In this document: positions 1-64,000 of the stretch, piece after piece
How the letters are laid out: every line of letters starts with the position of its first letter
Numbering within the stretch: position 1 is the first letter of the stretch
Source of the DNA: an uncultured Chthonomonas sp.
Lineage (GTDB): Bacteria > Armatimonadota > Chthonomonadetes > Chthonomonadales > CAJBBX01
Assembly (NCBI GenBank): GCA_903885605.1
Contig: CAISJD010000028.1
Coordinates: forward strand, 1-64,000
Reading direction: 5' to 3'
DNA length: 64,000 nucleotides
Notes under the pieces: model-generated
Databases searched by the model: none
Told to the model about the DNA's origin: nothing
What the model saw: only the letters and a program-made list of their open reading frames with translations
Made by a program: the position numbers and the translations under genes

Positions 1-10
1 CTTCCTATAT

Positions 11-1351
11 ATGACTTTAGAGATAGCGGTGGATTTCCCGCTACGAGAGGGCTCCCCGGTCGTTGTTCGTGTTGCGCCAAGCAAGACGGGCGAGGCCGGC
101 GAGGTGCTCAGCCATACCATCACGAACGGTACCATCCGGGTCCCGGACTGCCCTGTCGGCTATGTTGAGGTTAGCTGTACTGACGACACGGGGCACAAAC
201 TCCGCCAGGTCATAGACAGCTATGACGCAGGGTCTTTCGGCTACGCTTCTCTTCACAATCCATGCGTCACTAATGAAACACCGTCTTACTTGCCTACTGA
301 GATGATTCCATCATCGGACAACATACAGTATAGCTATAAATTGGAGCTATCCTACCCGGAAACGTTTGACACCCAATATACATACGCAAACTTAGACAGC
401 GAGTCACAAGGTGGGTTTTATAAAGCATTCATTGGCGAAGTTGAGTTAACCAAAGCAAATGGCTTTGAATGGTTACATAAACCCATATTTGTATATGAGT
501 CGAGCACGCCACCCACTGGCCCAATTGTTCTCATGATCAACAATGTGCCTTATACACTTGGTTGGTGCGTTCAGTATACTATACCTGTCACATATAAGTA
601 CAAGTATGATCAGATATGGACTTGTTCTGAGTATAAGCAAACGGATACGTTATCTGTTGATGCACAGTGTAACGTCGATATGGGGATTTTGGTACATGCA
701 CCTCTGCGAGATAACCAGCCAGCCGGCCTGCTAGATGACCCGGCATGTGGCGGGTATAGAATAGAGAAGCATCCACTGTATATGCAGGCTCGATGCGTTA
801 AGCTGAAAGTTACTGGATCGAAGCATGTGTCTCCGGCCGTATGGGAAAGGTGTGTTAAGTCAGATATCAGACAAGAGACATGGAGATTCAGGCGCGACGA
901 ATTTGACTTTGAGGTGGTGAAAGATGCACCCCCAGACGTTGGCGAGGTCGGGAGTGCAAAGCCAGTGCGCGAGGCGGACCGGAGTCTCTCGAGGATGACG
1001 GTTCGGTGGCGAAATGCCACCCTGGGAGATGGCGTCTGGGAACAGACCGTGACACCGACGCGGCAGGAGGGGTCGGGCGGCGGCCAGGTCAGGAGCGGCA
1101 GGGTACGGCCCGGCGAGACCTACGGTAAGGGGCTCAGCAAGCCGCGAGAAGACACTAACCTGAATGTCACTAGGAAAGGAATCGACTTGAACTGGGACTT
1201 CTGCAATGCCAGGCAAGTATTTACGATCGACAACAACTTGAGAATACGATCGTACAAAGCAACTGGTGACAAGAAAGATTCATTTTCGGCTTCACGTGGT
1301 TCAATTGTGTGGCCGATGGTTGAGCCGGTCGGCCTCCCAATGACGCCTTAG
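11..1351 (+). CDS. Orphan hypothetical protein, AT-richer than surroundings
   Basis: A 446-residue protein that I do not recognise. The frame is open upstream to the window edge, so the ATG at 11 may not be the true start and the gene may be truncated. There is no signal peptide or membrane segment at this start. The first 80 residues are rich in Val, Thr and Gly and could be a beta-sandwich, but that is a guess. Codon use differs sharply from neighbours: many ATA, TTA, AAA and TAT codons and clearly lower G+C up to about 850, a GC-rich stretch near 880-1150, then AT-richer sequence again to the stop. This mosaic composition suggests recent transfer. No neighbour on its strand gives a functional hint. 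Confidence 0.7.
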   Translation: MTLEIAVDFPLREGSPVVVRVAPSKTGEAGEVLSHTITNGTIRVPDCPVGYVEVSCTDDTGHKLRQVIDSYDAGSFGYASLHNPCVTNETPSYLPTEMIPSSDNIQYSYKLELSYPETFDTQYTYANLDSESQGGFYKAFIGEVELTKANGFEWLHKPIFVYESSTPPTGPIVLMINNVPYTLGWCVQYTIPVTYKYKYDQIWTCSEYKQTDTLSVDAQCNVDMGILVHAPLRDNQPAGLLDDPACGGYRIEKHPLYMQARCVKLKVTGSKHVSPAVWERCVKSDIRQETWRFRRDEFDFEVVKDAPPDVGEVGSAKPVREADRSLSRMTVRWRNATLGDGVWEQTVTPTRQEGSGGGQVRSGRVRPGETYGKGLSKPREDTNLNVTRKGIDLNWDFCNARQVFTIDNNLRIRSYKATGDKKDSFSASRGSIVWPMVEPVGLPMTP

Positions 1352-1491
1352 AGCGCGCCATGGGTCTGGTGCTACCGCTAGGTTGCCGCACCGGATGAAG
1401 GTTGGAGGCCGGGGGCGGGGTTCTGCATTGCCCTCAGGTTCTACGCGGTGGGCAACTTCGGGGCGACCGTGTTACAGGGCCGGCGCCCGCC

Positions 1492-2631
1492 TCACCCGAA
1501 GGCGGGGACCTCCACGGCCTCGCCGCCGCGCATGGCTGAGGTGTGGGCGCAGATGCCCGCGGCCGTCCAGTCGGCGGCTCGGACCGCGTCGATGGCCGGG
1601 GGGCGCCGCTCCACGATGCTGCGGACGAACTCGTGCACCAGGTGCGGGTGCGAGCCGTGGTGGGCGCCGCCGTGCAGCACGGAACCGTGGAGGCTCTGCT
1701 GGTCCATGAGGACGCTGTGGTGGGTGAAGCGGTGCAGCTCCGACGGGAGCAGGTCGTTGCGCGAGGGCGGCGCCACGCGCTCCACGGCGCAGGGGCGGCC
1801 CCAGCCGCCGGGCGTGCGGTCACCGAGGCGGAAGACCACGGGCAGCTCGTTCTCCAGGTGCCACTCCAGCGAGGCCCTCTCGCCCAGCGCGGTGAAGCTC
1901 TCCACGTAGTCGCGGGCCGTCTCGAAGAGCGAGCGCGTCACCTCGGCGGCCAGGCCGGGGCGGCTCAGTTGGAAGATGGCGGTCTCCACCGGGAAAGGGT
2001 TGCCGTAGGGCGCGCGCAGCTCCTCGCGCATGGAGCCGGAGCCGAAGCAGTGGACCCGGACCGCCCGGGCGTCGGCCAGGGCGAGCAGCGGCGCCACGGC
2101 GTGGGTGGCGTAGTGCATGGGCGGGAGGCCGGCCCAGTAGGGCGGCCAGCCCTCCATATCCTGGTAGTGGGCTCCGCGCAGGAACTGCAGGGCGCCCAGC
2201 TCGCCGGCATCGCGCATGGCGGCGGCCATCAGGTAGTGGTAGGTGTAGACCGCGGTCTCCATCATCATGTAGTTGCGGCCGCTCTCGCGCTGGGCGGCCA
2301 CGAGGGCGTGGAGATCGGAGAGGCTGGTTGCGGCAGGGACGGTGCAGGCGCAGTGCTTGCCCGCCCGCAGCACGGCGGCGGCCTGCCGAGCGTGAAGCGG
2401 AATGGGCGTCACCAGGTGGACGGCGTCCCAGCGCCCATCCGCCAGCAGGTCGTCGAGGCGCGTGTAGCGCTCAGAGAAGCCGTGCTCGTCGGCGAAGGCG
2501 GCCAGGCGGTCTCCATTGGTGTCGCAGAGGGCCACCTCGGCCACGTCCGGGTGCGCCCGGTAGATCTCCGGGAAGCTGCCCCCGAAGCCGAGCCCCACCA
2601 CCGCCACGCGCAACCCGCTACCCTTGCCCAT
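1492..2631 (-). CDS. Gfo/Idh/MocA family oxidoreductase
   Basis: A 379-residue NAD(P)-dependent oxidoreductase of the Gfo/Idh/MocA family, likely acting on a sugar or cyclitol in the cytoplasm. The N-terminus reads RVAVVGLGFGG, the Rossmann dinucleotide-binding loop, and is followed by an acidic strand end (LCDTN). The middle holds TPIPLHARQAAAVLRAGKH, the family's conserved nucleotide-domain segment; the usual EKP that follows is replaced by CTVP, so the canonical lysine is missing here. I chose the ATG at 2631 because the Rossmann strand begins a few residues later; a longer open frame upstream gives a proline-rich stretch unlike the family. The exact substrate cannot be told. It lies alone, facing the repeat block at 2709-3131. 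Confidence 0.85.
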   Translation of the reverse strand: MGKGSGLRVAVVGLGFGGSFPEIYRAHPDVAEVALCDTNGDRLAAFADEHGFSERYTRLDDLLADGRWDAVHLVTPIPLHARQAAAVLRAGKHCACTVPAATSLSDLHALVAAQRESGRNYMMMETAVYTYHYLMAAAMRDAGELGALQFLRGAHYQDMEGWPPYWAGLPPMHYATHAVAPLLALADARAVRVHCFGSGSMREELRAPYGNPFPVETAIFQLSRPGLAAEVTRSLFETARDYVESFTALGERASLEWHLENELPVVFRLGDRTPGGWGRPCAVERVAPPSRNDLLPSELHRFTHHSVLMDQQSLHGSVLHGGAHHGSHPHLVHEFVRSIVERRPPAIDAVRAADWTAAGICAHTSAMRGGEAVEVPAFG

Positions 2632-2708
2632 GTGTGCCGCTCCCCCGGGGACGTTTCCGGCAGCATACCCGGCAGGGGGCGGCTGCGGCGGTGCGTGCAG
2701 GTTGTGGT

Positions 2709-3131
2709 CCGGAGGATATTGGGGAAGAGCCCGGCGACTGGAGTCGCGGCAACGAACGGCACGAAGTGCCCCTTCGGGCACTCAGGAACGGCAACGGCGG
2801 TGAGGGGCTCCCGAGTCGCCGAAGGGCGACTTCCCGCCGTTGGTTGCCGCGGTTTCAACCGCCGGGGTGCGGAGCGCTTCGGGGGGGAGCCCGGCGACAA
2901 AAGTCGCGGCAACGAACGGCACGAAGTGCCCCTTCGGGCACTCAGGAACGGCAACGGCGGTGAGGGTTTGGCCGAGTCGCCGAAGGGCGACTTCCCGCCG
3001 TTGGTTGCCGCGGTTTCAACCGCCGGGGTTCGGAGGACATTGGGGGGCCCGGGCGACTGAAGTCGCGGCAACGAAAGGCACGAAGTGCCCCTTCGGGCAC
3101 TCCAGAACGGCAACGGCGGTGAGGGTTTGGC
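2709..3131. repeat. Three tandem copies of a ~160-bp hairpin-rich repeat
   Basis: Units begin near 2709, 2870 and 3030. The first two are complete at 160 bp and the third stops after about 100 bp. Each unit carries short perfect hairpins: CGACT-N2-AGTCG at its head (2735-2746), AGTGCCC-CTTC-GGGCACT (2765-2782), AGTCGCC-GAAG-GGCGACT (2814-2831) and CGGTT-TC-AACCG. The head hairpin keeps its stem while its centre varies between copies (TGGA, AAAA, TGAA). Long open frames cross the block but only translate the repeat and are not believable genes. It resembles dispersed palindromic elements of the REP/BIME type; whether copies exist elsewhere in the genome cannot be seen. Confidence 0.9.
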
Positions 3132-3139
3132 CGATGTGG

Positions 3140-3487
3140 TCAGGGCTCCTGCTCATCGAGCATCGCTTGCAGGCGACATGCCAGCTCGGGAAGGTCGCCT
3201 GTAATCGTCATCCAGACCTCATCCTGGTCTATGTCGAAGTAGGCGTGGATCAGCCGGTTTCGCATGCCGACTATCAGGCTCCAGGGTATGGTCGAGTAGA
3301 GGCTACGCGTCTCGGCGCCAACTCGCGCTGCGGCTTCTCCTACGACGGCCAGGCAGTTGGCCAAGGCTCGCCCGAGCATGGTGTCGGTGTCAAGGTCGTG
3401 TCGCGATCGTCCTGCGGCGTACCCTATGGCCTCATTGGTGGCGTCCAGCATGTGCCGAACGCGCACCAGATCATCCCTGGGCAGCAT
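3140..3487 (-). CDS. hepT: HepT-like HEPN-domain toxin (DUF86)
   Basis: A 115-residue alpha-helical HEPN protein of the HepT/DUF86 family. The signature R-x4-H-x-Y is present as RNRLIHAY (Arg76, His81, Tyr83), the proposed RNase active site of HepT toxins. Length and motif position are normal for the family, so it looks intact. The ATG at 3487 lies 17 nt inside the upstream mntA gene, giving translational coupling, the usual arrangement for this toxin-antitoxin type. In studied pairs HepT is an RNase silenced by its nucleotidyltransferase partner, which AMPylates the Tyr of this motif. The stop is 9 bp from the end of the repeat block. Confidence 0.9.
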   Translation of the reverse strand: MLPRDDLVRVRHMLDATNEAIGYAAGRSRHDLDTDTMLGRALANCLAVVGEAAARVGAETRSLYSTIPWSLIVGMRNRLIHAYFDIDQDEVWMTITGDLPELACRLQAMLDEQEP

Positions 3488-3779
3488 ACTGCGGCACCGC
3501 CCCTGCTATGACATCGTCTCGGAAGTAGCGGCTCAGGTCGCCGGCCGTTCGCAGGTCCACCTGCCGCCCGAGCATCGCGGCCAACTCGGCCTCCAGGCCT
3601 GCCATGGTCAGCAGGCTCGGGGTCTTGCCGGGCTCGAACTCGGCGAGGAAGTCCACATCGCTTTCTCTGCGGAAGTCATCGCGCAGGATTGAGCCAAACA
3701 GGGACAGGCGCCGGATATGGTTGCGCTGACAGAAGTCCGCCAACCTCGGCTGCGATATCTCGACGCCGTTAACCGTCAT
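3471..3779 (-). CDS. mntA: MntA-like minimal nucleotidyltransferase antitoxin
   Basis: A 102-residue minimal nucleotidyltransferase, partner of the HepT toxin that overlaps its 3' end. The catalytic signature GS-x10-D-x-D is complete: Gly29-Ser30, Asp41 and Asp43. In characterised HepT-MntA pairs this enzyme adds AMP to the toxin's R-x4-H-x-Y tyrosine and neutralises it. The ATG at 3779 has a GGGAG ribosome-binding site 7 nt upstream. On the minus strand a perfect TATAAT lies at 3850-3855, between this gene and the esterase upstream, and could be the -10 box of an independent promoter, although no good -35 box is visible. Confidence 0.9.
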   Translation of the reverse strand: MTVNGVEISQPRLADFCQRNHIRRLSLFGSILRDDFRRESDVDFLAEFEPGKTPSLLTMAGLEAELAAMLGRQVDLRTAGDLSRYFRDDVIAGAVPQYAAQG

Positions 3780-3849
3780 CGTCGCGCTCCCTGCCTTTAC
3801 GCTACCCGACCGGACCTCGCCGGATGGGCTCCGCCGCTCGTAACTTCCT

Positions 3850-3855
3850 ATTATA
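3850..3855 (-). promoter_or_regulatory. Possible -10 box of the mntA-hepT promoter
   Basis: A perfect TATAAT on the minus strand about 70 bp upstream of mntA, in the gap after the esterase stop. At a 17-nt spacing no recognisable -35 hexamer is found, so this is a weak call based on one hexamer in a GC-rich background. Confidence 0.35.
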
Positions 3856-3872
3856 CGTCCGCGCTCCGCCTC

Positions 3873-5075
3873 CTACCTCACCTCCATGTGCTCTGTGCTG
3901 ACGGCGCAGTCGCGGTCGTCGAAGAGGTTCAGGTAGTAGACCGTTACGCCGGGCGGGAGGGTGGCTGTTACCTTGCCCTTGGTGATCGTGGCGGGGAGGG
4001 CGTCCCACTTCCGGTCGGGCCAGAGGCCGAGGTCGCGCGTGATGTTGAGCTCGGCTCTGACGATGGTCCGCCCGGTCTGGAATGTGGCCCAGACTGTGTC
4101 GCCGTCGCTGCCCTGGCCGGTGATGCGGGCCAACGGGAGGCCCTGCTTCAGCACGCTGTCGGCGTAGTCCCAGATCTCCTTGGGCGCCTCGCCGGCGGGG
4201 CCGTGGCCGTGGGGCATCCGCAGGCGGATGGCCAGCGTGCGGGGCGTCTTCGGCAGGCGGTAGCTCTTCTGCAGCGCGTTGAAGGTGTAGGCGAAGTCGT
4301 TGCTGCCCGTCACCCATAGCATGGGCATCTTCACGGCGCCGAGGTAGGCGGAGGGGTCCCACCAGCGCATCCAGCGGCCGCCGCGCTCGGGGCCGAGGCC
4401 CGTGACCGCCGACGCGAAGGTGTGCTCGTTGGTGAAACCGCAACCGTAGACCGGAGCGGCGAAGCGGAAGCGCGGATCGACGCCGGCGATGATGCAGGTG
4501 AGGTAGCCTCCCCAGGAGATGCCGGTGAGGCCGATGCGGCGGGCGTCGACCTCGGGCTGCGCGCGGAGCAGCGAATGGGCCAGGATCGCCGATGCCACCG
4601 CGTGGTAGGTCCACTGGTCGGTTCGCGGCTGGTCGATCTGGTCGAACCCGCCCCAGCCGTTGGGGCCGCCGTCGGGGTGGCGCCCCCAGGCGGCGTAGAC
4701 GCCGCTGGGCACGCAGCCGCAGGTGTCCATGGCGATGGCCGCGTAGCCCCGCTCGGTCCAGAGGCGCACCCAGGAGGCGAATGCCGTGCCGCCTCCGCCG
4801 TGGACGAGCACCATGCCCGGCGCCTTCTTGCCCGGCTCCAGCTTGGGGAAGCCGATCCATGCGAAAATGCGCGTGGGCCTGCCCTTGAATGCCGGCCCCT
4901 CGAAGAAGAGCGCGCGCACGCCGGGCTCGGAGTAGCCGGGCGCATCGAAGACGCGGGGCGCCCGGCTCAGCGCCTTGAGGTCCCACATGGGTCCGGTCGG
5001 CTCGGCGGGTAGGCCCGACGCGCCCAGTGAGGCGGCGACCAGCAGGGGCAGCAAGGCGATGGTGATGCGGTTCAT
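3873..5075 (-). CDS. Exported alpha/beta-hydrolase (acetyl-xylan-esterase-like)
   Basis: A 400-residue secreted serine hydrolase. Residues 1-24 form a signal peptide (MNRITIALLPLLVAASLGAS). The alpha/beta-hydrolase core contains an oxyanion loop (VLVHGGGG, about 90-96), the nucleophile elbow GISWGG (Ser187), an acid candidate in TGSNDFAYT, and a histidine in RMPHGHG. The order fits the dienelactone-hydrolase and acetyl-xylan-esterase branches, and the C-terminal 100 residues look like a small beta-rich domain. It probably removes acyl groups from a glycan or other ester in the periplasm. The ATG at 5075 has an AGGAGC site 7 nt upstream. A GC hairpin separates it from htpX, which lies upstream on the same strand. 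Confidence 0.85.
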   Translation of the reverse strand: MNRITIALLPLLVAASLGASGLPAEPTGPMWDLKALSRAPRVFDAPGYSEPGVRALFFEGPAFKGRPTRIFAWIGFPKLEPGKKAPGMVLVHGGGGTAFASWVRLWTERGYAAIAMDTCGCVPSGVYAAWGRHPDGGPNGWGGFDQIDQPRTDQWTYHAVASAILAHSLLRAQPEVDARRIGLTGISWGGYLTCIIAGVDPRFRFAAPVYGCGFTNEHTFASAVTGLGPERGGRWMRWWDPSAYLGAVKMPMLWVTGSNDFAYTFNALQKSYRLPKTPRTLAIRLRMPHGHGPAGEAPKEIWDYADSVLKQGLPLARITGQGSDGDTVWATFQTGRTIVRAELNITRDLGLWPDRKWDALPATITKGKVTATLPPGVTVYYLNLFDDRDCAVSTEHMEVR

Positions 5076-5095
5076 GGGGCGCTCCTATCTGGAGT

Positions 5096-5122
5096 GGCCC
5101 CGGCCTGCGTACGACCGGGGCC
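5096..5122 (-). terminator. GC-rich hairpin between htpX and the esterase gene
   Basis: A perfect 8-bp stem, GGCCCCGG at 5096-5103 with CCGGGGCC at 5115-5122, and an 11-nt loop. It sits 14 nt after the htpX stop on the minus strand. No T-tract follows, so it may act as a stabiliser or Rho-type pause site and not as an intrinsic terminator. Confidence 0.45.
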
Positions 5123-5135
5123 TGGCCCCACGATG

Positions 5136-5984
5136 TTACCGGATACCGGCGATTTGGCGAAGCCTTGCCACACGCTGTTCGGTATGCGGGTGCGTGCGGA
5201 AGAGGCCGCCGATGCCCCGCAGGATGTCGCCGCCCAGCGGATTGATGATGTACATGTGGCTGGCCGCGGCGTTCACGTTCATGGGCGCGCGGCGCGCCAT
5301 GCCCTCCAGCCGCTGCAGCGCGGAGGCCAGGGCGAGCGGGTTTCCGGTGATGCGCGCCGCGCCGGCGTCGGCCTCGAACTCCCGCGCCCGGGAGATGGCC
5401 AGCTGGATCAGCACCGCGGCGATGGGCGCGATGATCATGGCCGCCAGTACGCCGAAAATGCCTCCGCCGTCGTCGTCGCGCCGGTCGCCCGGGCCGAAGA
5501 AGAAGATCATCCTCGGCAGCATGGAGATGGCTCCGGCCACCGTGGCGGCGATGCTGCTGATCAGGATGTCGCGGTGCTTGACGTGTGCCATCTCGTGGGC
5601 GAGCACGGCCTCCAGTTCCTCACGGGACATCAGCTGCAGGAGGCCCTCGGTGACCGCAACGGCGGCGTGCTGCGGGTCGCGGCCTGTGGCGAAGGCGTTG
5701 GGTTGCTCCTGCGGGATCATGTAGACGCGAGGCATGGGCACGCCGGCCTGCCGGGCCACGGAGGCGACCATGCGGTGCAGGTCCGGGGCTTCGGCGGGCG
5801 AGACCTCCTGGGCGCCGCTCATCATCAAGGCGAGCTTGTCGCTGAACCAATAGGCGGCCAGGTTGGTGACCGCAGCGAACGTCAGGCCCATCATCATGCC
5901 GCGAGAGCCGGCGATGGCGCCGCCGACCATCATGAATAGACCAACCAGCAGCGCCATCAGCACCGTGGTTCTCATGGCGTTCAT
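5136..5984 (-). CDS. htpX: Membrane zinc metalloprotease HtpX
   Basis: A 282-residue M48B protease that degrades misfolded membrane proteins. The zinc motif HEMAHVKH is at residues 130-137 (His130, Glu131, His134), and the third ligand lies in REFEAD (about 201-206). Two hydrophobic N-terminal segments (about 6-24 and 29-46) and a hydrophobic pair after the active site (about 143-163 and 177-197) match the HtpX topology. I place the start at ATG 5984, which has GGAGGA 8-9 nt upstream; a longer frame reaches 6185 but lacks a site and gives an unrelated arginine- and proline-rich extension. The family is usually stress-induced; no such control site is visible here. Confidence 0.95.
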   Translation of the reverse strand: MNAMRTTVLMALLVGLFMMVGGAIAGSRGMMMGLTFAAVTNLAAYWFSDKLALMMSGAQEVSPAEAPDLHRMVASVARQAGVPMPRVYMIPQEQPNAFATGRDPQHAAVAVTEGLLQLMSREELEAVLAHEMAHVKHRDILISSIAATVAGAISMLPRMIFFFGPGDRRDDDGGGIFGVLAAMIIAPIAAVLIQLAISRAREFEADAGAARITGNPLALASALQRLEGMARRAPMNVNAAASHMYIINPLGGDILRGIGGLFRTHPHTEQRVARLRQIAGIR

Positions 5985-6097
5985 GTTCGGTAATCCTCCA
6001 ATGGCGCTCTCAAGTCCATGGCCGACAGCCGGCACGACGGGCGCCAGTATTACTACGCGCCGGCGCCGTGCCGCGGTTTCGGCTGAGGGCGGCGTGA

Positions 6098-6136
6098 GAC
6101 CTATGCGACCGAAAGGACGTATGGGACCGATGGGAG
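6098..6136. repeat. Short-period GGACC/ATGGGACC repeat
   Basis: Degenerate 9-10-bp units (gacctatgc, gaccgaaag, gacgtatgg, gaccgatgg) run in tandem just upstream of the ribosome-binding site of the next gene. The same unit type occurs at 12366-12396 and 12481-12511, so this is a dispersed low-complexity element and not chance. Confidence 0.55.
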
Positions 6137-6157
6137 CGGCTGGCGGGAGGAGGGGCG

Positions 6158-6637
6158 ATGCACAGGGCTTTGGCATGGGGCGCACCGGAGTTCGTGCTGA
6201 CGCGGAGCCAGTGGGTTCCGGGGGAGTTGGCGGCTGTGGCCGCCTTCTTCGCGGAGCCGCGCAACCTGCAGCGCATCACGCCCGGCTGGCTCGGCTTCCA
6301 TCTGACGCACATGGAACCGGATGAGGTCCGCCGGGGGACGCTTATAACCTACCGCATGGCGTGGATGGGCGTCCCGTACCGTTGGCGCACCCTGATCGAG
6401 CAGTGGGAGCCGGGCCGCAGCTTCGTGGACCTGCAGGTCAACGGCCCCTACATCCTCTGGCGGCATACGCACACCTTCGAGGCCGAGGGCGGCGGAGTGC
6501 GCCTCAGCGACGAGGTGCGCTACCGCGTGCCCTTCGGCCCCATCGGCGTCATCCTGCACCGGCTGATGATCCGGCGGCAGGTGGAAGGCATCTTCGACTA
6601 CCGCGTGGCGCGCATCCGGGAGATCTTCGGCGGATAG
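6158..6637 (+). CDS. SRPBCC-family ligand-binding protein
   Basis: A 159-residue cytoplasmic protein with the features of the START/SRPBCC (Bet v1-like) fold. It opens with a strand and FFAEPRNLQRITP, the usual N-terminal helix and loop of this family. The central part reads TYRMAWMGVPYRWRTLIEQWEPGRSF in short segments, and it ends in a long amphipathic helix. Such proteins are often annotated as cell-division-inhibitor-like or cyclase/dehydrase-like and bind a hydrophobic ligand; the ligand here is unknown. A strong site (GGGAGGAGG at 6145-6153) precedes the ATG. It stands alone, converging with the VOC gene 18 bp downstream. Confidence 0.8.
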   Translation: MHRALAWGAPEFVLTRSQWVPGELAAVAAFFAEPRNLQRITPGWLGFHLTHMEPDEVRRGTLITYRMAWMGVPYRWRTLIEQWEPGRSFVDLQVNGPYILWRHTHTFEAEGGGVRLSDEVRYRVPFGPIGVILHRLMIRRQVEGIFDYRVARIREIFGG

Positions 6638-6655
6638 CGCACCGGCGCCGGCGGG

Positions 6656-7192
6656 CTAGAACTCGTCGTTCTTGAAGAACTCCACGACCTCGCCGTCGGG
6701 CCCGACCACGAAGGAGATGCGAATCTTCAGCGGGTGGTCGCCGGGAATGGTCATGTCGGTGGGCCTCATCTGCGACTTGGCGCCGGCGTCCATGGCCTTC
6801 TTGTAGGCGCCGTCGGGGTCGCCGGATCGGAGGGCGACGTGCAGGATGGGCGAGTCGACTTCCGCCGTGCGGGGCTTGCCGCCGGCGAAGACCTCGAAGT
6901 AGTTGCCGTCGCCCATGTCGAGCATGGCGCCGCGGCCGTCGCCGGTTCCCCAGCCGAAGACCTTCTTCATGCCGATGCCCTCCTGGTAGAAGCGGAGGGA
7001 CTTGTCGAAGTCGGCGACCTTGATCGCGATGTGGTGGAGGCCCGGGCCGTGGAGGCGCTTGGCCACGGGCTTGACGTTCTGCGGCGGCGCCGGGGTCTGC
7101 CGGCCCGACCCGGTCGGAACGGCGAGCGCGACGGCTGTGATGATCCCGGCGGCGACGGTGGCGGCCAGGGAAGCGGCGGATCGGCGTGTCAT
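6656..7192 (-). CDS. Exported VOC (glyoxalase-like) protein
   Basis: A 178-residue vicinal-oxygen-chelate protein with an N-terminal export signal (residues 1 to about 30; RRSAASLAATVAAGI gives it a twin-arginine flavour, but the motif is incomplete). The VOC module starts at about residue 50 with LHHIAIKVADFDKSLRFY, including the usual metal-ligand histidine, continues through FEVFAGG, and ends with GPDGEVVEFF, whose Glu is the typical final ligand. An extracytoplasmic VOC protein is less common than the cytoplasmic form. It is the last gene of a three-gene minus-strand operon, 10 bp after the preceding gene. The substrate is unknown. Confidence 0.8.
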   Translation of the reverse strand: MTRRSAASLAATVAAGIITAVALAVPTGSGRQTPAPPQNVKPVAKRLHGPGLHHIAIKVADFDKSLRFYQEGIGMKKVFGWGTGDGRGAMLDMGDGNYFEVFAGGKPRTAEVDSPILHVALRSGDPDGAYKKAMDAGAKSQMRPTDMTIPGDHPLKIRISFVVGPDGEVVEFFKNDEF

Positions 7193-7202
7193 GGTGTCTG
7201 TC

Positions 7203-8267
7203 TCACTTCCTGCCGGCCGCAGGTGACGCGGCGACCAGCTTGGTCTTGGTGCGCATGCAGCGGTCCCAGTCGGCCACGAAGGCCCACCAGTTGGTGAGGG
7301 GAGCGCCGCGATAGGTGAGGCCGGAGCCGAGGCCGGGGATGGCCTGCATCCAGTAGACCTTCCACTTCAGGCCGTCGCCGCCCCAGCGGTCGCTGTTCAT
7401 GAGCTGGGTCTTGCCGGGGGCGTCCGGCCGCCAGTCTTCGATGTCGGTCTCCACCCGGCGCTGGTTGGCCCAGTCGTAGTCGCCCTGGGAGTTCGGCGCG
7501 TAGTGGGTCCAGCCGCAGCGGGCGGGTTGGGTCACGATCTTGTGGCTGATGTCGCTGCCCACGAACTTGCCCCAGAAGAGGAGCTCGGGCCACCTGCCGC
7601 GGGGTGCGCTGTCGCGGCCGTCGACGAAGTTCAGGAGCGCCTCGAGCTGATGCGTGTGGTCCTCGACCGCCTCGCCGGTCCCGCGCTGGTAGTTGTAGTG
7701 GTAGACGGTATAGGTGCGGTCGAGCACGGGCAGGTCGGCGCCGTCGCGATTGGAGTTGCTGATGTCGCCGGTGGGGGAGGCCATATTGCTCTCCCAGAGG
7801 CCCACCTTGCCGCCGTGGTAGCCCCAGACCCAGACCTCCTTGACGCCCCTGGCCAGCAGGTCGCGAATGCCGATGCGCCGCATGATGGCGTTGTAGTCCG
7901 TCATGGGAGCGCCCTCGCCGGGCTTGAGCGGGCAGGTGGGCAGCGGCTCGCGGAACTCGAACTCGGCGGCGACCTTGTAGAGCAGGGCCGGCTTGGCGGC
8001 TGCGTTCTTGTAGCCTCGGAAGCGGGAGCCCTCCTGCAGCGCCTGGATCGTCTCCTGGGTCATGCGGCGGCACTTGGCGCGGGTCTCCTCGTAGGGAGCG
8101 CCCCAGTCACCGGTGACGGAGATGTCGATGCGGTCGCCGGCCGTGGGGAAGTAGCTCACCACGGCCACAGGGATAGTGAACTGCCGTTGCGTCCAATCCG
8201 ACGGTGCCGGCGACGGCGATGCCTGCGCGACGATGCCTGCCAGGGCGGCGCAGAGCTGCAAGACCAT
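7203..8267 (-). CDS. Exported hypothetical protein
   Basis: A 354-residue protein of unknown function with a short hydrophobic signal-like N-terminus (MVLQLCAALAGIVAQASPSPA). The rest is rich in Trp and Tyr and holds segments such as VWVWGYHGG and LLNFVDGRDS, which suggests a globular extracytoplasmic enzyme or binding protein, but I recognise no family. The start is decided by the ribosome-binding site: AGGAGG lies 7 nt before the ATG at 8267, whereas the alternative in-frame TTG at 8273 would be only 3 nt away. It follows the rubredoxin-glutamate synthase gene by 11 nt and precedes the exported VOC gene by 10 nt, so the three are probably co-transcribed. Confidence 0.75.
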   Translation of the reverse strand: MVLQLCAALAGIVAQASPSPAPSDWTQRQFTIPVAVVSYFPTAGDRIDISVTGDWGAPYEETRAKCRRMTQETIQALQEGSRFRGYKNAAAKPALLYKVAAEFEFREPLPTCPLKPGEGAPMTDYNAIMRRIGIRDLLARGVKEVWVWGYHGGKVGLWESNMASPTGDISNSNRDGADLPVLDRTYTVYHYNYQRGTGEAVEDHTHQLEALLNFVDGRDSAPRGRWPELLFWGKFVGSDISHKIVTQPARCGWTHYAPNSQGDYDWANQRRVETDIEDWRPDAPGKTQLMNSDRWGGDGLKWKVYWMQAIPGLGSGLTYRGAPLTNWWAFVADWDRCMRTKTKLVAASPAAGRK

Positions 8268-8278
8268 GGTCAATCCTC

Positions 8279-9712
8279 CTACGGCCTGCGGCCCGCATGC
8301 GGGATGCTGGTGTGGTCTGAAATCTCGGAGTTCAGCGTACAGAGGTCCTCGACGCTGAGCGCGTGCACATCATCATGGCCCGTGAGGCGTGCGAAGTCGC
8401 GCAGCTCCTCGGTGCAGACGCGAAGGAAGTTGGCCACGCGCCGGGCCGAGGCCGCCACGTCGAGGCGCGCGCGCAGCTCCGGGTCCTGCGTGGCGATCCC
8501 CACGGGGCAGCGTCCCTGGCTGCAGACGCGGTACTGCCGGCACCCGCAGGCCATCATGGCGGCCGTGCCGATGGCCACGGCGTCGGCGCCCATGGCCAGC
8601 GCCTTGGCGAAGTCCGACGAGAGCCTGAGCCCGCCGGTGATGACCAGCGATACGTGCGACGCGCCCAGGCGGTCGAGGCAGGCCCGGGCGCGGTGCAGCG
8701 CATAGATAGTGGGCACGGAGCAGGCGGCCTTGATGACCTTTGGCGCGGCGCCGGTGCCGCCGGCACGGCCGTCGACGGTGATGAAGTCCGGGCCCGCCTT
8801 CAGGGCGAACTCGATGTCCGCCTCGATGCGTCCGGCCGCGATCTTGATGCCGATGGGCCGGCCGCCCGACCGGGATCGCAGCTCCTGCACCTTCTCACGC
8901 AGGTGCTCTGCGGTTCGGATGCCGGGGAAACGGGCAGGGCTGTGGATATCGGTCCCCGGAGGAAAGCCCCGGACCGCGGCGATCTCGGGGGTGACCTTGG
9001 CGCCCGGCAGGAGGCCGCCCATGCCGGGCTTGGCGGACTGGCCGATCTTGATCTCCACGGCGTCGGCCCGCTGCAGCATCTCGTCGGACAGGCTGTAGAG
9101 GTTGGGCACATACTCGTAGATGAACCGGTGCGCGGCCGCCGGCGTGTCCGGCGAGACGCCGCCCTCACCCGAGCCGATGGCAGTTCCGACCTCGGCCGCG
9201 CCCCGCGCCATGGCGGCCTGGGCCTCACGCGAGAGCGCCCCGAACGACATGTGCGTCACGTAGACCGGGGTATCGAGGACCATGGGCTTGGCGGCGCCCT
9301 TGCCGATGACGGTGCGAGTGCTGACCGGCTCGTCGCGGTTCAGTGGCAACCGGGCCAACTGCGCGCCGAGGATGAGGATGTCGCCCCACTCAACAAGGGC
9401 ACTGCGGGCGCGCATGGGCTCGATGATCGACCGGCCCGTCTCCGCCATGCTGTGGATGTCGGCCATGGCGCGCTCCACGTCGTCGGCGGTGCGCGATGCC
9501 CAGGGCTGGGGGGCATCCTGCGCAGCGTCCGGACCAGGTTCCGACTCCGTCCGCGCCGGGGAGGCAAGGATAACAAACTCGGACTTGCCGGCGCCGCAGA
9601 CGGGGCAGGTCCAGTCGTCGGGCAGGTCATCCCAGCCGGCGGCCTCCTTCTGCTCGTCGTACACGTACCCGCAGACGTCACACTCCATGCGAAGCAAGGG
9701 CCTGTGAGACAT
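8279..9712 (-). CDS. Rubredoxin-glutamate synthase (FMN domain) fusion
   Basis: A 477-residue fusion. Residues 9-45 form a complete rubredoxin iron site (CDVCGY and CPVCGAG: Cys11, Cys14, Cys36, Cys39). The remainder is the FMN-binding glutamate-synthase domain: [46 protein letters not shown] and [12 protein letters not shown] are typical, followed by a Cys-rich cluster (CGC, VC, RCP) matching the iron-sulfur site of GltB. The amidotransferase and GltD parts are absent, so ammonia-dependent or other amino-transfer chemistry with rubredoxin as electron donor is an inference. The ATG at 9712 has GGGGAGG upstream. It heads the operon with the two exported proteins and is divergent from the gene at 9909. 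Confidence 0.88.
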
Positions 9713-9908
9713 GGTGCGCCTCCCCGTGTTGGCCGGTGGGCCTGACTACAGGTTCGACGCCGACGGCGCGTCCTCCTCTTCTGGTCCCGTACCCGCACGC
9801 GTCGCCGGGTATCCTGAGTGCTCTCGCTCGACGTGCGCCGCCGCATGTGCCGGCAGACGCGGGCCGGAGCGTGCGCGGGCCGCGGAGCCGGTCCGGCAGG
9901 AGGACGCC

Positions 9909-10655
9909 ATGGGGCCCTACGTCGTGACGTGGATGCTGGCGGAGCCGGGCTCGGACCGGAAGGTTAAGCTCTATTTCGCCGGCCTTTCGGAAGGCATCGA
10001 TATGTCGCCCAATGCTGCGGCGGCCGTCTGCGTGGACGCCGACGAAGCCCAGGCCATCATGCGGCAGGTGGCCGAGCTGGGCATCGAGGGCCTCACCGAC
10101 CTGCGGATGGAGAAGGCGCCGGCGCCGCTCAGTCCGGCGACGGCCCGGCTGGGCTACTCGGTGGCGGCCATGCTACGGGAGGCGCACCGCAACGGCCTAT
10201 CGAAGAGCGATGACGACCTGCCCTGCCTGCAAGGCGCGGTCGAGCCCTTCGAAGCGACGCAGGCCGACGTCCGCCGCACCGTCGCCACCCACCATTCCGG
10301 CGACCTGGACCGCTTGGTGCGCCTGGCCTGCGAGTACCTGTGGGGCAAGTCGATCGAGGCCGCGCTCCTCTGGGCCCGCTCGGACGACGGCGAGATCGAG
10401 GTCGAGTTCAGCATGGACGACCTGCTCAGCGGGTCGATCAACCTGGCGCTCCCCAACGAACTCATCGATGAGGTCTTGGAGTGCATGGCGGCGATGGAGC
10501 CCTACTACGAGGCCTTCCAGATGGCCATGCTGGAGCGTCAGGAGGAGTTGGGGCCGGAGGAGATGGGCGCGGAGGTCAGCGCCACGCTCCAGCACCTGCC
10601 GCTGATCGGGATGGCCTACGCCATAAGCCTGGGCATGCACGAGCGGCACTGGTAG
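9909..10655 (+). CDS. Hypothetical acidic cytoplasmic protein
   Basis: A 248-residue protein that I do not recognise. It has no signal peptide or membrane segment, is markedly acidic, and contains helical, leucine- and glutamate-rich stretches (for example NELIDEVLECMAAMEP and MLERQEELGPEEMG). I start it at ATG 9909, which has AGGAGGAC just upstream; the frame is open to 9711 but that part is arginine-rich and overlaps the divergent promoter region. It sits between two glutamate-synthase-like genes, 76 bp before the second on the same strand, so it might act with that enzyme, though nothing in the protein shows this. Confidence 0.7.
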   Translation: MGPYVVTWMLAEPGSDRKVKLYFAGLSEGIDMSPNAAAAVCVDADEAQAIMRQVAELGIEGLTDLRMEKAPAPLSPATARLGYSVAAMLREAHRNGLSKSDDDLPCLQGAVEPFEATQADVRRTVATHHSGDLDRLVRLACEYLWGKSIEAALLWARSDDGEIEVEFSMDDLLSGSINLALPNELIDEVLECMAAMEPYYEAFQMAMLERQEELGPEEMGAEVSATLQHLPLIGMAYAISLGMHERHW

Positions 10656-10731
10656 GCCCGGGCCGGTTCTACGGCACGAACAACCCATGAGGTAACGATG
10701 CCTCAGTATTCATCCCAATGGAGAGCCACGC

Positions 10732-12369
10732 GTGAACCTTCGTAAGCCGAACTCTAATGACGCCACCGGCACCACCAACCGATCCCGCAATGTCGTCCAT
10801 TCCTCGGGCCTCTGCACGACCTGCCTGGATGGCTGCAAAGGCAACTGCGATGTCTTCGTCTCCTCGTTCCGAGGTCGCGAGGTACTCTATCCCGGTCCAT
10901 TCGGCCATGTCACCGCGGGTTCGGACAAGGAGTACCCTATCGACTACTCGCACCTGAACATCCAGGGTTACGCCGTGGGCGCCGTGGGCCTGCCCGAGGG
11001 CGTGCCCGCCGACCCCGATACGGCCGTGTTCCCGAGCGTGGACGTGGAGACCTCCTACGGGTGGAGCAAGAAGGTGCCGCTTCGGGTGCCCATCTTCACC
11101 GGCGCCCTGGGCTCCACCGAGATCGCCAGGAAGAACTGGGAGCACTTCGCCATCGGCGCGGCCATCTCCGGCATCACGCTGGTCTGCGGCGAGAACGTCT
11201 GCGGCATCGACCCCGAGCTGGAGCTAAACGCCGACGGCAAGGTGGCCTGCTCGCCCGAGATGGACCGCCGCATTGAGACCTACCGCCGGTTCCACGAAGG
11301 CTACGGCGAGGTCCTGGTCCAGATGAACGTCGAGGACACCCGGCTGGGCGTTGCCGAGTATGTGCTGGCCAAGCACAACCTCGACACCATCGAACTGAAG
11401 TGGGGCCAGGGCGCCAAGTGCATCGGCGGCGAGATCAAGGTGAAATCCCTGGAGCGCGCCGTTGAGCTGAAGCGGCGCGGCTACCTCGTCTCGCCCGATC
11501 CCGACCTGCCCGAAGTCCAGGCGGCCTACCATGACGGCGCCATCAAGGAGTTTGAGCGCCACTCGCGCCTGGGCTTCGTGACCAAAGAGAGCTTCATGGC
11601 CGAGATCGCCAGGCTCCGAGCGCTGGGCTTCCGCCGCATCACACTCAAGACGGGCGCCTACTCGATGACCGAGCTGGCCATGGCCATGGCCTACTGCTCC
11701 GAGGCCGAGATCGACCTCCTTACCATCGACGGCGCCGGCGGCGGCACCGGCATGAGCCCCTGGTCCATGATGAACGAGTGGGGCATCCCCACCTTCTACC
11801 TCCAGGCCCTGGCCTACCAGTTCGCCGAGCGGCTCGCCTCGAGGGGCGTGCGCGTGCCGGACCTGGCCATCGCCGGCGGCTTCTCCTCCGAGGACGGCAT
11901 CTTCAAGGCGCTGGCCATGGGCGCCCCGCACTTCAAGGCGGTCTGCATGGGCCGGGCCCTCATGATCCCCGGCATGGTGGGCAAGAACATCGAGAAGTGG
12001 ATCGCCGACGAGGAGCTGCCCAAGAACGTCTCCAAGTTCGGCAGCAGCATCGAGGAGATCTTCGTCACCTACGAAGACCTGCGAGCCCGCTACGGCGGCG
12101 CCATCCGCGAGATCCCGCTGGGCGCCGTGGGCATGTACACCTTCAGCCAGAAGGTACGCACGGGCCTGCAGCAGCTCATGGCCGGCGCCCGCAAGTTCCG
12201 GCTGAGCATGATCTCCCGCTCCGACCTGATGTGCCTGACCGAGGAGGCATCGCGGGTCTCCGGCATCCCGTACGTCATGGAGGCCTACCGCTCCGAAGCC
12301 GATGCCATCCTGGACGCCTGCGCCAGCTCTGCGGCCACCGGGGGCCGCGGCCCGTGCCCACGGCGATAG
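10732..12369 (+). CDS. FMN-binding glutamate synthase family protein with N-terminal Cys cluster
   Basis: A 545-residue member of the glutamate-synthase FMN/central-domain family. Typical core segments are PIFTGALGST, LKWGQGAKCIGGEIK, ITLKTGAY, LLTIDGAGGGTG and IAGGFSSEDGIFKALAMGA, the FMN-site beta/alpha barrel. The N-terminus adds four cysteines (28, 31, 35, 39; C-x2-C-x3-C-x3-C) that could hold an iron-sulfur cluster or zinc. It begins with GTG at 10732, with GGAGAG 6 nt upstream. It lacks amidotransferase and GltD regions. It is a different branch from the rubredoxin fusion at 8279; together they may form a split glutamate-synthase-like redox system, or serve unrelated substrates. Confidence 0.85.
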   Translation: MNLRKPNSNDATGTTNRSRNVVHSSGLCTTCLDGCKGNCDVFVSSFRGREVLYPGPFGHVTAGSDKEYPIDYSHLNIQGYAVGAVGLPEGVPADPDTAVFPSVDVETSYGWSKKVPLRVPIFTGALGSTEIARKNWEHFAIGAAISGITLVCGENVCGIDPELELNADGKVACSPEMDRRIETYRRFHEGYGEVLVQMNVEDTRLGVAEYVLAKHNLDTIELKWGQGAKCIGGEIKVKSLERAVELKRRGYLVSPDPDLPEVQAAYHDGAIKEFERHSRLGFVTKESFMAEIARLRALGFRRITLKTGAYSMTELAMAMAYCSEAEIDLLTIDGAGGGTGMSPWSMMNEWGIPTFYLQALAYQFAERLASRGVRVPDLAIAGGFSSEDGIFKALAMGAPHFKAVCMGRALMIPGMVGKNIEKWIADEELPKNVSKFGSSIEEIFVTYEDLRARYGGAIREIPLGAVGMYTFSQKVRTGLQQLMAGARKFRLSMISRSDLMCLTEEASRVSGIPYVMEAYRSEADAILDACASSAATGGRGPCPRR

Positions 12370-12396
12370 GACCAATCGGACCGGTAGGACCTATGG
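12366..12396. repeat. Short-period GGACC repeat, copy A
   Basis: Three 9-10-bp units (ggaccaatc, ggaccggta, ggacctatg) overlap the end of the upstream gene. An almost identical 31-bp copy lies 115 bp downstream, and a related one at 6098-6136. Confidence 0.6.
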
Positions 12397-12435
12397 TGGC
12401 AGTGTCGCAGCGCGCGCTGCCCTTGCGTGAACCCG

Positions 12436-12463
12436 TAGGGGCGGGCCCCCGTGCCCGCCCTTG
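12436..12463. repeat. GTAGGGGCGGGC hairpin repeat
   Basis: GGGCGGGC (12440-12447) pairs with GCCCGCCC (12454-12461) around a CCCCGT loop, preceded by GTAGG. It matches the general pattern of a GTAGGGGCG... dispersed palindromic repeat found intergenically in many large bacterial genomes. Only one copy is in this window. Confidence 0.55.
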
Positions 12464-12480
12464 CCGTCCAATGCCGGGTG

Positions 12481-12511
12481 ATGGGACCAATCGGACGGAT
12501 GGGACCTATGG
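12481..12511. repeat. Short-period GGACC repeat, copy B
   Basis: Repeats copy A (12366-12396) with few changes (gggaccaatc, ggacggatg, ggacctatgg). The near-identity of two copies 115 bp apart suggests recent duplication or conversion. Confidence 0.6.
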
Positions 12512-12704
12512 CCAGGGCGCGCCCCCGCGCCCTATTGCAGCCGTAGCCTGCGCGCTGACTCGGCGGCCGCAGCCGCCGAGCTCAGGTCCGTAGTAGTGGC
12601 GGGCTCGCGCCAGATGAGCCGTCCGTCGCCGGAGACGGGTCCTACGAGCCGGACAGCGACACCGGAGCGCTGACCGTGGCGCCGTAGCAGGGACTGACAC
12701 GGAC

Positions 12705-12743
12705 GCGGCACGGACAGGCACCCATAGGCCATGTCCGTGCCGC
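12705..12743. repeat. 12-bp perfect inverted repeat
   Basis: GCGGCACGGACA at 12705-12716 is matched exactly by TGTCCGTGCCGC at 12732-12743 with a 15-nt loop. It could be a bidirectional terminator after the gene ending at 12369 or a binding site for a regulator of the gene starting at 12808, 64 bp away. No T-tract follows. Confidence 0.55.
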
Positions 12744-12807
12744 ACCCCCTCGCCTGTTCACCCGTTCACCGAGCCGGCGGTACACTTCCGCGTGGGGGAG
12801 TGCCACC

Positions 12808-15183
12808 ATGCACATGTCTTGCGCCGTTGTTGGCCGGCTGGTCTGGGCCTGGGGTCTGGTCGTGGGGCTTGCGGCGGCGGCGGTGGCCGGTGCGCCCGCC
12901 TCCACCGTGCGGCGCCTGCCTGCGCTGGCGTGGCAGGAGCGCTCCGACTGGCTCAACGTCCGCACGGCGGCTTCGCCACGGGCCGCAGGCGACGGCGTGG
13001 CCGACGACACCGTCGCGCTGCAGAACGCCCTGGACCGCCTGGCCGCCGCCCGGCGCGAGGGCGGCTCCTCCGGCGGCATTTCCACCCTCTTCCTGCCTGC
13101 CGGAACCTACCGCATCACGCGGACGCTCTCGCTGGTGGGCCCCGTCGTAGGCGCCGCCGTCATCGGCTGCGGGCGCGATACCCGGCTGGTCTGGGACGGT
13201 GAGCCAGGTGGCCGGATGCTCCACATCAACGGCCTATGCTACTCGTTCTTTGAAGGACTGGAGCTCGACGGGCGCGGCAAGGCCGCAGTGGGCTTCTACT
13301 ACAACTCCGAGAAGCGCTTCCAGACCGAAGTGACGCATCGCCACCTGGCCTTTCGCAACTTCACCGATGCGGGAATGCTCAACGACCCTGCTCGCGCCCA
13401 GGCGCTGGCCGAAACCACCTTCGAGAACTGCCTCTTCGTCCGGTGCCGACGGGGCGCGGCCTTCCCGCAGTTCAATGATTACGACTACACCTTCGACGGC
13501 TGCGAGTTCGTGCAGTGTCACGTGGGGGTCGAGTGCGTCCACGGTAACTTCTACATCCGCAACTGCCACTTCGAACAGAGCCGCGTGGCCGACATAGAGG
13601 ACCACTCCGAGCACGGCAGTTCTGTCCGGCGAACCACCTCACACGGCTCGCGCCTCTTCGTGAGCCGTACCTCATCGGTGGCGCCCATTACGCTGCAGGA
13701 CTGCCGGGTCGATGGGTGGACACACCCCGGCGGCGCGGTCCTGCTCTCGCGCCCGCCCTCCATGATCTTTGACTGCACGTTTACCAACCCGCCTCGCGAC
13801 GCCCAGGGCCGGGCCCTGCCGCCCGTGCGGGCGCACAGCGACGGCCAGCGCATCCTCACCACCGGCAACGTCGTGCGCGGCGCGGCCGGCCTGTTCCAGC
13901 CCACGCAGAAGCCCAGTGTCTACGCCATCCCGGCCGGGGCGCCCGGTGGCGTTACGCGGTCGGCATCGCAGAGCTTCTTCAGGGACGCCGCACGCATTCC
14001 CGGTAAGGTCTTCGACGCCCGACGCGACTTCGGCGCCAAGGGTGACGGCAAGGCCGACGATACCACAGCCATCCAGCGCACGATCGAGGCCGCCGCATCG
14101 CACGGGCGAGCCATCGCCTACCTGCCGGCGGGTGACTACGCGGTGACCCGGACGCTGCTGGTATCGGGTCGCGACTTCTACGTGGGCGGCAGCGGATGGG
14201 CCACACGGCTGATCTGGAAGGGCCCCGCCGGCGGGACCATGGTGGAGGTCCGCAACCCGCAGCGCCTCACCTTGGAGAACATGACGGTGGGCAGCCACGA
14301 CGCCGGCGCCATGGCCAACGCCGTCGACATCAGGCAGGTGGGCGCCGGTCGAGCCACACACATGACCTATGACAACGTCACGGCCTTCGGCATGTACCAC
14401 CGCGAACCGTTCCGCAAGGGCTTCTGGTTCATGGGGCTCGGGCCCGGCGAAGTGGTGGTGATGCCCCATGTCCAGGGCAACCTGCACTTTGTCGATTGCG
14501 CCCGAGCCACCATCCTGGCCAACTGCAGCTACGAGGGCTCGGTGGTCGTGGAAGGCAAAGGCCCCGTTCGCAATGGCCTGCTCGGCTTCCAGACGCGGCT
14601 GGCCACGCTCGTCGACTATGGCCTCTACCTCCGCGACAGCCAGAACATCGTGATGAGCGACTTCTATGTGGAGCAGTCCGACAACGGGTACCGCCTCGAA
14701 GGGTCACCCGGCGACCCGCCCGGCCGGGCCACTCTACAGGGGGCCAAGGTGCAGTTCACCGTACCCGAGGGCGACCCGCACGTCTGCACGACTTTCGACG
14801 TCCGCGGCTATCGCGGCAGCCTCTTCTTCGGGCCGGACCAGTTCTACATCGAGCCCAAGTCCAAGCGCATCCGGCAGCAGGGCGCGGGGCCGTTCGACCT
14901 CTACCTGCTCGGCTGCGTCTGGTACGACAACAAGCCTCAGGTGGAGATCGGCCCCGATGCCCGCCTCTACATCATCGCCAACGAGGCCATGGGCATGGAT
15001 AAGGTCCAGTACGCTGCGGGGGATATCCTGCCGCCCGGCAATCTCGCGCCCCTGGCTGCCGCCGTGGCCGACCTGCGCCGACTGGGAGCGGCGGACGCAA
15101 GGTTGAACCATCCGGAAGGACGGCGCGAGCCGGTGGGCCGGCGGACGGGGTATAAGGAGCAGGAAGCCGCCACCGTGCGGTGA
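12808..15183 (+). CDS. Exported pectate-lyase-superfamily protein with two beta-helix modules
   Basis: A 791-residue secreted protein with two right-handed beta-helix modules of the Pectate_lyase_3 / GH28-like type. After a signal peptide (about 1-28), the first module opens near residue 48 with LNVRTAAS and GDGVADDTVALQNALD, the second near 398 with FDARRDFGAKGDGKADDT; this D/G-rich opening is the hallmark of the family's start. Each is followed by a FLPAGTYRITRTL- or YLPAGDYAVTRTL-type strand. The exact activity (lyase, hydrolase or phage-tail-like binding) cannot be told because catalytic residues are not conserved across this superfamily. A GGGGGAG site precedes the ATG at 12808; a second in-frame ATG is two codons on. 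It stands alone. Confidence 0.85.
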   Translation: MHMSCAVVGRLVWAWGLVVGLAAAAVAGAPASTVRRLPALAWQERSDWLNVRTAASPRAAGDGVADDTVALQNALDRLAAARREGGSSGGISTLFLPAGTYRITRTLSLVGPVVGAAVIGCGRDTRLVWDGEPGGRMLHINGLCYSFFEGLELDGRGKAAVGFYYNSEKRFQTEVTHRHLAFRNFTDAGMLNDPARAQALAETTFENCLFVRCRRGAAFPQFNDYDYTFDGCEFVQCHVGVECVHGNFYIRNCHFEQSRVADIEDHSEHGSSVRRTTSHGSRLFVSRTSSVAPITLQDCRVDGWTHPGGAVLLSRPPSMIFDCTFTNPPRDAQGRALPPVRAHSDGQRILTTGNVVRGAAGLFQPTQKPSVYAIPAGAPGGVTRSASQSFFRDAARIPGKVFDARRDFGAKGDGKADDTTAIQRTIEAAASHGRAIAYLPAGDYAVTRTLLVSGRDFYVGGSGWATRLIWKGPAGGTMVEVRNPQRLTLENMTVGSHDAGAMANAVDIRQVGAGRATHMTYDNVTAFGMYHREPFRKGFWFMGLGPGEVVVMPHVQGNLHFVDCARATILANCSYEGSVVVEGKGPVRNGLLGFQTRLATLVDYGLYLRDSQNIVMSDFYVEQSDNGYRLEGSPGDPPGRATLQGAKVQFTVPEGDPHVCTTFDVRGYRGSLFFGPDQFYIEPKSKRIRQQGAGPFDLYLLGCVWYDNKPQVEIGPDARLYIIANEAMGMDKVQYAAGDILPPGNLAPLAAAVADLRRLGAADARLNHPEGRREPVGRRTGYKEQEAATVR

Positions 15184-15219
15184 TGTCTGGGCCAGGCCGG
15201 AATAGATTTGGAGACCGAG

Positions 15220-15417
15220 ATGAGCGTGAAGGAGCTGGAAGGCGCCATAGCTGACCTCAGCCGTGCCGAGCAGCACGAGTTGGCCGAGTGGCTGGACCAT
15301 CACCTCGAGGCGCAGTGGGATCGGCAGATCGCGCAAGACGCCGCCGCGGGCAGGCTCGACGGCCTCCTGGATGAGGCGCGGTCAGATATCGCAGCCGGTC
15401 GCCGCACGCGGCTGTAG
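15220..15417 (+). CDS. Addiction-module antitoxin-like small protein
   Basis: A 65-residue helical, charged protein resembling the putative addiction-module antitoxins that begin with a VKELE-type segment (here MSVKELEGAIADLSRAEQ) and contain WDRQIAQDAAAGRLDGL, a typical pattern for partners of RelE/ParE-like toxins. The start is ATG 15220, with GGAG 6 nt upstream; an in-frame TTG at 15208 overlaps that site. The toxin-like gene begins 10 bp after its stop in the same frame, which supports a two-gene operon. Confidence 0.75.
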   Translation: MSVKELEGAIADLSRAEQHELAEWLDHHLEAQWDRQIAQDAAAGRLDGLLDEARSDIAAGRRTRL

Positions 15418-15426
15418 GCGCCTGCT

Positions 15427-15687
15427 TTGCCTTACCATGCCTCGTCGGGCTTCTGGTCCCGGTATCAGGCCCTGCCGCCTGACGTGCGCCGCGCCGCCGA
15501 CCGTGCCTTCGCGCTGCTGAAGCAGGACCCCGGCCACCCGTCTCTGCACCTGAAGCGCGTTGGCCCGCTCTGGTCCGCAGGGGTAACGCAAGCGGCCCGG
15601 GCGCTCGGCGTGCAGGCTGACGACGGCATCACCTTGATATGGATCGGCTCACACCGCGACTACGAGCGCCTGATTAGCCGCGTGTAG
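15427..15687 (+). CDS. RelE/ParE-like toxin homologue, TTG start
   Basis: An 86-residue protein matching a RelE/ParE-like family in which FWSRYQALPPDVRRAADRAFALLKQDP is followed by HPSLHLKRVGPLWSA; these segments are seen here in order, and the family-typical end WIGSHRDYERLI is present. It must start at TTG 15427, because the upstream frame ends with the antitoxin stop. After LWSA the family normally continues with R-V and an aromatic-arginine pair before RALG; here it is GVTQAARALG, so the first arginine and the aromatic residue are lost. The toxin may therefore be weakened or inactive. It pairs with the antitoxin 10 bp upstream. Confidence 0.7.
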   Translation: MPYHASSGFWSRYQALPPDVRRAADRAFALLKQDPGHPSLHLKRVGPLWSAGVTQAARALGVQADDGITLIWIGSHRDYERLISRV

Positions 15688-15689
15688 CG

Positions 15690-15821
15690 CTATGGTAGCT
15701 GAGGGTGGACGCAGCAGCCGAAGCATCTGCCATGGCCGTATGCCCCCTTCCCTTCCAGCCAGTCTTCGATCACCAGGCCGGGTACGCGGATGAAGTGCCG
15801 CGAGCCGCGTCCGCCCGGGCT
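15690..15821 (-). pseudogene. C-terminal protein remnant in frame after the GH95-like gene
   Basis: Directly after the TAA of the GH95-like gene, the same frame stays open for 43 codons to a TAG at 15690-15692. It reads like real protein: HFIRVPGLVIEDWLEGKG followed by a Gly/Cys-rich end (GHGRCFGCCVH). The GH95-like protein already has a normal C-terminus, so I think this is the tail of another gene brought next to it. Rare stop-codon readthrough is the alternative. I do not recognise the family. Confidence 0.4.
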
Positions 15822-18299
15822 TTACCTCGCAGGCGCTATGGCATAGCTCTGGCCGGCTTGCGTCTCGAAGCTGAGGGCGCCCTCGGCCTCTGCCTTTACC
15901 GGTATGGCATTGCCCTCCTTGTCGGTCACCGTGACCGGGCCGTCCCATGCCGGGTAGAGCCGGCAGATGCCGCCGGCCTCGCTCTTCACCTGCCAGGCGG
16001 CGACCTTGCCGTCGGCCCAGGAGGCGCTCACCAGGAAGGCGCCCTCGGCCCGCAGGTCGCGGAAGCTCGCCTTCACGTCGCGCGGCCAGCCGGGGAAGAC
16101 GCGCAGGATGCCGTCCCAGCTCTGGATCATCATCTCCTGCATCGGGGCCATGGTGGCCAGCTCCTCGCCGAACACCCAGGTCTGGTAAGCCATGCTGCTG
16201 CGCGCGAAGATCATCCCGTTGGTATGCGCCGTCTGCAGCACCTTGCGGTACTCGGGGTAGTCGCGCTCTGGGACCCAGCTACCGTCGCGCAGGGCCGTCA
16301 GGGCGCTGCCCGGGTGCGCCAGCCACCAGGAGCCGAAGCGGCCCGCCACCGGCGATGGGCCGGCGGCCGGCGGGGCGTCGCGGCGCACATAGGGCTTGCC
16401 GACGCCGAACTGGGGCGGGCTGACGTCCTGGCACCACCGGGCCAGGCCGGTCAGCGCCGGATTGTACTTCACGGCGAAGTACTCGCGGCTGTCCGGCGCC
16501 ATCCTGTCCAGCCGCTCCTGCCACTCGGCTCGGAGTTCGGGGTCCAGGCCCAGCTCCTGGGCTGCGCGGATGGCGGTGCGCAGGCAGTAGCGGAGGTGCT
16601 GGAGCACCTGCGGCTGGTCGTGGTAGTCCTCCGGCTTGCCTGTCCAGGCCTTCTCCTCCTCGATGGACGGGTAGGCGTGGTATAGCCCGTCCGGTCCCCT
16701 GCGCAGGAAGTCGCCGCAAAAGAGGGCAAGCTCCTTGATGGCCGGGTAGCCCCGCGCGCGGAGCCAGGCCTTGTCCATGGTAAAGCGGTAGCGCGACCAG
16801 AAGGGCTGCGCCGCCCAGCCCGTCATGTAGGCCATGCGGCAGAGCGGGCCGGCGCCGTAGACGTCGTCGGTGGCGCGGATCGGATAGGTAGTCAGCTGGA
16901 TGAAGGCGCCGCGGCAGTGGTAGTACTTCTTCGCGATGATTCGCCCCATCTGCATGGCGTGCTCCAGCGCCACGAAGCAGGCGTCACCGGCCTCGATCTG
17001 GTTGGCCTCGTAGCTGCCCCAGAAAGGCGCCTGGAAGTTGTAGTTCCAGTGGTAGTCGCCGTGCCAGACCGAGTAGTCGCCGATGAGCGGCGTCAGGTAG
17101 AGGCCGGGCGGCGTCTTGCCCGCGCGGTAGCAGCAGCGCCGGATGTGGAGGTTGCTGTACCACTGGTTCTCCATGACCGGGTCGTCGATCGCCACGCTGG
17201 AGCGCGCCCAGAACTCGCGCCCGGCCGCCAGCGTCTCCTCGCGCCACTGCCGCATGGTAGCCGTCGGGTCGGCGCCGAGGGCTTCGTTCAGCCGCCGGCA
17301 TTCGGCTACGGGGCCTCCGGCATCGCTGGTGGTGGGCACGGCGATCGACAGCCAGCCCTCGGTGGCCTTGGCGTCCGGCGTGATCGCGATCCGCGCCTCC
17401 CGGATCGGCGTCATGTCGACCGGTTCGACCTTGGCGCCGGCGATGGTGGGGACCAGCCAGTACTGGAACCCGTCCGGGAACGTGGGTTCGGCGGGGAGGT
17501 TCTGCTCGATCCAGAGCTGGGTCGCCGTCGGAGCCGGGGCGCCCCGCCGCACGGCCGGCGGAGGCAGCGGCGTGTTCTTGGGCGAGGCGTAGAGGTCCCG
17601 GTAGATGCCGTTGCGGGTGTCTGCCACCAGCCTGGCGGCGTACTCGTCCAGCTTCGGGTCGGCCCAGCGCACCAGCGAGAGCCAGACCGGGCACTCCTTC
17701 ATCTGCCAGTGGACGACCAGGGCGTTCCGCTGCGGGTGGATGAACGACTCGACCTTGAGCTCGCGCCCACCGGGCCAGGAGTAGGTGATCTCGTGCCGCG
17801 CCTCCTCGATCACGAGCCGCTGCCTGATGGCGACGTTGACGAGGTCGGCATCCTCCGGCAGCTGCAGGATCAGCTCGCCCGCGGGCTTGGGGCACGGGGT
17901 CGCGCGGCTCCGGTAGCTCGGCGAGTCGACGCTGATCTCCTTCAGGCGCCTGGCGGTGGTCTTCGGGTTCTGCGCGGTGATGGTCGCGCCGTAGTCGGCC
18001 TTCCACTTCTCCTGGTCGATGCCCCGACGCATCTCCTCGATGTCCAGCGGCTTCGGGTCGTCGCTTTTGTCCCAGCGGCGGTCCCAGACATCGCCCTTGC
18101 CGAGGCGCCAGATGAGCCGGTCGGCGGTCTGGTAGACGCTCGCCGACATGTCGCCATTGCCCAGCAGCAGGCCCTCATCGAGGGTCAGCAGCCGCTGGCT
18201 GGTCTCCTGGACGTGGAGCTTGCCGGGGGCTGCCGGGGGCTGTGCCGCCACGAGTAGGGCCGGCAGCAGGGCGGCGAGGAGTGCGATCACGTGTTCCAT
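15822..18299 (-). CDS. Exported GH95-like glycosidase (alpha/alpha six-barrel)
   Basis: An 825-residue exported protein resembling GH95 alpha-L-fucosidases/galactosidases and related six-hairpin enzymes. A signal peptide occupies about residues 1-18. The N-terminal beta-sandwich contains GLLLGNGDMSASVYQ, the usual opening of GH95-type enzymes (normally LPLGNG). The barrel includes WHGDYHWNYNFQAPFWGSYEAN, equivalent to the family's YHLDINxQMNYWP segment. The C-terminus has VFPGWPRDVKASFRDLRAEG, the family's closing beta-domain motif. The substrate (fucose, galactose or other) cannot be assigned. AAAGGA precedes ATG 18299. It is the last gene of the nine-gene minus-strand run. Confidence 0.8.
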   Translation of the reverse strand: MEHVIALLAALLPALLVAAQPPAAPGKLHVQETSQRLLTLDEGLLLGNGDMSASVYQTADRLIWRLGKGDVWDRRWDKSDDPKPLDIEEMRRGIDQEKWKADYGATITAQNPKTTARRLKEISVDSPSYRSRATPCPKPAGELILQLPEDADLVNVAIRQRLVIEEARHEITYSWPGGRELKVESFIHPQRNALVVHWQMKECPVWLSLVRWADPKLDEYAARLVADTRNGIYRDLYASPKNTPLPPPAVRRGAPAPTATQLWIEQNLPAEPTFPDGFQYWLVPTIAGAKVEPVDMTPIREARIAITPDAKATEGWLSIAVPTTSDAGGPVAECRRLNEALGADPTATMRQWREETLAAGREFWARSSVAIDDPVMENQWYSNLHIRRCCYRAGKTPPGLYLTPLIGDYSVWHGDYHWNYNFQAPFWGSYEANQIEAGDACFVALEHAMQMGRIIAKKYYHCRGAFIQLTTYPIRATDDVYGAGPLCRMAYMTGWAAQPFWSRYRFTMDKAWLRARGYPAIKELALFCGDFLRRGPDGLYHAYPSIEEEKAWTGKPEDYHDQPQVLQHLRYCLRTAIRAAQELGLDPELRAEWQERLDRMAPDSREYFAVKYNPALTGLARWCQDVSPPQFGVGKPYVRRDAPPAAGPSPVAGRFGSWWLAHPGSALTALRDGSWVPERDYPEYRKVLQTAHTNGMIFARSSMAYQTWVFGEELATMAPMQEMMIQSWDGILRVFPGWPRDVKASFRDLRAEGAFLVSASWADGKVAAWQVKSEAGGICRLYPAWDGPVTVTDKEGNAIPVKAEAEGALSFETQAGQSYAIAPAR

Positions 18300-18323
18300 G
18301 CTGGTTCCTTTCGGATGGAGGCC

Positions 18324-20087
18324 TCAGTCGCAGCTTGCGTCGCCGGTGGGCGGCGCCGTTGTCGGATCATGGAGGGGCATCGACATGAACCGGCGTCCCC
18401 AGCGGACCACCGTGCCCGGCAGCTGCGGCGCGGCCTTCGGCATGAGCCAGAGCAGCATGGCGCCGGGCAACGGCTCCGGCGTGTCCAGCGCCACCGTGGC
18501 GCCGGCATCGGTCGGCTCGTAGTCGCGCCAGACGGCCATGCGGCGGGCCCGCTCCCACTGGTTGACCTGTGCGGAGGTCCACCACTCTAGCCCCAGGTCT
18601 CGCGACTTCGAGACGATGCCGGTCAGGGCTTCGGCCACTCCCGCGGTGCGGATGTGCGCCGGATGGAAGAGGAGGTGGAGGACGCCGTGGTGGCGCAGGG
18701 CCGCCGCCAGCAACGGGTCGAGTAGCTCCGGCGGCGCGAACACGTGGATGTCCTGCGTCTGGGTCGCCAGTTCCAGCACGTCGTGGGGGGCGCCGTCGGG
18801 GGCTACCGGGAAGTAGGGGTGGCACGTGCCGAAGTTCAGGCCGGCCTCACCGGTCTTGGAGGCCCCTTTGGACTCGTCCAACTGGATCCCCCGCCGCTCG
18901 CACCAGGTGTAGAACTCCGTGTCGCCCTCCCAGCGCAAGTAGTGGTTCTTGTTCGCCACCGGGCGCTCGCCGCCGAAGAGGGCGACCAGGGCGCGCCACT
19001 GCCGCTCGAACTCCTGCTCGCCCCAGGGCCGCCCGTCGCTCATGGCGTCGTAGTGCATGGCCAGCTCGTGCCCGCGCCCTCGGATCGCCTCCATGACATC
19101 GGCCGGGTACCCCGGCTCGATGACGCACCAGGTGGAGCGGATGCCCGCTTCGTCCAGTGTCGCCAGCAGGAGCCCGGCCTCCTCGGGACCGTTGTTGTCC
19201 GTATCGTGCGACATGTGGCCGATGGCGGGCAGGTCGTCCGGGTAGAGCCAGAGCAGGGGTAGCGCCACGCCTGCGGCCTGCGCGAGGTCGAACAGGGAGT
19301 GGAGGAGGAGTTCGCGCCACAGGTCGGCGATCGGGTGAAGGAAGGCAGAGAAGCCCGGCACGCCCGGCACAGGCTGCCTGTCGAACGTCCAGTCGAGCAC
19401 GGCGCCGTCGTCGGACTTCAGTACGCCGTCACCGACCGGCGAGGTGCCGTCGGGCGCGGGCACACCGTCACGGGTGATCGCCGTGCCCTGCTGGATGCGG
19501 ACGATGGCACCCATGATGTCTACCGCGATGAGCCGGCACATCCCGCCGCCTGAGCGGCAATCCACGACACCTGCACGCTCCGACGGCCGCTGGTGCGCGG
19601 TCAGGACCGACGCGCGCGCCTCGCCGCCGGCTACCCGGACGGCCAGCCCACCGAAGAAGTGGAGCGGCAGCGGGCATGGCGGCGCACCGGGACCGCCGAA
19701 GAGATCGGCGTCCGGAACCAGATATCCCTCGCCAAGGTTGCAGGGGCCGCCCCCCCAACTGGAGTAGGCAGGTTGCTCCAGCACAACGCCGAACAGGTCG
19801 GGCAGGCCACAGGCGCCGCCGATGGCCAGCCAGCATCCGCCCCTAGCGGCCCAAGCCCGAAGGGCGTCCGACTGCGCCCCTGAGAGGACCAGGTCGCCCG
19901 CCGTCACCAGGACGCGGAGCGACGGCAACTGCTCCAGCAGGTCCGCCGGCGCGACCTCGTCGCAACAGAGGCCGGCGTGTGCGATGACCTCCCGGATGTA
20001 GCAGGGGTATTGCACGGTCCGGCTCACGTTCAGCGGCGGATCGGGCGCGATGCAGACAGCGATGGGGATCCCGGAGCGCCCTGGCAT
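18324..20087 (-). CDS. GATase-like plus NodB-like (polysaccharide deacetylase-type) protein
   Basis: A 587-residue cytoplasmic-looking protein with two parts. Residues 1-160 resemble a flavodoxin/GATase-like domain of the kind found in GH42-type enzymes: LRVLVTAGDLVLSGAQSDAL, then RAWAARGGCWLAIGG. Residues 280-480 look like a NodB-type deformed barrel: SHDTDNN (metal-site Asp pair), then GIRSTWCVIEP and GHELAMHYDAM with a conserved His, and LHLLFHPAHI near the end. No signal peptide is seen. Polysaccharide deacetylase-like activity is possible but not proven. ATG 20087 abuts the TAG of the upstream propeller gene (20088-20090), giving tight translational coupling. Confidence 0.65.
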   Translation of the reverse strand: MPGRSGIPIAVCIAPDPPLNVSRTVQYPCYIREVIAHAGLCCDEVAPADLLEQLPSLRVLVTAGDLVLSGAQSDALRAWAARGGCWLAIGGACGLPDLFGVVLEQPAYSSWGGGPCNLGEGYLVPDADLFGGPGAPPCPLPLHFFGGLAVRVAGGEARASVLTAHQRPSERAGVVDCRSGGGMCRLIAVDIMGAIVRIQQGTAITRDGVPAPDGTSPVGDGVLKSDDGAVLDWTFDRQPVPGVPGFSAFLHPIADLWRELLLHSLFDLAQAAGVALPLLWLYPDDLPAIGHMSHDTDNNGPEEAGLLLATLDEAGIRSTWCVIEPGYPADVMEAIRGRGHELAMHYDAMSDGRPWGEQEFERQWRALVALFGGERPVANKNHYLRWEGDTEFYTWCERRGIQLDESKGASKTGEAGLNFGTCHPYFPVAPDGAPHDVLELATQTQDIHVFAPPELLDPLLAAALRHHGVLHLLFHPAHIRTAGVAEALTGIVSKSRDLGLEWWTSAQVNQWERARRMAVWRDYEPTDAGATVALDTPEPLPGAMLLWLMPKAAPQLPGTVVRWGRRFMSMPLHDPTTAPPTGDASCD

Positions 20088-22073
20088 CTACCTGGCCCCC
20101 TTGACGCGGTAGACGGCGGGGCCTGCCGACACGTAGAGGTCACCCTTGGACGACAGCGCCGTGTTGCCGACCGGCGCGGGCGCCTCCGCCAGCCGTCGCC
20201 ATGTGCGCTCAGCGATCCGGAACTCGATGACGGACTTGCCGCTGCCGTACAACAGCTTGCCTCCGGCGCCGACCGCGATCGAGCCGCTGACCTTGGGAAT
20301 GTCGGCTGAGAGGACGACCACCTCGCGCACGGCCGGTTCGAACAGGTGCAGGCGCCCATCAACCGCCAGAGCCACCAGCGATGTGACGGGATCGAAGACG
20401 ATGGACCGGACCCCGGAGGCCCCCTCGAACGTGCGCGTGAAGACCGCCTTGCGGGTCGCGAGGTCCAGCACACCGAAGCGGGGCGACTCGCCGCGCTTGC
20501 CGGGCAGGCCGTTGGCGCTGAGGCTGGTGCCGACGTAGGCAGCGTGGGCCTCGGGCCGCGGATCAACGGCCAGCCCCTCCACCGCCTGCTCGCCGAGGGG
20601 GTTCTCGATCAGTTCGGTCTTGCTGCTGACCGGATCGGTGATGGCTACCGCCCCGCCATACGTGCCGTAGCGGGCCATCCAGCCGGAGTAGAGCTTGCCG
20701 TCCGGCCCAAAACCGATGCCTGCCACCGGGCGGATGTACCCCGGCGACACGGTGGCCAGGGCACGGGGGTTCTTGTTGTTCCACTGGTCCCACGGCTGGT
20801 CGGGCGTATACTCGACGATGTCACCGCCGGAGTAGGCCGCGGCGTAGACCCGGCCGCCGCGGCAGGCTACGTCGTACACCTCGCCGCCGCCGTCGCAGAC
20901 CGTCCGGGTGTTGACCGCCTTCCTGGTCCGCGGGTCCAGGTAGCAGAGCGTCTGCCCAAACGGAGCGCCGCTCCAGATGCGGCCACGCTCATCGACACGG
21001 AGGAAGAGCAGGTTGCGGGGGTCCGAGTCGCCCGGTATTGCCCTGAGGTCCAGGGAGGTGTCGCCCGGCTTGCAGACGAAGTAGTCCTGGCCGCGGATGC
21101 CGAGCAGGCGGCCACCCTCGGTGATCGCCATGTACCGTCCGCCGCGCAGGTCGACATCGGCGAGCTTGGTGAGCGTGGCGTCGCCTTTGCGCCAACCGTA
21201 GACGGCGTTGCCCTGCCGCAGGACGAGCCACCGGTCGGAGGTCAGCGTCACGTCCATGTACCAGTCGCCCTTGTCCGCAGGCGGCACAGGGAAGGCGGGC
21301 GCGTGGGGCGTGAAGTCCGGGCCGTCGAACAAGCGCTTGCCGGCGATGAACCGCCCGTCCCAGACGCCGCCCATGCTCACGCCTTTGATGCTCTCAGGCA
21401 CGTCGGCCCATGTCCTGGTCCGCGGATCGTACAGCTTCTCGACGGGCTTCTCTGACGAGAAGCTGCACAGCACCCGCCCGTCGTGGGTCGGCGAGACGTA
21501 GCGCAGGTAGAGGTTCGGGGCGGCCGGCGCGCCGCAGTCCTCCACGGTGCAGGTCGCCAGGTCCAGCGCCCCAAGGCGTCCGCCGGGATAGGTGCCGGAG
21601 TAGACGCGGCCGTCGCCACCCATGGCGGTGTTCCAGAGGTACTCCTCCTTGGCGAACCGCACATGGTTGATGAACTTCTTGGACTTTAGGTCGAATATGA
21701 GGAACGTGCCGTCATAGAACGTGCCGATCACCAGCCGATCGCCTGAGACCTCGCGGACATTCCATGAACCGGCCCCGGCAGGAGCCCGGTAGATCTCGGA
21801 CCGGTCCCTGTCGAAGTCGATCAGGATCAGTTCGGCGCCGGTGACCTCGTTCATATTGGTGACGGCAAACAGCTCGCGGCCGGACTTCCGGTCGCGCACC
21901 ACGGCTCCGCCCAGGACCTGCCGGGCCCTGCACGGCTTGCCGAGAAGCGTCGCCTGCCCCATCCCGGCGTCAGGTCTGACCACTCCTGCTGCTCCCTTCA
22001 TACTCGGCGCAAGGATGGCCAGCGCCGCCAGGACGGCCCACGAATGGCTGCACGACACGCGATCGGCCTTCAC
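20088..22073 (-). CDS. Exported beta-propeller protein
   Basis: A 661-residue secreted protein built from repeated beta-propeller blades. The N-terminus has a hydrophobic segment (about 12-25, AVLAALAILAPS). Blade-like segments recur about every 40-50 residues, such as LILIDFDRDRSEIYRAP, YSGTYPGGRLGALDLAT, IWSGAPFGQTLCYLDP and LYSGWMARYGTYGGAV. No catalytic motif is visible, so it may bind or sense a ligand. The start is GTG 22073, with GGAGGTG five nt upstream. It lies between the membrane protein and the NodB-like gene, with no gap to the latter. Confidence 0.75.
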   Translation of the reverse strand: MKADRVSCSHSWAVLAALAILAPSMKGAAGVVRPDAGMGQATLLGKPCRARQVLGGAVVRDRKSGRELFAVTNMNEVTGAELILIDFDRDRSEIYRAPAGAGSWNVREVSGDRLVIGTFYDGTFLIFDLKSKKFINHVRFAKEEYLWNTAMGGDGRVYSGTYPGGRLGALDLATCTVEDCGAPAAPNLYLRYVSPTHDGRVLCSFSSEKPVEKLYDPRTRTWADVPESIKGVSMGGVWDGRFIAGKRLFDGPDFTPHAPAFPVPPADKGDWYMDVTLTSDRWLVLRQGNAVYGWRKGDATLTKLADVDLRGGRYMAITEGGRLLGIRGQDYFVCKPGDTSLDLRAIPGDSDPRNLLFLRVDERGRIWSGAPFGQTLCYLDPRTRKAVNTRTVCDGGGEVYDVACRGGRVYAAAYSGGDIVEYTPDQPWDQWNNKNPRALATVSPGYIRPVAGIGFGPDGKLYSGWMARYGTYGGAVAITDPVSSKTELIENPLGEQAVEGLAVDPRPEAHAAYVGTSLSANGLPGKRGESPRFGVLDLATRKAVFTRTFEGASGVRSIVFDPVTSLVALAVDGRLHLFEPAVREVVVLSADIPKVSGSIAVGAGGKLLYGSGKSVIEFRIAERTWRRLAEAPAPVGNTALSSKGDLYVSAGPAVYRVKGAR

Positions 22074-22115
22074 TTCGTCACCTCCATCCAGCTTTGTTGA
22101 CGCCGTACCTGCGCG

Positions 22116-23966
22116 TCACGATAGGAACTGGTAGATCGGCACGTTGAACGCCCGTCCTATGATGGTCCAAGCAGTCTGGATGCCGATGTCGCCGATGGTC
22201 AGCCCCACGAAGAAGGCCAGGCTCCGGTGGTAGAGCCCCTGCCCGCCGTACCGCAGGACCAGCGTCTTGGCCAGCCATGCGATGAGCGTTGGGACGAGGA
22301 AGCTGTTCATGGTGAACGTGTTGCACAGCACATATCCTACCGGGTGGAGCGGGAAGCCGATGAAGCGGGTGCGCAAGAGGGCAAGGGCCCCGGTGGCCGC
22401 CGCGCCGAACAGCATGGCGAGGCCCCCGGCATAGTCGAAGCCGGTCCGGCGCGGCGCCATGCTCTGCATCTCGCCCATGCCGATCTGTACCTTCGCCAGG
22501 GCATACGCGTTGCTCTTGGCCGTCGCTGCACCGACCGAGTAGAACTGCTGGAGGCTGAACCACCAGCCGAAGGCCAGCGCCGTCAGCGACAGGAGGCCGA
22601 CCCAGAGCAAGATGGAGCGCCAGCGGATGCCGACGGTCTCACCGACCTTCAGCGCCTCCATCAGGAAGGGGAGCGACTGCCCTCGGATGTCGACGTAGAC
22701 GAGATCGAACATGGCGCCGGCGACCATGGGCCGCGGCCCGCCATGGACTCCGCCGGCAATCTCTGCGGTGATCCGGCCCGGTGTCCATGTGACCGGGGCG
22801 AAGGTCCAGACACCTCCGGCTTCGGCGCGGACCCGTGCGCCGCTGAGGACATTGGCCGCGTAGATCACCACGCTGCCGATACCGATCCATGGCGAGATGC
22901 CGATGCCGCAGGCCATCGCCGCCACAAGCGCCATGCAGGTCGCCGCCACGGCGCCCAGCCGGTGGATGGACCGCCGTTCGGCCGGGCCGGACGCCTGGAG
23001 GAGGCGCGACCAGTGGTGCCGGACGCCCGCAAGCGCCAGTAGCGCGAAGGCAACCCAGGCCCCGGCGCCCTGCTCAAACGGGTAGGGGAAGCGCGCGGCG
23101 CCGGCGCCGGCGGCCTCAATGCCGGCCATGGAGCCGATCGGGTACGCCAGCCGGATCAGCACCCAGAAGACCAGGCAGCTCAGGCTGATGCTGCTCGGCA
23201 TGAAGTACCCGAGGCCGATGGCCATGGGATAGAAGCTGATGCCCAGGTTCGGGATGGAGTTCCACGGAGGTGAGGTGAAGATCGCATCGCGGATGTCGAA
23301 GACCTTGAGCTGCATGGCGGGCACGGCCGGGTACCAGTCGTGCAGCACCAGTAGGCTCTGAAGGACTACCGGTATGGCCGCCCCGAGCAGGAACAGCGGC
23401 TGACGGAACGGACTGTGGGCCGTGCCGGTCATCTCGAGCGGAAGCGTGGTGATGGGAAACGTCAGGCGCTCATAGTGGATCCAGATGCGGTGGATCAGAG
23501 CGGCCAGACCGAGCCAAACGCCGTTGAGCAGCAGCAGCGCCGCACTCCAGAAGCCGATCGGAATGGCCCACTCCTGCCACGGCACCGACCCGCCCTTGTA
23601 GAGGCCCCTGATCGCCTCGGCGTCGTGCAGGATAGGCAGCGACGACAGGCCGGGCAGGTAGGAGGCCCACTGCGGCTGGGTGGTCGAGTAGTAGGTGAGC
23701 CAGCCCATGGCCGGGATCAGGAACCGAAGGCCGCCGAAGCCGATGATAGGAAGCGTGCAGGTCAGGACGATATAGCTGAAGAGGAACTCGCGCCGCTCAA
23801 GCCTCAGCAGGCGCTGGATGGCTCCGCCGCAGAGCAGGTAGAGGGTTGTGGGCATCATCAGTGAGTAGCAGATGAGGTAGACGCTCTGGACGATCTCGCT
23901 GTCTGTCACCCACCAGATGAATGCTGCCTGGACGGCAAGCGTGAGCAGCAGCACTCGAAGGCGCAC
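22116..23966 (-). CDS. Multi-pass membrane protein, OPT-like (DUF6785/DUF6784 type)
   Basis: A 616-residue integral membrane protein with about twelve to fourteen hydrophobic segments, starting at residue 3 (LRVLLLTLAVQAAFIWWV). The layout and segments such as RRSILLWVGLLSLTALAFGW and AFFVGLTIGDIG match a family often annotated DUF6785/DUF6784, which looks distantly like oligopeptide (OPT) transporters. I am moderately sure of this family call. It is the only transporter candidate visible in the window and may import oligosaccharides or peptides released by the surrounding enzymes. GTG 23966 has GAGGG 6 nt upstream. The isochorismatase-like gene ends 9 bp upstream. Confidence 0.75.
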   Translation of the reverse strand: MRLRVLLLTLAVQAAFIWWVTDSEIVQSVYLICYSLMMPTTLYLLCGGAIQRLLRLERREFLFSYIVLTCTLPIIGFGGLRFLIPAMGWLTYYSTTQPQWASYLPGLSSLPILHDAEAIRGLYKGGSVPWQEWAIPIGFWSAALLLLNGVWLGLAALIHRIWIHYERLTFPITTLPLEMTGTAHSPFRQPLFLLGAAIPVVLQSLLVLHDWYPAVPAMQLKVFDIRDAIFTSPPWNSIPNLGISFYPMAIGLGYFMPSSISLSCLVFWVLIRLAYPIGSMAGIEAAGAGAARFPYPFEQGAGAWVAFALLALAGVRHHWSRLLQASGPAERRSIHRLGAVAATCMALVAAMACGIGISPWIGIGSVVIYAANVLSGARVRAEAGGVWTFAPVTWTPGRITAEIAGGVHGGPRPMVAGAMFDLVYVDIRGQSLPFLMEALKVGETVGIRWRSILLWVGLLSLTALAFGWWFSLQQFYSVGAATAKSNAYALAKVQIGMGEMQSMAPRRTGFDYAGGLAMLFGAAATGALALLRTRFIGFPLHPVGYVLCNTFTMNSFLVPTLIAWLAKTLVLRYGGQGLYHRSLAFFVGLTIGDIGIQTAWTIIGRAFNVPIYQFLS

Positions 23967-23975
23967 GATGGACCC

Positions 23976-24767
23976 TCAACCGAGCCCTTGGAGGAAGTCG
24001 TCCAGGTCAAAGACGAAGCCGAAGGCCAGCGCCACGCGCCAGAGGGCGGTCTGCTTGCACAGCTCGCTGCGGGCCGTCTCGCGGTTCTCTACAGCTGTTG
24101 TGGCCTGCCGGATGGTGGAGCAGACGAGCCCGTGGCGGCTCATCTCGGCCATGCCGCCGGGCGAGAGGAGCAGGCACCAATTGAGGGCGAAACCGACGTA
24201 GACCAGATGGTAGACGCCCGCCTCCCGGCAGAGCGCGAGGAGTTGGTGGCCGTTCTCGGCAACGCCCTCGCTGTCCAGCGGGCGGGCGTTCGGGCCGAAA
24301 TCCAGGGCCGCGAAGCCGCGGGCGACATCGGCTTCGTTGTGGGCGCCGACGAACACGTTCTGTGCGCGGAAGCGCTGGAGGCGCTCCAGGCCCGGGCAGG
24401 CAGGAATGCCGGCCGGCGCGGCGGGAGGCGGGCCGGCAAGCTCCGCCGCTCGGAGGTAGCCCGGCAGGCGCCTGTAGTAGTCGCCACCGCCAACCACGTG
24501 GAACAGGGGCATCGGCGACCGGCGCACGGCGGCCAGCAGGTCCGGGAAGACGGAGCGGGAAATGTCGGCGGCGCGCGGCATGTACTCCACGGCGCGGTGC
24601 CACCCGGGGTACTGCTCCGGGGTTCCGCTCTCCCATGCGTGCATGACCACGACGGCGGTGCGCTCGAGGTCGACCTCAAGCTCGGCCGTCTTCCAGCCGC
24701 CGTATCCCTCGCCGGGCACGTCCAGCGAGAGGTCGGCATCGAACTGCTGGTAGTAGTGGGCTCGCAT
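23976..24767 (-). CDS. Isochorismatase-fold cysteine hydrolase
   Basis: A 263-residue member of the isochorismatase-like cysteine hydrolase fold. The N-terminal strand reads RTAVVVMHAW (usual Asp replaced by His), the central FVGAHNEADVAR is a helix near the active site, and GFALNWCLLLSPGGM contains the probable nucleophile Cys198 in the normal position after a hydrophobic strand. Substrates of this fold include isochorismate, nicotinamide and ureidoacrylate; the loss of the first acidic residue leaves the activity open. ATG 24767 has a GGGAG site upstream. It belongs to the minus-strand locus, 9 bp before the membrane protein gene. Confidence 0.75.
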   Translation of the reverse strand: MRAHYYQQFDADLSLDVPGEGYGGWKTAELEVDLERTAVVVMHAWESGTPEQYPGWHRAVEYMPRAADISRSVFPDLLAAVRRSPMPLFHVVGGGDYYRRLPGYLRAAELAGPPPAAPAGIPACPGLERLQRFRAQNVFVGAHNEADVARGFAALDFGPNARPLDSEGVAENGHQLLALCREAGVYHLVYVGFALNWCLLLSPGGMAEMSRHGLVCSTIRQATTAVENRETARSELCKQTALWRVALAFGFVFDLDDFLQGLG

Positions 24768-24890
24768 CCCTGGCTCCCCTACCCGGTCCGGCGAACGGCC
24801 CTCGGCTCCCTCGCGGCTCCGGCAAGCTCAACGCCTGCAGCGGCCCATGTCCAGATCGCCGGCTCGGGGGCTGCAACCGGTAGTCTACCT

Positions 24891-25985
24891 TCAGCGCCGC
24901 CCGTGACCTGCCGGCGCCTGCCTCAGCGTGGAGGGCTGCCGCAGCTTGGCGATGTACTCCCTGGTCAGCTCCCAGTAGAGCGAGGTCGCCGGCTTGCCGT
25001 CGGGACCGATCCACTTCTCCTGGGTCTCGTCGAGGCCACTGGTATCGGTGGTCCAGACGGCCGACTCCTCGAGGTAGTCGTTGAACGCCTGGATCATGAC
25101 GATCAGCGGGCGTGGGTTGTCCAGCACGCGCCGCCAGCATCGTCGGTAGAATTCGCCGCCCTCGCGCGGCTCCACCTCGGTCGGTCTGTGCACGTTGAAG
25201 CCGGGCTCCACCAGTTCGACTTCGGGATGGAGGAGCGTGCCCTGATGCAGCGGCAGGGGCCAGCCATACTCGCCCGGCTCGGCGTAGCCGGTGAGCGTGC
25301 GCTGGACAAAGCGGCTACCGTAGGTCTTGTCGCCGGTGTAGGCGTCCCACTCGGACTTCAGCTCCCGCAGCCGGATGCCGTAATTGACCATGAGCGGCTT
25401 GCCGTCGATCTGGTAGTAGTTGGCCGGGCCGCCGTACTCGGGGTTGTTGTAGAAGGTAGCGTAGACGTCCCGAGCAATCTTCTCGATGGCGACGCCCCAG
25501 GGGTCGGCCTCCCGCAGGTGCGTGCAGACGCCGAGGGCGTACCGGAGCTTCCACCTGTGGGTCGCGTTCCACGCCTTGATGCGCTTGCAGACCACGCGGG
25601 CGCAATCGACCATGTAGACATCGTCGGACCAGCCGGGGTTGCGGTACCCGCCGAGGCCGCCGGGCGTCAGTTCGATCAGCAGGAAGTCGATCTTCGCCTC
25701 AGCCATCTTGCGCAGGTGGAAGTCGATCACCTTCACATCGTCCGAGGCGTAGTGGCGGAAGTCGCCGGGCCTATCCGAGCAGAGCGGACGGTAGTTCTTC
25801 GCCTTGGTGTAGCCGACCACGCTGGTCCAGTCCTGCCGGAAGTAGGTGCAGTACCAGATGCCCACATCGGTCGGGCCCGCATGGTTGCCGTTCGTGCGCG
25901 GCGCGGCGGGCGGCGAAGCAGCCATGGCCGCCGCGGCCAGGCCGAGGAGCATGGCGATCATAGCGATGAGGGGCAGTCGGATCAT
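24891..25985 (-). CDS. Exported GH99/GH71-like barrel protein
   Basis: A 364-residue secreted protein with a signal peptide (MIRLPLIAMIAMLLGLAAAAMA). The mature part starts VGIWYCTYFRQDW and continues KVIDFHLRKMAEAKIDFLLIEL; this matches the opening of TIM-barrel glycosidases of the GH99/GH71 type, which also have a central Glu. Near the C-terminus, NPRPLIVMIQAFNDYLEES could contain a catalytic acid. The assignment is by general pattern only. I place the start at ATG 25985, with GGAGGT 9 nt upstream; a longer frame to 26033 adds 16 unlikely residues. Downstream the isochorismatase-like gene starts 123 bp later, with nothing visible between. Confidence 0.6.
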   Translation of the reverse strand: MIRLPLIAMIAMLLGLAAAAMAASPPAAPRTNGNHAGPTDVGIWYCTYFRQDWTSVVGYTKAKNYRPLCSDRPGDFRHYASDDVKVIDFHLRKMAEAKIDFLLIELTPGGLGGYRNPGWSDDVYMVDCARVVCKRIKAWNATHRWKLRYALGVCTHLREADPWGVAIEKIARDVYATFYNNPEYGGPANYYQIDGKPLMVNYGIRLRELKSEWDAYTGDKTYGSRFVQRTLTGYAEPGEYGWPLPLHQGTLLHPEVELVEPGFNVHRPTEVEPREGGEFYRRCWRRVLDNPRPLIVMIQAFNDYLEESAVWTTDTSGLDETQEKWIGPDGKPATSLYWELTREYIAKLRQPSTLRQAPAGHGRR

Positions 25986-26078
25986 GCGCGGCGACCTCCA
26001 GCACGGCATCGCGGCACCTCGGACGGGTGCCATGTTCCCGGCAGTTCGCCGGCAGGGAGCGGAGTTGCTGCCCGGTCG

Positions 26079-27242
26079 CTATGGCGCCACGCCCACATCG
26101 GGATGCCTGAGCGCCCAGATCGCGCCACGGGAGGTTGCGACGTAGATGGTACTGCCCTCAACCGCCGGGGCCGTGGTCATGTTATCGGGGTGGCCGTGGG
26201 GGCTCATGCCGAACTCGCGAATGCTCGCAAGGCGTTGACCGGACCGGGGATCGATAATACCGATGCCCTGAGGGCCGGACTCGTATACCCAGCCTGTCTC
26301 GGGCACGAAGGTGAGGTCTGGATGGACGTACTGGGCGTACTGGCGCCGGAACACCTCCTCGCCGTGCCGTATACCTACCAGGTGTGCGGGTACGCCGGTT
26401 GGGCTGAACTGGCCGGTCGAAGGGCAAAGGACGACGAGGAGGGTGTCGCCGCACACCTCGAACGAGACGATCCCGTGGCCCGGTTTGTGCACCCTCTGGG
26501 CAATCTCACCGGTCTCGGGCGACGCCTCATAGAGCGATGTATACGTGTTGGCCCAGACGTGCCCGTTGCGGACGACCACGGGCCAGATGCAGCCGTAGTC
26601 GAGCCGCTGCTCCCAGATCCTTTTGCCGCCGGCCTGCTCGAAGCAGAGGAGCTTGCGGCTGTTCGTGGCCACGATCACCCGGTCTTCCCAAGCCGCGGCG
26701 GTGGCGTTCACGTCGTTGTTGCGCGCCTTCGAGGTCAGGACCGACCAGGCCGGCTCGCCGGTCTCCGCGTCGAGGCAGTTCAGATAGCCCCTTCGGTCGC
26801 CGTAGAAGACCCGACTGCCGGACACCGTGGGCGCGGTGTAGATCCACTCGCCCTTCTCGGGGTAGGGGGCGTGGACCCACACCGGGCGCCCGCGCCGGTC
26901 GAGCCGGACCAACCCATGCGTCAGCGTGACCACGATATCCTCGTCCACTGCGGCCCAGCCCACCGCGTATGGGCGCTCCGAGTGCACCCAGGAGCGCGAG
27001 CCCGACGCCGCCCGGACCGAGCGGACCTCGCCCCGGCTGAACGCGGCAGTCACGCGCCGGTCAGGCGTGATCAAGACCGGCTGGGACTGAGGATGGACGC
27101 CGAACCTGATGCCACGCCTGCCGTCGCGCCATATCTGGAGCTCGCCCGCGGTGTACTCCCGGGCCGCCGGGAGCCTGTCATGCGGCCCCAGATGCTCCGG
27201 GGCCACGGCAGTCGTCGCAGCTGGCACCTTGCGTCGTGGCAT
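26079..27242 (-). CDS. PQQ-type beta-propeller repeat protein
   Basis: A 387-residue propeller of the PQQ/WD-like type. Blade ends recur: GYLNCLDAETGEPAWSV, KLLCFEQAGGKRIWEQ, SLYEASPETGEIAQR and GIIDPRSGQRLAS have the AxDxxTGxxxW-like signature of PQQ repeats. There is no clear signal peptide from this start. It may bind a ligand or act as a scaffold, and no catalytic residue is evident. The start ATG 27242 has only a weak upstream site. It lies 93 bp from the exported barrel gene, between it and the DUF1080 gene, and is followed upstream by a strong hairpin. Confidence 0.75.
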   Translation of the reverse strand: MPRRKVPAATTAVAPEHLGPHDRLPAAREYTAGELQIWRDGRRGIRFGVHPQSQPVLITPDRRVTAAFSRGEVRSVRAASGSRSWVHSERPYAVGWAAVDEDIVVTLTHGLVRLDRRGRPVWVHAPYPEKGEWIYTAPTVSGSRVFYGDRRGYLNCLDAETGEPAWSVLTSKARNNDVNATAAAWEDRVIVATNSRKLLCFEQAGGKRIWEQRLDYGCIWPVVVRNGHVWANTYTSLYEASPETGEIAQRVHKPGHGIVSFEVCGDTLLVVLCPSTGQFSPTGVPAHLVGIRHGEEVFRRQYAQYVHPDLTFVPETGWVYESGPQGIGIIDPRSGQRLASIREFGMSPHGHPDNMTTAPAVEGSTIYVATSRGAIWALRHPDVGVAP

Positions 27243-27281
27243 GAGAGGCCCCCGTGCCTGCGGCGGGCCCTAGGCCCGTCG

Positions 27282-27314
27282 TTCCCCTTGCGCGGATCCA
27301 GCGCGCAAGGGGAA
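27282..27314 (-). terminator. 13-bp perfect hairpin after the DUF1080 gene
   Basis: TTCCCCTTGCGCG at 27282-27294 pairs with CGCGCAAGGGGAA at 27302-27314 around a 7-nt loop. On the minus strand it sits 20 nt past the DUF1080 stop (27334) and 40 nt before the propeller start, so it may end or attenuate transcription inside the locus. The minus-strand 3' side lacks a U-tract. Confidence 0.6.
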
Positions 27315-27333
27315 AATGACGGCGATGCGTCCT

Positions 27334-28056
27334 TCAGTACTTGTCTGAGCCCTTCTCGGGCAGCGGGACGATCCAGATGTTGCGGTACTCGACCCTGTTG
27401 CCGTGGTCCTGCAGGACGATGGGGCCCGACTTCGCCGGGCCCTTGAACTGCTGGTACTGGATGCCCGTCATATCCGGTACTTCCACGTTGTTATGTACCA
27501 CCGTGCCGTTCTGGATGACCGTGAGCACCGGCTTGGTGGTCATGGCGCCGGCGGCGTCAAACCGCGCGGCCCGAAAGACGATGTCGTAGGTCTGCCAGAC
27601 TGTCGGTGGCCGGCAGGCGTTGATGATCGGGGCGCAGTGATTGTACAGCGCGCCGCAGTCGCCCTTGCCGGGGGTCTCGATGCCGAAGGAGTCGAGTACC
27701 TGCACCTCGTAGCGCCCCTGCAGGCCGATGCCGCTGTTGCCCTTGCCCTGCCCCTTGGCGTCCGGCATGTTGGGGGTGCGAAACTCAATGTGGAGATGGA
27801 AGTCCGCGTACTCCGCCTTGGTCTGGATGTCGCCGCCCAGGGCGAGCATGGCCCCGGCCTCGATCTTCCACTCGGCGGGCTTGTCGGTCCCGCGCTTGGC
27901 CCAGTTGGCGGCCAGCGTCGTCGCCGTACCGTCGAAGAGCTGCACGACCCCGGCCACCTTGGGGGCGGGGACAGGCTCGATCTGGGCCGCAGGCGTCTGC
28001 CCTCCCGCGGCGACTGCCGAGACGGCGGCCAACAAGGCGATACTTGTTCGGAACAT
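27334..28056 (-). CDS. Exported DUF1080 protein (3-keto-disaccharide hydrolase fold)
   Basis: A 240-residue secreted protein of the DUF1080 family, a concanavalin-like beta-sandwich found in sugar-degradation loci of Planctomycetota and Armatimonadota and associated with 3-keto-glycoside cleavage. Signal peptide: residues 1 to about 18. Typical family segments are VVQLFDGTATTL and WKIEAGAMLALGGDIQTKAEYADFHLHIEF (split here), then GNSGIGLQGRYEVQVLDSFG and PIVLQDHGNRVEYRNIWI near the end. ATG 28056 has GGAGGAGG just upstream. It lies 54 bp from the sugar isomerase-like gene, which fits a shared role in keto-sugar metabolism. Confidence 0.88.
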   Translation of the reverse strand: MFRTSIALLAAVSAVAAGGQTPAAQIEPVPAPKVAGVVQLFDGTATTLAANWAKRGTDKPAEWKIEAGAMLALGGDIQTKAEYADFHLHIEFRTPNMPDAKGQGKGNSGIGLQGRYEVQVLDSFGIETPGKGDCGALYNHCAPIINACRPPTVWQTYDIVFRAARFDAAGAMTTKPVLTVIQNGTVVHNNVEVPDMTGIQYQQFKGPAKSGPIVLQDHGNRVEYRNIWIVPLPEKGSDKY

Positions 28057-28109
28057 GCGTCCTCCTCCGTCGGCGCTCGGCTACGCGGGCGCCGCAAACG
28101 TTCTGGGTG

Positions 28110-28931
28110 TTACGCCTCGCGGCGCAGGTTCGCTTCGTACGACTTGAGCGTGGCCAGTTCGCCCGACAGGTGGCCGGCCTGGAATTCCGGCTCGCTGGTT
28201 CCCTCGATCCACTCGCCGCTCAGATATCCATCGTACCCATCGGCCAGCAGAAGGCGCATCGCCTCGCGGTGGTCGAAGTCGCCGGTTCCGGTGGGCAGCA
28301 CCTTCAGCTCGGCGAGGCTGTCCACACCATCATGCACGTGGAGGTGGCGCACCCAGGGGCGCAGCTTGGCATAGGCCTCGGCCATGGTGTGGCGGCCCTG
28401 GCGCTGGGTGTGCATAATGTCCCAGTTCACGGCGACGGACGGTTGGCCCACGGCCTGCATGACGGCGACCACATCGTCCGGGTTGCACCAGTCATCGTGC
28501 GTCTCCAGGCAGAGCGTCACGCCCTCCCGCTGCGCCGCCGGGGCAAGCTCCGCCAGGCAGCCGGCCACCTGCGCCACAGCCTCGGCGCGGGCCATGCCGC
28601 CGGGCAGCGCTCCGCCGAAAACGCGCAGGCGGTTGCAGCCGATGTCGGCGGCCAGGTGGATGAAGGCCGCGGCGTCGTCCACATGCGCTGGGGCCTCTGC
28701 CGGGTTCGCGAACCGGCACGAGACGGCCAGGCAGGCGATCTCCACGCCCGCGCCCTCGCAGAGGCGGCGCACACCGATGCGCCCGGCGGCGCTCAGGGTT
28801 CGCTCGATGCCGTGGGCGTGGCCGGCCTGCGCACGGGGCTCGATGCCCTGGTAGCCCAGCGTCGCCGCCGCCTCCAGCGTGGCGTGGAGGTCCAGCGTGG
28901 GTGTCGAGAAGCTCATGAAGGAGTAGCGCAC
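28110..28931 (-). CDS. Sugar phosphate isomerase/epimerase (xylose-isomerase-like barrel)
   Basis: A 273-residue TIM-barrel protein of the AP-endonuclease-2 / sugar-phosphate isomerase family. Metal-ligand and catalytic candidates appear in order: LETHDDW, VNWDIMHT, HLHVHDG and LSGEWIEG, the usual Glu-Asp/His-Glu pattern. Such enzymes epimerise or isomerise keto-sugars. The start is GTG 28931, where GGAGGG lies 8 nt upstream; the frame is open to 29087 but that part is arginine-rich and lacks a site. It is the first gene of the minus-strand run. The region upstream to 29255 shows no promoter I can defend. Confidence 0.85.
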   Translation of the reverse strand: MRYSFMSFSTPTLDLHATLEAAATLGYQGIEPRAQAGHAHGIERTLSAAGRIGVRRLCEGAGVEIACLAVSCRFANPAEAPAHVDDAAAFIHLAADIGCNRLRVFGGALPGGMARAEAVAQVAGCLAELAPAAQREGVTLCLETHDDWCNPDDVVAVMQAVGQPSVAVNWDIMHTQRQGRHTMAEAYAKLRPWVRHLHVHDGVDSLAELKVLPTGTGDFDHREAMRLLLADGYDGYLSGEWIEGTSEPEFQAGHLSGELATLKSYEANLRREA

Positions 28932-29255
28932 GGGGTCAGCCCTCCTGCGGCGCCGCAGAATCAGAGGCGTCGGCGCCCAGCAGGACCCAGCATACCCCGG
29001 CGACCGGCCTCGCGGCCCTCGACGGCGCGAGCCGCGGTTCAGAGGTTCGCCTCGAAGCAGACATCGGGCCGCACGACGATCCGGCATCCCCCGCCCTCCG
29101 GCACGGCCACAAGCAGCGCAGGTGCCGCAGGCGCGGCAAGGACGAGCGGACAGACGTGAGGCGCAAGTTGCCTGGGCTACACCTCCATGGCGGGCTAATG
29201 GGAGCGTGTAGCCGATGGGACGGTGACCGGGCGCTCCGGGCGCGAGGTGAGCGCT
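28932..29255. other. 324-bp intergenic region with a possible gene remnant
   Basis: Between the isomerase start and the Rpn fragment no complete gene is present. On the minus strand (about 29042-29178) a frame of about 45 codons runs through GGGCRIVVRPDVCFEANL before a TGA and looks like the C-terminus of a lost gene. Confidence 0.5.
29042..29178 (-). pseudogene. Possible C-terminal remnant of an unknown gene
   Basis: Minus-strand frame bounded upstream by TAG, with no start codon and no ribosome-binding site. It ends in ALLVAVPEGGGCRIVVRP then DVCFEANL and TGA. Hydrophobic strands followed by an acidic end resemble the last strands of a GATase-like or glycosidase domain. Chance cannot be excluded. 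Confidence 0.3.
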
Positions 29256-29519
29256 TCAGGCGCTCGGCAACCCCATGTCGGCCAGGGTATGTGCGTCCAG
29301 CACCCGGTCAGCGAGAACGCCGAGCAGTTCAGGATCGGTGATGGCCTCCACGCGAGCCACCACGTCGGGACCCATCTGCCCGAACCGGCGCCGCATCAGC
29401 CGCAGCAGGATCGCCTTCTCGCCTTCCGTCCGGCCTTCGGTCTTGCCTTCGATGCGGCCTTCGATGCGGCCGGTTGCCAGCCCCTTCTCCATGCCGCGCT
29501 CTTCGTATGCGAGCATCAT
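29256..29519 (-). CDS. Free-standing duplicate of the Rpn C-terminal domain
   Basis: An intact 87-codon frame almost identical to the last third of the Rpn-like gene immediately upstream (29572-30516). The DNA copy (29256-29557) is offset by 316 bp from its source (29572-29873). It carries the same GAGGTG site (29526-29531), then six nt, then ATG-ATG (29519), and ends with the same GLPSA and stop. Only about six residues differ (for example EKG for KKG, RI for RM). The 316-bp offset is not a multiple of three, so it cannot be fused to the full-length gene. In E. coli, Rpn nucleases produce such a C-terminal fragment from an internal start and it acts as an antitoxin; this copy could be a separate gene for that role. 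A decaying duplicate is the alternative. Confidence 0.65.
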   Translation of the reverse strand: MMLAYEERGMEKGLATGRIEGRIEGKTEGRTEGEKAILLRLMRRRFGQMGPDVVARVEAITDPELLGVLADRVLDAHTLADMGLPSA

Positions 29520-29571
29520 GTGCTTCACCTCACTCTCGGAGGACGGCTCGAGAAGCCAGAGCCGGTCGAGG

Positions 29572-30516
29572 TCAGGCGCTCGGCAACCCCATGTCGGCCA
29601 AGGTATGCGCGTCCAGCACCCGGTCGGCGAGAACGCCGAGCAGTTCAGGATCGGTGATGGCCTCCACGCGAGCCACCACGTCGGGACCTATCTGCCCGAA
29701 CCGGCGCTGCATCTGCCGCAGCAGGATCGCCTTCTCGCCTTCCGTACGGCCTTCGGTCTTGCCTTCCATGCGGCCTTCCATGCGGCCGGTTGCCAGCCCC
29801 TTCTTCATGCCGCGCTCTTCGTATGCGAGCATCATGTGCTTCACCTCACTCTCGGAGGACGGCTCGAGGAGCCGATCCAGTTCCGCAGTTTCGCCGTCGG
29901 TCAGCGGGATGTACTTGTCTACCACGTACAGGAGCAACCAGCGCCGCGCTTCGTCCAGGTCGGCTCGGGCCATGCGCTCGTAGGCGCGGAGCTTGCGGAT
30001 GACACGACTGGTGCTGTTCGACCCCATCAACGCGCTCAACGCCGGCGCCAGAACGCTCGGACTCTCCAGGTACTCCTCGGCCGGCAGGTCCGGGAGGCCT
30101 ATTGCATCATACACGAAGCGGAGGGTCTCGCGGCCCCATAGCCTCTCGATATGCCGCTCCGACGTGAGGCCGCCGGCGCCGGGAGCCAGGTAGACCACCA
30201 CGGGCAGCACCGGGACGCGACGGCGCAGGCGAAGCAGGCTGTAGTACTCCCACATCCGAGCGGGGACGGCGGCCGACCGGTCGGCCTGCACCTCGATGTG
30301 GATCAGCACGATCTCGGCGCCGCCGTCATGTGCCTGGACCTTCACCACCACGTCGGGTTGGCGTCGACTACCTTCCGGCAGATCGGTGAAGACCTCCTGG
30401 TCGAGATGCTCCACGGTGCCGAAGTCGAGCCGGGCTGCGACGTCGGCGAAGAAGAGCTCCATGAACTCACGGAAGAAGGTCCGGAGCACATCCTTCCATA
30501 GCTGATCATGCGACAT
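29572..30516 (-). CDS. Rpn-family PD-(D/E)XK nuclease
   Basis: A 314-residue Rpn-family protein (recombination-promoting nuclease, transposase_31-like). The N-terminal PD-(D/E)XK core shows FFREFMELFFADVAARLDF, then RRQPDVVVKV (Asp55) and IVLIHIEVQ (Glu75, Gln77), a complete D...ExQ active site. The C-terminal third is linked by an EGR/EGK-rich segment and ends in DPELLGVLADRVLDAHTLADMG. An in-frame internal start (ATG-ATG at 29835) has GAGGTG 6 nt upstream and would yield an 87-residue C-terminal protein, as described for RpnS from E. coli rpn genes. In that system RpnL is a toxic nuclease used in phage defence. The 3' end is tandemly duplicated downstream. Confidence 0.85.
   Translation of the reverse strand: MSHDQLWKDVLRTFFREFMELFFADVAARLDFGTVEHLDQEVFTDLPEGSRRQPDVVVKVQAHDGGAEIVLIHIEVQADRSAAVPARMWEYYSLLRLRRRVPVLPVVVYLAPGAGGLTSERHIERLWGRETLRFVYDAIGLPDLPAEEYLESPSVLAPALSALMGSNSTSRVIRKLRAYERMARADLDEARRWLLLYVVDKYIPLTDGETAELDRLLEPSSESEVKHMMLAYEERGMKKGLATGRMEGRMEGKTEGRTEGEKAILLRQMQRRFGQIGPDVVARVEAITDPELLGVLADRVLDAHTLADMGLPSA
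29835..29847 (-). promoter_or_regulatory. Internal Shine-Dalgarno and start of an RpnS-like C-terminal product
   Basis: On the minus strand GAGGTG (29842-29847) is followed by six nt and then ATG-ATG (29835) in the frame of the Rpn-like gene, codons 228-229. The same site and spacing are kept in the downstream duplicate (29526-29531). This is an unusually good internal ribosome-binding site and predicts a separate 87-residue C-terminal protein. Confidence 0.6.
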
Positions 30517-30597
30517 GCGATGCTCCCTTCACTGAACGCGCGGTCAAACCAATGCGCCGGTCACCCACGACGCACGCCCTCCGTCATTGGCCGAGCC

Positions 30598-31803
30598 CTA
30601 CCGGTCCGCCCTCCAGATCGCCCTGATTGTCTCCTCCTGGCCCATACCTTCGGGGCAGACGGCGGACTTCGTGTTGCCGTAGTACCAGGCCTTGCCGTCC
30701 ACAGGGTCGGCCAGGCATCGGCTCATGGGCATCTGGAGGAATCCGTTGGTGTCGTGCTCGCGGACCCACTTCCAGGCGTAGCCGAGCCACTCGTTACGGT
30801 AGGCCTCGGGCTGGTGGGCCAGCCAGCAGATCTCGTCGTAGCCCCAGGTCCAGTAGGGCATGCCGCCCTGCCCGGCCTTGCCGCTGGAGCCCCAGTTGTC
30901 GAACTCGACCAGGTAGGGCAGGTGCTCGCAGGTCCATCCGCTGGGCGTGATGCCGCCGCGGCTCCGGCCGAAGAGCGTGTCCAGGTAGCCCATCTGGAGC
31001 TCACCCTTCTGCGGCTGCCCCGTCGTCTCCTTGATCCGCAGCGGGAAGGCGTGAACGTCGAAGAGCAGCTTGCCGTCGTAGATCGGGCCGCCGTCAGGCG
31101 TGTGGGCATCGCATAGCACCAGATGCCGTCGGGCGTGCGACCGGGCATAGCGCCGAACCCGGGCGAGGACATCGCGCCAGCCGACCCAGTCCTTGTCCTG
31201 CGCGCCGATCAGCGCCACCTGGCCGAAGTGCATGCCCTCCATGCCGGCGTCGATGTAGGCCGTGGCCTGATGGAAGAACCACATCCGGGTCTCGGTGCGG
31301 GTGATGTCGGGGACCGACTGGTCCGGCGCCCAGTGGTTCTTCAACTTGCCGTCCGCGAAGAGCATGTCGCCGTAGCGGTAGGATCGCTGCTCGGCCGGCA
31401 GTCCGAACTCCGCGGAGACGCGCGCGGGCACCTGAACCTGCTCCACCTGCTTGGTGACGATCTCAAAGACGCAGCCCTGGAGGATCACGTCCGGGTCGCC
31501 GCGGTGGATGCGCTCGGCGATGGCCTTGGCGCGCGGCAGGCTCGCCTCGAAGCCGCCTTCGCCGCCCCAGAGGAAGAGGACGCGGCCCGCGTACTTGACG
31601 CCCATGTTCTGCAGCATGCGCAGGTTGTCGTCCACGTTCCCCTGGCCCATGCAGAGCGACATGGCCGTCACCGAGCGGGAGAGGTAGCTCTCAAGCACCG
31701 GGCGGCTGATCTTGCCGTCGAAGCGATAGTCTCGAGCGGGTGCGGCGGCAGGGATAGCGAGCGCCGCCGCTGCACCGACGCAGATCACGAGCATCACGAA
31801 CAT
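30598..31803 (-). CDS. Exported hypothetical protein
   Basis: A 401-residue protein with a signal peptide (MFVMLVICVGAAAALAIPAA). The mature part contains YLSRSVTAMSLCMGQG, NMGVKYAGRVLFLWGGEGGF and AYIDAGMEGMHFGQVALIG; alternating strands and helices with acidic ends suggest a TIM-barrel enzyme, perhaps glycosidase-like, but I recognise no family. LFDVHAFPLRIKE and EFDNWGSSG are other conserved-looking segments. AGGAGGT lies 5 nt before ATG 31803. It lies between the Rpn gene and an unknown gene, all on the minus strand, 81 bp from the former. Confidence 0.7.
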   Translation of the reverse strand: MFVMLVICVGAAAALAIPAAAPARDYRFDGKISRPVLESYLSRSVTAMSLCMGQGNVDDNLRMLQNMGVKYAGRVLFLWGGEGGFEASLPRAKAIAERIHRGDPDVILQGCVFEIVTKQVEQVQVPARVSAEFGLPAEQRSYRYGDMLFADGKLKNHWAPDQSVPDITRTETRMWFFHQATAYIDAGMEGMHFGQVALIGAQDKDWVGWRDVLARVRRYARSHARRHLVLCDAHTPDGGPIYDGKLLFDVHAFPLRIKETTGQPQKGELQMGYLDTLFGRSRGGITPSGWTCEHLPYLVEFDNWGSSGKAGQGGMPYWTWGYDEICWLAHQPEAYRNEWLGYAWKWVREHDTNGFLQMPMSRCLADPVDGKAWYYGNTKSAVCPEGMGQEETIRAIWRADR

Positions 31804-31844
31804 CGTAGACCTCCTCGCAGAAGCAGGGACCGGCGGCGCCTCCG

Positions 31845-32405
31845 TCAGGGCTCCGATCCCTGGCTGGCCGCTTCGTGGGCGACCAGCCTGGCCAGGGCGG
31901 AGCTGTAGCCATCGCCGAACGTAACGCAGGTGATGTCGGAGTAGGGGTACCGCAGCTTGCGGCCGGGGGCGGCGTCAGGACCGACTGTGTTCAGTCTCAG
32001 GGCTCGTTTCCCGAGCTTTCGGATCGTGCCGATCCGCAGGCAGCCGGGCGCCCTGAACTCGTCCTCGATGCCGAGGAGGGGGTACCGCGCGGCCGCCCAC
32101 CGCAAGAGCGACGGCCAATCCTTCAGTTCGACGCCCTCCGGCGCCACCGGGGTTTGGCCTAGAATCCGAAGCGCTCGGCTCACGAAGCTGGTGTCCGGAC
32201 GCCACCAACGGATATCCCGGCAACGAACGACTGCATAGCCGTTCAGCGTCATGGCGTGGTCGTCAAGGACATGGAGCATCGCCAGATCAGAACTGGCGCC
32301 GACGAGGAAGCCGTCGAGCGGGTCGGCCGACCTCGGCCGGCGCACGAGGCGAACAACGGTGTCGGCTCCGATGGTGGCGCTGTAGTACTGGCGGTCCTTC
32401 GTCAT
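31845..32405 (-). CDS. Hypothetical protein
   Basis: A 186-residue cytoplasmic protein I do not recognise. The N-terminal half has strand-like segments (YSATIGADTVVRLVRR, GFLVGASSDLAMLHVL, HAMTLNGYAVVRCRDI), and the C-terminal half includes RYPYSDITCVTFGDGYSSALARLV. The small beta-rich N-terminus looks a little like an Sm- or SH3-like barrel, but this is not firm. ATG 32405 has AAGGAGGG 5-6 nt upstream, a strong site. It follows vapC by 29 bp on the same strand and may be transcribed with the AbrB-VapC pair. Confidence 0.65.
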   Translation of the reverse strand: MTKDRQYYSATIGADTVVRLVRRPRSADPLDGFLVGASSDLAMLHVLDDHAMTLNGYAVVRCRDIRWWRPDTSFVSRALRILGQTPVAPEGVELKDWPSLLRWAAARYPLLGIEDEFRAPGCLRIGTIRKLGKRALRLNTVGPDAAPGRKLRYPYSDITCVTFGDGYSSALARLVAHEAASQGSEP

Positions 32406-32434
32406 CGGGTCCCTCCTTGGCGTCGCCTATTAGC

Positions 32435-32878
32435 TCACATGACCCCGGGCGGCGGCGAAGCAAGGTCGACCTGCGGTAGCGCCGTCGAACGGATGCAGCG
32501 CATATGGCGGTCGCGGTGTACGAGGCGGAGGCCGTGAAGGCTGGCGCAGGCGGCGATCAGCGCGTCCGCCAGCGGAATGCGTGCGGTCGACAAGCCTGAC
32601 AGGCGCAGCGCCTCCTCTGCGGTCTCTTCGGTGATCGCCAGAACGTTAGACATCAGCGGCCGCAGCCGGCGCCACGCCTGCAAGGCTTCCGTGGCCGGTC
32701 GTTCCGTGGCTGCGGCGACAGACCGGCAGAACTCGGCCACTGTGGGAGCCGACACCATGACCAGAGCATCGCCCACCAGGATGTCACGAACAACCGAGCC
32801 CTCCGGTTCGCCCCTGAAGAACGCCAGGACGGCTGACGTATCAAGCAGATAACCGCAGTCCGTGGGACGCTCAGTCAC
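32435..32878 (-). CDS. vapC: VapC-like PIN-domain toxin
   Basis: A 147-residue PIN-domain ribonuclease toxin. The four acidic residues expected in the active site are all present: Asp13 (LLDTSA), Glu49 (VAEFC), Asp105 (PLADA) and Asp123 (HRDRH). Length is normal for VapC. The start is GTG 32878, which overlaps the antitoxin stop by eight bases (GTGACTGA), giving tight coupling; a longer frame to 32980 lies entirely inside the antitoxin gene. VapC toxins typically cut tRNA or rRNA; the target is unknown here. It looks complete and functional. Confidence 0.9.
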   Translation of the reverse strand: MTERPTDCGYLLDTSAVLAFFRGEPEGSVVRDILVGDALVMVSAPTVAEFCRSVAAATERPATEALQAWRRLRPLMSNVLAITEETAEEALRLSGLSTARIPLADALIAACASLHGLRLVHRDRHMRCIRSTALPQVDLASPPPGVM

Positions 32879-33140
32879 CAGCGTCCTCCGCCTCGCGAGC
32901 ATCATCGAGTTCGCTGACCAGGTCTCGTCCCGGCGCCACGTCTCGACCGATCCCGAAGAGCCTCTCCGCCAGGGCAGCACGGTCCGGGATAACCTGAACG
33001 CGCAGATCGTCCGATCCGGCCACCGACGACCAGTCCAGCTTGTATCCCGGACGTATTCCGTGCTCCCTCGCGATCGCGGCGGGGATGGAGACCATGTTCT
33101 TCGTGGTGACGGTGGTGATCATGGATTCATGGTACCGCAT
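32871..33140 (-). CDS. vapB: AbrB/MazE-type antitoxin of the VapC pair
   Basis: An 89-residue protein with a SpoVT/AbrB-type swapped-hairpin DNA-binding domain at its N-terminus: ITTVTTKNMVSIPAAIAREHGIRPGYKL has the usual Val-Ser/Thr-Ile-Pro and G-x-R-x-G pattern. The C-terminal region is acidic and would bind the toxin. Two ATGs are possible (33140 and 33122); the second gives the more typical MITTV start. It would bind its own promoter and repress the operon, as known for the family; no operator was identified. Confidence 0.88.
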   Translation of the reverse strand: MRYHESMITTVTTKNMVSIPAAIAREHGIRPGYKLDWSSVAGSDDLRVQVIPDRAALAERLFGIGRDVAPGRDLVSELDDAREAEDAGD

Positions 33141-33178
33141 GGTGGCCGCACCCCATCATGGCATGGCGTTTCAACGCC

Positions 33179-34651
33179 TCAGCTGCCGGCGTCACTTGCC
33201 TGCACGCGCACCAGGATGTCGTGTCGGAACTCCGGGAGGGCCACGGTAGTGGCGCTACCTCCCGTGATGGTGATGTCCGGCGACCACTGGCCCGCCTCGG
33301 GTGACATGCAGGAGACGCTGTGCTGCCCCTCGGGCAGGCTTAGCGTCAGGGCGCCACGGATCGGTTCGCCGGCGCCGGGCACTTCCAGTTCCCTCTCGTC
33401 GGCCAGATAGACCGAGACGTCGCTACCGGCCACGCCGAAGGCCGCCTCCACGGTGTGCTCAGGGGCCGCGGTGACCACGCCCGGCAGGGGGTGAGCTGCC
33501 GCCAGATCGAGGCTGTGGATGAACCGAGACAGATGCCGGAACCAGGTCCGGATGCAGCGCTGCGACTCCTCGGTGCCGGTCTCGCAGTAGTTGATGATCG
33601 AGAAGTCGATATAGTCGTAGTGCGCGCCGCACATGAGCGCCATCCACGCCCGCTTGCGGTGGATGGTCCAGCCGTCGGTGTCCTTGTACTGGCTGGCAAC
33701 GTTGTCCTCGTCCAGGTTCAGGGGCTTGCTCTCCCTTGCCGCCGCCAGGCAGTAGTCGCGGACCGCCCGGAGCTTGAGCTGCTTGGACATGAACTGCCCC
33801 ATGTCGTACTCCACGCCGTCCAGCGCGGTGCCCGGCAACGGATGGATGTTCACGATATCGATCGGGAAGTCCCGGAACGAGAGCGTGGACATCTGCACGA
33901 AGGGGTGCCACTGGAACGCCTCCTGTCCGGCAATGAGGTGCTGGTTGGGGAGCGACGCCTCGGTCTGCCGGATTTCGGCGGCGATGGCGCGTTGCCACTC
34001 GTTCACCTCGTCGATGCCCGGGTTCCCCTCGCCGGGATGGCGCCCGCCGGGCTCGTTGCAGATCTCGAAGAAGAGGTTGTCGTAGGCGTTCACTTCGCGG
34101 ACAATCCGCCGCACATGCTCCAGCTGCCTTGCGACCAGCTCCGGATGCTGCAGCGTCATGTAGGTGGGCCACGAGATGGGTTTCAGACCATTCACGTTGT
34201 TGGCGCTGTTGAGCGGGTTCAGCGCCCAGATCCGGTCCTCGTAGGTGTTGCTGAGCAGCACCAGCTCCACGATGATCCCCAGTTCGGAGGCCCTGCCCAT
34301 CAAGCCGTGCAGCCGCTGGAAGAACTCGGGATTGGGCCTGTCCAGGTCGAACTTCGGTTCGCCGTCTTGCGCCCGGCCCGGTCCGGTACGCTCAAACGGC
34401 GCGATGTAGTCCGGCGACTCGGGCTTGCAGGTCGAGTAGGGGTTGCAGTGGCTCTGCAACTCGCGGAACAGCACGAAGAGCCGGGTCAGGGTCATGCCCT
34501 TGGCGGCAGCGTCCGCCAGGTAGCGCTCATACCGGAACGGCCGGTTCATCACGGCGCCGTAGTGCTCGGTGGCTGTGAGGAGGACGAGGGGCTTTCCGCG
34601 GAACTCGAACAGCCGTGGGTTCTCGGGATGGATGCGGATAGGCTCTGGCAT
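33179..34651 (-). CDS. GH-A clan glycosidase-like protein (GH5/GH140 type)
   Basis: A 490-residue protein with a (beta/alpha)8 barrel of the GH5/GH140-like type and a C-terminal beta-sandwich. No signal peptide is visible from this start. It begins NPRLFEFRGKPLVLLTATEHYGA, then GMTLTRLFVLFRE. The probable acid/base is Glu in FFEICNEPGG, and a nucleophile candidate is Glu in LNLDEDN. Residues about 400-490 (GAGEPIRGALTLSLPEGQ) resemble the putative collagen-binding beta domain that follows such barrels. Substrate not known. AGGAGA lies 8 nt before ATG 34651. It stands apart from its neighbours. Confidence 0.7.
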   Translation of the reverse strand: MPEPIRIHPENPRLFEFRGKPLVLLTATEHYGAVMNRPFRYERYLADAAAKGMTLTRLFVLFRELQSHCNPYSTCKPESPDYIAPFERTGPGRAQDGEPKFDLDRPNPEFFQRLHGLMGRASELGIIVELVLLSNTYEDRIWALNPLNSANNVNGLKPISWPTYMTLQHPELVARQLEHVRRIVREVNAYDNLFFEICNEPGGRHPGEGNPGIDEVNEWQRAIAAEIRQTEASLPNQHLIAGQEAFQWHPFVQMSTLSFRDFPIDIVNIHPLPGTALDGVEYDMGQFMSKQLKLRAVRDYCLAAARESKPLNLDEDNVASQYKDTDGWTIHRKRAWMALMCGAHYDYIDFSIINYCETGTEESQRCIRTWFRHLSRFIHSLDLAAAHPLPGVVTAAPEHTVEAAFGVAGSDVSVYLADERELEVPGAGEPIRGALTLSLPEGQHSVSCMSPEAGQWSPDITITGGSATTVALPEFRHDILVRVQASDAGS

Positions 34652-34958
34652 GGCGCGATCTCCTGACCGGCGACAATGTGCCAGTCAGTGTACGCCATGC
34701 CCGGCCGGTCGCCAATGGTGCGAGTTCAGAAGCTACGTGGCCGGGTTGCGCGCTCAACGCCGGCGCCAGAACGCTCGGACGCTCGAGGTACTCCTCGGCC
34801 GGCAGGTCAGCGAGGCCTACTGCATCATACACGAACCGGAGGGTCTCGCGTCCCCATAGCCCCTCAGTGTGCCGCTCCGCAATGAGGCCGCCGGCGCCGG
34901 GAGCGAGGTTGGCGTACATTCCATATCGAATGCCGACACTGCGGCATAGGCCATCGAC
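34652..34958. other. 307-bp intergenic region with an Rpn remnant
   Basis: The gap between the GH-A gene and the LamG-containing gene contains a 161-bp piece of an Rpn-type gene (34749-34909) and otherwise nothing I can name. Confidence 0.7.
34749..34909 (-). pseudogene. Internal fragment of an Rpn-family gene
   Basis: About 161 bp closely match 30031-30191 inside the full-length Rpn-like gene. The conserved segment reads APGAGGL, then LWGRETLRFVYDA and PAEEYLE, corresponding to residues 109-163 of the intact protein. Start, active site and C-terminal domain are missing, so this is a relic. It shows that another Rpn gene once lay here or that a piece was copied 4.7 kb away. Confidence 0.75.
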
Positions 34959-37478
34959 CTAACCCGCGGCCCTCCCGCCGATCGCGGCCCGTAGCTCGAT
35001 CTGCATATTGGGCTTCAGGTCGAAGAAGAGGACGGCGTGCTCCTCGCCGTCCGTGTTTCGGACCTTCAGGCACTCCTTCGTGTTGGCGGCGGTGAGCGGG
35101 CTGGAGCGGATCTCCTTGGGTAGGTCCCAGACGGCAATGGCGTAGTCGGCGAACGGGGTTTCGCTGCGCAGGGCCAGCTTTAGCACCATGTCGCCGCCCT
35201 GCCGCTCCCAGCGGGCGGTGGGGATGTGGACGTCGGGCGTATTGGTCCGGACTACCGCGCTGCCGGTGGGGGTGGAGGTCTGGACGGCGTAGTCGAACCG
35301 CCAGATCGGGTTCGGGCACTCGCGCTCGAACCGGATCGACCAGCGGCCTTCCTCGACCAGGATGAACTCGTACGATAGCGGGTCCTTGTAGCCGATCCGC
35401 GGCACCTTGGAGACGCGCGTGAGCCACGGCAGACGCTCGCGGGTCACGAGGAAGTACCTGGCCATGTCCCACTGGTAGGTCCACCAGATGTCGTACATCA
35501 CATGGTCGGTCTTACTGACGAAGAGGGTGCGCGGCGTGGCGGGGTAGTGCCTGCGGTAGTAGTCGGCGACGTCGATGGACCTGGCGAACACAATCTTCTG
35601 TTTCTTTGGCAGCTCGAAGGCCAGGAAGCGCTGGTACCGATCGATGAAGGCCTCGAAGGCTCGCCTCCGTGCGGCGTCCGGCACGCCCCGGACCCAGTCG
35701 CCCATCCGAAGGCCGTCTGTGGCCGCGGGAAAGGGCGCGTCCGTGGGCGTCTCGCCATGGACCACAGGCCGACCGCTGAGGTAGATCGTCACGCTGCGCC
35801 CCTGGCGTACGGCGGCGAGGTGCTGCCACTCGTCCGCGGCAAGCTGCGCGCCCTCGGTGCAGAACCAGTTGTCGCCCGAGCCTGCGATCAACCGGAACCG
35901 GTTGTGCTGGTCCGATTCCTGCTCGAACGAGATGCCGCGGAAGGGTCCGCCCCCCGTGTTGTGGCTGGAGAGGATATTGGCCCACTGCCGTTGATGAGCC
36001 GCAGGCTTCACCCAGCAGCCGATGGTGAAGTCGCGCGTGTCAACGCTCAGGCCCGGCGGCACGATGACGCAGGCGGCCTTGCCGTCCAGCTCCAGGGCCT
36101 GGCCACGCATGCCCGGCGCCCGGCGCGCTCCGTTGATGAGTTGCCCGTGGCGCCCGTTGCCGGACAGGTCCGCAACCGTTGGGCCGGAGCCGTCGAAGCT
36201 CCAGGCCGCTACGGCGCCCTTGAGCTGTCCGAGCCCGTCCCGGGAGAGGTCGGCGATCTCCGCGGCGCTCATGGCCCGTGGCATGAGGAACGGCTCGTCG
36301 ATCAGCCCGGCGAGGTTTCGCGGCTCGCCGGCGCCGGTTTCGAAGTCCGGGTTCGGGTAGCCGATGCCGACGTCGAGCGCTTCATAGAGCGGGTTCACGA
36401 AGGCCGGATGCCCCGACATGCGCGCCAGGTTGCTGAACTCCGCCGCACCGGTGAGCATGCACTTGCGGGCCTTCGCCCAGTCTCCTTCCGAGACCTTGAA
36501 GTGCCAGCTCACGGGGCCGAGGAAGTGCCAGCCGCCGCAGAAGTCCCACTGGTGGCTCACGATCGTCGATGGCGCCTGAGCAGGCTTGCGGCAGTCCGTG
36601 GGCGAGGTGAAGTAGGGGAACTCCGGCATCCCGAGCCACGGCTTGGCGTTGGCGCACCAGAGGCCGCAGTGGTCGTTCACGCCGACTTCGGCCAGGGCGC
36701 GGGCGTAGCCGGGGTCCAGTTCGTGATTGCACTCGATCCACGCCGACCGCCCGTCCGCCGGGTCGGGCAGCAGCGCCCGCGCCCTGCGCATCACGTCGCC
36801 GTACTGCGCCACTCGGTCCGCGTGGCTCAACGCGGGTGTGTCGGGCAGGATGGGGATGACGCTGTCGCCATACGATCGGTTGTAGCCGAGCAGCCGTTCG
36901 CAGAGCGGGTCATCGGCCCTGATGCGCTCGGCAGGGATGCGGTAGTCGAGCGGTATGCCGGTGGCGTGGAGGGTCGGGTCGGGCTCCAGCGGGCAGAACG
37001 GACTGAAACTGAGCACGGTGTACTCGTCGTCGACCACGGCGAAGTAGCGCGTGATCGTGACGCCGCCGGAGTGCAGCACGGCCAGGTAGCTGCCGGTCTG
37101 GCGCGGCGTGTACCTGATCGCGCCGGCGCCGGCCTTGAGCGGGACCGTCAGCTGCTCGGACCGGAGCCGGTTCACCCATTTGAGGTCGCCGCCCACGCGG
37201 AAGGCCCGTCCCGGTCTGGCCTGCTCCAGGTACCGCGGGAACACGCGGAGAGAGTAGACGTTGTCGCCGGGTATCGCGGCGAGGCCGAACTCGATCGACT
37301 CGCCGAGCTTCAGCAGCCGCGCTGAGGTCGTGAGCAGAGGCGTAGACGCCATCGTCATGTGGTTCCGCTCCCTGTGTCCTGCCTCCGCGGGGCGTGTCGG
37401 GCCCGCTGCGATCCCGAGCAAGAGGGTAACGACGCCGATCAGAAGGATGCCCCGGCGCATGGTCGTGTGTGGGCTCAT
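34959..37478 (-). CDS. Large exported protein with an inserted LamG-like domain
   Basis: An 839-residue secreted protein. A signal peptide spans about residues 1-30 (RRGILLIGVVTLLLGIAAG). The N-terminal part (30 to about 400) is of unknown fold. From about 395 to 580 there is a concanavalin-like LamG/laminin-G module: AAWSFDGSGPTVADLSGNG, QALELDGKAACVIVPPGLS, FTIGCWVKP and EWQHLAAVRQGRSVTIYLSG are typical. The last 200 residues form another domain with several aromatic strands. It probably binds carbohydrate and may process it, but no catalytic motif is assigned. ATG 37478 follows GGGGGAAG; the Rho-like gene ends 50 bp upstream on the same strand. Confidence 0.75.
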   Translation of the reverse strand: MSPHTTMRRGILLIGVVTLLLGIAAGPTRPAEAGHRERNHMTMASTPLLTTSARLLKLGESIEFGLAAIPGDNVYSLRVFPRYLEQARPGRAFRVGGDLKWVNRLRSEQLTVPLKAGAGAIRYTPRQTGSYLAVLHSGGVTITRYFAVVDDEYTVLSFSPFCPLEPDPTLHATGIPLDYRIPAERIRADDPLCERLLGYNRSYGDSVIPILPDTPALSHADRVAQYGDVMRRARALLPDPADGRSAWIECNHELDPGYARALAEVGVNDHCGLWCANAKPWLGMPEFPYFTSPTDCRKPAQAPSTIVSHQWDFCGGWHFLGPVSWHFKVSEGDWAKARKCMLTGAAEFSNLARMSGHPAFVNPLYEALDVGIGYPNPDFETGAGEPRNLAGLIDEPFLMPRAMSAAEIADLSRDGLGQLKGAVAAWSFDGSGPTVADLSGNGRHGQLINGARRAPGMRGQALELDGKAACVIVPPGLSVDTRDFTIGCWVKPAAHQRQWANILSSHNTGGGPFRGISFEQESDQHNRFRLIAGSGDNWFCTEGAQLAADEWQHLAAVRQGRSVTIYLSGRPVVHGETPTDAPFPAATDGLRMGDWVRGVPDAARRRAFEAFIDRYQRFLAFELPKKQKIVFARSIDVADYYRRHYPATPRTLFVSKTDHVMYDIWWTYQWDMARYFLVTRERLPWLTRVSKVPRIGYKDPLSYEFILVEEGRWSIRFERECPNPIWRFDYAVQTSTPTGSAVVRTNTPDVHIPTARWERQGGDMVLKLALRSETPFADYAIAVWDLPKEIRSSPLTAANTKECLKVRNTDGEEHAVLFFDLKPNMQIELRAAIGGRAAG

Positions 37479-37528
37479 GGGGCTTCCCCCGGCTCGCGGC
37501 TTTCCGTGGGTTCTGCCATGGCGGCTCC

Positions 37529-38755
37529 TCACTCCAACGGCAGCAGCAGGTCGGCGGCAGTTGGGGGCGCCGGTGCGTCGCCTGCCAGCGACATGAGTGC
37601 GGCCTCCGTGGTGGGCTCGGCCTCCAGAGCCTCAGCCAGGGCTGCGTGACGGTCAGTGAGCGGCAGGCTGCCGAGGGTGCGCAGCGCTGCCTCGGCGGCG
37701 TCGTGGAGGCCGGCGGGACAGAGGCGGGTGGCTGATGAGAAGCATCGGATCGGGTCAATGGCCGGGTAGAGGCGCCGCCCGGCCAGTTCGCCGCTCAGGG
37801 GCACGCGCCATGTCAGGCCGCCCAGGGCATGTTCCACCAGGCGGAGGTAGGGGTGCGACTCGCGCTCCTCTTCCTCTTCGTCGTCCACCGCGATGTGCCA
37901 GGCCGAAGCCACCAGCGTTAGCGACCCGCCCAGCCCGCCACCGAATAGCCCCTCGCCGCCGTACCAGCCCGGGGCCTGCAGCCACTCCGTCATGCGGAGC
38001 CGTGCGGCGGACTGGTCGGCCTCGGCCTGTGCATCGGCGTTCTCAGCCTCAAGCATGGCTGCCCAGCAGGCAGTCAGCGAATCGATCAGTAGGAGCACAT
38101 GGCGGCCCTGCTCGGTCCGGCGCTGGGCGGCGGAGAGGACGACCTCGGCGGCCAACGCCTCGTGCTCGGCCGGAACGCCCTCCTCGCGCGACGGGGTCGT
38201 CACCACCTCCACGCCGGGGAAGCGCCGCCGCCAGTGCGTCGCCTCCTCGCTCCGGGCGCGGCAGAGCAACGCGATCACCTCAACCTCGCCGGAGGCGGTT
38301 GCGCCCTGGGCCACGGCCTGCAGGCTCCGGGTGAGGCCCGAGCCGTGGGGCCCGTAGACCAGCCCTGCGGCGCCGACGGCCAGGGGCGCACAGCACTCAA
38401 GCATCTGCCCGGTGAGGCCGGCGCGATCCACGGCGAGGGGGATCAGCCGCTCGATCGGCGAGCGGTCATAGGTCGAGCGCTTGCGCGGGGTGGGGCGGTC
38501 GGCGGCTTCGTCGGGGTCCAGACCATTGATGGCGGTGACCTGCGCCAGGGCGCCGTCCTCAACCAGGCCGGTGATGATGTCGCCCGAGTCGATCCGTCGC
38601 TCGGCCAGTACGCGATCCAGCACGGGAGTGCGGTCGAAGCCCCATCGGGCGCCGAACCGCAAGACGGCCACGGCTCCGTCGGCCGGGCGATGGGCGATGC
38701 CGTGGATGGTCTCGCCCGGTTCGAGCCGCATGAGCGGCGTGCCGGTATGCGGCAT
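37529..38755 (-). CDS. Rho-like protein with degenerate Walker A (possible pseudo-ATPase)
   Basis: A 408-residue homologue of transcription termination factor Rho. Residues 10-90 match Rho's RNA-binding cold-shock domain: RIDSGDIITGLV then AQVTAINGLDPDEA aligns with the Rho pattern LRTGDTI...VNGxDPEEA, and RSTYDRSPIERL corresponds to the LTPLYPxERL linker. The ATPase core keeps GLVYGPHGSGLTRSLQAVAQ (about 131-150), but the Walker A lysine is replaced by Leu141; Walker B is intact (VLLLIDSLT, 220-228). The acidic motif near Rho's catalytic Glu has become CRARSEEATH. The end PAIDPIRCFSSATR resembles Rho's arginine-finger segment. The start is ATG 38755 with GGAGGAG upstream. It is divergent from the LacI-type gene. 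Confidence 0.8.
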   Translation of the reverse strand: MPHTGTPLMRLEPGETIHGIAHRPADGAVAVLRFGARWGFDRTPVLDRVLAERRIDSGDIITGLVEDGALAQVTAINGLDPDEAADRPTPRKRSTYDRSPIERLIPLAVDRAGLTGQMLECCAPLAVGAAGLVYGPHGSGLTRSLQAVAQGATASGEVEVIALLCRARSEEATHWRRRFPGVEVVTTPSREEGVPAEHEALAAEVVLSAAQRRTEQGRHVLLLIDSLTACWAAMLEAENADAQAEADQSAARLRMTEWLQAPGWYGGEGLFGGGLGGSLTLVASAWHIAVDDEEEEERESHPYLRLVEHALGGLTWRVPLSGELAGRRLYPAIDPIRCFSSATRLCPAGLHDAAEAALRTLGSLPLTDRHAALAEALEAEPTTEAALMSLAGDAPAPPTAADLLLPLE

Positions 38756-38848
38756 CGCACTCCTCCCAGTGCCGGGCCCTGACGGCGCCGGCGCGGTTGA
38801 GTATGGCACGGCGTCCCGCAAACGGTCGAAAAAAGACGCCCGCGTCCC

Positions 38849-38907
38849 TTGACAACGGACCGCCCTGCCGTTATCCTAGAGTAAGCGGTTGCTAGTACGC
38901 GGTTACT
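38849..38907 (+). promoter_or_regulatory. Sigma70-like promoter and direct repeats before the LacI-type gene
   Basis: TTGACA (38849-38854) and TATCCT (38872-38877) are separated by exactly 17 nt. Just downstream are two direct repeats, TAAGCGGTTGCT (38882-38893) and TACGCGGTTACT (38896-38907), spaced 14 bp apart and placed over the likely start of transcription. They contain the AGCGGTT/CGGTTA type of half-sites that LacI-family proteins often bind, so autoregulation is possible. The regulator starts at 38958. Confidence 0.65.
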
Positions 38908-38957
38908 GGCATGGTGCGCTTCCCATGGCCCTCCAAACTCGAGGCAGGTCAGAGCCC

Positions 38958-39932
38958 ATGACGACCATCAAGGACATAGCGATAGAGCTGTCGTTGTCCA
39001 CGGCCACCGTGTCCCGGGCACTGCACGATTCAGACAGCCCCTACGTCTCCGCGGGGACGAGATCGCGAGTACTTGAGACCGCCCGCGTCATGGGCTACAC
39101 GCCCAACGCACGCGGCCGGGCCCTGGCCACAGGGCGCACGCACCTGGTGAGCCTCTGGATCAATAACCCCAACACCGCCTACTACGCCATGGTTGCCCGC
39201 GACCTCTGCGACAAGTCAGAGCAGCGCGGCTTCCACCCCGTTGTCCGGGCTGCCAGCACGCAGAGCTCGCATCCGCTTGCATGGCAGGCGCAAGACGGCA
39301 TGGCCGACGGGGTCATAGCGGTGGATGTGGGTGAGCCGCTGGGCGCCCTCGTGCCCCAGGGGCGCGCCCCGTTCCGACCTATCGTAGCACTCGGAGCCCT
39401 ATGCCTTACCACCCTGGATCACGTGCGCGTGGACCTCTACATCGGCGCCCTTGAGGCAATGCGCCACCTGGCCGAGACCCGCGCCGGGCGTATCGTTGGC
39501 TTGATGTACCGCGAGACCGATCCGCGGACCCGCGCCTACCTAGCCGTCATGCGGGAGGCTGGACGGGAGCCGGAGATCGTCATGATCCCCGACGAATCCC
39601 GGCCCACCAACCGCGCCCTGGCAGCCGCCTATGTCGCCGAACATGGCTGCCCCGACGCCTTCTTCTGCCAGAACGATGACGTGGCCATTGCCGTCTACCG
39701 CGGCTTGCTGGATGCGGGCGTCCGCATTCCGGACGATGTGGCCATCGTCGGTTGCGACGGCATTGAAGATGGCGAGTACCTGGACCGGCCGCTCTCAACC
39801 ATCACCCATCCAGTGGATGAGATGTGCGAGACGGCCTGGCAGTTCCTGCTCTTACGCATGTCACAGCCTGAGGCCCCGCGCCAGGAGGCTGTACTGCCTT
39901 CGAAATTCGTGATACGAGCGTCATCTGCATGA
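38958..39932 (+). CDS. LacI-family transcriptional regulator
   Basis: A 324-residue LacI/GalR-type regulator. Residues 1-55 form the helix-turn-helix and hinge helix: TIKDIAIELSLSTATVSRAL, then GYTPNARGRALATGRT. The remainder is the periplasmic-binding-protein-like sensor domain (for example DAFFCQNDDVAIAVYRGLLDAG and IVGCDGIEDGEYLDRPLST), so it probably senses a sugar. The start at ATG 38958 puts the HTH at the very N-terminus; a longer frame to 38889 is not needed. It lies directly upstream of the pseudopilin and the glycan operon on the same strand and is the best candidate for their control. Confidence 0.93.
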   Translation: MTTIKDIAIELSLSTATVSRALHDSDSPYVSAGTRSRVLETARVMGYTPNARGRALATGRTHLVSLWINNPNTAYYAMVARDLCDKSEQRGFHPVVRAASTQSSHPLAWQAQDGMADGVIAVDVGEPLGALVPQGRAPFRPIVALGALCLTTLDHVRVDLYIGALEAMRHLAETRAGRIVGLMYRETDPRTRAYLAVMREAGREPEIVMIPDESRPTNRALAAAYVAEHGCPDAFFCQNDDVAIAVYRGLLDAGVRIPDDVAIVGCDGIEDGEYLDRPLSTITHPVDEMCETAWQFLLLRMSQPEAPRQEAVLPSKFVIRASSA

Positions 39933-40047
39933 TGCGCTACCGAAGGGGGTGGTAGTCGATCCATGTCGGCCTAACAACTCTGAACCGTGACGGTCTGCCC
40001 TGAAGGCATTCCCACAAGGGGCCATGGGCCCCGGAGGTATGAGCCAA
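39933..40047 (+). promoter_or_regulatory. Leader region of the pseudopilin with a hairpin next to its ribosome-binding site
   Basis: GGGGCC (40018-40023) pairs with GGCCCC (40027-40032) over a 3-nt loop. The hairpin ends one base before the GGAGGT site (40033-40038) that serves ATG 40048, so folding could affect translation. A small perfect palindrome ACCGT-G-ACGGT (39984-39994) might be an operator. No promoter elements are evident. Confidence 0.4.
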
Positions 40048-40830
40048 ATGCAACGTCGAGGTTTCACGCTCATCGAACTGCTGGTGGTGATTGCAATTAT
40101 CGCCATCCTTGCAGCCATCCTGTTCCCGGTCTTCGCACAGGCCCGAGAGCAGGCCCGAAAGGCCAGTTGCCTTAGCAGCCAGAAGCAGAACGGTCTGGCT
40201 CTGATGATGTACGCGCAGGACTATGACGAGGCGTACTCGCAGATCGGCGACTGGAACCAGCGCATCCCGCCGTACCAGCTGGGCGTTCGCAACTGGACCG
40301 CTCTGATCCAGCCCTACGTCAAGAGCTACGAACTGGTCGAGTTCGGTTGCCCCAGCGCCAACTACAAGCGGTCGCCCTGGGGTGAGAGCAACGACCCGAA
40401 CGACGGCAACAAGCCGGCCAACCCGGCCCGCGGCCCCGAGTACTCGGCCAACCACATGGTGCTCGGGCTGAACGGACCGGCGTGGGGCTCGCTCGTGAAC
40501 GTCGGCATGGCTGACATCCAGGAGCCGGCCCAGACCATCGCCATCTCTGAGTGTGGCACGGTCGATACCTACACGCGCTTCGGCACCTACTGGACGCCTT
40601 ACTGGCACACCTACTACTACTTCGACATGGAGCCCTTCTTTGGAGCGGCGACATGGTGGAGGCCGCCGGTGGCGCACAACAGCTCCAAGAACGACGGTGG
40701 CATGAACTGCGTGTTCGCCGACGGCCACGCCAAGAACATGCGCCTCTCGAGCTTCATCAACATCAGTGGCTCGACCTACTCCGTCAAGACCTACTACTGG
40801 GAGCAGAACAAGGCCGGCCTGTCGCCCTAG
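40048..40830 (+). CDS. DUF1559-type pseudopilin with prepilin leader
   Basis: A 260-residue exported pseudopilin-like protein. The type IV prepilin leader is [18 protein letters not shown] with Gly(-1), Phe(+1) and Glu(+5), followed by a hydrophobic helix and [16 protein letters not shown], a typical Armatimonadota ending of this helix. The C-terminal body contains [12 protein letters not shown], the conserved H-x-G end of DUF1559-like proteins. Such proteins need a PilD-type peptidase and an export machine encoded elsewhere. I start at ATG 40048, with GGAGGT 9 nt upstream; upstream ATGs (40024, 40039) overlap the hairpin or the site itself. Confidence 0.92.
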
Positions 40831-40843
40831 CCGACCGCCCTCT

Positions 40844-40874
40844 GACGGCCGCGGGCCCAGCGCCCGCGGCCGTC
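40844..40874 (+). terminator. 13-bp perfect hairpin after the pseudopilin gene
   Basis: GACGGCCGCGGGC (40844-40856) pairs perfectly with GCCCGCGGCCGTC (40862-40874) with a 5-nt loop. It lies 13 nt after the stop. A short AT-rich stretch follows but no real T-tract. Likely a terminator or an mRNA 3'-end stabiliser that lets the pseudopilin be expressed more strongly than the genes downstream. Confidence 0.7.
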
Positions 40875-40893
40875 TGCATTATACGAGGTGCCT

Positions 40894-41145
40894 ATGAAGT
40901 CAAATGTGAACCCGGTTGTGGCAGCCGTAGTGATCGTCCTGATGCTGGCCGTCGCCGGTGTGCTCATCTACACCCGGATGGCCGGCACCGGCCCGAAGTA
41001 TGGGGCCGAAATCCCTGACGTTGTGAAGCAGGACGCCATCAAGAACGGGCCGCGCCCGATGCCGCCCATCCCCATGCCCAACGGCGGCACCATGGCTCCC
41101 CGTGGCGGCGCTGCCGGTCCGCCCGCCGGAGCCGGCGGCCGCTAA
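40894..41145 (+). CDS. Small single-pass membrane protein
   Basis: An 83-residue protein with a short polar N-terminus, one transmembrane segment (about 8-27, VAAVVIVLMLAVAGVLIY) and a Gly/Pro-rich C-terminus (PRPMPPIPMPNGG then GGAAGPPAGAGGR). It has no family I know. ATG 40894 is preceded by GAGG five nt away; a GTG at 40888 overlaps that site. Its position between two strong hairpins, right after a pseudopilin gene, suggests a partner role for that pseudopilin. Confidence 0.7.
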   Translation: MKSNVNPVVAAVVIVLMLAVAGVLIYTRMAGTGPKYGAEIPDVVKQDAIKNGPRPMPPIPMPNGGTMAPRGGAAGPPAGAGGR

Positions 41146-41167
41146 CCAGGCCGCCCAAAGCCAGTTT

Positions 41168-41191
41168 GGGGGCCGGCGTTGCCCGGCCCCC
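41168..41191 (+). terminator. 9-bp perfect hairpin before the glycan operon
   Basis: GGGGGCCGG (41168-41176) pairs with CCGGCCCCC (41183-41191) with a 6-nt loop, 23 nt after the small membrane protein gene and 30 nt before the next start. Weak T content after it. It could separate the pseudopilin unit from the operon or act as an attenuator for it. Confidence 0.6.
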
Positions 41192-41220
41192 TCCGCCCAG
41201 AGAGCGAGGATCGCCGCGCC

Positions 41221-44200
41221 ATGAGAACGCCGCCCCTGTCCACATCGGCCGTCGCACTCCTTGCACTTCTCGCGATGCCCCGCGTGGAGGCCTCAATGAC
41301 TGCACAGGATGGTCCGCTTCCCGTCGCCGAGTACGGGGTGGCATCTGCGCTCTGGTCCGTCGAGCTGGGCCACCACCGCGCGCTCGTTCAGGTGGCGGCC
41401 CCGGCTGCGGCGGTGCGCGTCCGCATCCCGTGGCGGCGCCGCGACACCGATCCCGGCGCCAAGGACATTATCGTCCACGACCCGTCCGGCAAGCGCGTGG
41501 CCAACGTAGCGCGCATCGAGGTGCGCCGCGAATATGGCGATATCGCTTTTGAGGCGGCTAAGGCCGGCGTATACGAGGTCTACTACCTGCCCTACGAGCC
41601 CGAGCCCACGCAGTTCTACTATGGCAAGGGCTACACGCCGCCCTCCAACACCGCTGACACGGCATGGCTCGCCGCGCACACGCTGAGCCCCGACCGGCTG
41701 ACGACGGGCCAGTGGCGCGGCGCGCCCGAGGCGCGGGTGCTCAAGCTCGAGGCGCGATCGGCCTTCGACAGCTTCTACCCGATGGAAGTGGTAGCCACTC
41801 CGGCCGAGGTGGCCGACCTGGCCGCGCGTGGCGGCAAGCCCGCGCTGCTCTTCCCCGAGGACCGCAAGCTCCCCATCCGCATGAAGGCGGACGTGCCCGT
41901 GCGCTGGGTGGAGCGCGGCCCGCAGGCGTCTTTCCGCGGCGAGGCGCTGAGGAATGAGTACTACGCATTCCAGATCGGCGTCCTCGCGGCGCGTGCGCCC
42001 ATCTCACACCTGGCAGTGATCTTCGCGGACCTGCGCGGCCCGAGCGGGGCACGGATACCGGCCGCGAACCTGCGTTGCATCAACATGGGCGGCATTGATG
42101 TGAACGGGAAGCCCTTCGCCAAGCGTGTCGATGTGCCCCAGGGCCACGTGCAGGCGCTCTGGATCGGCGTCGACGTGCCGGAAAAGGCGGTCGCGGGCGA
42201 CTACTCGGGTGCTGTGACGATCGCCGGGTCGGACGGGCCGCTGGGCTCGGTGGCGGTAACCCTCAGCGTCGGTGCTGGTTCGCTGGCCGACCGCGGCGAC
42301 AGCGAGCTATGGCGCCACTCGCGCCTGCGCTGGCTCGATTCGGCGGCGGGCATTGACGACGAGGTGGTGCCGCCCTACACGCCGCTCAAGCTGACCGGCC
42401 GCACCGTGAAGTGCCTTGGGCGCTCCCTCCGCTTCGGGACCGACGGCCTGCCCGCGGGCATGAAGGCCGGCGCCACGGAGATCCTGGCCGAGCCCGTCCG
42501 ATTCAGCGTGAAGTCCGGCGGCGCACCCTTGGCCTGGACGCCGGGCCGAGTGGCCGTAACCAAGTCGAAGCCCGGCGTGGTGGCCTGGGAGGCGCAGCGC
42601 ACGGCGCCGGGCCTCACCTCGACCTGCCGCGCCGAGATGGAGTTTGACGGCCACGTCCTCTACCGCGTCTCGCTGAAGGCCGACAAAGACCTGCGGCTCG
42701 ACGAGGCCGCGCTGGAACTGCCCATCCGGCCCGAGGTCGCCCGCTACCTGATGGGCGCGGGGCGCAAGGGCGGCTCCCTGCCCGCGCAGTTCGACTGGCG
42801 CTGGACCACGCCGCACGACTCGTTCTGGATCGGCGACGTGCCGGCCGGGGTCCACTGCGAACTGCGCGGCGGCTCCTACAACGGCCCGCTGATGAACCTC
42901 TTCAACCCGGCTCCGCCGGCCACGTGGTCCAACGGCGGCCAGGGCGGCGTGACGCTGGAGCGCGGCGTGGCGTCGGTGGTAGCACGGGCCTACAGCGGCG
43001 CACGCGACCTGAAGGCCGGCGAGGAGGTCACGTTCGAGTTCGCCCTGATCCTGACGCCCGTTAAGCCCATCGACACCGCTAAGACCTTCGCAACCCGCTA
43101 CTACCATGGCGGCGACAAGCCGGTCATCAGCGACTACACGGTGGGATCGGGCATCAACGTCATCAACGTCCACCACGCCAACGACGTGAACCCATACATC
43201 AACTACCCGTTCATCGTCGTGGACCCGCTGAAGGAGTTGGTGAGCCACTGGCAGCAGCGCGGCATGAAGGTGAAGCTCTACTACACTGTGCGCGAGTTGA
43301 GCAACTACATGACGGAGCTGTGGGCCCTCCGCAGCCTCGGCACGGAGGTGCTGGCAGGCGGCGGAGGCGGCGGCTTCCCGTGGCTCCGCGAACACCTCGG
43401 CGGCGACTACACGACGCAGTGGTATGTCCCGTTCAAGGACGGCTCGGCCGACGCGGCGCTCCTCAACAGCGGCGAGTGCCGCTGGTACAACTACTATATC
43501 GAAGGCCTGGCATGGCTCTGCGGCGCTATCGGCATGGACGGGCTCTACCTCGACGATGTCTCGTTCGACCGGCGCATCCTCAAGCGCATGCGCAAGGTGA
43601 TGAACGCCGCCCGGCCGGGCAGCATGATCGACCTGCACAGCAACACGGCCTTCTCCATCGGTCCGGCCAACCAGTACATGGAGTATATGCCCTACGTCGA
43701 CAAGGTCTGGTTCGGCGAGAGCTTCCGCTACAACCAGGAGCCGCCGGACTACTGGCTGACCGAGGTCTCCGGCATCCCCTTCGGCGTCATGGGCGAGATG
43801 CTCCATAGCCCCACCAACGCCTACCGCGGGATGATCTACGGCATCACCAACCGCATCACCTGGGACGCTCCCGAGAGCGGCGAGGACCCCCGGCCCATCT
43901 ACCGCCTCTGGGATGCCTTCGGCATCACCAAGTCGAAGATGCTCGGCTACTGGGACCCGAAGTGCCCCGTCCGCACCGACAACCCCGACGTCTTGGCGAC
44001 GGCCTACGTGCGGAAGGGGAAGGTCCTGATAGCGCTGGCGAGCTGGGCATCGAACGCGACGACATGCCGACTTAAGATCGACTGGAAGGCGCTGGGCCTC
44101 GACCCGGCCAACTGCGTGCTGAAGGCGCCGGCGGTGCGCGGCGTGCAGGAGGCCCGGGGGTTCGCCCCTGACGCCGCCATTCCCGTCGAGCACCTGAAGG

Positions 44201-44235
44201 GGTGGATGCTGGTGCTCGAGCATGTACGGAGGTAG
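41221..44235 (+). CDS. Exported large glycosidase-like protein (DUF6067 type)
   Basis: A 1004-residue secreted protein that starts the operon. Signal peptide: residues 1 to about 24 (AVALLALLAMPRVEA). Several beta-sandwich domains precede a C-terminal barrel: the barrel segment MKVKLYYTVRELSNYM, GLAWLCGAIGMDGLYLDDVSFDRRI and DLHSNTAF resembles the large DUF6067/glycoside-hydrolase-type proteins seen in Planctomycetota and Armatimonadota. The acidic pair in GLYLDDVSF may be catalytic. Exact activity unknown. The ATG at 41221 is chosen to give the signal peptide; a longer frame to 41179 crosses the hairpin. The next gene starts 3 bp after its stop. Confidence 0.75.
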   Translation: MRTPPLSTSAVALLALLAMPRVEASMTAQDGPLPVAEYGVASALWSVELGHHRALVQVAAPAAAVRVRIPWRRRDTDPGAKDIIVHDPSGKRVANVARIEVRREYGDIAFEAAKAGVYEVYYLPYEPEPTQFYYGKGYTPPSNTADTAWLAAHTLSPDRLTTGQWRGAPEARVLKLEARSAFDSFYPMEVVATPAEVADLAARGGKPALLFPEDRKLPIRMKADVPVRWVERGPQASFRGEALRNEYYAFQIGVLAARAPISHLAVIFADLRGPSGARIPAANLRCINMGGIDVNGKPFAKRVDVPQGHVQALWIGVDVPEKAVAGDYSGAVTIAGSDGPLGSVAVTLSVGAGSLADRGDSELWRHSRLRWLDSAAGIDDEVVPPYTPLKLTGRTVKCLGRSLRFGTDGLPAGMKAGATEILAEPVRFSVKSGGAPLAWTPGRVAVTKSKPGVVAWEAQRTAPGLTSTCRAEMEFDGHVLYRVSLKADKDLRLDEAALELPIRPEVARYLMGAGRKGGSLPAQFDWRWTTPHDSFWIGDVPAGVHCELRGGSYNGPLMNLFNPAPPATWSNGGQGGVTLERGVASVVARAYSGARDLKAGEEVTFEFALILTPVKPIDTAKTFATRYYHGGDKPVISDYTVGSGINVINVHHANDVNPYINYPFIVVDPLKELVSHWQQRGMKVKLYYTVRELSNYMTELWALRSLGTEVLAGGGGGGFPWLREHLGGDYTTQWYVPFKDGSADAALLNSGECRWYNYYIEGLAWLCGAIGMDGLYLDDVSFDRRILKRMRKVMNAARPGSMIDLHSNTAFSIGPANQYMEYMPYVDKVWFGESFRYNQEPPDYWLTEVSGIPFGVMGEMLHSPTNAYRGMIYGITNRITWDAPESGEDPRPIYRLWDAFGITKSKMLGYWDPKCPVRTDNPDVLATAYVRKGKVLIALASWASNATTCRLKIDWKALGLDPANCVLKAPAVRGVQEARGFAPDAAIPVEHLKGWMLVLEHVRR

Positions 44236-44238
44236 TCG

Positions 44239-46362
44239 ATGCCCGCAGCGCGGCACAGCGCTCCTCGTGCGATTGCGATAGCGCTGATCGTGGCGAGCCC
44301 CTGGGCGGCGGCCCGTGCGATGTCCGACTCGCTCAGGCTCGTACCCACCCCACGAACGGCTGTGCGGCAGACTGGGAGCTTCGCGATCGGCCGGCGCACA
44401 GTCGTGGTGCTGGCAGCGGGCGCCAGTGCGGATGACCGATTCGCCGCCCAGCAACTGGTCGAGGAGGTCGCGACCGACCTCGGCATCCGTCTTCGCACCG
44501 TCGAGGCTGCGAGTGTCCCCGCCAGAGACGCCATCGTGATTGGCCGGCTCGGGCGCGATCGGATCGTCAACCAGGCCCTGCGGCCGGTGCGAGGTCGCAC
44601 GGTGTCTCAGGTGCGCCGCGAGGGGTACGTACTGAGCATCCGGCCCGAGGGCATGTGTATCGGCGGCAGAGATGCAGCCGGCACGTTCTATGGCGTCCAG
44701 ACCGCGAAGCAGATGGTAAGGGCGAACGCGAACGGGCGCACCGTGCCATGCGTTACCATCACGGACTGGCCCGTCATGCGGTATCGGGGTTGGCAGGATG
44801 ACATCAGCCGCGGGCCCATCCCCACCCTGTCGTCGCTCAAGCAGCAGGTTCGCACGCTCTCCGAGTTCAAGATGAACTTCTTCACGATGTACACGGAGAC
44901 GGTGTTCCGGCTGAAGAGCCACCCCTCGCTCGCGCCTCCCGACGGCATCACCGCGGAAGAGGTCCGGGAGCTCTGCGCCTACGCCCGCAAGCACCACGTG
45001 GAGGTCGCCGGCAACTTCGCGTCATTCGGGCACGCCAACTTCCTGGCTCGGCCCGACTACCGTCCCCTCGGCACGTTCATCACACGAGAAGGGCTGCGCA
45101 AGGGCGACACCTGTGGGTTTAACCCGGCCGAGGAGCGGACCTACGCGTTTCTGAGCGACGTCTACGACGAGATCGCGCCGGCCTACGACAGCCCGCTCTT
45201 CATGGCGAATTGCGACGAGGTGTTCTACCTGGACGGCAGCGGCGACCGGTCGGGCAAGCCAGACCCACGCCTTGAGCGTATGATCTCTGACTTGGGGGTG
45301 GGAGGGGTCTACGCCCGCCACATCAACAGGCTGGCGGAACTGCTCGCGCGTCATGGCAAGACGCCCATGATCTGGGCCGACTCGGAGACGGTGACCGCTC
45401 CGCCGCAGTGGGGAACCGGCCCGGAGAAGACCGCGTTTGGCGGCAACCGGGACCAGGCGCTTGCCTCCATGCACAACGACGTCGTCCTCATCGCGTGGGA
45501 GTACGAGGCCGACTACGACTTCGCCGGATACCTGAAGCCGTTGGTGGCGAGCGGACGCCGTGTGCTCGTGGCGCCCGGGGTATACGCGACCGCGCAGGTC
45601 TTCCCGTACTTCGGCTTCGCCGCGAAGAACATCGCGGACTTCACGGCGGAGGGCGCCCGGACCGGCGCGATTGGGATGCTCCTAACCACCTGGGACGACG
45701 ACGGCGACTCTCTGATGGGGTACCAGTGGCAGCCGCTTGTGTGGGGCGCCGAATGCTCGTGGTCGCCGCCCACGTACGCGAGTGCCCGGACCCGAGACGC
45801 CGTCCGCGGCGCGCGCCTCGCGGCATTCCGCGCGGCGTACCCAGCCGTGTTCTACGGGCTCATTGGGGGTGCTGCCGATGCCGCCAGCATAGAGTTGTCA
45901 GGTCTTCGCGAGGACACGCTGTTCAAGACAGCGCCCCGCTACACCATGTCGGCGAGTTACTACTGGATGGGGGCCGGTGAGTCGGCGGCCGAGGGGCGCG
46001 ACGATGCGGACGTGGGCCGGCATGCCGCCGAGGCCGACCGCATCACGGCGGTACTGCGGCGGGCCAAGGGGCTGGCGCGGCACCACGCCGGCAGCCTTGA
46101 CTATGTTGTCCTTGCCGCACGACGCTGCGCGTTCATGGCCCGCCGCATCCAGGCTGCGCGGCTCTCAGCGTCTCCCGGCACGTCCGCAGAGGCGGCGCGT
46201 GCGTTCGAGGCACTCGAGGCTGATGCTGGAGACCTCCGGGCAGAGTACATCCGGCTCTGGGGGGTGGAGAATCGACCGTCGTCGCTCGCCAACGTGGTTG
46301 CTCGTTACGACAAGCTCATCCAAGAGATGCACAGTCGGGCGGAGGCGCCACGCAGTGGGTGA
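44239..46362 (+). CDS. Exported GH20-like beta-hexosaminidase-type protein
   Basis: A 707-residue secreted protein with the GH20 layout. After a signal peptide (about 1-27), residues 35-140 form the GH20b-like alpha/beta domain: RLVPTPRTAV and GRDAAGTFYGVQTAKQM are typical. The barrel starts with YRGWQDDISRGP, and the catalytic Asp-Glu pair appears in FMANCDEVFYL (family form GxDE). The barrel has altered segments (for example EVAGNFASFGHANFL), so it is a divergent member and could be a GH20-related enzyme with another substrate. The site GGAGGT overlaps the previous stop, 5 nt before the ATG, giving coupling. It precedes the esterase fusion by 217 bp. Confidence 0.8.
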   Translation: MPAARHSAPRAIAIALIVASPWAAARAMSDSLRLVPTPRTAVRQTGSFAIGRRTVVVLAAGASADDRFAAQQLVEEVATDLGIRLRTVEAASVPARDAIVIGRLGRDRIVNQALRPVRGRTVSQVRREGYVLSIRPEGMCIGGRDAAGTFYGVQTAKQMVRANANGRTVPCVTITDWPVMRYRGWQDDISRGPIPTLSSLKQQVRTLSEFKMNFFTMYTETVFRLKSHPSLAPPDGITAEEVRELCAYARKHHVEVAGNFASFGHANFLARPDYRPLGTFITREGLRKGDTCGFNPAEERTYAFLSDVYDEIAPAYDSPLFMANCDEVFYLDGSGDRSGKPDPRLERMISDLGVGGVYARHINRLAELLARHGKTPMIWADSETVTAPPQWGTGPEKTAFGGNRDQALASMHNDVVLIAWEYEADYDFAGYLKPLVASGRRVLVAPGVYATAQVFPYFGFAAKNIADFTAEGARTGAIGMLLTTWDDDGDSLMGYQWQPLVWGAECSWSPPTYASARTRDAVRGARLAAFRAAYPAVFYGLIGGAADAASIELSGLREDTLFKTAPRYTMSASYYWMGAGESAAEGRDDADVGRHAAEADRITAVLRRAKGLARHHAGSLDYVVLAARRCAFMARRIQAARLSASPGTSAEAARAFEALEADAGDLRAEYIRLWGVENRPSSLANVVARYDKLIQEMHSRAEAPRSG

Positions 46363-46579
46363 TCCGCCCGGATGCGCGTTATGCGCCGCAAGCCCATGCG
46401 GTTGGCGGCATCGGCAGTGCTTGGCGTGACAGCACGGGCCCGCGCACGCTTCATGCCTGACCCGAGCCATGGTTTCTTCATGCTCGCGGCCGGCGCTCAC
46501 ACGCGATCCCGCGCTCAGGTTCGGTTACTGCGCCTGCTGCACCACGACGATGCGGGATGACCACACGAGGTACTCGCTG

Positions 46580-49117
46580 ATGCTCACAGCCTTCATGTTG
46601 GCTCCGCTCATGGGCATGTCCTCTCCTGGCGCACAGGAGCCGCCGTTGCCCTTGCCCGGCGAGCGTTTCCATGTCGCGGGCCGACCGGCGTTCGTCATCC
46701 CACCCCAGGCGTCGGGCAAGCACCGTGCGGTCCCCTGGGTCTGGTACGCGCCCACGCTCCCCGGCCTTCCCGGCCCGGAAGAGAAGTGGATGTTCGAGCG
46801 GTTCACGCGGGCCGGCATCGCGGTGGCGGGCATCGACGTGGGCGAATCCTACGGCAACCCCGCCGGCCGCAAGCTCTTCACGGCGCTCTATACCGAGATG
46901 GTCAAGGTCCGAGGCTTCTCGCCCAAGCCGATCCTGCTGGGCCGGAGCCGGGGCGGCCTGATGACCATGAACTGGGCCGCTGAGAACCCGCGCAAGGTGG
47001 GCGGCTTCGCGGGCATCTACCCGGTGCTCGACCTGGCCAACTGGCCGGGCCTTCCCACGGCCGCGCCTGCCTACGGCCTCACGCCGGACGAACTGGCCAC
47101 TCGCCTGACAAACCACAATCCCGTGGACCGGCTGGCCGGGCTTGCCAGGGCGGGCGTACCCCTCTTCGCGCTCCACGGCGACCTGGACCAGATCACGCTG
47201 GTCGCCAACTCGCAGCTCATGCTCCGGCGCTACGAGGCGCTGGGCGGACACATGCGGCTCGTCGTGGCCCACGGGCAGGCCCACAGCATGTGGCAGGGCT
47301 ACTTCCAGTGCCGGGAACTGGTCGACTTCGTCATCGGCCGCGCCAACGAGCTGTCGTCCTCCGAGGGGGACCGGGCATGGGCCACCGTGCCCGTGCAGCG
47401 AAGTCCTATGTACTCACGGCTGGCGTCCGGCGTATGGCAGGTGCGGCCCTGGGCGGAGAGGCCCTTCACGTTCCTCAGTTATGCCGGCGACTGGTCGAAG
47501 TCCTACCAGCGCTTCGCGCACGAGTGCAAGGTGCAAGGGCTTCTGACGCCGACGTGGGAGGACGCCGCCTATCCGCATCCGCTGGAGTCCGCAGCCACGG
47601 AGTGGGGCTGGAGCGTGGAGCCGCAGGGCGCCACGCGCCGCGAGTGCTACGACTGGATGCGCCGGTACTACCTGGAGAAGATCGCCCCGGCGCAGGCGAC
47701 GGGACGGCCTTTCTACTCGCTTACGGGCCACGGCTTCTACTCGGTCTACGGCGCCCAGTGGGGCTGCGACATGCTGGGGCTGGAGACCGGCGAGAACATC
47801 CTGGGTATGCAGGCGCAGATCGCCTTCCTGCGCGGCGCGGCGCGGCAGAACCGGCTCCCCTTCTACGTGCAGCCATCGCAGTGGTTCGGCGGCACCGTGC
47901 CGACGTTCACCGAGGGCGAGGAGGAGGGCACGCCGCACCCTCTGAATGAGGCCGAGGTGCTCGAGGGCATCTCCAAGGGCGGCATCGCCATCCCCAACGG
48001 CGGCCATTCGTCGTCGCTACTCTCGCGCATGTGGCATGTGGCGTGGCTGGCCGGTGCGGCCATCGTCTGCCCCGAGGCCTGCCAGTCAATCTTCTTCACC
48101 GGCGACCAGCGCGCCAACGAGGCACTGCCGCCGGACCGCCGCATGGGGCTCTCGCCCATCGGGAAGCGGGCGCAGGGGTTCATGCGGCTCACCGGGGCCC
48201 ACCCGGACCGCGGCGTCCCTTACACGCCCATCGCGGTGATGCTGGACCAGTACGCCGGCTTCAACGGCTTCCAGCTAACGCAGCCCCGGCCTTGGGGCGT
48301 GTTGAAGCCGACGCTGGGCGACCGCGAGACCTCCCTCTTCTTCAACACGATCTTCCCGAGGTCGCTCTGGCTGGATGTGCTTCCGGGCGTGGACGATGAG
48401 CGGGAGCAGTTCCGGCTCGTCCGCTCTCCCTACGGCGACACTGTGGACGTGCTCCTATCGAATGCCTCGGACGACGTGATGCGGAGCTACCCCGCGCTGG
48501 CGCTACTGGGCGACCAGGAGTTCCAACCCGACCTGCTGGTGCGTCTGGCCGGGTACCTGAAGGCGGGAGGCAAGCTCGCCATCACACACGCCCACGCGGC
48601 GCAACTGGGCGACCGGCTGGCCGATCTGCGCCGATGCGGCACGGTGACCCTCTTCGGCCTGCGTCCCGAGGAGACGCCGGCGCAGGTCGATACCGAGCGA
48701 TGGCTCACCCCGGCCCACTGGGGAGCCGACGCCGCCACGCTCGCCCGCCGCAAGCAAGGCTCGCGCTTGCTTCCCTACGAGGCGCGCTTCGTCGACGAGG
48801 TGCATCGCTTGATGAGAGCGTGGACCTCCGCGCTGCTGCCTGTGCGCGTTTCGGGCGACGTGGAGTACCTCGTGAACCGGACGGCCACGGGCTGGGTGAT
48901 CGGTCTGGTAAACAACCAGGGCGTGAGCAAGGGGATCATGTCGCCGGTGCGCGTGGACCCCTCCGCCGCGCAGGCCGTCACGGTGAAGCTCAGGTCCGGC
49001 GAGCCCCTTTCGGCCGTGGAGTGGTGCACCGGCAAGCCGGTCGAGGTGCGCCGCGGCTCCATGACGGTGGAGGTGCCCCCCGGCGAGGTCCGCGTGCTTG
49101 CCGTGACGGGGCGCTGA
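46580..49117 (+). CDS. Exported alpha/beta-hydrolase fused to an uncharacterised glycosidase-like domain
   Basis: An 845-residue two-part protein. Residues 1-18 are a signal-like start. Residues 30 to about 250 form an alpha/beta-hydrolase: ILLGRSRGG (Ser123), LHGDLDQIT (Asp) and AHGQAHSMW (His) give a complete triad. From about 285 the protein is related to the proteins at 60712 and 56472: it contains GCDMLGLETGENILG, GGHSSSLLSRMWHVAWLAG and RLVRSPYGDTVDVLLS, which recur in modified form there. The later part contains a GATase-like stretch (LLVRLAGYLKAGGKLAITHA) and ends in a beta-domain. An esterase joined to a glycan-active domain suggests deacylation before cleavage. ATG 46580 has GAGGT 8 nt upstream. 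Confidence 0.7.
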   Translation: MLTAFMLAPLMGMSSPGAQEPPLPLPGERFHVAGRPAFVIPPQASGKHRAVPWVWYAPTLPGLPGPEEKWMFERFTRAGIAVAGIDVGESYGNPAGRKLFTALYTEMVKVRGFSPKPILLGRSRGGLMTMNWAAENPRKVGGFAGIYPVLDLANWPGLPTAAPAYGLTPDELATRLTNHNPVDRLAGLARAGVPLFALHGDLDQITLVANSQLMLRRYEALGGHMRLVVAHGQAHSMWQGYFQCRELVDFVIGRANELSSSEGDRAWATVPVQRSPMYSRLASGVWQVRPWAERPFTFLSYAGDWSKSYQRFAHECKVQGLLTPTWEDAAYPHPLESAATEWGWSVEPQGATRRECYDWMRRYYLEKIAPAQATGRPFYSLTGHGFYSVYGAQWGCDMLGLETGENILGMQAQIAFLRGAARQNRLPFYVQPSQWFGGTVPTFTEGEEEGTPHPLNEAEVLEGISKGGIAIPNGGHSSSLLSRMWHVAWLAGAAIVCPEACQSIFFTGDQRANEALPPDRRMGLSPIGKRAQGFMRLTGAHPDRGVPYTPIAVMLDQYAGFNGFQLTQPRPWGVLKPTLGDRETSLFFNTIFPRSLWLDVLPGVDDEREQFRLVRSPYGDTVDVLLSNASDDVMRSYPALALLGDQEFQPDLLVRLAGYLKAGGKLAITHAHAAQLGDRLADLRRCGTVTLFGLRPEETPAQVDTERWLTPAHWGADAATLARRKQGSRLLPYEARFVDEVHRLMRAWTSALLPVRVSGDVEYLVNRTATGWVIGLVNNQGVSKGIMSPVRVDPSAAQAVTVKLRSGEPLSAVEWCTGKPVEVRRGSMTVEVPPGEVRVLAVTGR

Positions 49118-49143
49118 GGCCATGGGCAGGAACGGCCGCTGCC

Positions 49144-51612
49144 ATGGGTGACCCCGGCAACCACGGCGCGCCGGCGAACCGGTACGTGGCGATCGACTTC
49201 GGCGACCGCGCGGGCCGTTGCGCCGCGGTTGCCCTGCACAACCGCCTCTCCGGGCGGACGCTGCCGCTGGACGAGGATGATTTCCGCATCGAGGTCGATG
49301 GGCTTCCCGCCCTCACCGCGGCGAGCTTCGTCTGGTCGAAGCCCGACTTGGCCGCCGAGCGGGTCCGGCTCGAGGGCGAATGCGGCGAGCGGGCCGTGCG
49401 GGTCGCCGTAACCTATGAGCTGGGTCCCGACGACTTCTTCGTGCGGAGGCGCCTGGAGCTGACGACCGACGCCCCCCTCGCCATTCGGCGCGTCGATGCC
49501 TGGGTCGTGCGCGTGCCGGGCATCTGCCGGTCTCAGGAGGAGGGCCCGCCGGAAGAGCTGCGCATGAACGTCTGGGGCATCGACGACAAGTCCGGCTTCG
49601 GCAAGCCGGTGCTCATGGAGGATACGTTCTGGGGCCTTGAGTATCCGGCGGGGCTGAACCAGCATCGCGACGGCCGGGTGACCCTCACGCACCGGCCGGG
49701 GCGCACGGTGTCGGGCCTGTTCCAAAGCAAGCCGGCGGTGGTGGGCGTCGCCCCATCGGGCGAGACGGCTGTTTGGTTCCGCGACTACATCGATCGGCTC
49801 CGGCCGCGGCGCCTCAGTTCCGCGGTACACATCGACTACAACACCTGGACCACGGTCACGCCGGCCACCGAGGCCAACAGCCTGGACCTGGTCTCGAAGT
49901 TCCGGACAGAGCTCTTCGATGCCCACGGCGTCGGGCTGGACAGCTTCACGCTGGATGACGGTTGGGACAAGAAACGCAGCCTCTGGGACGTGGACGCCGC
50001 CGGGTTCCCGCGCGGACTGGCGCCACTGTCGGCTACCCTGGCGCCCACCGGGGCGCGCCTGGGCCTCTGGCTGTCGCCCTCCAGCGGTTACGAGCACGCC
50101 GGATGGGGGGCCGAGCAGGGCTACGCCCGCAACGCCACCTTCGACTGGTTCCTCTGCCAGAGCGATCCGGGGTATCGCCGCGACATGTGCCGTGCCATCG
50201 TGGAGTTGGTGCGCGCCAACAACGTGGGTTTCCTGAAGATGGACGGCTTCTGCGCTTCGTGCGATACCGACCGGCACCCTCACCACCTGGCCGGCGACTT
50301 CGCCCGGGAAGCCAACGTCGATGCGTTCATCGAACTGCTGGACGCCATCCGCCAGGCCCAGCCGGGCATCCACCTGGACCCGACCAGTGGCATGTGGCTC
50401 AGCCCCTGGTGGCTGCAGTACGTCGATTCGCTCTACTGCGACACGTACGACGGTACGGCGCCCGCCATCGTGCCGTCGCCCAACGGCCTGGACGGAGCGA
50501 CCACCAGCCGCGACGCGCTCCTCCGGCGCCGCTTGGACGAGAACCCGGGGTTCGACCCCGCGGCCGTTGAAACGCTGGGCATCTACCTTGACCCGACGCT
50601 GACGGTGGACCCGGGCAGCTTCTTCGACAACTGGCAGGACAACGCCATGATGGTGGCGGGCCGGGGGAGCAGGCTGCTGACGATGTACATGAACCCCGAC
50701 CTGCTGCCGAACCCGGAGCAGGACTGGCGCTTCCTGGCCGCCATGTTCCGCTGGGTGCGCCATAACGCCGACACGCTGGCGCGGTGCCGGCCGATCCTGG
50801 GCGACCCATACGCATGGGAGCCCTACGGCTACGCGCACTTCCTGGGCCGCCGGGGCATCATCGTCCTGCGGAACCCCTTCATCGAGCCGCGCCGGGTGCG
50901 GATGGAATTGGGCCGGCCGATGGGCTGGTCCGCCGATGAGGCTGGAGACGCCTGCTACTCGGTCCGCGTGGTCTATCCCCACCGCGAGACGCTTGCCTCG
51001 TCGGTTCGCTTCGGCGATGTGCTGGAGGTGACGCTCGAGGCGTACCAACTGCTGCTGATCCATGTGGAAGAGCCCGGGGAAGGCGCTCAGTCCCACGGGT
51101 TACCCGAACCCTCCCCGCGCATCGGCCATGCCGACGCCGAGCCGCTCACCCTCGTGCGGGCCGCCGAAGCAGGCCCGCGGCTCACGGGCCGGTGCGCCGT
51201 GTCTTCGCCCGATGGCTCGCGTGCGTGGGTGTACGTGCTCCTCGTCGGCGACGCGGCCGCCGAGCCCTGGCGATGCAGGGCCACGGTGGACGGAGCGGCG
51301 GCCGAAGCAACGGAAATCCGCAGTCCAGCCGCCGCCTCGATCCCGGCGCATACCCGACATGAGCTGCCGTTCACGCCCTGGGTCTTCCATCGGATCCGCA
51401 TACCCAGCGGACGGCGCACGATGGAGTTCGCGTTTGGGTGCGACGCGCCACGCGGCTCGACGCTGCAGGCGGGCTGGTGGCTCTGGATGGAGCACCCGCG
51501 GCCGGCCGCCGATGGGGATGCGTCGTCGGCCCCGCTGCCCTACTCGTCCGGCGCTGCCACGCGGCGGCAGACGATCACGCTTCAGGGCCTCACGGAGTTC
51601 AAGCTGCCATGA
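49144..51612 (+). CDS. GH36-like alpha-galactosidase-type protein
   Basis: An 822-residue protein of the GH36/GH-D type. The barrel shows FTLDDGWDKKRSLWDVD, FPRGLAPLSATL, GLWLSPSSGY and FLKMDGF, in the usual order; Asp in KMDGF is the expected nucleophile (family pattern K-x-D). N-terminal and C-terminal parts are beta-sandwiches. No signal peptide is seen from ATG 49144, so it may work inside the cell on oligosaccharides. Its ribosome-binding site is weak. The stop overlaps the next ATG by four bases (ATGA at 51609), so expression with the GH106-like gene is coupled. Confidence 0.82.
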   Translation: MGDPGNHGAPANRYVAIDFGDRAGRCAAVALHNRLSGRTLPLDEDDFRIEVDGLPALTAASFVWSKPDLAAERVRLEGECGERAVRVAVTYELGPDDFFVRRRLELTTDAPLAIRRVDAWVVRVPGICRSQEEGPPEELRMNVWGIDDKSGFGKPVLMEDTFWGLEYPAGLNQHRDGRVTLTHRPGRTVSGLFQSKPAVVGVAPSGETAVWFRDYIDRLRPRRLSSAVHIDYNTWTTVTPATEANSLDLVSKFRTELFDAHGVGLDSFTLDDGWDKKRSLWDVDAAGFPRGLAPLSATLAPTGARLGLWLSPSSGYEHAGWGAEQGYARNATFDWFLCQSDPGYRRDMCRAIVELVRANNVGFLKMDGFCASCDTDRHPHHLAGDFAREANVDAFIELLDAIRQAQPGIHLDPTSGMWLSPWWLQYVDSLYCDTYDGTAPAIVPSPNGLDGATTSRDALLRRRLDENPGFDPAAVETLGIYLDPTLTVDPGSFFDNWQDNAMMVAGRGSRLLTMYMNPDLLPNPEQDWRFLAAMFRWVRHNADTLARCRPILGDPYAWEPYGYAHFLGRRGIIVLRNPFIEPRRVRMELGRPMGWSADEAGDACYSVRVVYPHRETLASSVRFGDVLEVTLEAYQLLLIHVEEPGEGAQSHGLPEPSPRIGHADAEPLTLVRAAEAGPRLTGRCAVSSPDGSRAWVYVLLVGDAAAEPWRCRATVDGAAAEATEIRSPAAASIPAHTRHELPFTPWVFHRIRIPSGRRTMEFAFGCDAPRGSTLQAGWWLWMEHPRPAADGDASSAPLPYSSGAATRRQTITLQGLTEFKLP

Positions 51613-54356
51613 CGACTACCCGACGGCGCGGCTTTGCGGTCGCGATCAGGCGCATCGGCGCCGGGCTCCTCACCGCGGCGGCCCTGGGGCTCCAGATTGC
51701 CGGCGCCGCGCCGACCGGGAGCGCCGCTCGCGCCGGACATCCCTTCGGTTGGGACCGGATCGGCGTGGAGGCCCGGCCCGGCGGCTTCTGGTGGTGGTTG
51801 GGCAGCAGCGTCAGCAAGCCGGAGATCTCCCGGCAGCTGCGCGTCCTCAAGAAGGCCGGCTTCGGCGCCATGCTCGTTTGCCCGCTCTATCCGTACAAGG
51901 ACCCCGTCCTCCCCAGCATCCCGTACCTGTCGGACCAGTGGATCGGGATGTTCCGCCATACGCTGGAGGAGGGACGCCGCCTGGGGATGCCCATCGACAT
52001 GACCATGGGCGGCGGCTGGCCCATGGGCGGGCCGTGGGTAACGCGCGCCAACGCCGAGCGCGACTGGCGCTTCGAGACGCTAACCGTCACCGTCGATGCG
52101 GATCATCCGACCATCGTGCGGGATGAGCCCGGCAAGGACCCCATCGAGTGCGTGACGGTCTGCCGTGACCTGAAGAGCGCCGATCCGGCCCTCGTCGTCG
52201 AGCCGCGCATGGTCGACGGCAAGCGCGCCTGGCCGCTTCCGGCGGGGCGGTGGCAGGTTCTGGTGGCCCGCATGGGATACACCAACTTCGATGTCTACGT
52301 CGGCGGGCCCGGCGGCGTGGGGCCGGTGATCGACTACTGGTCGCCGGCGGCGCCGGCCAACCTGGTGGAGCCGCTCGACCGCATGTTGGCCGCGTTGCGC
52401 CCCTTGCGCCCCCGCGCCGCCTTCTGCGACTCCTACGAGGGGCGGCAGGGCACGACGCCCGGTTTCCTGTCCGCCTTCCAGCGTGTGAACGGCTATGATC
52501 TGCGCCCCTACCTGCACCAGTTCCTTGCCGAGACGGGCGCTCCCGAGAACGTGCGCCTCTGGCACGACTACCGCCAGACCTGCGCTGACCTCCACATCGA
52601 CTTCGTGCGCCGCTGGACGGCATGGGCGCGCGGCAACGGGATGACCACCCGGTACCAGTACATGGGCGATCCAGCGAACCCGGTGGATACATCCATGCAG
52701 GCCGGCATCCACGAGGATTCGCCGCCCTTCAGCTCCTCGGCGGCGCACCTGACCGGGCATCGGCTGGTCTCCCACGAGACCTTCACGTGGGGAGCCGGGC
52801 AGAACTTCATCGGCTCGCTGGATTGGTTTCGCAAGCGCGGTGACAGCGACATCCTGGCCGGCACGAACCACATGATCTACCACGGAGTGCCCTTCACGCC
52901 CGCCGCGGAGCCCTGGCCCGGCCCCATGTACTACGCCGGTGGCAGCTTCAGCGAGACGCAGCCCTGGTTCCCGCACATCCGCAGCATGAACGACTACTTC
53001 GCCCGGCTGCAGCACCTGAGCCAGACGGCCGAGCCGGACCCCGACGTACTGGTGATCTGGCCCGAGCACGACATGTGGAACAAGCCCAACCTGGGCGGCT
53101 TCAAGTGGGGCCAGCCCTTCGTCTGGCGCAACACCAACTCGGGCCTGGAGCGCCCCACCGCGGCCCTCTCCGGCGTGCTTGAGGCGCTGGCCCGGAGCGG
53201 GATCCGGTACGACATCGGCTCCGACCGCCTGATCTGCCGGCAGACGAGCGTGGTGAACGGGCTCCTCCGTGCCGGGAAGATGCGCTACCGCGCCCTCGTG
53301 CTGCCCGACGTGGAGGCCATGAGCGCGCAGGCCATCGCCCGCATGGAGCAACTGGCCCGGCAGGGCGCCACGATCCTCTTCGTGGGCCGCATTCCCTCCG
53401 CCGTGCCGCACGGGCTACCGCTGCTTCAGGAGACCTCGGGCGCCTCGGCCGGCCTCCGGCGCCTTGCGGAGGCGGGCAGGGGCGCAGCCCTGCCGGCCAA
53501 GCCTGACGAGGTGCCGCAACGGCTCGTGGCCCATGGCTTGCGGACCGAGGGGATACCCGGCGTGCTGACCCTCTGGCGTGGTCGGCTCGGCGGCGATGCC
53601 ATCTACTTCGTGAAGAACCAGACGAGCCGGGCGCAGAGGCTCTGGGCGCCGCTGGCCCGCTCCGGGCGCTACGCTTGCGTGGGCAACCCGCGCACAGGGC
53701 AGTTCGCCGGGACATCGGTTCGCCCACGCCCGGGCGGCGGGTCGCTGGTGCGCCTGTCGCTGCAGCCCACCGAGATGCTGACCGTCCGCCTGAGCGCCAG
53801 GCCGCTGCCCGGCGCTCCCGCCCCGCCCGAGGCCGAGGCCGCCGAAGTGCGCCCACTCAAGCCGACCTGGCGCCTGACCTGGACCGACACTTCCGGCCGG
53901 CCGCAGGCCAGGAGCGTCACCGACCTCGCCTCCTGGACCGAGTGGCCCGACCTCGCGCTCTTCAGCGGCGCGGTCACCTACACCGCCGAGTTCGGCCTCT
54001 CCGCGGGCGAGGCGCGACAACGGTGGATCCTCGATGTGGGCGAACTCCGCGAGTCCGCCGCGGTGACCCTCAACGGGCGTCGGCTGGGCGACCTCTGGAC
54101 GACGCCCTTCCAGGTCGACCTGTCGCCCTCGCTACGGGCCGGCCGCAACAGGCTGTCGCTGGCCGTGGCCAACCTGGCGCAGAACCGTGTCGTGGAACTG
54201 GTGCGCGGCGGCGGCCCGTGGCAGAAGTGGAACCTTGAGGAGAACGACTTTGAGGGCTACTGCGGCCCGTTGCGCCTGAACCGCCTGACGCCGCTCCCCT
54301 CCGGCCTGCTGGGCCCCGTGACGCTGCACCGGTTCGCGCAGGTCCGCGAGAAGTGA
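51609..54356 (+). CDS. Exported GH106-like alpha-L-rhamnosidase
   Basis: A 915-residue secreted protein resembling GH106 alpha-L-rhamnosidases. A signal peptide lies at about 1-33 (AVAIRRIGAGLLTAAAL). The N-terminal barrel contains MTMGGGWPMGGPWV, a hallmark of GH106, followed by FDVYVGGPGGVGPVIDYWSP and AAFCDSYEGRQGTTPGF. The C-terminus is a GH2-like carbohydrate-binding sandwich: WILDVGELRESAAVTLNGRR, RAGRNRLSLAVANLAQNRVV. This makes rhamnose-containing glycan (such as rhamnogalacturonan or ulvan-like material) the likely target of the operon. The start overlaps the previous stop (ATGA); the next gene begins 13 bp after its stop. Confidence 0.85.
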   Translation: MTTTRRRGFAVAIRRIGAGLLTAAALGLQIAGAAPTGSAARAGHPFGWDRIGVEARPGGFWWWLGSSVSKPEISRQLRVLKKAGFGAMLVCPLYPYKDPVLPSIPYLSDQWIGMFRHTLEEGRRLGMPIDMTMGGGWPMGGPWVTRANAERDWRFETLTVTVDADHPTIVRDEPGKDPIECVTVCRDLKSADPALVVEPRMVDGKRAWPLPAGRWQVLVARMGYTNFDVYVGGPGGVGPVIDYWSPAAPANLVEPLDRMLAALRPLRPRAAFCDSYEGRQGTTPGFLSAFQRVNGYDLRPYLHQFLAETGAPENVRLWHDYRQTCADLHIDFVRRWTAWARGNGMTTRYQYMGDPANPVDTSMQAGIHEDSPPFSSSAAHLTGHRLVSHETFTWGAGQNFIGSLDWFRKRGDSDILAGTNHMIYHGVPFTPAAEPWPGPMYYAGGSFSETQPWFPHIRSMNDYFARLQHLSQTAEPDPDVLVIWPEHDMWNKPNLGGFKWGQPFVWRNTNSGLERPTAALSGVLEALARSGIRYDIGSDRLICRQTSVVNGLLRAGKMRYRALVLPDVEAMSAQAIARMEQLARQGATILFVGRIPSAVPHGLPLLQETSGASAGLRRLAEAGRGAALPAKPDEVPQRLVAHGLRTEGIPGVLTLWRGRLGGDAIYFVKNQTSRAQRLWAPLARSGRYACVGNPRTGQFAGTSVRPRPGGGSLVRLSLQPTEMLTVRLSARPLPGAPAPPEAEAAEVRPLKPTWRLTWTDTSGRPQARSVTDLASWTEWPDLALFSGAVTYTAEFGLSAGEARQRWILDVGELRESAAVTLNGRRLGDLWTTPFQVDLSPSLRAGRNRLSLAVANLAQNRVVELVRGGGPWQKWNLEENDFEGYCGPLRLNRLTPLPSGLLGPVTLHRFAQVREK

Positions 54357-54369
54357 ACAGAGGCAACCC

Positions 54370-56445
54370 GTGCGCCTGACACGCCGCCACCTCGTGCAAG
54401 CCGCCGCCGGCCTTGGGGCAGGCGCAAGCCTCCCCGCGCCGGCCCTCGGCACCGGTACGACCCCAGAGCCGGTACCCGCCGCGCAGGAGCTGACGGACGA
54501 CCGGCATCGGTGGCGGGTCACGGTCTCGCCGTCCGAGGGCATGACCTCCCTGGGCCTCGATTCCGAGGGGAGCGGTCGCGACAGCGCCAACCTGCTGGCC
54601 GGTCCCGTGCGCCTGCTCTGGTCCGGGCAGGCTGCCGGCGCGTCGTCGTGGGCGCAGGTCTCGCCCGAAGCCTGGTGCGGTCGAACGCCGGCGGCGGCGG
54701 CGCGGCCGGGGATCGAGTGGAGCATCCTCCGCGACGGCCAGGAGCTTGTCTGGCGCTTCACTGTGGAGGCAGGCGTGCCGGGCCTGCTGACGGTGGAGGC
54801 GCCCTTCAACGCGCTGGTGGCGCCGGCGGTGGTGGTTCCTGCGCAGCTTTCCGCCGACCACGCGGGGATGCCGCCGTGGCTGCTCATCGCGCCGGACTTC
54901 GGCCATCTCCGGATCAGCGCCTCGCCCGAGGGCGCATGGACGGCCCTGATGGACGGCGTCCGCGGCGGCTCTGCTCAGAACGCGCCCACCACGGGCGTCG
55001 ATCCGCGCCTCCGCGGGCAGGCCTGGCTCGAAGCCTCCAAGATCACGGACTACCGGCCAGGCGTGCTCACGTTGACGCTCCGGTGCGCCGTGCCCGGCGG
55101 CGCGGGCGGCGCCTTCGAGGTGCGCTTCCGCCCTGAGCCGATCGCCTCCCCGGCGGGGCTCGACGCGGAGACCTGGGCGAAGATACGGCGCCCCTACCTC
55201 AACCACTGGCAGCCCTGCGGCACCTGGTGCGGTCCCGAGCGCACCATGCTACTGGCCAACAACGTGCTGTCGGATCCGGCCTCAATCTCGCTCTGGAGCT
55301 ACTCCGAGCCCATGCTGTTCCTGACCGAGCCGGTCCCAGGCATCGACCTGCGCGTGCTCCTGCGGCGGTCGCTGGACTACTACCTCGACGATCAGACCAG
55401 CGCCCAGGGCCACGTGAACGCCTTCGGCAAGATGTACGACCTTTACGTCAGCACCGGCGCCACTCTCCTCATCGCCGCGTGGGACTACTGGTCCCTGACC
55501 CGCGACGAGGCCTGGCTGCGCCGCCGCACCGACCGTCTGCACCTCATCGCCGACTACCTGCTGCGCCGCGACGTGGACGGCGACGGGCTGGTGGAGAGCT
55601 ACGGCAGCGGCAATGCAGGGAGCCTCCGAGACCCCGACCGCGCCGACATCTGGTTCGAGATGATGAACTTCGGCCACAAGAACACGTGGACGAACTGCAT
55701 CGCCTACCGCGCGTTCCTCTGCCTCGCGGAGATGCTGGAGGCCGTCGGCAACCCCGGCGGCGCCGCGCACTACCGGGCGAGCGCGGACAGGCTGCGCCAG
55801 CAGTACGTCCGCCGCTTCCTCAGCGCCAGGAACGGCTGGTTCGTCAGCTGGATCAGCATGGACGGCCGCGTCCACGACTACTGCCACACGTTCATCAACG
55901 GCATGGCCGTCGCCTACGGCATGGTCCCGCCGGATCAGGGCAGGGCCATCCTGTCGCGGGTGGCAGCCCGGTCGCGGTCGATCGGCTTCGAGCATTGGGA
56001 GCTGGGCCTCCCAGCCAACCTGCTCCCATGCCGCCGGGCCGACATGATCCTGCCGCCGCTGGGTTCGGACGGCCAGCCGGTGAAGGACCATTGGGGGCAC
56101 TGGCCCAAGGGCATGACCGAGCGGAGCGGCTTCGGCCACAGGTACCCCAACGGCACGCTCCACCCGGCCCTGACGTGGCACTACCTCCTGGGCCTGCAGG
56201 TGGCGGGTCTCGACGCCGAGGCGGACCGGATCCTCTCGGTCATGGTGCGCTCCGCGCAGGAGGGGCTGTTCCAAAACGGGATCGTCAACGTCGGCTACGG
56301 CGGCGCCGAGCACTTCACTATCGACGGCATGACGTGCGGCTACGAGGGCTACCTGCCCGAAAGCTACAACTTCCTCATGGCGTGCTTCACGCGGGACGCC
56401 GGCCTGCGCGAGAAGCTGCTGCGGCCCCTGGCGGCGCGGGCATGA
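54370..56445 (+). CDS. Exported six-hairpin glycosidase-like protein (GH63/GBA2 type)
   Basis: A 691-residue protein with a twin-arginine-like signal (TRRHLVQAAAGLGAGASLP). A beta-sandwich spans about 40-250. From about 270 it is an (alpha/alpha)6 domain of the GH63/amylo-glucosidase type: MYDLYVSTGATLLIAAW, LRRRTDRLHLIADYLLRR, then DVDGDGLVES, a calcium-loop-like segment seen in such enzymes. NFGHKNTWTNCIAYRAF follows. The acid/base residue is not certain. The start is GTG 54370 with AGAGGC upstream. It is a paralogue of the truncated gene at 62689, which shares the same order of segments, including DVDGDGLVES and GHKN. The next gene starts 26 bp after its stop. Confidence 0.75.
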   Translation: MRLTRRHLVQAAAGLGAGASLPAPALGTGTTPEPVPAAQELTDDRHRWRVTVSPSEGMTSLGLDSEGSGRDSANLLAGPVRLLWSGQAAGASSWAQVSPEAWCGRTPAAAARPGIEWSILRDGQELVWRFTVEAGVPGLLTVEAPFNALVAPAVVVPAQLSADHAGMPPWLLIAPDFGHLRISASPEGAWTALMDGVRGGSAQNAPTTGVDPRLRGQAWLEASKITDYRPGVLTLTLRCAVPGGAGGAFEVRFRPEPIASPAGLDAETWAKIRRPYLNHWQPCGTWCGPERTMLLANNVLSDPASISLWSYSEPMLFLTEPVPGIDLRVLLRRSLDYYLDDQTSAQGHVNAFGKMYDLYVSTGATLLIAAWDYWSLTRDEAWLRRRTDRLHLIADYLLRRDVDGDGLVESYGSGNAGSLRDPDRADIWFEMMNFGHKNTWTNCIAYRAFLCLAEMLEAVGNPGGAAHYRASADRLRQQYVRRFLSARNGWFVSWISMDGRVHDYCHTFINGMAVAYGMVPPDQGRAILSRVAARSRSIGFEHWELGLPANLLPCRRADMILPPLGSDGQPVKDHWGHWPKGMTERSGFGHRYPNGTLHPALTWHYLLGLQVAGLDAEADRILSVMVRSAQEGLFQNGIVNVGYGGAEHFTIDGMTCGYEGYLPESYNFLMACFTRDAGLREKLLRPLAARA

Positions 56446-56471
56446 GGCCAACGGAAAGCGAGGACGAGGCG

Positions 56472-58586
56472 ATGACCGAAGCGAACGCCGCACTGCCGCA
56501 GGTCTGGGTGCGGCCCGTCAACCCCGAGGAGTACCCCGGCTTCGCCGCACGGCGCGCCAGGCCCATCACCCGCGCCGACCTGGGAGACCGCTTCCACACC
56601 GTGGGGCTTCGGGGCTTTGAGTTCGACCGCCCACCTGCGCCGCCGCCGGAGAGCTTCCGCATCGTCCGGCTCAAGGAGACGCTGGACCTCTGGACGCGGA
56701 GCTACGACTTCGGCGACATCGTGTGGCCCATGTGGCCCTGCTTCTACGCCGAGAACTGGCGCGAGCTGGTCGACGAGCTGGCCGCGCGCGAGCTCTACCT
56801 GTTCGACATCTGGGCATACTGCCCCTCGGGGCTGCTGGAGAAGTACGAGTGGTCCGAGTACCAGGCCTCCGACGAACTCCATGCCGCCTTGCTGGAGAAG
56901 CTGGGGCCGCGCTTCCTTGGCTACGACAACGGCGAGCAGGACGGCCGGTACATCGGCAACTACGCCAAGCAGGTCTGCCCCGCGCCCATGACCCGCCGCC
57001 AGGGCTACGAGGCGTTCAAGCAGTACTTCGACCAGCTCGGCAACGACCTGCAGAACTATCTGGTCGCCTTGAACAGCCTCACCTACCCGCACGCCTTCGC
57101 GTCGTGGGACAACCACCGGATGATCGGCACCGAGAGCGCACAGGCCCTCCCCAGCGTGCCCATGTGGTACGCCTTCGTGCGCGGCGCGGGCAAGCAGTAC
57201 GGGCTGCTCTGGTTCGGCAATGCCAGTGTCTGGAACCGGTGGGGCGCCAAGTCGCTGGCCGATCCCGACGCCGAGGACACCGACGCGCCGGGCTTCCTCA
57301 CCGGCCCCACGGCCGGCACCAGCCTGAGCCTGCTCAAGCGCATGTGGTACGTCCTCGTGATGTACGGTAGCGTCCTCATGGGCTTCGAGGCGGGGCATAT
57401 GCGGCACACGCACCCGGCCATCGGGACCACGGAGCCCGGCCTGCCGCAGGAGCCCACGGAGATCGGGCAGATTCAGCTCGACGGCACGCGCTGGTGCGCC
57501 GAGCACCCCGACCGCGGCGAGCTCCACACGCCCGTGGCGCTGCTCTGGGATGTCCACGCGGGCTGGGCGCCGTCCCGGCACCTCTACACGTCCGACACCT
57601 ACCTGGTCTGGGGCAACATGCCCTACGAGAAGGGCGACCACCAGATCGACCTCCTCTTCCGCGAGCTCTACCCGCACTACGAGGATGCCGGCTTCTGCCA
57701 CAACGAGCGCGGCTTCCTCACCGCCACGCCCTGCGGCGACAGCTTCGACGTGCTCCTCTCCGACGTGGGCGCCGACGTGCTGTCGCGCTATCCGCTGGTG
57801 GTCGTGCTGGGTGAGACGCGGCTGGAGGGGGAGGTGTCGGCCAGGCTGCGGGCCTACGTGGAGGCCGGGGGTAGCGTGGTCGCCTGGGCCGACCACCTGG
57901 GCGAGGACGCCGCCGCCCTCTTCGGCGTCTCGGTGGGCGAGGCAGCCACGTCCAACCACGCGATCATCCCTGGCCACCCGTGGACCGTGAACGAGCCGGC
58001 CTACAGCTACCGCCGCCTGGAGCCGACGGCCGGGGTCGAGGTCCTGGCCTCCACGCGGCAGGGCGCGGCGCTGGCCGTTCGGCGACGCCTGCCCGGCGGC
58101 GGCTCCTGCACGCTCTTCGCCTCGGAGTACGGCCTCAGCAACCCGTTGCCGGCGGTGGATCGCATCGTCAACGAGGTCGACCAGCCGCTCCTCTCGCCCT
58201 ACGCCATGCTCGAGCACGTGAAGGCGATCCTCCTCCCGGCGCTCCGAGCCCACAACCTGGTGAGCGTGCATGGGCTCCCCATCCAGTACCTGGTGAACGT
58301 GACCGAGCGAACCGACCGCCTGGTGGTGACGCTCTGCAACAACACCCCGGAGCCGTGGAGTGGAGCCGTTCGGCCGAAGTCGGCGAAGGTCGCGTCCGGA
58401 TTGAACTGGATGACCGGCGACGCGCTTCCGGCGGGCGACGCAGTGGCCGTGACGGTTCAGCCGCTCGACGTTGTGGTGGTCGAGCTTCTCCTGGATCGGC
58501 CTTGCTTCGTAGCGCGAGGCGCGGGGGCGGGGGCGGAGATCGGCGCCGATGGGTCGGGCGGACGCACAACGGGCAGTTCAGACTGA
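56472..58586 (+). CDS. Barrel plus GATase-like glycosidase-family protein
   Basis: A 704-residue protein with no signal peptide. Residues 80-310 look like a TIM barrel: LDLWTRSYDFGDIVWPMWP, LFDIWAYCPSG, FLGYDNGEQDGRYIGNY and IGTESAQALPSVPMW; the Glu residues in NGEQ and GTES are candidates for catalysis. Then GTSLSLLKRMWYVLVMYG, and a GATase-like Rossmann part (FDVLLSDVGADVLSRYPLV and RAYVEAGGSVVAWA), then a beta-sandwich end. The fold order resembles GH42-type enzymes. It shares segments with the proteins at 46580 and 60712. ATG 56472 is preceded by GAGGA and GAGG. It follows the six-hairpin gene by 26 bp. Confidence 0.7.
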   Translation: MTEANAALPQVWVRPVNPEEYPGFAARRARPITRADLGDRFHTVGLRGFEFDRPPAPPPESFRIVRLKETLDLWTRSYDFGDIVWPMWPCFYAENWRELVDELAARELYLFDIWAYCPSGLLEKYEWSEYQASDELHAALLEKLGPRFLGYDNGEQDGRYIGNYAKQVCPAPMTRRQGYEAFKQYFDQLGNDLQNYLVALNSLTYPHAFASWDNHRMIGTESAQALPSVPMWYAFVRGAGKQYGLLWFGNASVWNRWGAKSLADPDAEDTDAPGFLTGPTAGTSLSLLKRMWYVLVMYGSVLMGFEAGHMRHTHPAIGTTEPGLPQEPTEIGQIQLDGTRWCAEHPDRGELHTPVALLWDVHAGWAPSRHLYTSDTYLVWGNMPYEKGDHQIDLLFRELYPHYEDAGFCHNERGFLTATPCGDSFDVLLSDVGADVLSRYPLVVVLGETRLEGEVSARLRAYVEAGGSVVAWADHLGEDAAALFGVSVGEAATSNHAIIPGHPWTVNEPAYSYRRLEPTAGVEVLASTRQGAALAVRRRLPGGGSCTLFASEYGLSNPLPAVDRIVNEVDQPLLSPYAMLEHVKAILLPALRAHNLVSVHGLPIQYLVNVTERTDRLVVTLCNNTPEPWSGAVRPKSAKVASGLNWMTGDALPAGDAVAVTVQPLDVVVVELLLDRPCFVARGAGAGAEIGADGSGGRTTGSSD

Positions 58587-58658
58587 GGGACGTTTCTGTG
58601 CGGATTACGCTTAGCCGCCGCAGCTGATGCGGTGGGGTCGTGTTGAGGAGGGTCGGCA

Positions 58659-60710
58659 GTGAGACCAGACCGTTTCCAGTACATCCTGCGCTGCACCATA
58701 GAGCCGGGGCACCACGAAGAGGAGCGCCTCGATAGGCTCGTCGCGTTCTGCACCGACGCCACCATCGATGATGTGATGCTCTTCATCCTCGGCGAAGAGC
58801 TTAACACGGGGCATCCGACGGCGGATGAGATCGAGCCCTGGATGCAGTTCATCGCCAGGGCCAAGGCGCGCCTGGCGGAGATCGGGGTGACCACCTCAGT
58901 CAACCCCTGGGCAACGCTCCTGCACGCAGACCGAGGCCGCAGGCTCAAGCCGGGGCAGGCGTTTGATCTGATGGTCGACCCAACCGGACGGAAGTCCGAC
59001 GCCGTGGCGTGCCCGCTGTGCCCCATCTGGCTCGACTACATGGCCGACTGCTACCGTCGCTATGCGCAGGTTCAGCCGTCGGCGCTCTGGGTCGAGGATG
59101 ATTTCCGCCTCCACAACCACGCCCCGCTTGCCTGGGGCGGCTGCTTCTGCGAGAGGCACATGGCGGTATTCAGCCGTCTGGCAGGCACAAGTGTCGAGCG
59201 CGAGGAGTTTGTCCGAGCGGTGTTGCGCCCCGGCGCTCCCCATCCCTACCGGAGCCTGTGGCTCCAGACGGCCCGGGATGCCATGGTGGCGGCCGCCGCG
59301 CGGATCGGCGATGCGGTCCACTCCGTCTCGCCGGCGACGCGCGTAGGCCTGATGAGCTCCGATCCGTCGGTCCACTGCGCCGAGGGGCGGAGCTGGGAGG
59401 GCATCCTGCGGGCGCTTGCGGGCCCCACATCCCCGCTCCTCCGTCCCAACCTTCCAGCCTATAGCGATACGCCGCCTCAGCAGTACCTGTGGGGGCTCAG
59501 CACGGCCTCGCGCCAATGTGCCGCCTTTGTGCCGGCCGACACAGACCTGCTCCCGGAGGTGGAGAACTCGCCCTACCCCCGGTTCTCCAAATCGAACCGG
59601 TTCGTGGCCTTCCAGGTCGAGACGTCGGCCCTGCTCGGCTCTGCAGGCATCACCATGAACCTGTTCGACATGATGGGGAACGGAGTGCTGAACTCCGAGC
59701 GGTACCAGCACACGCTCGCATCCATCCGCCCGTTCGTGGACCGCCTGTACGCGCTGGGGTTGCGGACGGCTCGCGCGACCGGTGTGCAGGTGATGGTTTG
59801 CCCGAGATCGTCATGGACGCTGCAAACCCGGCACGGCCGGTCGATGGACGAGTTGTACCCGTCGGAGACGTTCTGGGCAGGCTTGCTGACGGCCTACGGT
59901 ATCGCCAACGGTTTCTGCACCGACGGCAAGCCGGACCAACCCGCTATCGCCGTTTCAGGCCAGTACCTGCACAACCTTGGTCCAGAGGCCGTCGAAGCCC
60001 TCTTCGCGCGGCCCGTCGTCTTGCTCGACGGTGATGCGGCACACACGCTGCACGCAATGGGGCTCGGCCACCTCGTGGGCATCGGAGAGTTGGAGTGGAT
60101 CGATCAGGGCGACGGCAGATGCTCCTATGAGCAGGTGGCGGACGGACGGCGCTACCTCGGCATCTCCGAGGGGCGCGTCTCATGCCAGAACCTGTCCGGC
60201 GATATCGCCGCGATCAGCTATGGACCGGGAGCTGAGCATCTGACACGCATGTGCGGCCCCGATGGACGTAGCGTCTGCCCCGGGGTCACACTCGTGCAGA
60301 CACCATCGGGAGCGCAGGACGGCTCCCCGCATCACGTCGTGGTCTGGCCGTATGGCAGGTTCGGGGGCCGGCCGGCGGGCCAGCTGAACCCCATCAGGCA
60401 GGCTCTCCTGCAGGATTTGCTGTGGCGCATCATGGGCGCCTCCGCTCCGACGATGGTGACGGACGACCCGCACATCGGCGTCTTCACGTTTTCCACGCAG
60501 GACCGCCGTGTGATCTTGCTCGTGAACGGCTCGGGCGACGATCTGGAAGCCGTTCGCCTCCGGGGCGCCGGCATCCAGCCCGATGGCGCCTACGAGTTGA
60601 GCCGCGATGCTCCGACGCCGGTACGAGGCACACTCGTCGAAGAAGGGCCCTGCGTCGTGCTGCGGAGCGGCCTGCGCAACATGGAGACCAAGGCCCTTGT
60701 GCTCGCCTGA
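58659..60710 (+). CDS. GH42-like barrel protein with GATase-like domain
   Basis: A 683-residue cytoplasmic-looking protein. N-terminal half: TIDDVMLFILGEELNTGHP, WLDYMADCYRRYAQVQP, ALWVEDDFRLHNHAPL (Glu-Asp-Asp) and GLMSSDPSVHCAEGRSW are typical strand-ends of a GH-A-like barrel, perhaps with Glu as acid/base. The middle segment LFARPVVLLDGDAAHTLHAMG and the C-terminal half resemble GATase- and beta-sandwich modules of GH42-like enzymes. No signal peptide. GTG 58659 has GAGGAGGG upstream. The following gene starts one base after its TGA. I cannot assign a substrate. Confidence 0.65.
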   Translation: MRPDRFQYILRCTIEPGHHEEERLDRLVAFCTDATIDDVMLFILGEELNTGHPTADEIEPWMQFIARAKARLAEIGVTTSVNPWATLLHADRGRRLKPGQAFDLMVDPTGRKSDAVACPLCPIWLDYMADCYRRYAQVQPSALWVEDDFRLHNHAPLAWGGCFCERHMAVFSRLAGTSVEREEFVRAVLRPGAPHPYRSLWLQTARDAMVAAAARIGDAVHSVSPATRVGLMSSDPSVHCAEGRSWEGILRALAGPTSPLLRPNLPAYSDTPPQQYLWGLSTASRQCAAFVPADTDLLPEVENSPYPRFSKSNRFVAFQVETSALLGSAGITMNLFDMMGNGVLNSERYQHTLASIRPFVDRLYALGLRTARATGVQVMVCPRSSWTLQTRHGRSMDELYPSETFWAGLLTAYGIANGFCTDGKPDQPAIAVSGQYLHNLGPEAVEALFARPVVLLDGDAAHTLHAMGLGHLVGIGELEWIDQGDGRCSYEQVADGRRYLGISEGRVSCQNLSGDIAAISYGPGAEHLTRMCGPDGRSVCPGVTLVQTPSGAQDGSPHHVVVWPYGRFGGRPAGQLNPIRQALLQDLLWRIMGASAPTMVTDDPHIGVFTFSTQDRRVILLVNGSGDDLEAVRLRGAGIQPDGAYELSRDAPTPVRGTLVEEGPCVVLRSGLRNMETKALVLA

Positions 60711-60711
60711 G

Positions 60712-62688
60712 ATGGGCGCCGGGAGAGCGGCCAGGCTGGTTCTGTGCTTGGCAACGGCCATTGGAGGTGTCATGGTGGGTATGGAGGCATCCGGCGCGGG
60801 GCTCAACGACAGAGCGCCCGCTGCAACAAGGGCGGAGGACCGAGCTACCGCAGTCCGCCTGCTCCCGCGCGGGCGGCTCGCCGTCCCGTACGGAAGCCTC
60901 GCGGCAGGCCCGCTACGGGTGCGCCTGCTGAAGGGTACGCAGTCTCCGACACTGAGCCACTACGCGGTGGCAAGCGGCGCGTCAATTCAAAACCTGATCG
61001 CCTGCGCCAAGCGCACCGGGATCGGCGGCTCGTGGCTGGTCATGGGCGGCGCGGGCCGGGCAGCCTACGACGAGTACATGGCCACGGGTTGGCCGGTGAT
61101 CGTGTCGCAGTTCGTCGTGCCCGTCAACGAACCGCGGCTGGACGGCGACCCGGCGCATGCCGAGGAGGTGCGAAGGGCCGTCGCCGCCGCTCCGGCGTAC
61201 TTCTCGTACCTCATGGCCGAGTGGGAGAACTATGTCTGGGCCTGGTGGACGACGGTCGACCCCAAGCCCACGCTGGGCAAGACGGACGCGGAGCTGCGGG
61301 CCATGGACCGGCGCGGCCACTATGACGCGGTCATCGCGGCGCTGCGCGAGTGGAAGCGCCGCGCCGGGGGCCACCTGTCGCTCATGACCGGGCACGGCCT
61401 CCAGAGCCATGTGGCCGAGATCGGCCTGGACGCGGTCTGCATCGAGACGTCGGAGAACATCGCGGCCACGCAGGTGAAGCGCGCCTACTGCCGGGGCGCG
61501 GCCCGGCAGTTCGGCATCCCGTGGACCGAGTCCGTCTCCGTCTGGTTCGGGCCGTCGGTGACCGCGCCGAACCCCGAGCCGAAGACCATCGAGGCCTGGC
61601 CGGGCGTCACTATCGGCGGCGAGGCCGGCCACTCTCTGAGCCACATGGAGCGGATGTGGCACACGTCGTGGTTCGCGGGCTCCGCCGACGTGAACCAGGA
61701 GACATCGACATCGCTCCTCTTTGAGGGCCAGTGGGACATGGCGGCCTTCGCGGCCGATCCCAAGCTGTCGCGCTTCGGCGAGGCCGCCGACCGGTTCTGC
61801 CGGCGCATGCGCTCGATCAACGTCGGCGTCCCGTACACGCCGTTCGGCGTGATCGTCCGCAAGGATCATGGACGGTGGACCAACTGGAGCGATCCCTGGG
61901 GCCGCTACCCGCAGACGCTCGGCGACAAGCTGACATCCCGGTTCTTCGACCAGCTCTTCCCGGGGCAGTCCAAGGGGCCCGGCGATGAAGAGCATTACCT
62001 CTGCCCGTCCCCTTACGGCGACACGTTCGATGTTTTGGTCGCCGATGCCGACCGTAGCGCCTGGGGCGCCTACCCGGCGCTGATCGCCGTCGGCGACGTG
62101 CCGTGGACTGCTGACGACATCCGCGCGCTCACCGACCACGCCAGGCGCGGCGGGGTGGTCGTGCTGCATGAGGTGAACACGCAGGGCTGGGACCGCGAGC
62201 TGATCGGGCTCCAGCCGAACGGGTTCGGTGCGTCCGGACGCGGGGAGGTAGTCCTCAGGCACGCAGACGGCACGCCGGCCCTGATCAAGAGCAGGTTGGG
62301 CAAGGGGTGGCTGTTCGTGGTCGGAATAGGCCCCTCAGAGGACGACGCCCGTGCCGTTCCGGACGAGCTGCTGGGCGAGTTGGCTCGGCGGTTCCTTCCG
62401 TTCGAGGTGACCGGCGAGGTCCAGACGCTGATCAACCGCACCCCGGACGGGTGGCTGATGCTGCTGGTCAACAACGGCGGCATCCGCAAGAAGTTCACCC
62501 AGCGCGAGGAGATCGACCCGGCCCGCGCCGCGGCGGTCCGCATCCGCGTGTCCGGGCGCATACCGAAGTCGCAGGAGCTGCTCCACGGCGGCGCCGTGCC
62601 GGCGGAGCCTGTGCGCGGATCGCGTGCGTGGGATCTGCGGCTCAGCATCCCGCCAGGCGAGATGCGCCTGCTTCGGGTCGGCGAGTAG
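60712..62688 (+). CDS. Exported barrel plus GATase-like protein, paralogue of the 46580 fusion
   Basis: A 658-residue secreted protein with a signal peptide (about 1-28, LVLCLATAIGGVMVGMEASG). The barrel contains LMAEWENYVWAWW, LDAVCIETSENIAATQ, GHSLSHMERMWHTSWFAG; the Glu residues in IETSEN are catalytic candidates and equal those of the 46580 protein (LETGEN). A GATase-like region follows: SPYGDTFDVLVADADR and AYPALIAVGD, and the end is a beta-sandwich. It is essentially the second half of the esterase fusion at 46580 without its hydrolase domain. ATG 60712 lies one base after the previous stop and its own TAG abuts the next ATG, so the three genes are coupled. Confidence 0.7.
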   Translation: MGAGRAARLVLCLATAIGGVMVGMEASGAGLNDRAPAATRAEDRATAVRLLPRGRLAVPYGSLAAGPLRVRLLKGTQSPTLSHYAVASGASIQNLIACAKRTGIGGSWLVMGGAGRAAYDEYMATGWPVIVSQFVVPVNEPRLDGDPAHAEEVRRAVAAAPAYFSYLMAEWENYVWAWWTTVDPKPTLGKTDAELRAMDRRGHYDAVIAALREWKRRAGGHLSLMTGHGLQSHVAEIGLDAVCIETSENIAATQVKRAYCRGAARQFGIPWTESVSVWFGPSVTAPNPEPKTIEAWPGVTIGGEAGHSLSHMERMWHTSWFAGSADVNQETSTSLLFEGQWDMAAFAADPKLSRFGEAADRFCRRMRSINVGVPYTPFGVIVRKDHGRWTNWSDPWGRYPQTLGDKLTSRFFDQLFPGQSKGPGDEEHYLCPSPYGDTFDVLVADADRSAWGAYPALIAVGDVPWTADDIRALTDHARRGGVVVLHEVNTQGWDRELIGLQPNGFGASGRGEVVLRHADGTPALIKSRLGKGWLFVVGIGPSEDDARAVPDELLGELARRFLPFEVTGEVQTLINRTPDGWLMLLVNNGGIRKKFTQREEIDPARAAAVRIRVSGRIPKSQELLHGGAVPAEPVRGSRAWDLRLSIPPGEMRLLRVGE

Positions 62689-64000
62689 ATGGTCGGGGCA
62701 GGCGTGGCGGCCGTCGCCGGCATCCTGCTGGGAGGTCTGGGCATGGGTACATCACAACCTGAGGCCGACTCGGTGACGCTGCAGCACGGGGGCATCCGTC
62801 TGGTGGCCGACCGCGCCGCGGCTCGCATCACTCGGCTGGGATGGGATACGGAGGGGACCGGGCGCGAGGGCGTGAACCTGCTCAAGGCGCCCGTCGAGCT
62901 ACGCATGTGGAAGGCGGGCGCTCCGGTGGCGGCCTCCTCGCGCCTCGTGTCAGCCGACGGCCAGAGGGTCCGGTACGAGTTGAGCGTCGGCGAGGCCGGC
63001 CGGCTGGTCTGGGAGGTCGACGCGCGCTCCGACGGCCTGCGCATGAGCGTCGCCTGCGCGGCGGATGCCTCCCGCGCCGTCGACAAGCTGGAGCTGGCAT
63101 TTCCGTTCGAGCCCACCACTGTCATGACTTCGGTGATCAGCAGCAACTGGACCGACGACGGGCGTTTCCGGCTGCCCGCCATCCTTAGCGCGCCGGACCT
63201 GGGCCAAATGCTGGTGACCTCGCCGGGTGTTCCCGGCCTGGCGGGGCGCATGGAGGGGAGCCGTCCGGGCAAGTGGCTCGTCGTGACGCTGGAGCTACCT
63301 CTGCCCGCCCAGGGCGCGCGGACCGACCTCCGGCTGGCGCCGGTGGTGCTGCCGAAGCCCGCGGGATACCGGGACGAGAATCGGTGGCGGGCTGCCCGGC
63401 GGGGTTGGTTCAACCTCGTGCAGCAGAGCTGCGGCGCGTCTGGCGGCGGGGTGGAGGTCCACGGTGTCTGGGCCAACAACTCCCTGAGCGACCCCGTCAG
63501 CAGCGTCCTCTACATGCTGGTCGATGCGACGCTGCTCGTGCCCGACCTGGCCCCCGGCGTCGGCATGGCGCCCATCCTGCGGAGGTCGGTGGACTACTGG
63601 CTCGACCGGAAGACGGCCGCGGACGGCCTGGTCGCGTACACCGCCGGCGGCACGGGCCAGAACGTTATGGACTCCAACCCCACCGTCCTGATCGGGGCGT
63701 GGGGCTACGTCAAGGCCACCGGCGACCTCGGCTGGCTCGCGAGCCGCATGGACCGGCTGCGGCTCATCTCACGGTACATGGAGCATCGCGACGTGGACGG
63801 CGACGGCCTGGTCGAGTCGAAGCAGAGCGGCAACAGCGGATCGCGCCCGCCGCGCGACCCCGACTGCGCCTGGGACTGCTACGTCAGCGGCCACAAGAAC
63901 GCCTACGTCAACGCACTGGCCTACCGGGCGTGTCAGGGCATGGCTGACCTGGATCGTCGGCTGGGTCACAGTGAGGAGGCGCGGAGGTACGAGGCGCTTG
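62689..64000 (+). CDS. Six-hairpin glycosidase-like protein, cut by the window edge
   Basis: The gene begins at ATG 62689, directly after the previous TAG, and is still open after 437 codons at the right edge, so only the N-terminal two thirds or so is seen. A signal peptide spans residues 1 to about 25 (VAAVAGILLGGLGMG). The body follows the 54370 paralogue: a beta-sandwich, then WANNSLSDPVSSVLYMLVD, ILRRSVDYWLDRKTA, VLIGAWGYVKATGDLGWL, HRDVDGDGLVES and GHKNAYVNALAYRAC. Compared with the paralogue it shares the calcium-loop-like DVDGDG motif and the alpha-helical repeats, but many residues differ, so the two enzymes probably act on different glycosidic linkages. Confidence 0.8.
   Translation, partial: MVGAGVAAVAGILLGGLGMGTSQPEADSVTLQHGGIRLVADRAAARITRLGWDTEGTGREGVNLLKAPVELRMWKAGAPVAASSRLVSADGQRVRYELSVGEAGRLVWEVDARSDGLRMSVACAADASRAVDKLELAFPFEPTTVMTSVISSNWTDDGRFRLPAILSAPDLGQMLVTSPGVPGLAGRMEGSRPGKWLVVTLELPLPAQGARTDLRLAPVVLPKPAGYRDENRWRAARRGWFNLVQQSCGASGGGVEVHGVWANNSLSDPVSSVLYMLVDATLLVPDLAPGVGMAPILRRSVDYWLDRKTAADGLVAYTAGGTGQNVMDSNPTVLIGAWGYVKATGDLGWLASRMDRLRLISRYMEHRDVDGDGLVESKQSGNSGSRPPRDPDCAWDCYVSGHKNAYVNALAYRACQGMADLDRRLGHSEEARRYEAL

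Follow-up and report, generated by a model that had tools for sequence, protein, structure and literature searches.

The stretch of DNA analysed here (the window; 64,000 nucleotides from an uncultured Chthonomonas sp.) contains on its minus strand an Rpn-family gene that starts with ATG and encodes a 314-amino acid protein (29572–30516), with a predicted PD-(D/E)XK-like N-terminal domain (D55, E75-x-Q77) followed by a C-terminal DUF4351 tail. The last 300 nt of this gene occur twice as a direct repeat (29256–29555 and 29572–29871, with a start spacing of 316) whose copies are 96% identical, a length and identity well past chance. The upstream copy (copy 1) forms the last third of the 314-amino acid reading frame, and the downstream copy (copy 2; 29256–29555, minus strand) is free-standing, beginning after the copy 1 stop and a 16-nt spacer (29556–29571, minus strand). 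Within the full gene, an in-frame ATG at 29835 opens an internal reading frame for a putative RpnS-like product of 87 amino acids (29572–29835, minus strand), and it is preceded by GAGGTG plus a six-nt spacer (29836–29847, minus strand). The arrangement of GAGGTG, six nt and ATGATG is kept in both repeat copies, which also have GAGTGAGGTGAAGCACATGATG in common. The free-standing DUF4351 frame (29256–29519, minus strand) is open to 29256 and encodes 87 amino acids from the ATG at 29519, or 90 from a GTG at 29528; the ATG at 29519 lies in another frame, 52 nt beyond the copy 1 stop. Both 87-residue products end in GLPSA, align without gaps and contain the same number of four-residue repeats, and they differ at six residues (K/E, M/I, M/I, Q/L, Q/R and I/M), with 10 nucleotide differences in the 264-nt reading frame and 11 in the 300-nt repeat. 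The sequence facts given in an earlier note on this locus (a tandem repeat of ~300 bp, an offset of 316, the GAGGTG-ATGATG motif, 87 residues, the GLPSA terminus and six changes) were all correct on re-check. A scan for sigma-70-like sites found no consensus promoter match before the free copy, and the promoters of this phylum may differ from such sites.

Both the tail of the full-length protein and the free copy match DUF4351 (PF14261) above its cut-off. The scores of the 314-amino acid protein fall below the curated thresholds of the two Rpn models (21.1 bits against a cut-off of 52.1 for TIGR01784, and 12.6 against 21 for PF04754), yet all 14 aligned full-length homologues, which were drawn from the source genome and its family, match TIGR01784 at E ≤ 1e-3 (best 6.5e-14). 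Therefore, as judged from these profiles, the protein is best described as a diverged Rpn relative with a DUF4351 tail and not as a curated Rpn member. Residues D55 and E75 are invariant across the 14 homologues. The G-x-x-x repeats of the tail vary in number among them. The nearest named relatives are Chthonomonadales/Armatimonadetes metagenome-assembled genomes.

In the predicted structure of the full protein (mean pLDDT 82), the N-terminal domain is mixed alpha/beta and is followed by a helical region, in which the G-x-x-x repeats are placed on a 50-residue helix (residues 224–273). The best PDB matches of the N-terminal domain were McrBC and EndoMS, nucleases of the PD-(D/E)XK superfamily, with weak scores (E = 0.01–0.06). 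The model of the tail (pLDDT 77) consists of one long helix plus short helices, and a fold search with it matched nothing; neither profile nor fold search related the tail to the RpnA-S structure (7TH0), a comparison in which fold search is weak for so small a helical model. Searches of PDB sequences, one using the full protein and one the tail profile, gave nothing credible, the best tail matches being of low complexity, and the PADLOC models likewise gave no credible match.

Zhong et al. (2023; PMC10327210) showed that an internal start in Rpn genes yields an antitoxin, RpnS, and stated that RpnS may also be a separate gene, annotated as DUF4351 in some species. Free-standing examples include ypaA (a separate rpnE-S), which lies behind rpnE and whose protein was detected, and an additional rpnC-S located behind rpnC (PMC10327210). 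The rpnE-ypaA repeat was re-found in E. coli K-12 MG1655 (L068:5620–5786 and 5803–5981), with AAAAGGAGAGATTAATG in both of its copies; coverage counts across E. coli are not enough to show the tandem genome by genome, because rpnE by itself makes up over 80% of the first query. As in the window, the E. coli rpnE-ypaA and rpnC-rpnCS loci consist of an Rpn gene followed directly by a free copy of its C-terminal part that includes the internal Shine-Dalgarno (SD)-ATG unit. Therefore, the proposal in the earlier note that this is a new, duplicated toxin-antitoxin layout does not hold, and the window locus is a further example of a known layout, not a new system, whether or not it works. The two cases also differ, in that E. 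coli RpnE matches PF04754 strongly and neither RpnE nor YpaA matches DUF4351, that ypaA exceeds rpnE by one four-residue repeat whereas the window copies are equal in repeat number, and that translation, reported for ypaA, is a prediction for the window copy. More broadly, the window protein resembles the intragenic RpnL/RpnS systems of the Rpn family (COG5464/TIGR01784) in its predicted PD-(D/E)XK-like N-terminal domain, G-x-x-x repeat helix and candidate internal start, but it is diverged, scoring 21 bits against a TIGR01784 cut-off of 52, and the internal start is not universal in its lineage.

In the alignment of the 14 homologues, 11 have the internal ATG at the corresponding position, and in 9 of those 11 no other start-like codon has a better SD before it. 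In the window gene, too, it is the top codon of this kind, but it is no stronger than in synonymous shuffles of the gene. The three remaining full-length homologues (L050, L051 and L063) carry Trp where the others have the internal Met, so any RpnS-like product that they make must start elsewhere. Selection at the nucleotide level on the internal SD was not found after synonymous shuffling (p 0.08–0.77), and the strength of the SD is as expected from the encoded peptide, with its conserved Glu-Val, and from codon usage. Because SD strength follows from these features, and because three homologues have Trp at the start position, the internal SD is permissive for, and not proof of, an internal translation start. 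In E. coli rpn genes, a transcription start inside the gene gives a short transcript (Zhong et al., 2023; PMC10327210).

We lean towards the view that a recent tandem duplication has yielded an extra cognate antitoxin for the Rpn nuclease, by analogy with the E. coli systems. The duplication would have placed directly behind the gene a copy of its C-terminal antitoxin-like third that includes the internal ribosome-binding and start site. If translated, the 87-amino acid product would be an extra RpnS. Like RpnS, it would pair its long helix of four-residue repeats with the matching helix in the full-length protein and so keep the nuclease inactive. In the case of RpnC, an added repeat breaks inhibition unless both partners carry it (PMC10327210); since the repeat number is equal in both window copies, the free product is expected to be cognate to its parent nuclease. 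The translation of the window copy, its binding to and inhibition of the nuclease, and an antiphage role are all extrapolated from E. coli. The RpnS-type reading of the earlier note is reasonable, being in line with the DUF4351 tail, the G-x-x-x repeats of four residues, the internal SD-ATG and the position in tandem. That the frame, start, SD and repeat number are intact, together with the parallel cases, speaks for a functional window copy. The points against this explanation are the SD strength being as expected, the three Trp homologues, the duplicate not being seen in the two other genomes of the genus or the rest of the family, the selection result for the window pair, the Rpn scores below cut-off and the tail model that matched nothing.

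The source genome, a Chthonomonadales-type Armatimonadota, contains about 20 Rpn-family stretches (23 matches), some of which are truncated where a contig ends. The other two genomes of the genus and nine further ones in the family have Rpn genes or none, and no tandem tail was found among the loci examined in them. An order-wide survey of 31 genomes, everything that the class offers (a class-level search added none), revealed one further tandem, in another family (G016:C154; L107:765–2156). The search of relatives proposed in the earlier note found no duplicate in the genus and family loci examined and an independent one elsewhere in the order. As in the window, a full-length Rpn gene in G016:C154 is accompanied by a tandem DUF4351 tail copy, here 89–91% identical at an offset of 348–360. 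The shared part differs by 10 synonymous and two nonsynonymous changes (dN/dS about 0.06, p = 3e-5), and so purifying selection appears to act on at least this free copy. In addition to its low dN/dS, G016:C154 is unlike the window locus in belonging to a different Rpn subfamily, in having eight repeat units where the window has six, and in lacking an SD before the equivalent ATG. Most of the other short DUF4351 frames examined in related genomes proved to be contig ends or frameshifted genes and not tandem copies.

The main rival to an extra antitoxin is a recent, non-functional tandem duplication, produced by slippage or unequal recombination and not yet decayed, in which case only the parent gene matters, with or without an internal RpnS; we regard this as a substantial possibility, if a less probable one. 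The earlier note had taken the open frame and the six or so residue changes as evidence against decay, and had proposed a dN/dS comparison of the two copies. The window pair differs by six nonsynonymous and five synonymous changes, giving a dN/dS of 0.39 that is not different from neutral (p = 0.11), too few changes being available for the test to decide; in simulations, 78–86% of neutral 264-nt copies (about 80%) were still open after 7–11 changes. The argument against decay is therefore not supported, and evidence for constraint on the free copy in the window is weak. Comparison with outgroups assigned about three nonsynonymous and two synonymous changes to the free copy and left several others undecided. 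A neutral origin is also in keeping with the duplicate not being seen in the sister genomes, and with the many frameshifted or truncated rpn genes in related genomes and the rpn fragment in the window itself (34731–34919). Against it are the frame, start, SD and repeat number, all of which are intact, the recurrence of the layout under clear constraint in another family of the order, and the reported translation of E. coli ypaA (PMC10327210).

It is improbable that copy 2 is instead the remnant of a second full-length tandem rpn gene that lost its N-terminal part by deletion, with or without an antitoxin role. Tandem rpn arrays are known (PMC10327210), copy 2 shares L-M-R at codons 53–55 with other paralogues, and the 16-nt spacer with its neighbouring bases (GACCTCGACCGGCTC) is similar to the bases that precede the first copy (GAACTGGATCGGCTC), with 12 of 15 positions matching plus a 6-nt insertion. 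However, this similarity is short, and copy 2 shares 96% identity with copy 1 but only about 63–70% with any other paralogue compared, so the two copies are each other's closest relatives.

An assembly artefact is very unlikely, since the copies differ at 11 positions and have different flanks inside a 71-kb contig, even though the genome is a draft and several of its rpn paralogues (L004, L006, L012, L015, L016, L017 and L021) run exactly to the end of a contig. The assembly appears to break at near-identical rpn copies, so that the paralogues and any tandems are undercounted.

If the free copy is an extra antitoxin, nature would have provided, in this locus, a simple case for testing how an antitoxin internal to a toxin turns into a gene of its own. 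The layout, known mainly from E. coli, is now extended to the Armatimonadota, in a DUF4351 subfamily, and the window locus and G016:C154 together suggest a repeated origin of stand-alone antitoxin copies. A broader conjecture, to which we give little credence, is that free DUF4351 antitoxin copies repeatedly and independently arise behind Rpn genes of this order and are kept, and that, in a genome with about 20 Rpn-family stretches, the free copy may neutralise paralogous Rpn proteins besides its parent; the residue differences at issue for the latter are those at codons 23, 31, 35, 53 and 55.

The rpn fragment elsewhere in the window (34731–34919) derives from a second rpn gene, is 75% identical to residues 106–168 of the first, lacks both ends and sits between a GH5-like gene and a large open reading frame. 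The window also contains, about 2 kb from the rpn gene, a VapBC-like toxin-antitoxin pair (32435–33140) in which a MazE/AbrB-type reading frame (32871–33140) overlaps one with a PIN domain (32435–32980).

What the first reader, a model, noticed from the sequence alone, without database searches (positions are those of the whole stretch)
37529..38755. Rho homologue with the Walker A lysine replaced by leucine
The protein aligns over the RNA-binding cold-shock domain and ATPase core of Rho, yet its P-loop reads GPHGSGLT instead of GPPKAGKT, and the region near the catalytic Glu is changed to CRARSEEATH. Walker B and the arginine-finger segment remain. An intact 408-residue frame without these residues suggests a protein kept for another job, perhaps an RNA-binding or Rho-inhibiting hexamer member. 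It is divergent from a LacI regulator at a glycan operon.
Basis: partly seen in the sequence, partly recalled or inferred. Interest (0 to 1): 0.65.

Follow-up and report, generated by a model that had tools for sequence, protein, structure and literature searches.

The report
Rho-derived protein with dead ATPase site
Some bacteria of one order keep, beside their normal Rho transcription terminator, a second Rho-like protein whose ATP-burning and RNA-gripping residues are replaced in every relative we could read, so it was probably kept for a different, still unknown job.

Summary
The 408-residue frame at 37529-38755 (minus) is a Rho homologue with GPHGSGLT in place of Walker A and CRARSEE in place of IDERPEE. 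Canonical Rho, motifs intact, lies elsewhere in the genome. Orthologues occur in 8 of 291 Armatimonadota genomes, plus one contig-edge fragment, all in one order. None of 7 readable P-loops has the lysine (G-[PGQ]-H-G-x-G-[LV]-[TS]); 0 of 8 keep the catalytic Glu; 1 of 8 keeps the aligned arginine finger. It is neither sequencing error nor pseudogene: dN/dS 0.13-0.16, lower in the core. Rho's RNA machinery is gone too: no Rho_RNA_bind match, RNA-site aromatics lost, pore loops rebuilt into an acidic segment of constant length. Walker B Asp, Arg valve and the adenine-stacking aromatic remain. Best reading: a Rho-derived pseudo-ATPase, not an RNA motor, neofunctionalised as its own oligomer, perhaps still binding nucleotide. 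RNA binding or Rho inhibition finds no support: Rho of carriers shows no matching interface change. Neighbours do not reveal the function; the mechanism is inferred.

The parts
37529..38755 (-). pseudo-Rho CDS, 408 aa, ATG start
   Evidence: conserved SD; orthologues
38525..38713 (-). N-terminal OB-like domain (about residues 15-77), lacking the Rho RNA-binding signature
   Evidence: five strands between 16 and 76 in the model; no PF07497 match
38330..38353 (-). altered Walker A, GPHGSGLT (residues 135-142)
38243..38263 (-). CRARSEE (165-171) replacing Rho IDERPEE; catalytic Glu to Ala, Arg valve kept
38072..38086 (-). Walker B IDSLT (224-228), kept
37766..38071 (-). rebuilt Q-loop/R-loop (pore) segment, residues 229-330: acidic, 15 residues longer than in Rho
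37733..37747 (-). region of the Rho arginine finger (RCFSS, residues 337-341); Arg366 not kept at a fixed position
38760..38767 (-). Shine-Dalgarno-like GGGAGGAG of pseudo-Rho
   Evidence: identical in 3 of 3 congeners
38849..38877 (+). TTGACA-17-TATCCT promoter-like site of the divergent LacI gene
   Evidence: sequence inspection
38958..39932 (+). divergent LacI-family regulator (likely ATG start)
   Evidence: LacI, Peripla_BP_3

Best explanation
The gene encodes a Rho-derived pseudo-ATPase. SHOWN: it is a paralogue of Rho (the genome has a separate intact rho); it forms one clade with orthologues from one order of Armatimonadota; the clade lacks the Walker A lysine, the gamma-phosphate lysine (K181 to G), the catalytic Glu and, with one possible exception, the arginine finger; it lacks the RNA-binding signature and has rebuilt pore loops; it is under purifying selection. 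INFERRED: it does not hydrolyse ATP in Rho's way and does not translocate RNA. Because Walker B Asp, the Mg-side Thr/Ser, the Arg valve and the adenine-stacking Phe/Tyr persist, it may still bind a nucleotide. MOST LIKELY MECHANISM (inferred): it assembles with itself into a Rho-like oligomer whose acidic, Trp-containing central segment is a binding surface for something other than RNA, with any bound nucleotide structural or regulatory rather than fuel.
For: Rho homology: hhalign 6.3e-35, 99.9%; 11 Rho sequences rank above all others, best non-Rho 1.5e-10. Clade 100/100, 8 of 8 members on one side of a branch. Residue table: K184 0 of 7, K181 0 of 7, E211 0 of 8, R366 1 of 8, R269 0 of 8; kept: G183 7 of 7, T185 as T/S 7 of 7, R212, D265, R353 8 of 8, F355 as F/Y 8 of 8; 12 of 12 canonical rows have K184, E211, R366. 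R/K326 is E in 8 of 8. PF07497 matched in 0 of 8 members (window and five members at E<=1, two members at E<=1e-3; one of the eight lacks the N-terminus), above cut-off in 4 of 5 Rho controls. Pore segment is 102 aa in 8 of 8 with net charge -7 to -10, versus 87 aa and -1 to +3 in 10 of 10 measurable canonical rows. 15 of 24 new invariant positions fall in that quarter of the protein. dN/dS 0.13-0.16 against 0.02-0.03 for rho. No C-terminal-domain change in partner Rho.
Against: No biochemistry. Self-assembly was not modelled. Only six lineages are independent, since three members are congeners at about 90% identity. Alignment is uncertain in the pore loops and at the arginine finger. The usable model (pLDDT 65.7) was built on an alignment containing Rho, so its Rho fold is partly imposed, and the pore segment is mostly below pLDDT 50. 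Kept Walker B, Arg valve and aromatic would also suit a weak or altered ATPase.
Confidence: 0.55

Rival explanations
1. A dominant-negative or tuning subunit: it enters Rho hexamers or docks on Rho and poisons or slows the motor.
For: Same fold family; carriers all have intact canonical rho (8 of 8); both faces of the ATP site are altered, so a mixed interface would be dead.
Against: Rho of carriers versus non-carriers shows 0 diagnostic C-terminal-domain positions in either family; the only interior one is in the N-terminal half, in one family (8 carriers and 18 non-carriers of those two families). Pseudo-Rho has diverged to 37-48% identity between genomes whose Rho are 75-85% identical, not expected of a co-assembling subunit.
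Confidence: 0.15
2. A working NTPase with a changed catalytic apparatus: H137 or another residue replaces the lysine.
For: H137, G138 and G140 are invariant in the 7 readable P-loops; D265, R212, T/S185 and F/Y355 are kept.
Against: Catalytic Glu is A, C or R in 8 of 8 and the arginine finger is not fixed; no Lys or Arg is conserved in or next to the P-loop.
Confidence: 0.13
3. An RNA-binding non-motor protein, e.g. an antiterminator or RNA chaperone using the OB domain.
For: OB-like domain predicted; R66 equivalent is R in 5 of 7; Rho ancestry.
Against: Aromatics of the primary site lost, PF07497 not matched, acidic pore, whole-protein net charge -13 to -24.
Confidence: 0.12
4. Pseudogene or sequencing error.
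For: Patchy distribution and faster evolution than rho.
Against: Eight genomes share the altered motifs in open frames; dN/dS 0.13-0.16; conserved start and SD.
Confidence: 0.02

Closest known systems
Transcription termination factor Rho (TIGR00767, PF07497 + PF00006)
   Same: Overall fold and order of elements, linker (NGLDPxxAxxR), Walker B, Arg valve, R353, F/Y355
   Different: No catalytic Lys/Glu, arginine finger not fixed, no RNA-binding signature, no basic pore residue, 15-residue longer acidic pore segment
Short Rho paralogue 'Rho2' (NF041509); a short Rho-like example here is L045 in genome G035 (not itself scanned against NF041509)
   Same: Second Rho-like gene in the genome, short N-terminus; NF041509 is the best NCBIfam hit of the window protein
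   Different: L045 keeps SPPRAGKT, LDERPEEVT and SGTR and does not join the clade; the window protein scores 68.9 bits against a cut-off of 628
Non-catalytic subunits of rotary ATPases (V/A-ATPase B; F1 alpha)
   Same: A precedent, recalled, for RecA-like ring subunits that lost catalysis but kept the ring
   Different: Sequence and fold are much closer to Rho: Z 27.6 versus about 16 for rotary and type III ATPases; no partner subunit identified

Membership tests
Transcription termination factor Rho | Score over the TIGR00767 curated cut-off (509 bits) | tested here: not met
   64.7 bits; own canonical rho scores 622.5
Transcription termination factor Rho | Walker A lysine (K184) | tested here: not met
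   0 of 7 readable members, 12 of 12 canonical rows have it
Transcription termination factor Rho | Catalytic Glu (E211) | tested here: not met
   0 of 8
Transcription termination factor Rho | Walker B Asp and Arg valve (D265, R212) | tested here: met
   8 of 8
Transcription termination factor Rho | Arginine finger R366 | tested here: inconclusive
   R in 1 of 8 by A5; A6 aligns R344 of the window protein there
Transcription termination factor Rho | Rho_RNA_bind domain PF07497 | tested here: not met
   reported for 0 of 8 members; over cut-off in 4 of 5 controls
Transcription termination factor Rho | Basic Q-/R-loop pore residues | tested here: not met
   R/K326 is E in 8 of 8, in an indel-rich region; net charge -7 to -10
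Transcription termination factor Rho | Hexamer, RNA-dependent ATPase, termination | not testable with these tools
   needs purified protein
Rho fold superfamily (homology only) | Significant profile and fold similarity to Rho | tested here: met
   (the model's alignment contained Rho)
Rho2 short paralogue NF041509 | Score over curated cut-off (628 bits) | tested here: not met
   68.9 bits
Rotary/T3SS ATPase (FliI, F1, V1) | Closer to these than to Rho | tested here: not met
   best 5.7e-6 versus 4.6e-19; profile search 1.5e-10 versus 7.8e-44

The most novel reading that the evidence does not exclude
A Rho ring exapted out of transcription termination: a nucleotide-bound but non-hydrolysing oligomer whose rebuilt acidic central channel holds a protein, peptide or cationic ligand, i.e. 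a Rho-fold sensor or scaffold confined to one bacterial order.
Probability: 0.3. Interest if true: 0.75.

Novelty: new variant of a known kind. Interest (0 to 1): 0.5.

Why it matters
Rho is treated as a conserved motor with one job. A clade in which the ATP site, primary RNA site and pore were all rewritten while the fold was kept shows that the Rho ring can be recycled, gives a natural separation-of-function set for testing what ring assembly needs, and warns that annotation pipelines may label such proteins 'Rho' or 'ATPase'. No description was found in the eight paper searches made (search listings only), which cover only open PMC text.

Tried and rejected
Pseudogene/sequencing error: rejected by orthologues and dN/dS. 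Function from neighbours: no gene is shared by carriers outside the genus or the close pair G022/G025; chemotaxis genes (G017), a DUF1549/DUF1501/GDSL run (G005), a PII gene and a beta-eliminating lyase (G007), ThuA and a malic-enzyme-like gene (G022/G025; the latter named from its sequence, not by a call), a DprA-like gene (G003, likewise) each adjoin it once or in one pair. Defence or phage origin: no PADLOC match, only a weak PHROG of unknown function at 0.0034, no relative in viral contigs, only partial Rho-type hits in plasmids and phages. Co-evolution with Rho: negative. First structure model, three near-identical rows, was poor (pLDDT 41.7) and not used. One contig of the genome scan (L037) proved to be a FliI-type ATPase (by inspection). 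Search outside the phylum was thin: about 106 further genomes (397 minus the 291) and 30 of one other phylum (no positive control) gave no member, so restriction to Armatimonadota is provisional. In one search two canonical rows (L087, L045) were dropped because the pattern matched a different stretch. Residue labels F62, F64, R66, Y80, Y110, K283, R269 and R353 are recalled; F355, M186, K181, T185, R212, R366, E211, D265 come from a passage of PMC11718236, and K184, K326 and the Q-/R-loop role from passages of PMC8828861.

Full report
CHECK OF THE OBSERVATION. The frame is real and uninterrupted: 408 residues from ATG at 38755 to the stop at 37529, minus strand. GPHGSGLT occupies residues 135-142 and CRARSEE 165-171. 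A GGGAGGAG site lies just upstream of the ATG, identical in 3 of 3 congeneric genomes. Best family matches are Rho models (NCBIfam 4.6e-19 and 6.8e-18), with rotary ATPase models far behind (5.7e-6). Pfam sees only the general ATP-synt_ab domain above its cut-off. In the PDB the best sequence match is Thermus Rho (4.3e-17).

A CANONICAL RHO EXISTS. The same genome (5.6 Mb, 100% complete by the tool's estimate) carries rho on another contig, 622.5 bits against a cut-off of 509.45, with APPKAGKT, LIDERPEEVT, DSLT and SGTR. All 8 genomes with a clear orthologue have such a rho.

ORTHOLOGUES. A profile of the family searched over 291 Armatimonadota genomes gave 8 members at 401 bits or more; the next match, a canonical Rho, scores 156 bits. 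A ninth, G003, has a C-terminal fragment at a contig edge (46% identity over residues 291-362; ORF). All nine lie in one order: two families, with 5 plus the fragment among 12 genomes of one, 3 of 17 of the other, and 0 of 2 of a third. Contig titles of two congeners name Armatimonadetes and Chthonomonas sp.. On a tree of 29 rows the 8 form one side of a branch with 100/100 support; branches are long, so placement relative to Rho is unsure, and the internal order is weakly supported.

RESIDUES (E. coli numbering from the rho fetched). Of 7 members with a readable P-loop (G017's is cut by a contig end), 0 have K184 (L six times, V once) and 0 have K181 (all G); G183 is kept 7 of 7; T185 is T or S 7 of 7. 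A His replaces P180 in all 7. E211 is A, C or R in 8 of 8. R212 (arginine valve), D265 (Walker B) and R353 are kept 8 of 8; F355 is F or Y 8 of 8. R366 aligns with R in 1 of 8, but another alignment puts R344 of the window protein opposite it, so I call this inconclusive. Roles of these residues: passages of PMC11718236 and PMC8828861. In 12 of 12 canonical rows K184, E211, R212, D265 and R366 are present.

RNA SITES. The primary-site aromatics (labels recalled) are V/P/L, V/I and V/E/D/T in the 7 readable members; R66 is R in 5 of 7. PF07497 (Rho_RNA_bind) was not reported for any of the 8 members (two of them searched only to 1e-3, one lacking the N-terminus), while 4 of 5 Rho controls exceed its cut-off and the fifth, a short Rho-like protein, reaches 1.4e-4. 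In the pore, R/K326 becomes E in 8 of 8. The stretch from Walker B to PAID is exactly 102 residues with net charge -7 to -10 in 8 of 8, against 87 residues and -1 to +3 in the 10 canonical rows that could be measured. Of 60 positions invariant in the family, 24 are new relative to Rho, and 15 of these 24 lie in this quarter of the protein (binomial 1.1e-4 under uniform placement). The loss is thus accompanied by a new conserved pattern where Rho grips RNA.

SELECTION. Pairwise dN/dS among three congeners is 0.13-0.16 (core dN 0.016-0.031 against dS 0.17-0.41), higher than for rho in the same genomes (0.02-0.03) but far below 1. Between genera, pseudo-Rho identity is 37-48% where Rho identity is 75-85% (four genome pairs).

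STRUCTURE. A first model was poor. With Rho rows added the model reached pLDDT 65.7, pTM 0.71: an OB-like barrel (16-76) and a RecA-like core; residues 241-276 and 287-313 stay below 50. It matches Rho at Z 27.6 (320 residues, 3.5 A) against about 16 for rotary and type III ATPases (Foldseek). Since the input alignment held Rho, this confirms compatibility rather than independent identity; the sequence profiles do that (hhalign 6.3e-35 through the N-terminal domain).

CONTEXT. In the window the gene diverges from a LacI-family gene, with a GH123 and a GH20 enzyme beyond it and a LamG-domain and a cellulase-like protein downstream of pseudo-Rho. The LacI side is shared by 3 of 3 congeners; the downstream side by 2 of 3. 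Outside the genus the neighbours differ. Context therefore does not name the function.

PARTNERSHIP WITH RHO. If pseudo-Rho entered Rho hexamers, Rho of carriers might show matching changes. Comparing 3 carriers with 12 non-carriers of one family and 5 with 6 of the other, no diagnostic position lies in the C-terminal domain; the only hits are in the variable N-terminal extension and one A/G difference (its numbers are offset by 26 because the E. coli frame there begins upstream of the ATG). This is weak evidence against co-assembly.

CONCLUSION. A Rho-derived pseudo-ATPase clade, retained under selection, probably no longer an RNA motor. That much I hold at about 0.85. That it acts as its own oligomer with a new ligand in the rebuilt channel is inference; for the whole statement I give 0.55.

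Noticed in passing
window 38880-38907: AGTAAGCGGTTGCTAGTACGCGGTTACT, an imperfect inverted repeat right after the LacI promoter-like site, almost identical in 3 congeners; candidate LacI operator.
   Followed up: partly
window 34527-34919: ORF closely resembling part of the DUF4351 protein at 29572-30516 (shared stretch around GRETLRFVYDA): looks like a remnant second copy inside the glycan gene run.
   Followed up: no
L106 2468-3349; L107 2399-3364: Viral-collection contigs (132 kb and 28 kb) encode short Rho proteins with intact P-loop lysine but little or no N-terminal RNA-binding domain.
   Followed up: no
L087, L089, L090, L045: Genomes G031, G045, G050 and G035 carry a second Rho with intact catalytic motifs, so extra Rho copies occur elsewhere in the phylum.
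   Followed up: partly
window 40000-40830: DUF1559/pilin-like protein 98-99% identical across congeners while its neighbours are 90-94%.
   Followed up: no
L082, L083, L085: Canonical Rho of G025, G022 and G017 reads FPAISL[RK]SSTR near the arginine finger, one residue shorter than G015's FPAISIVKSGTR; no carrier-specific position came out of the wider comparison.
   Followed up: partly
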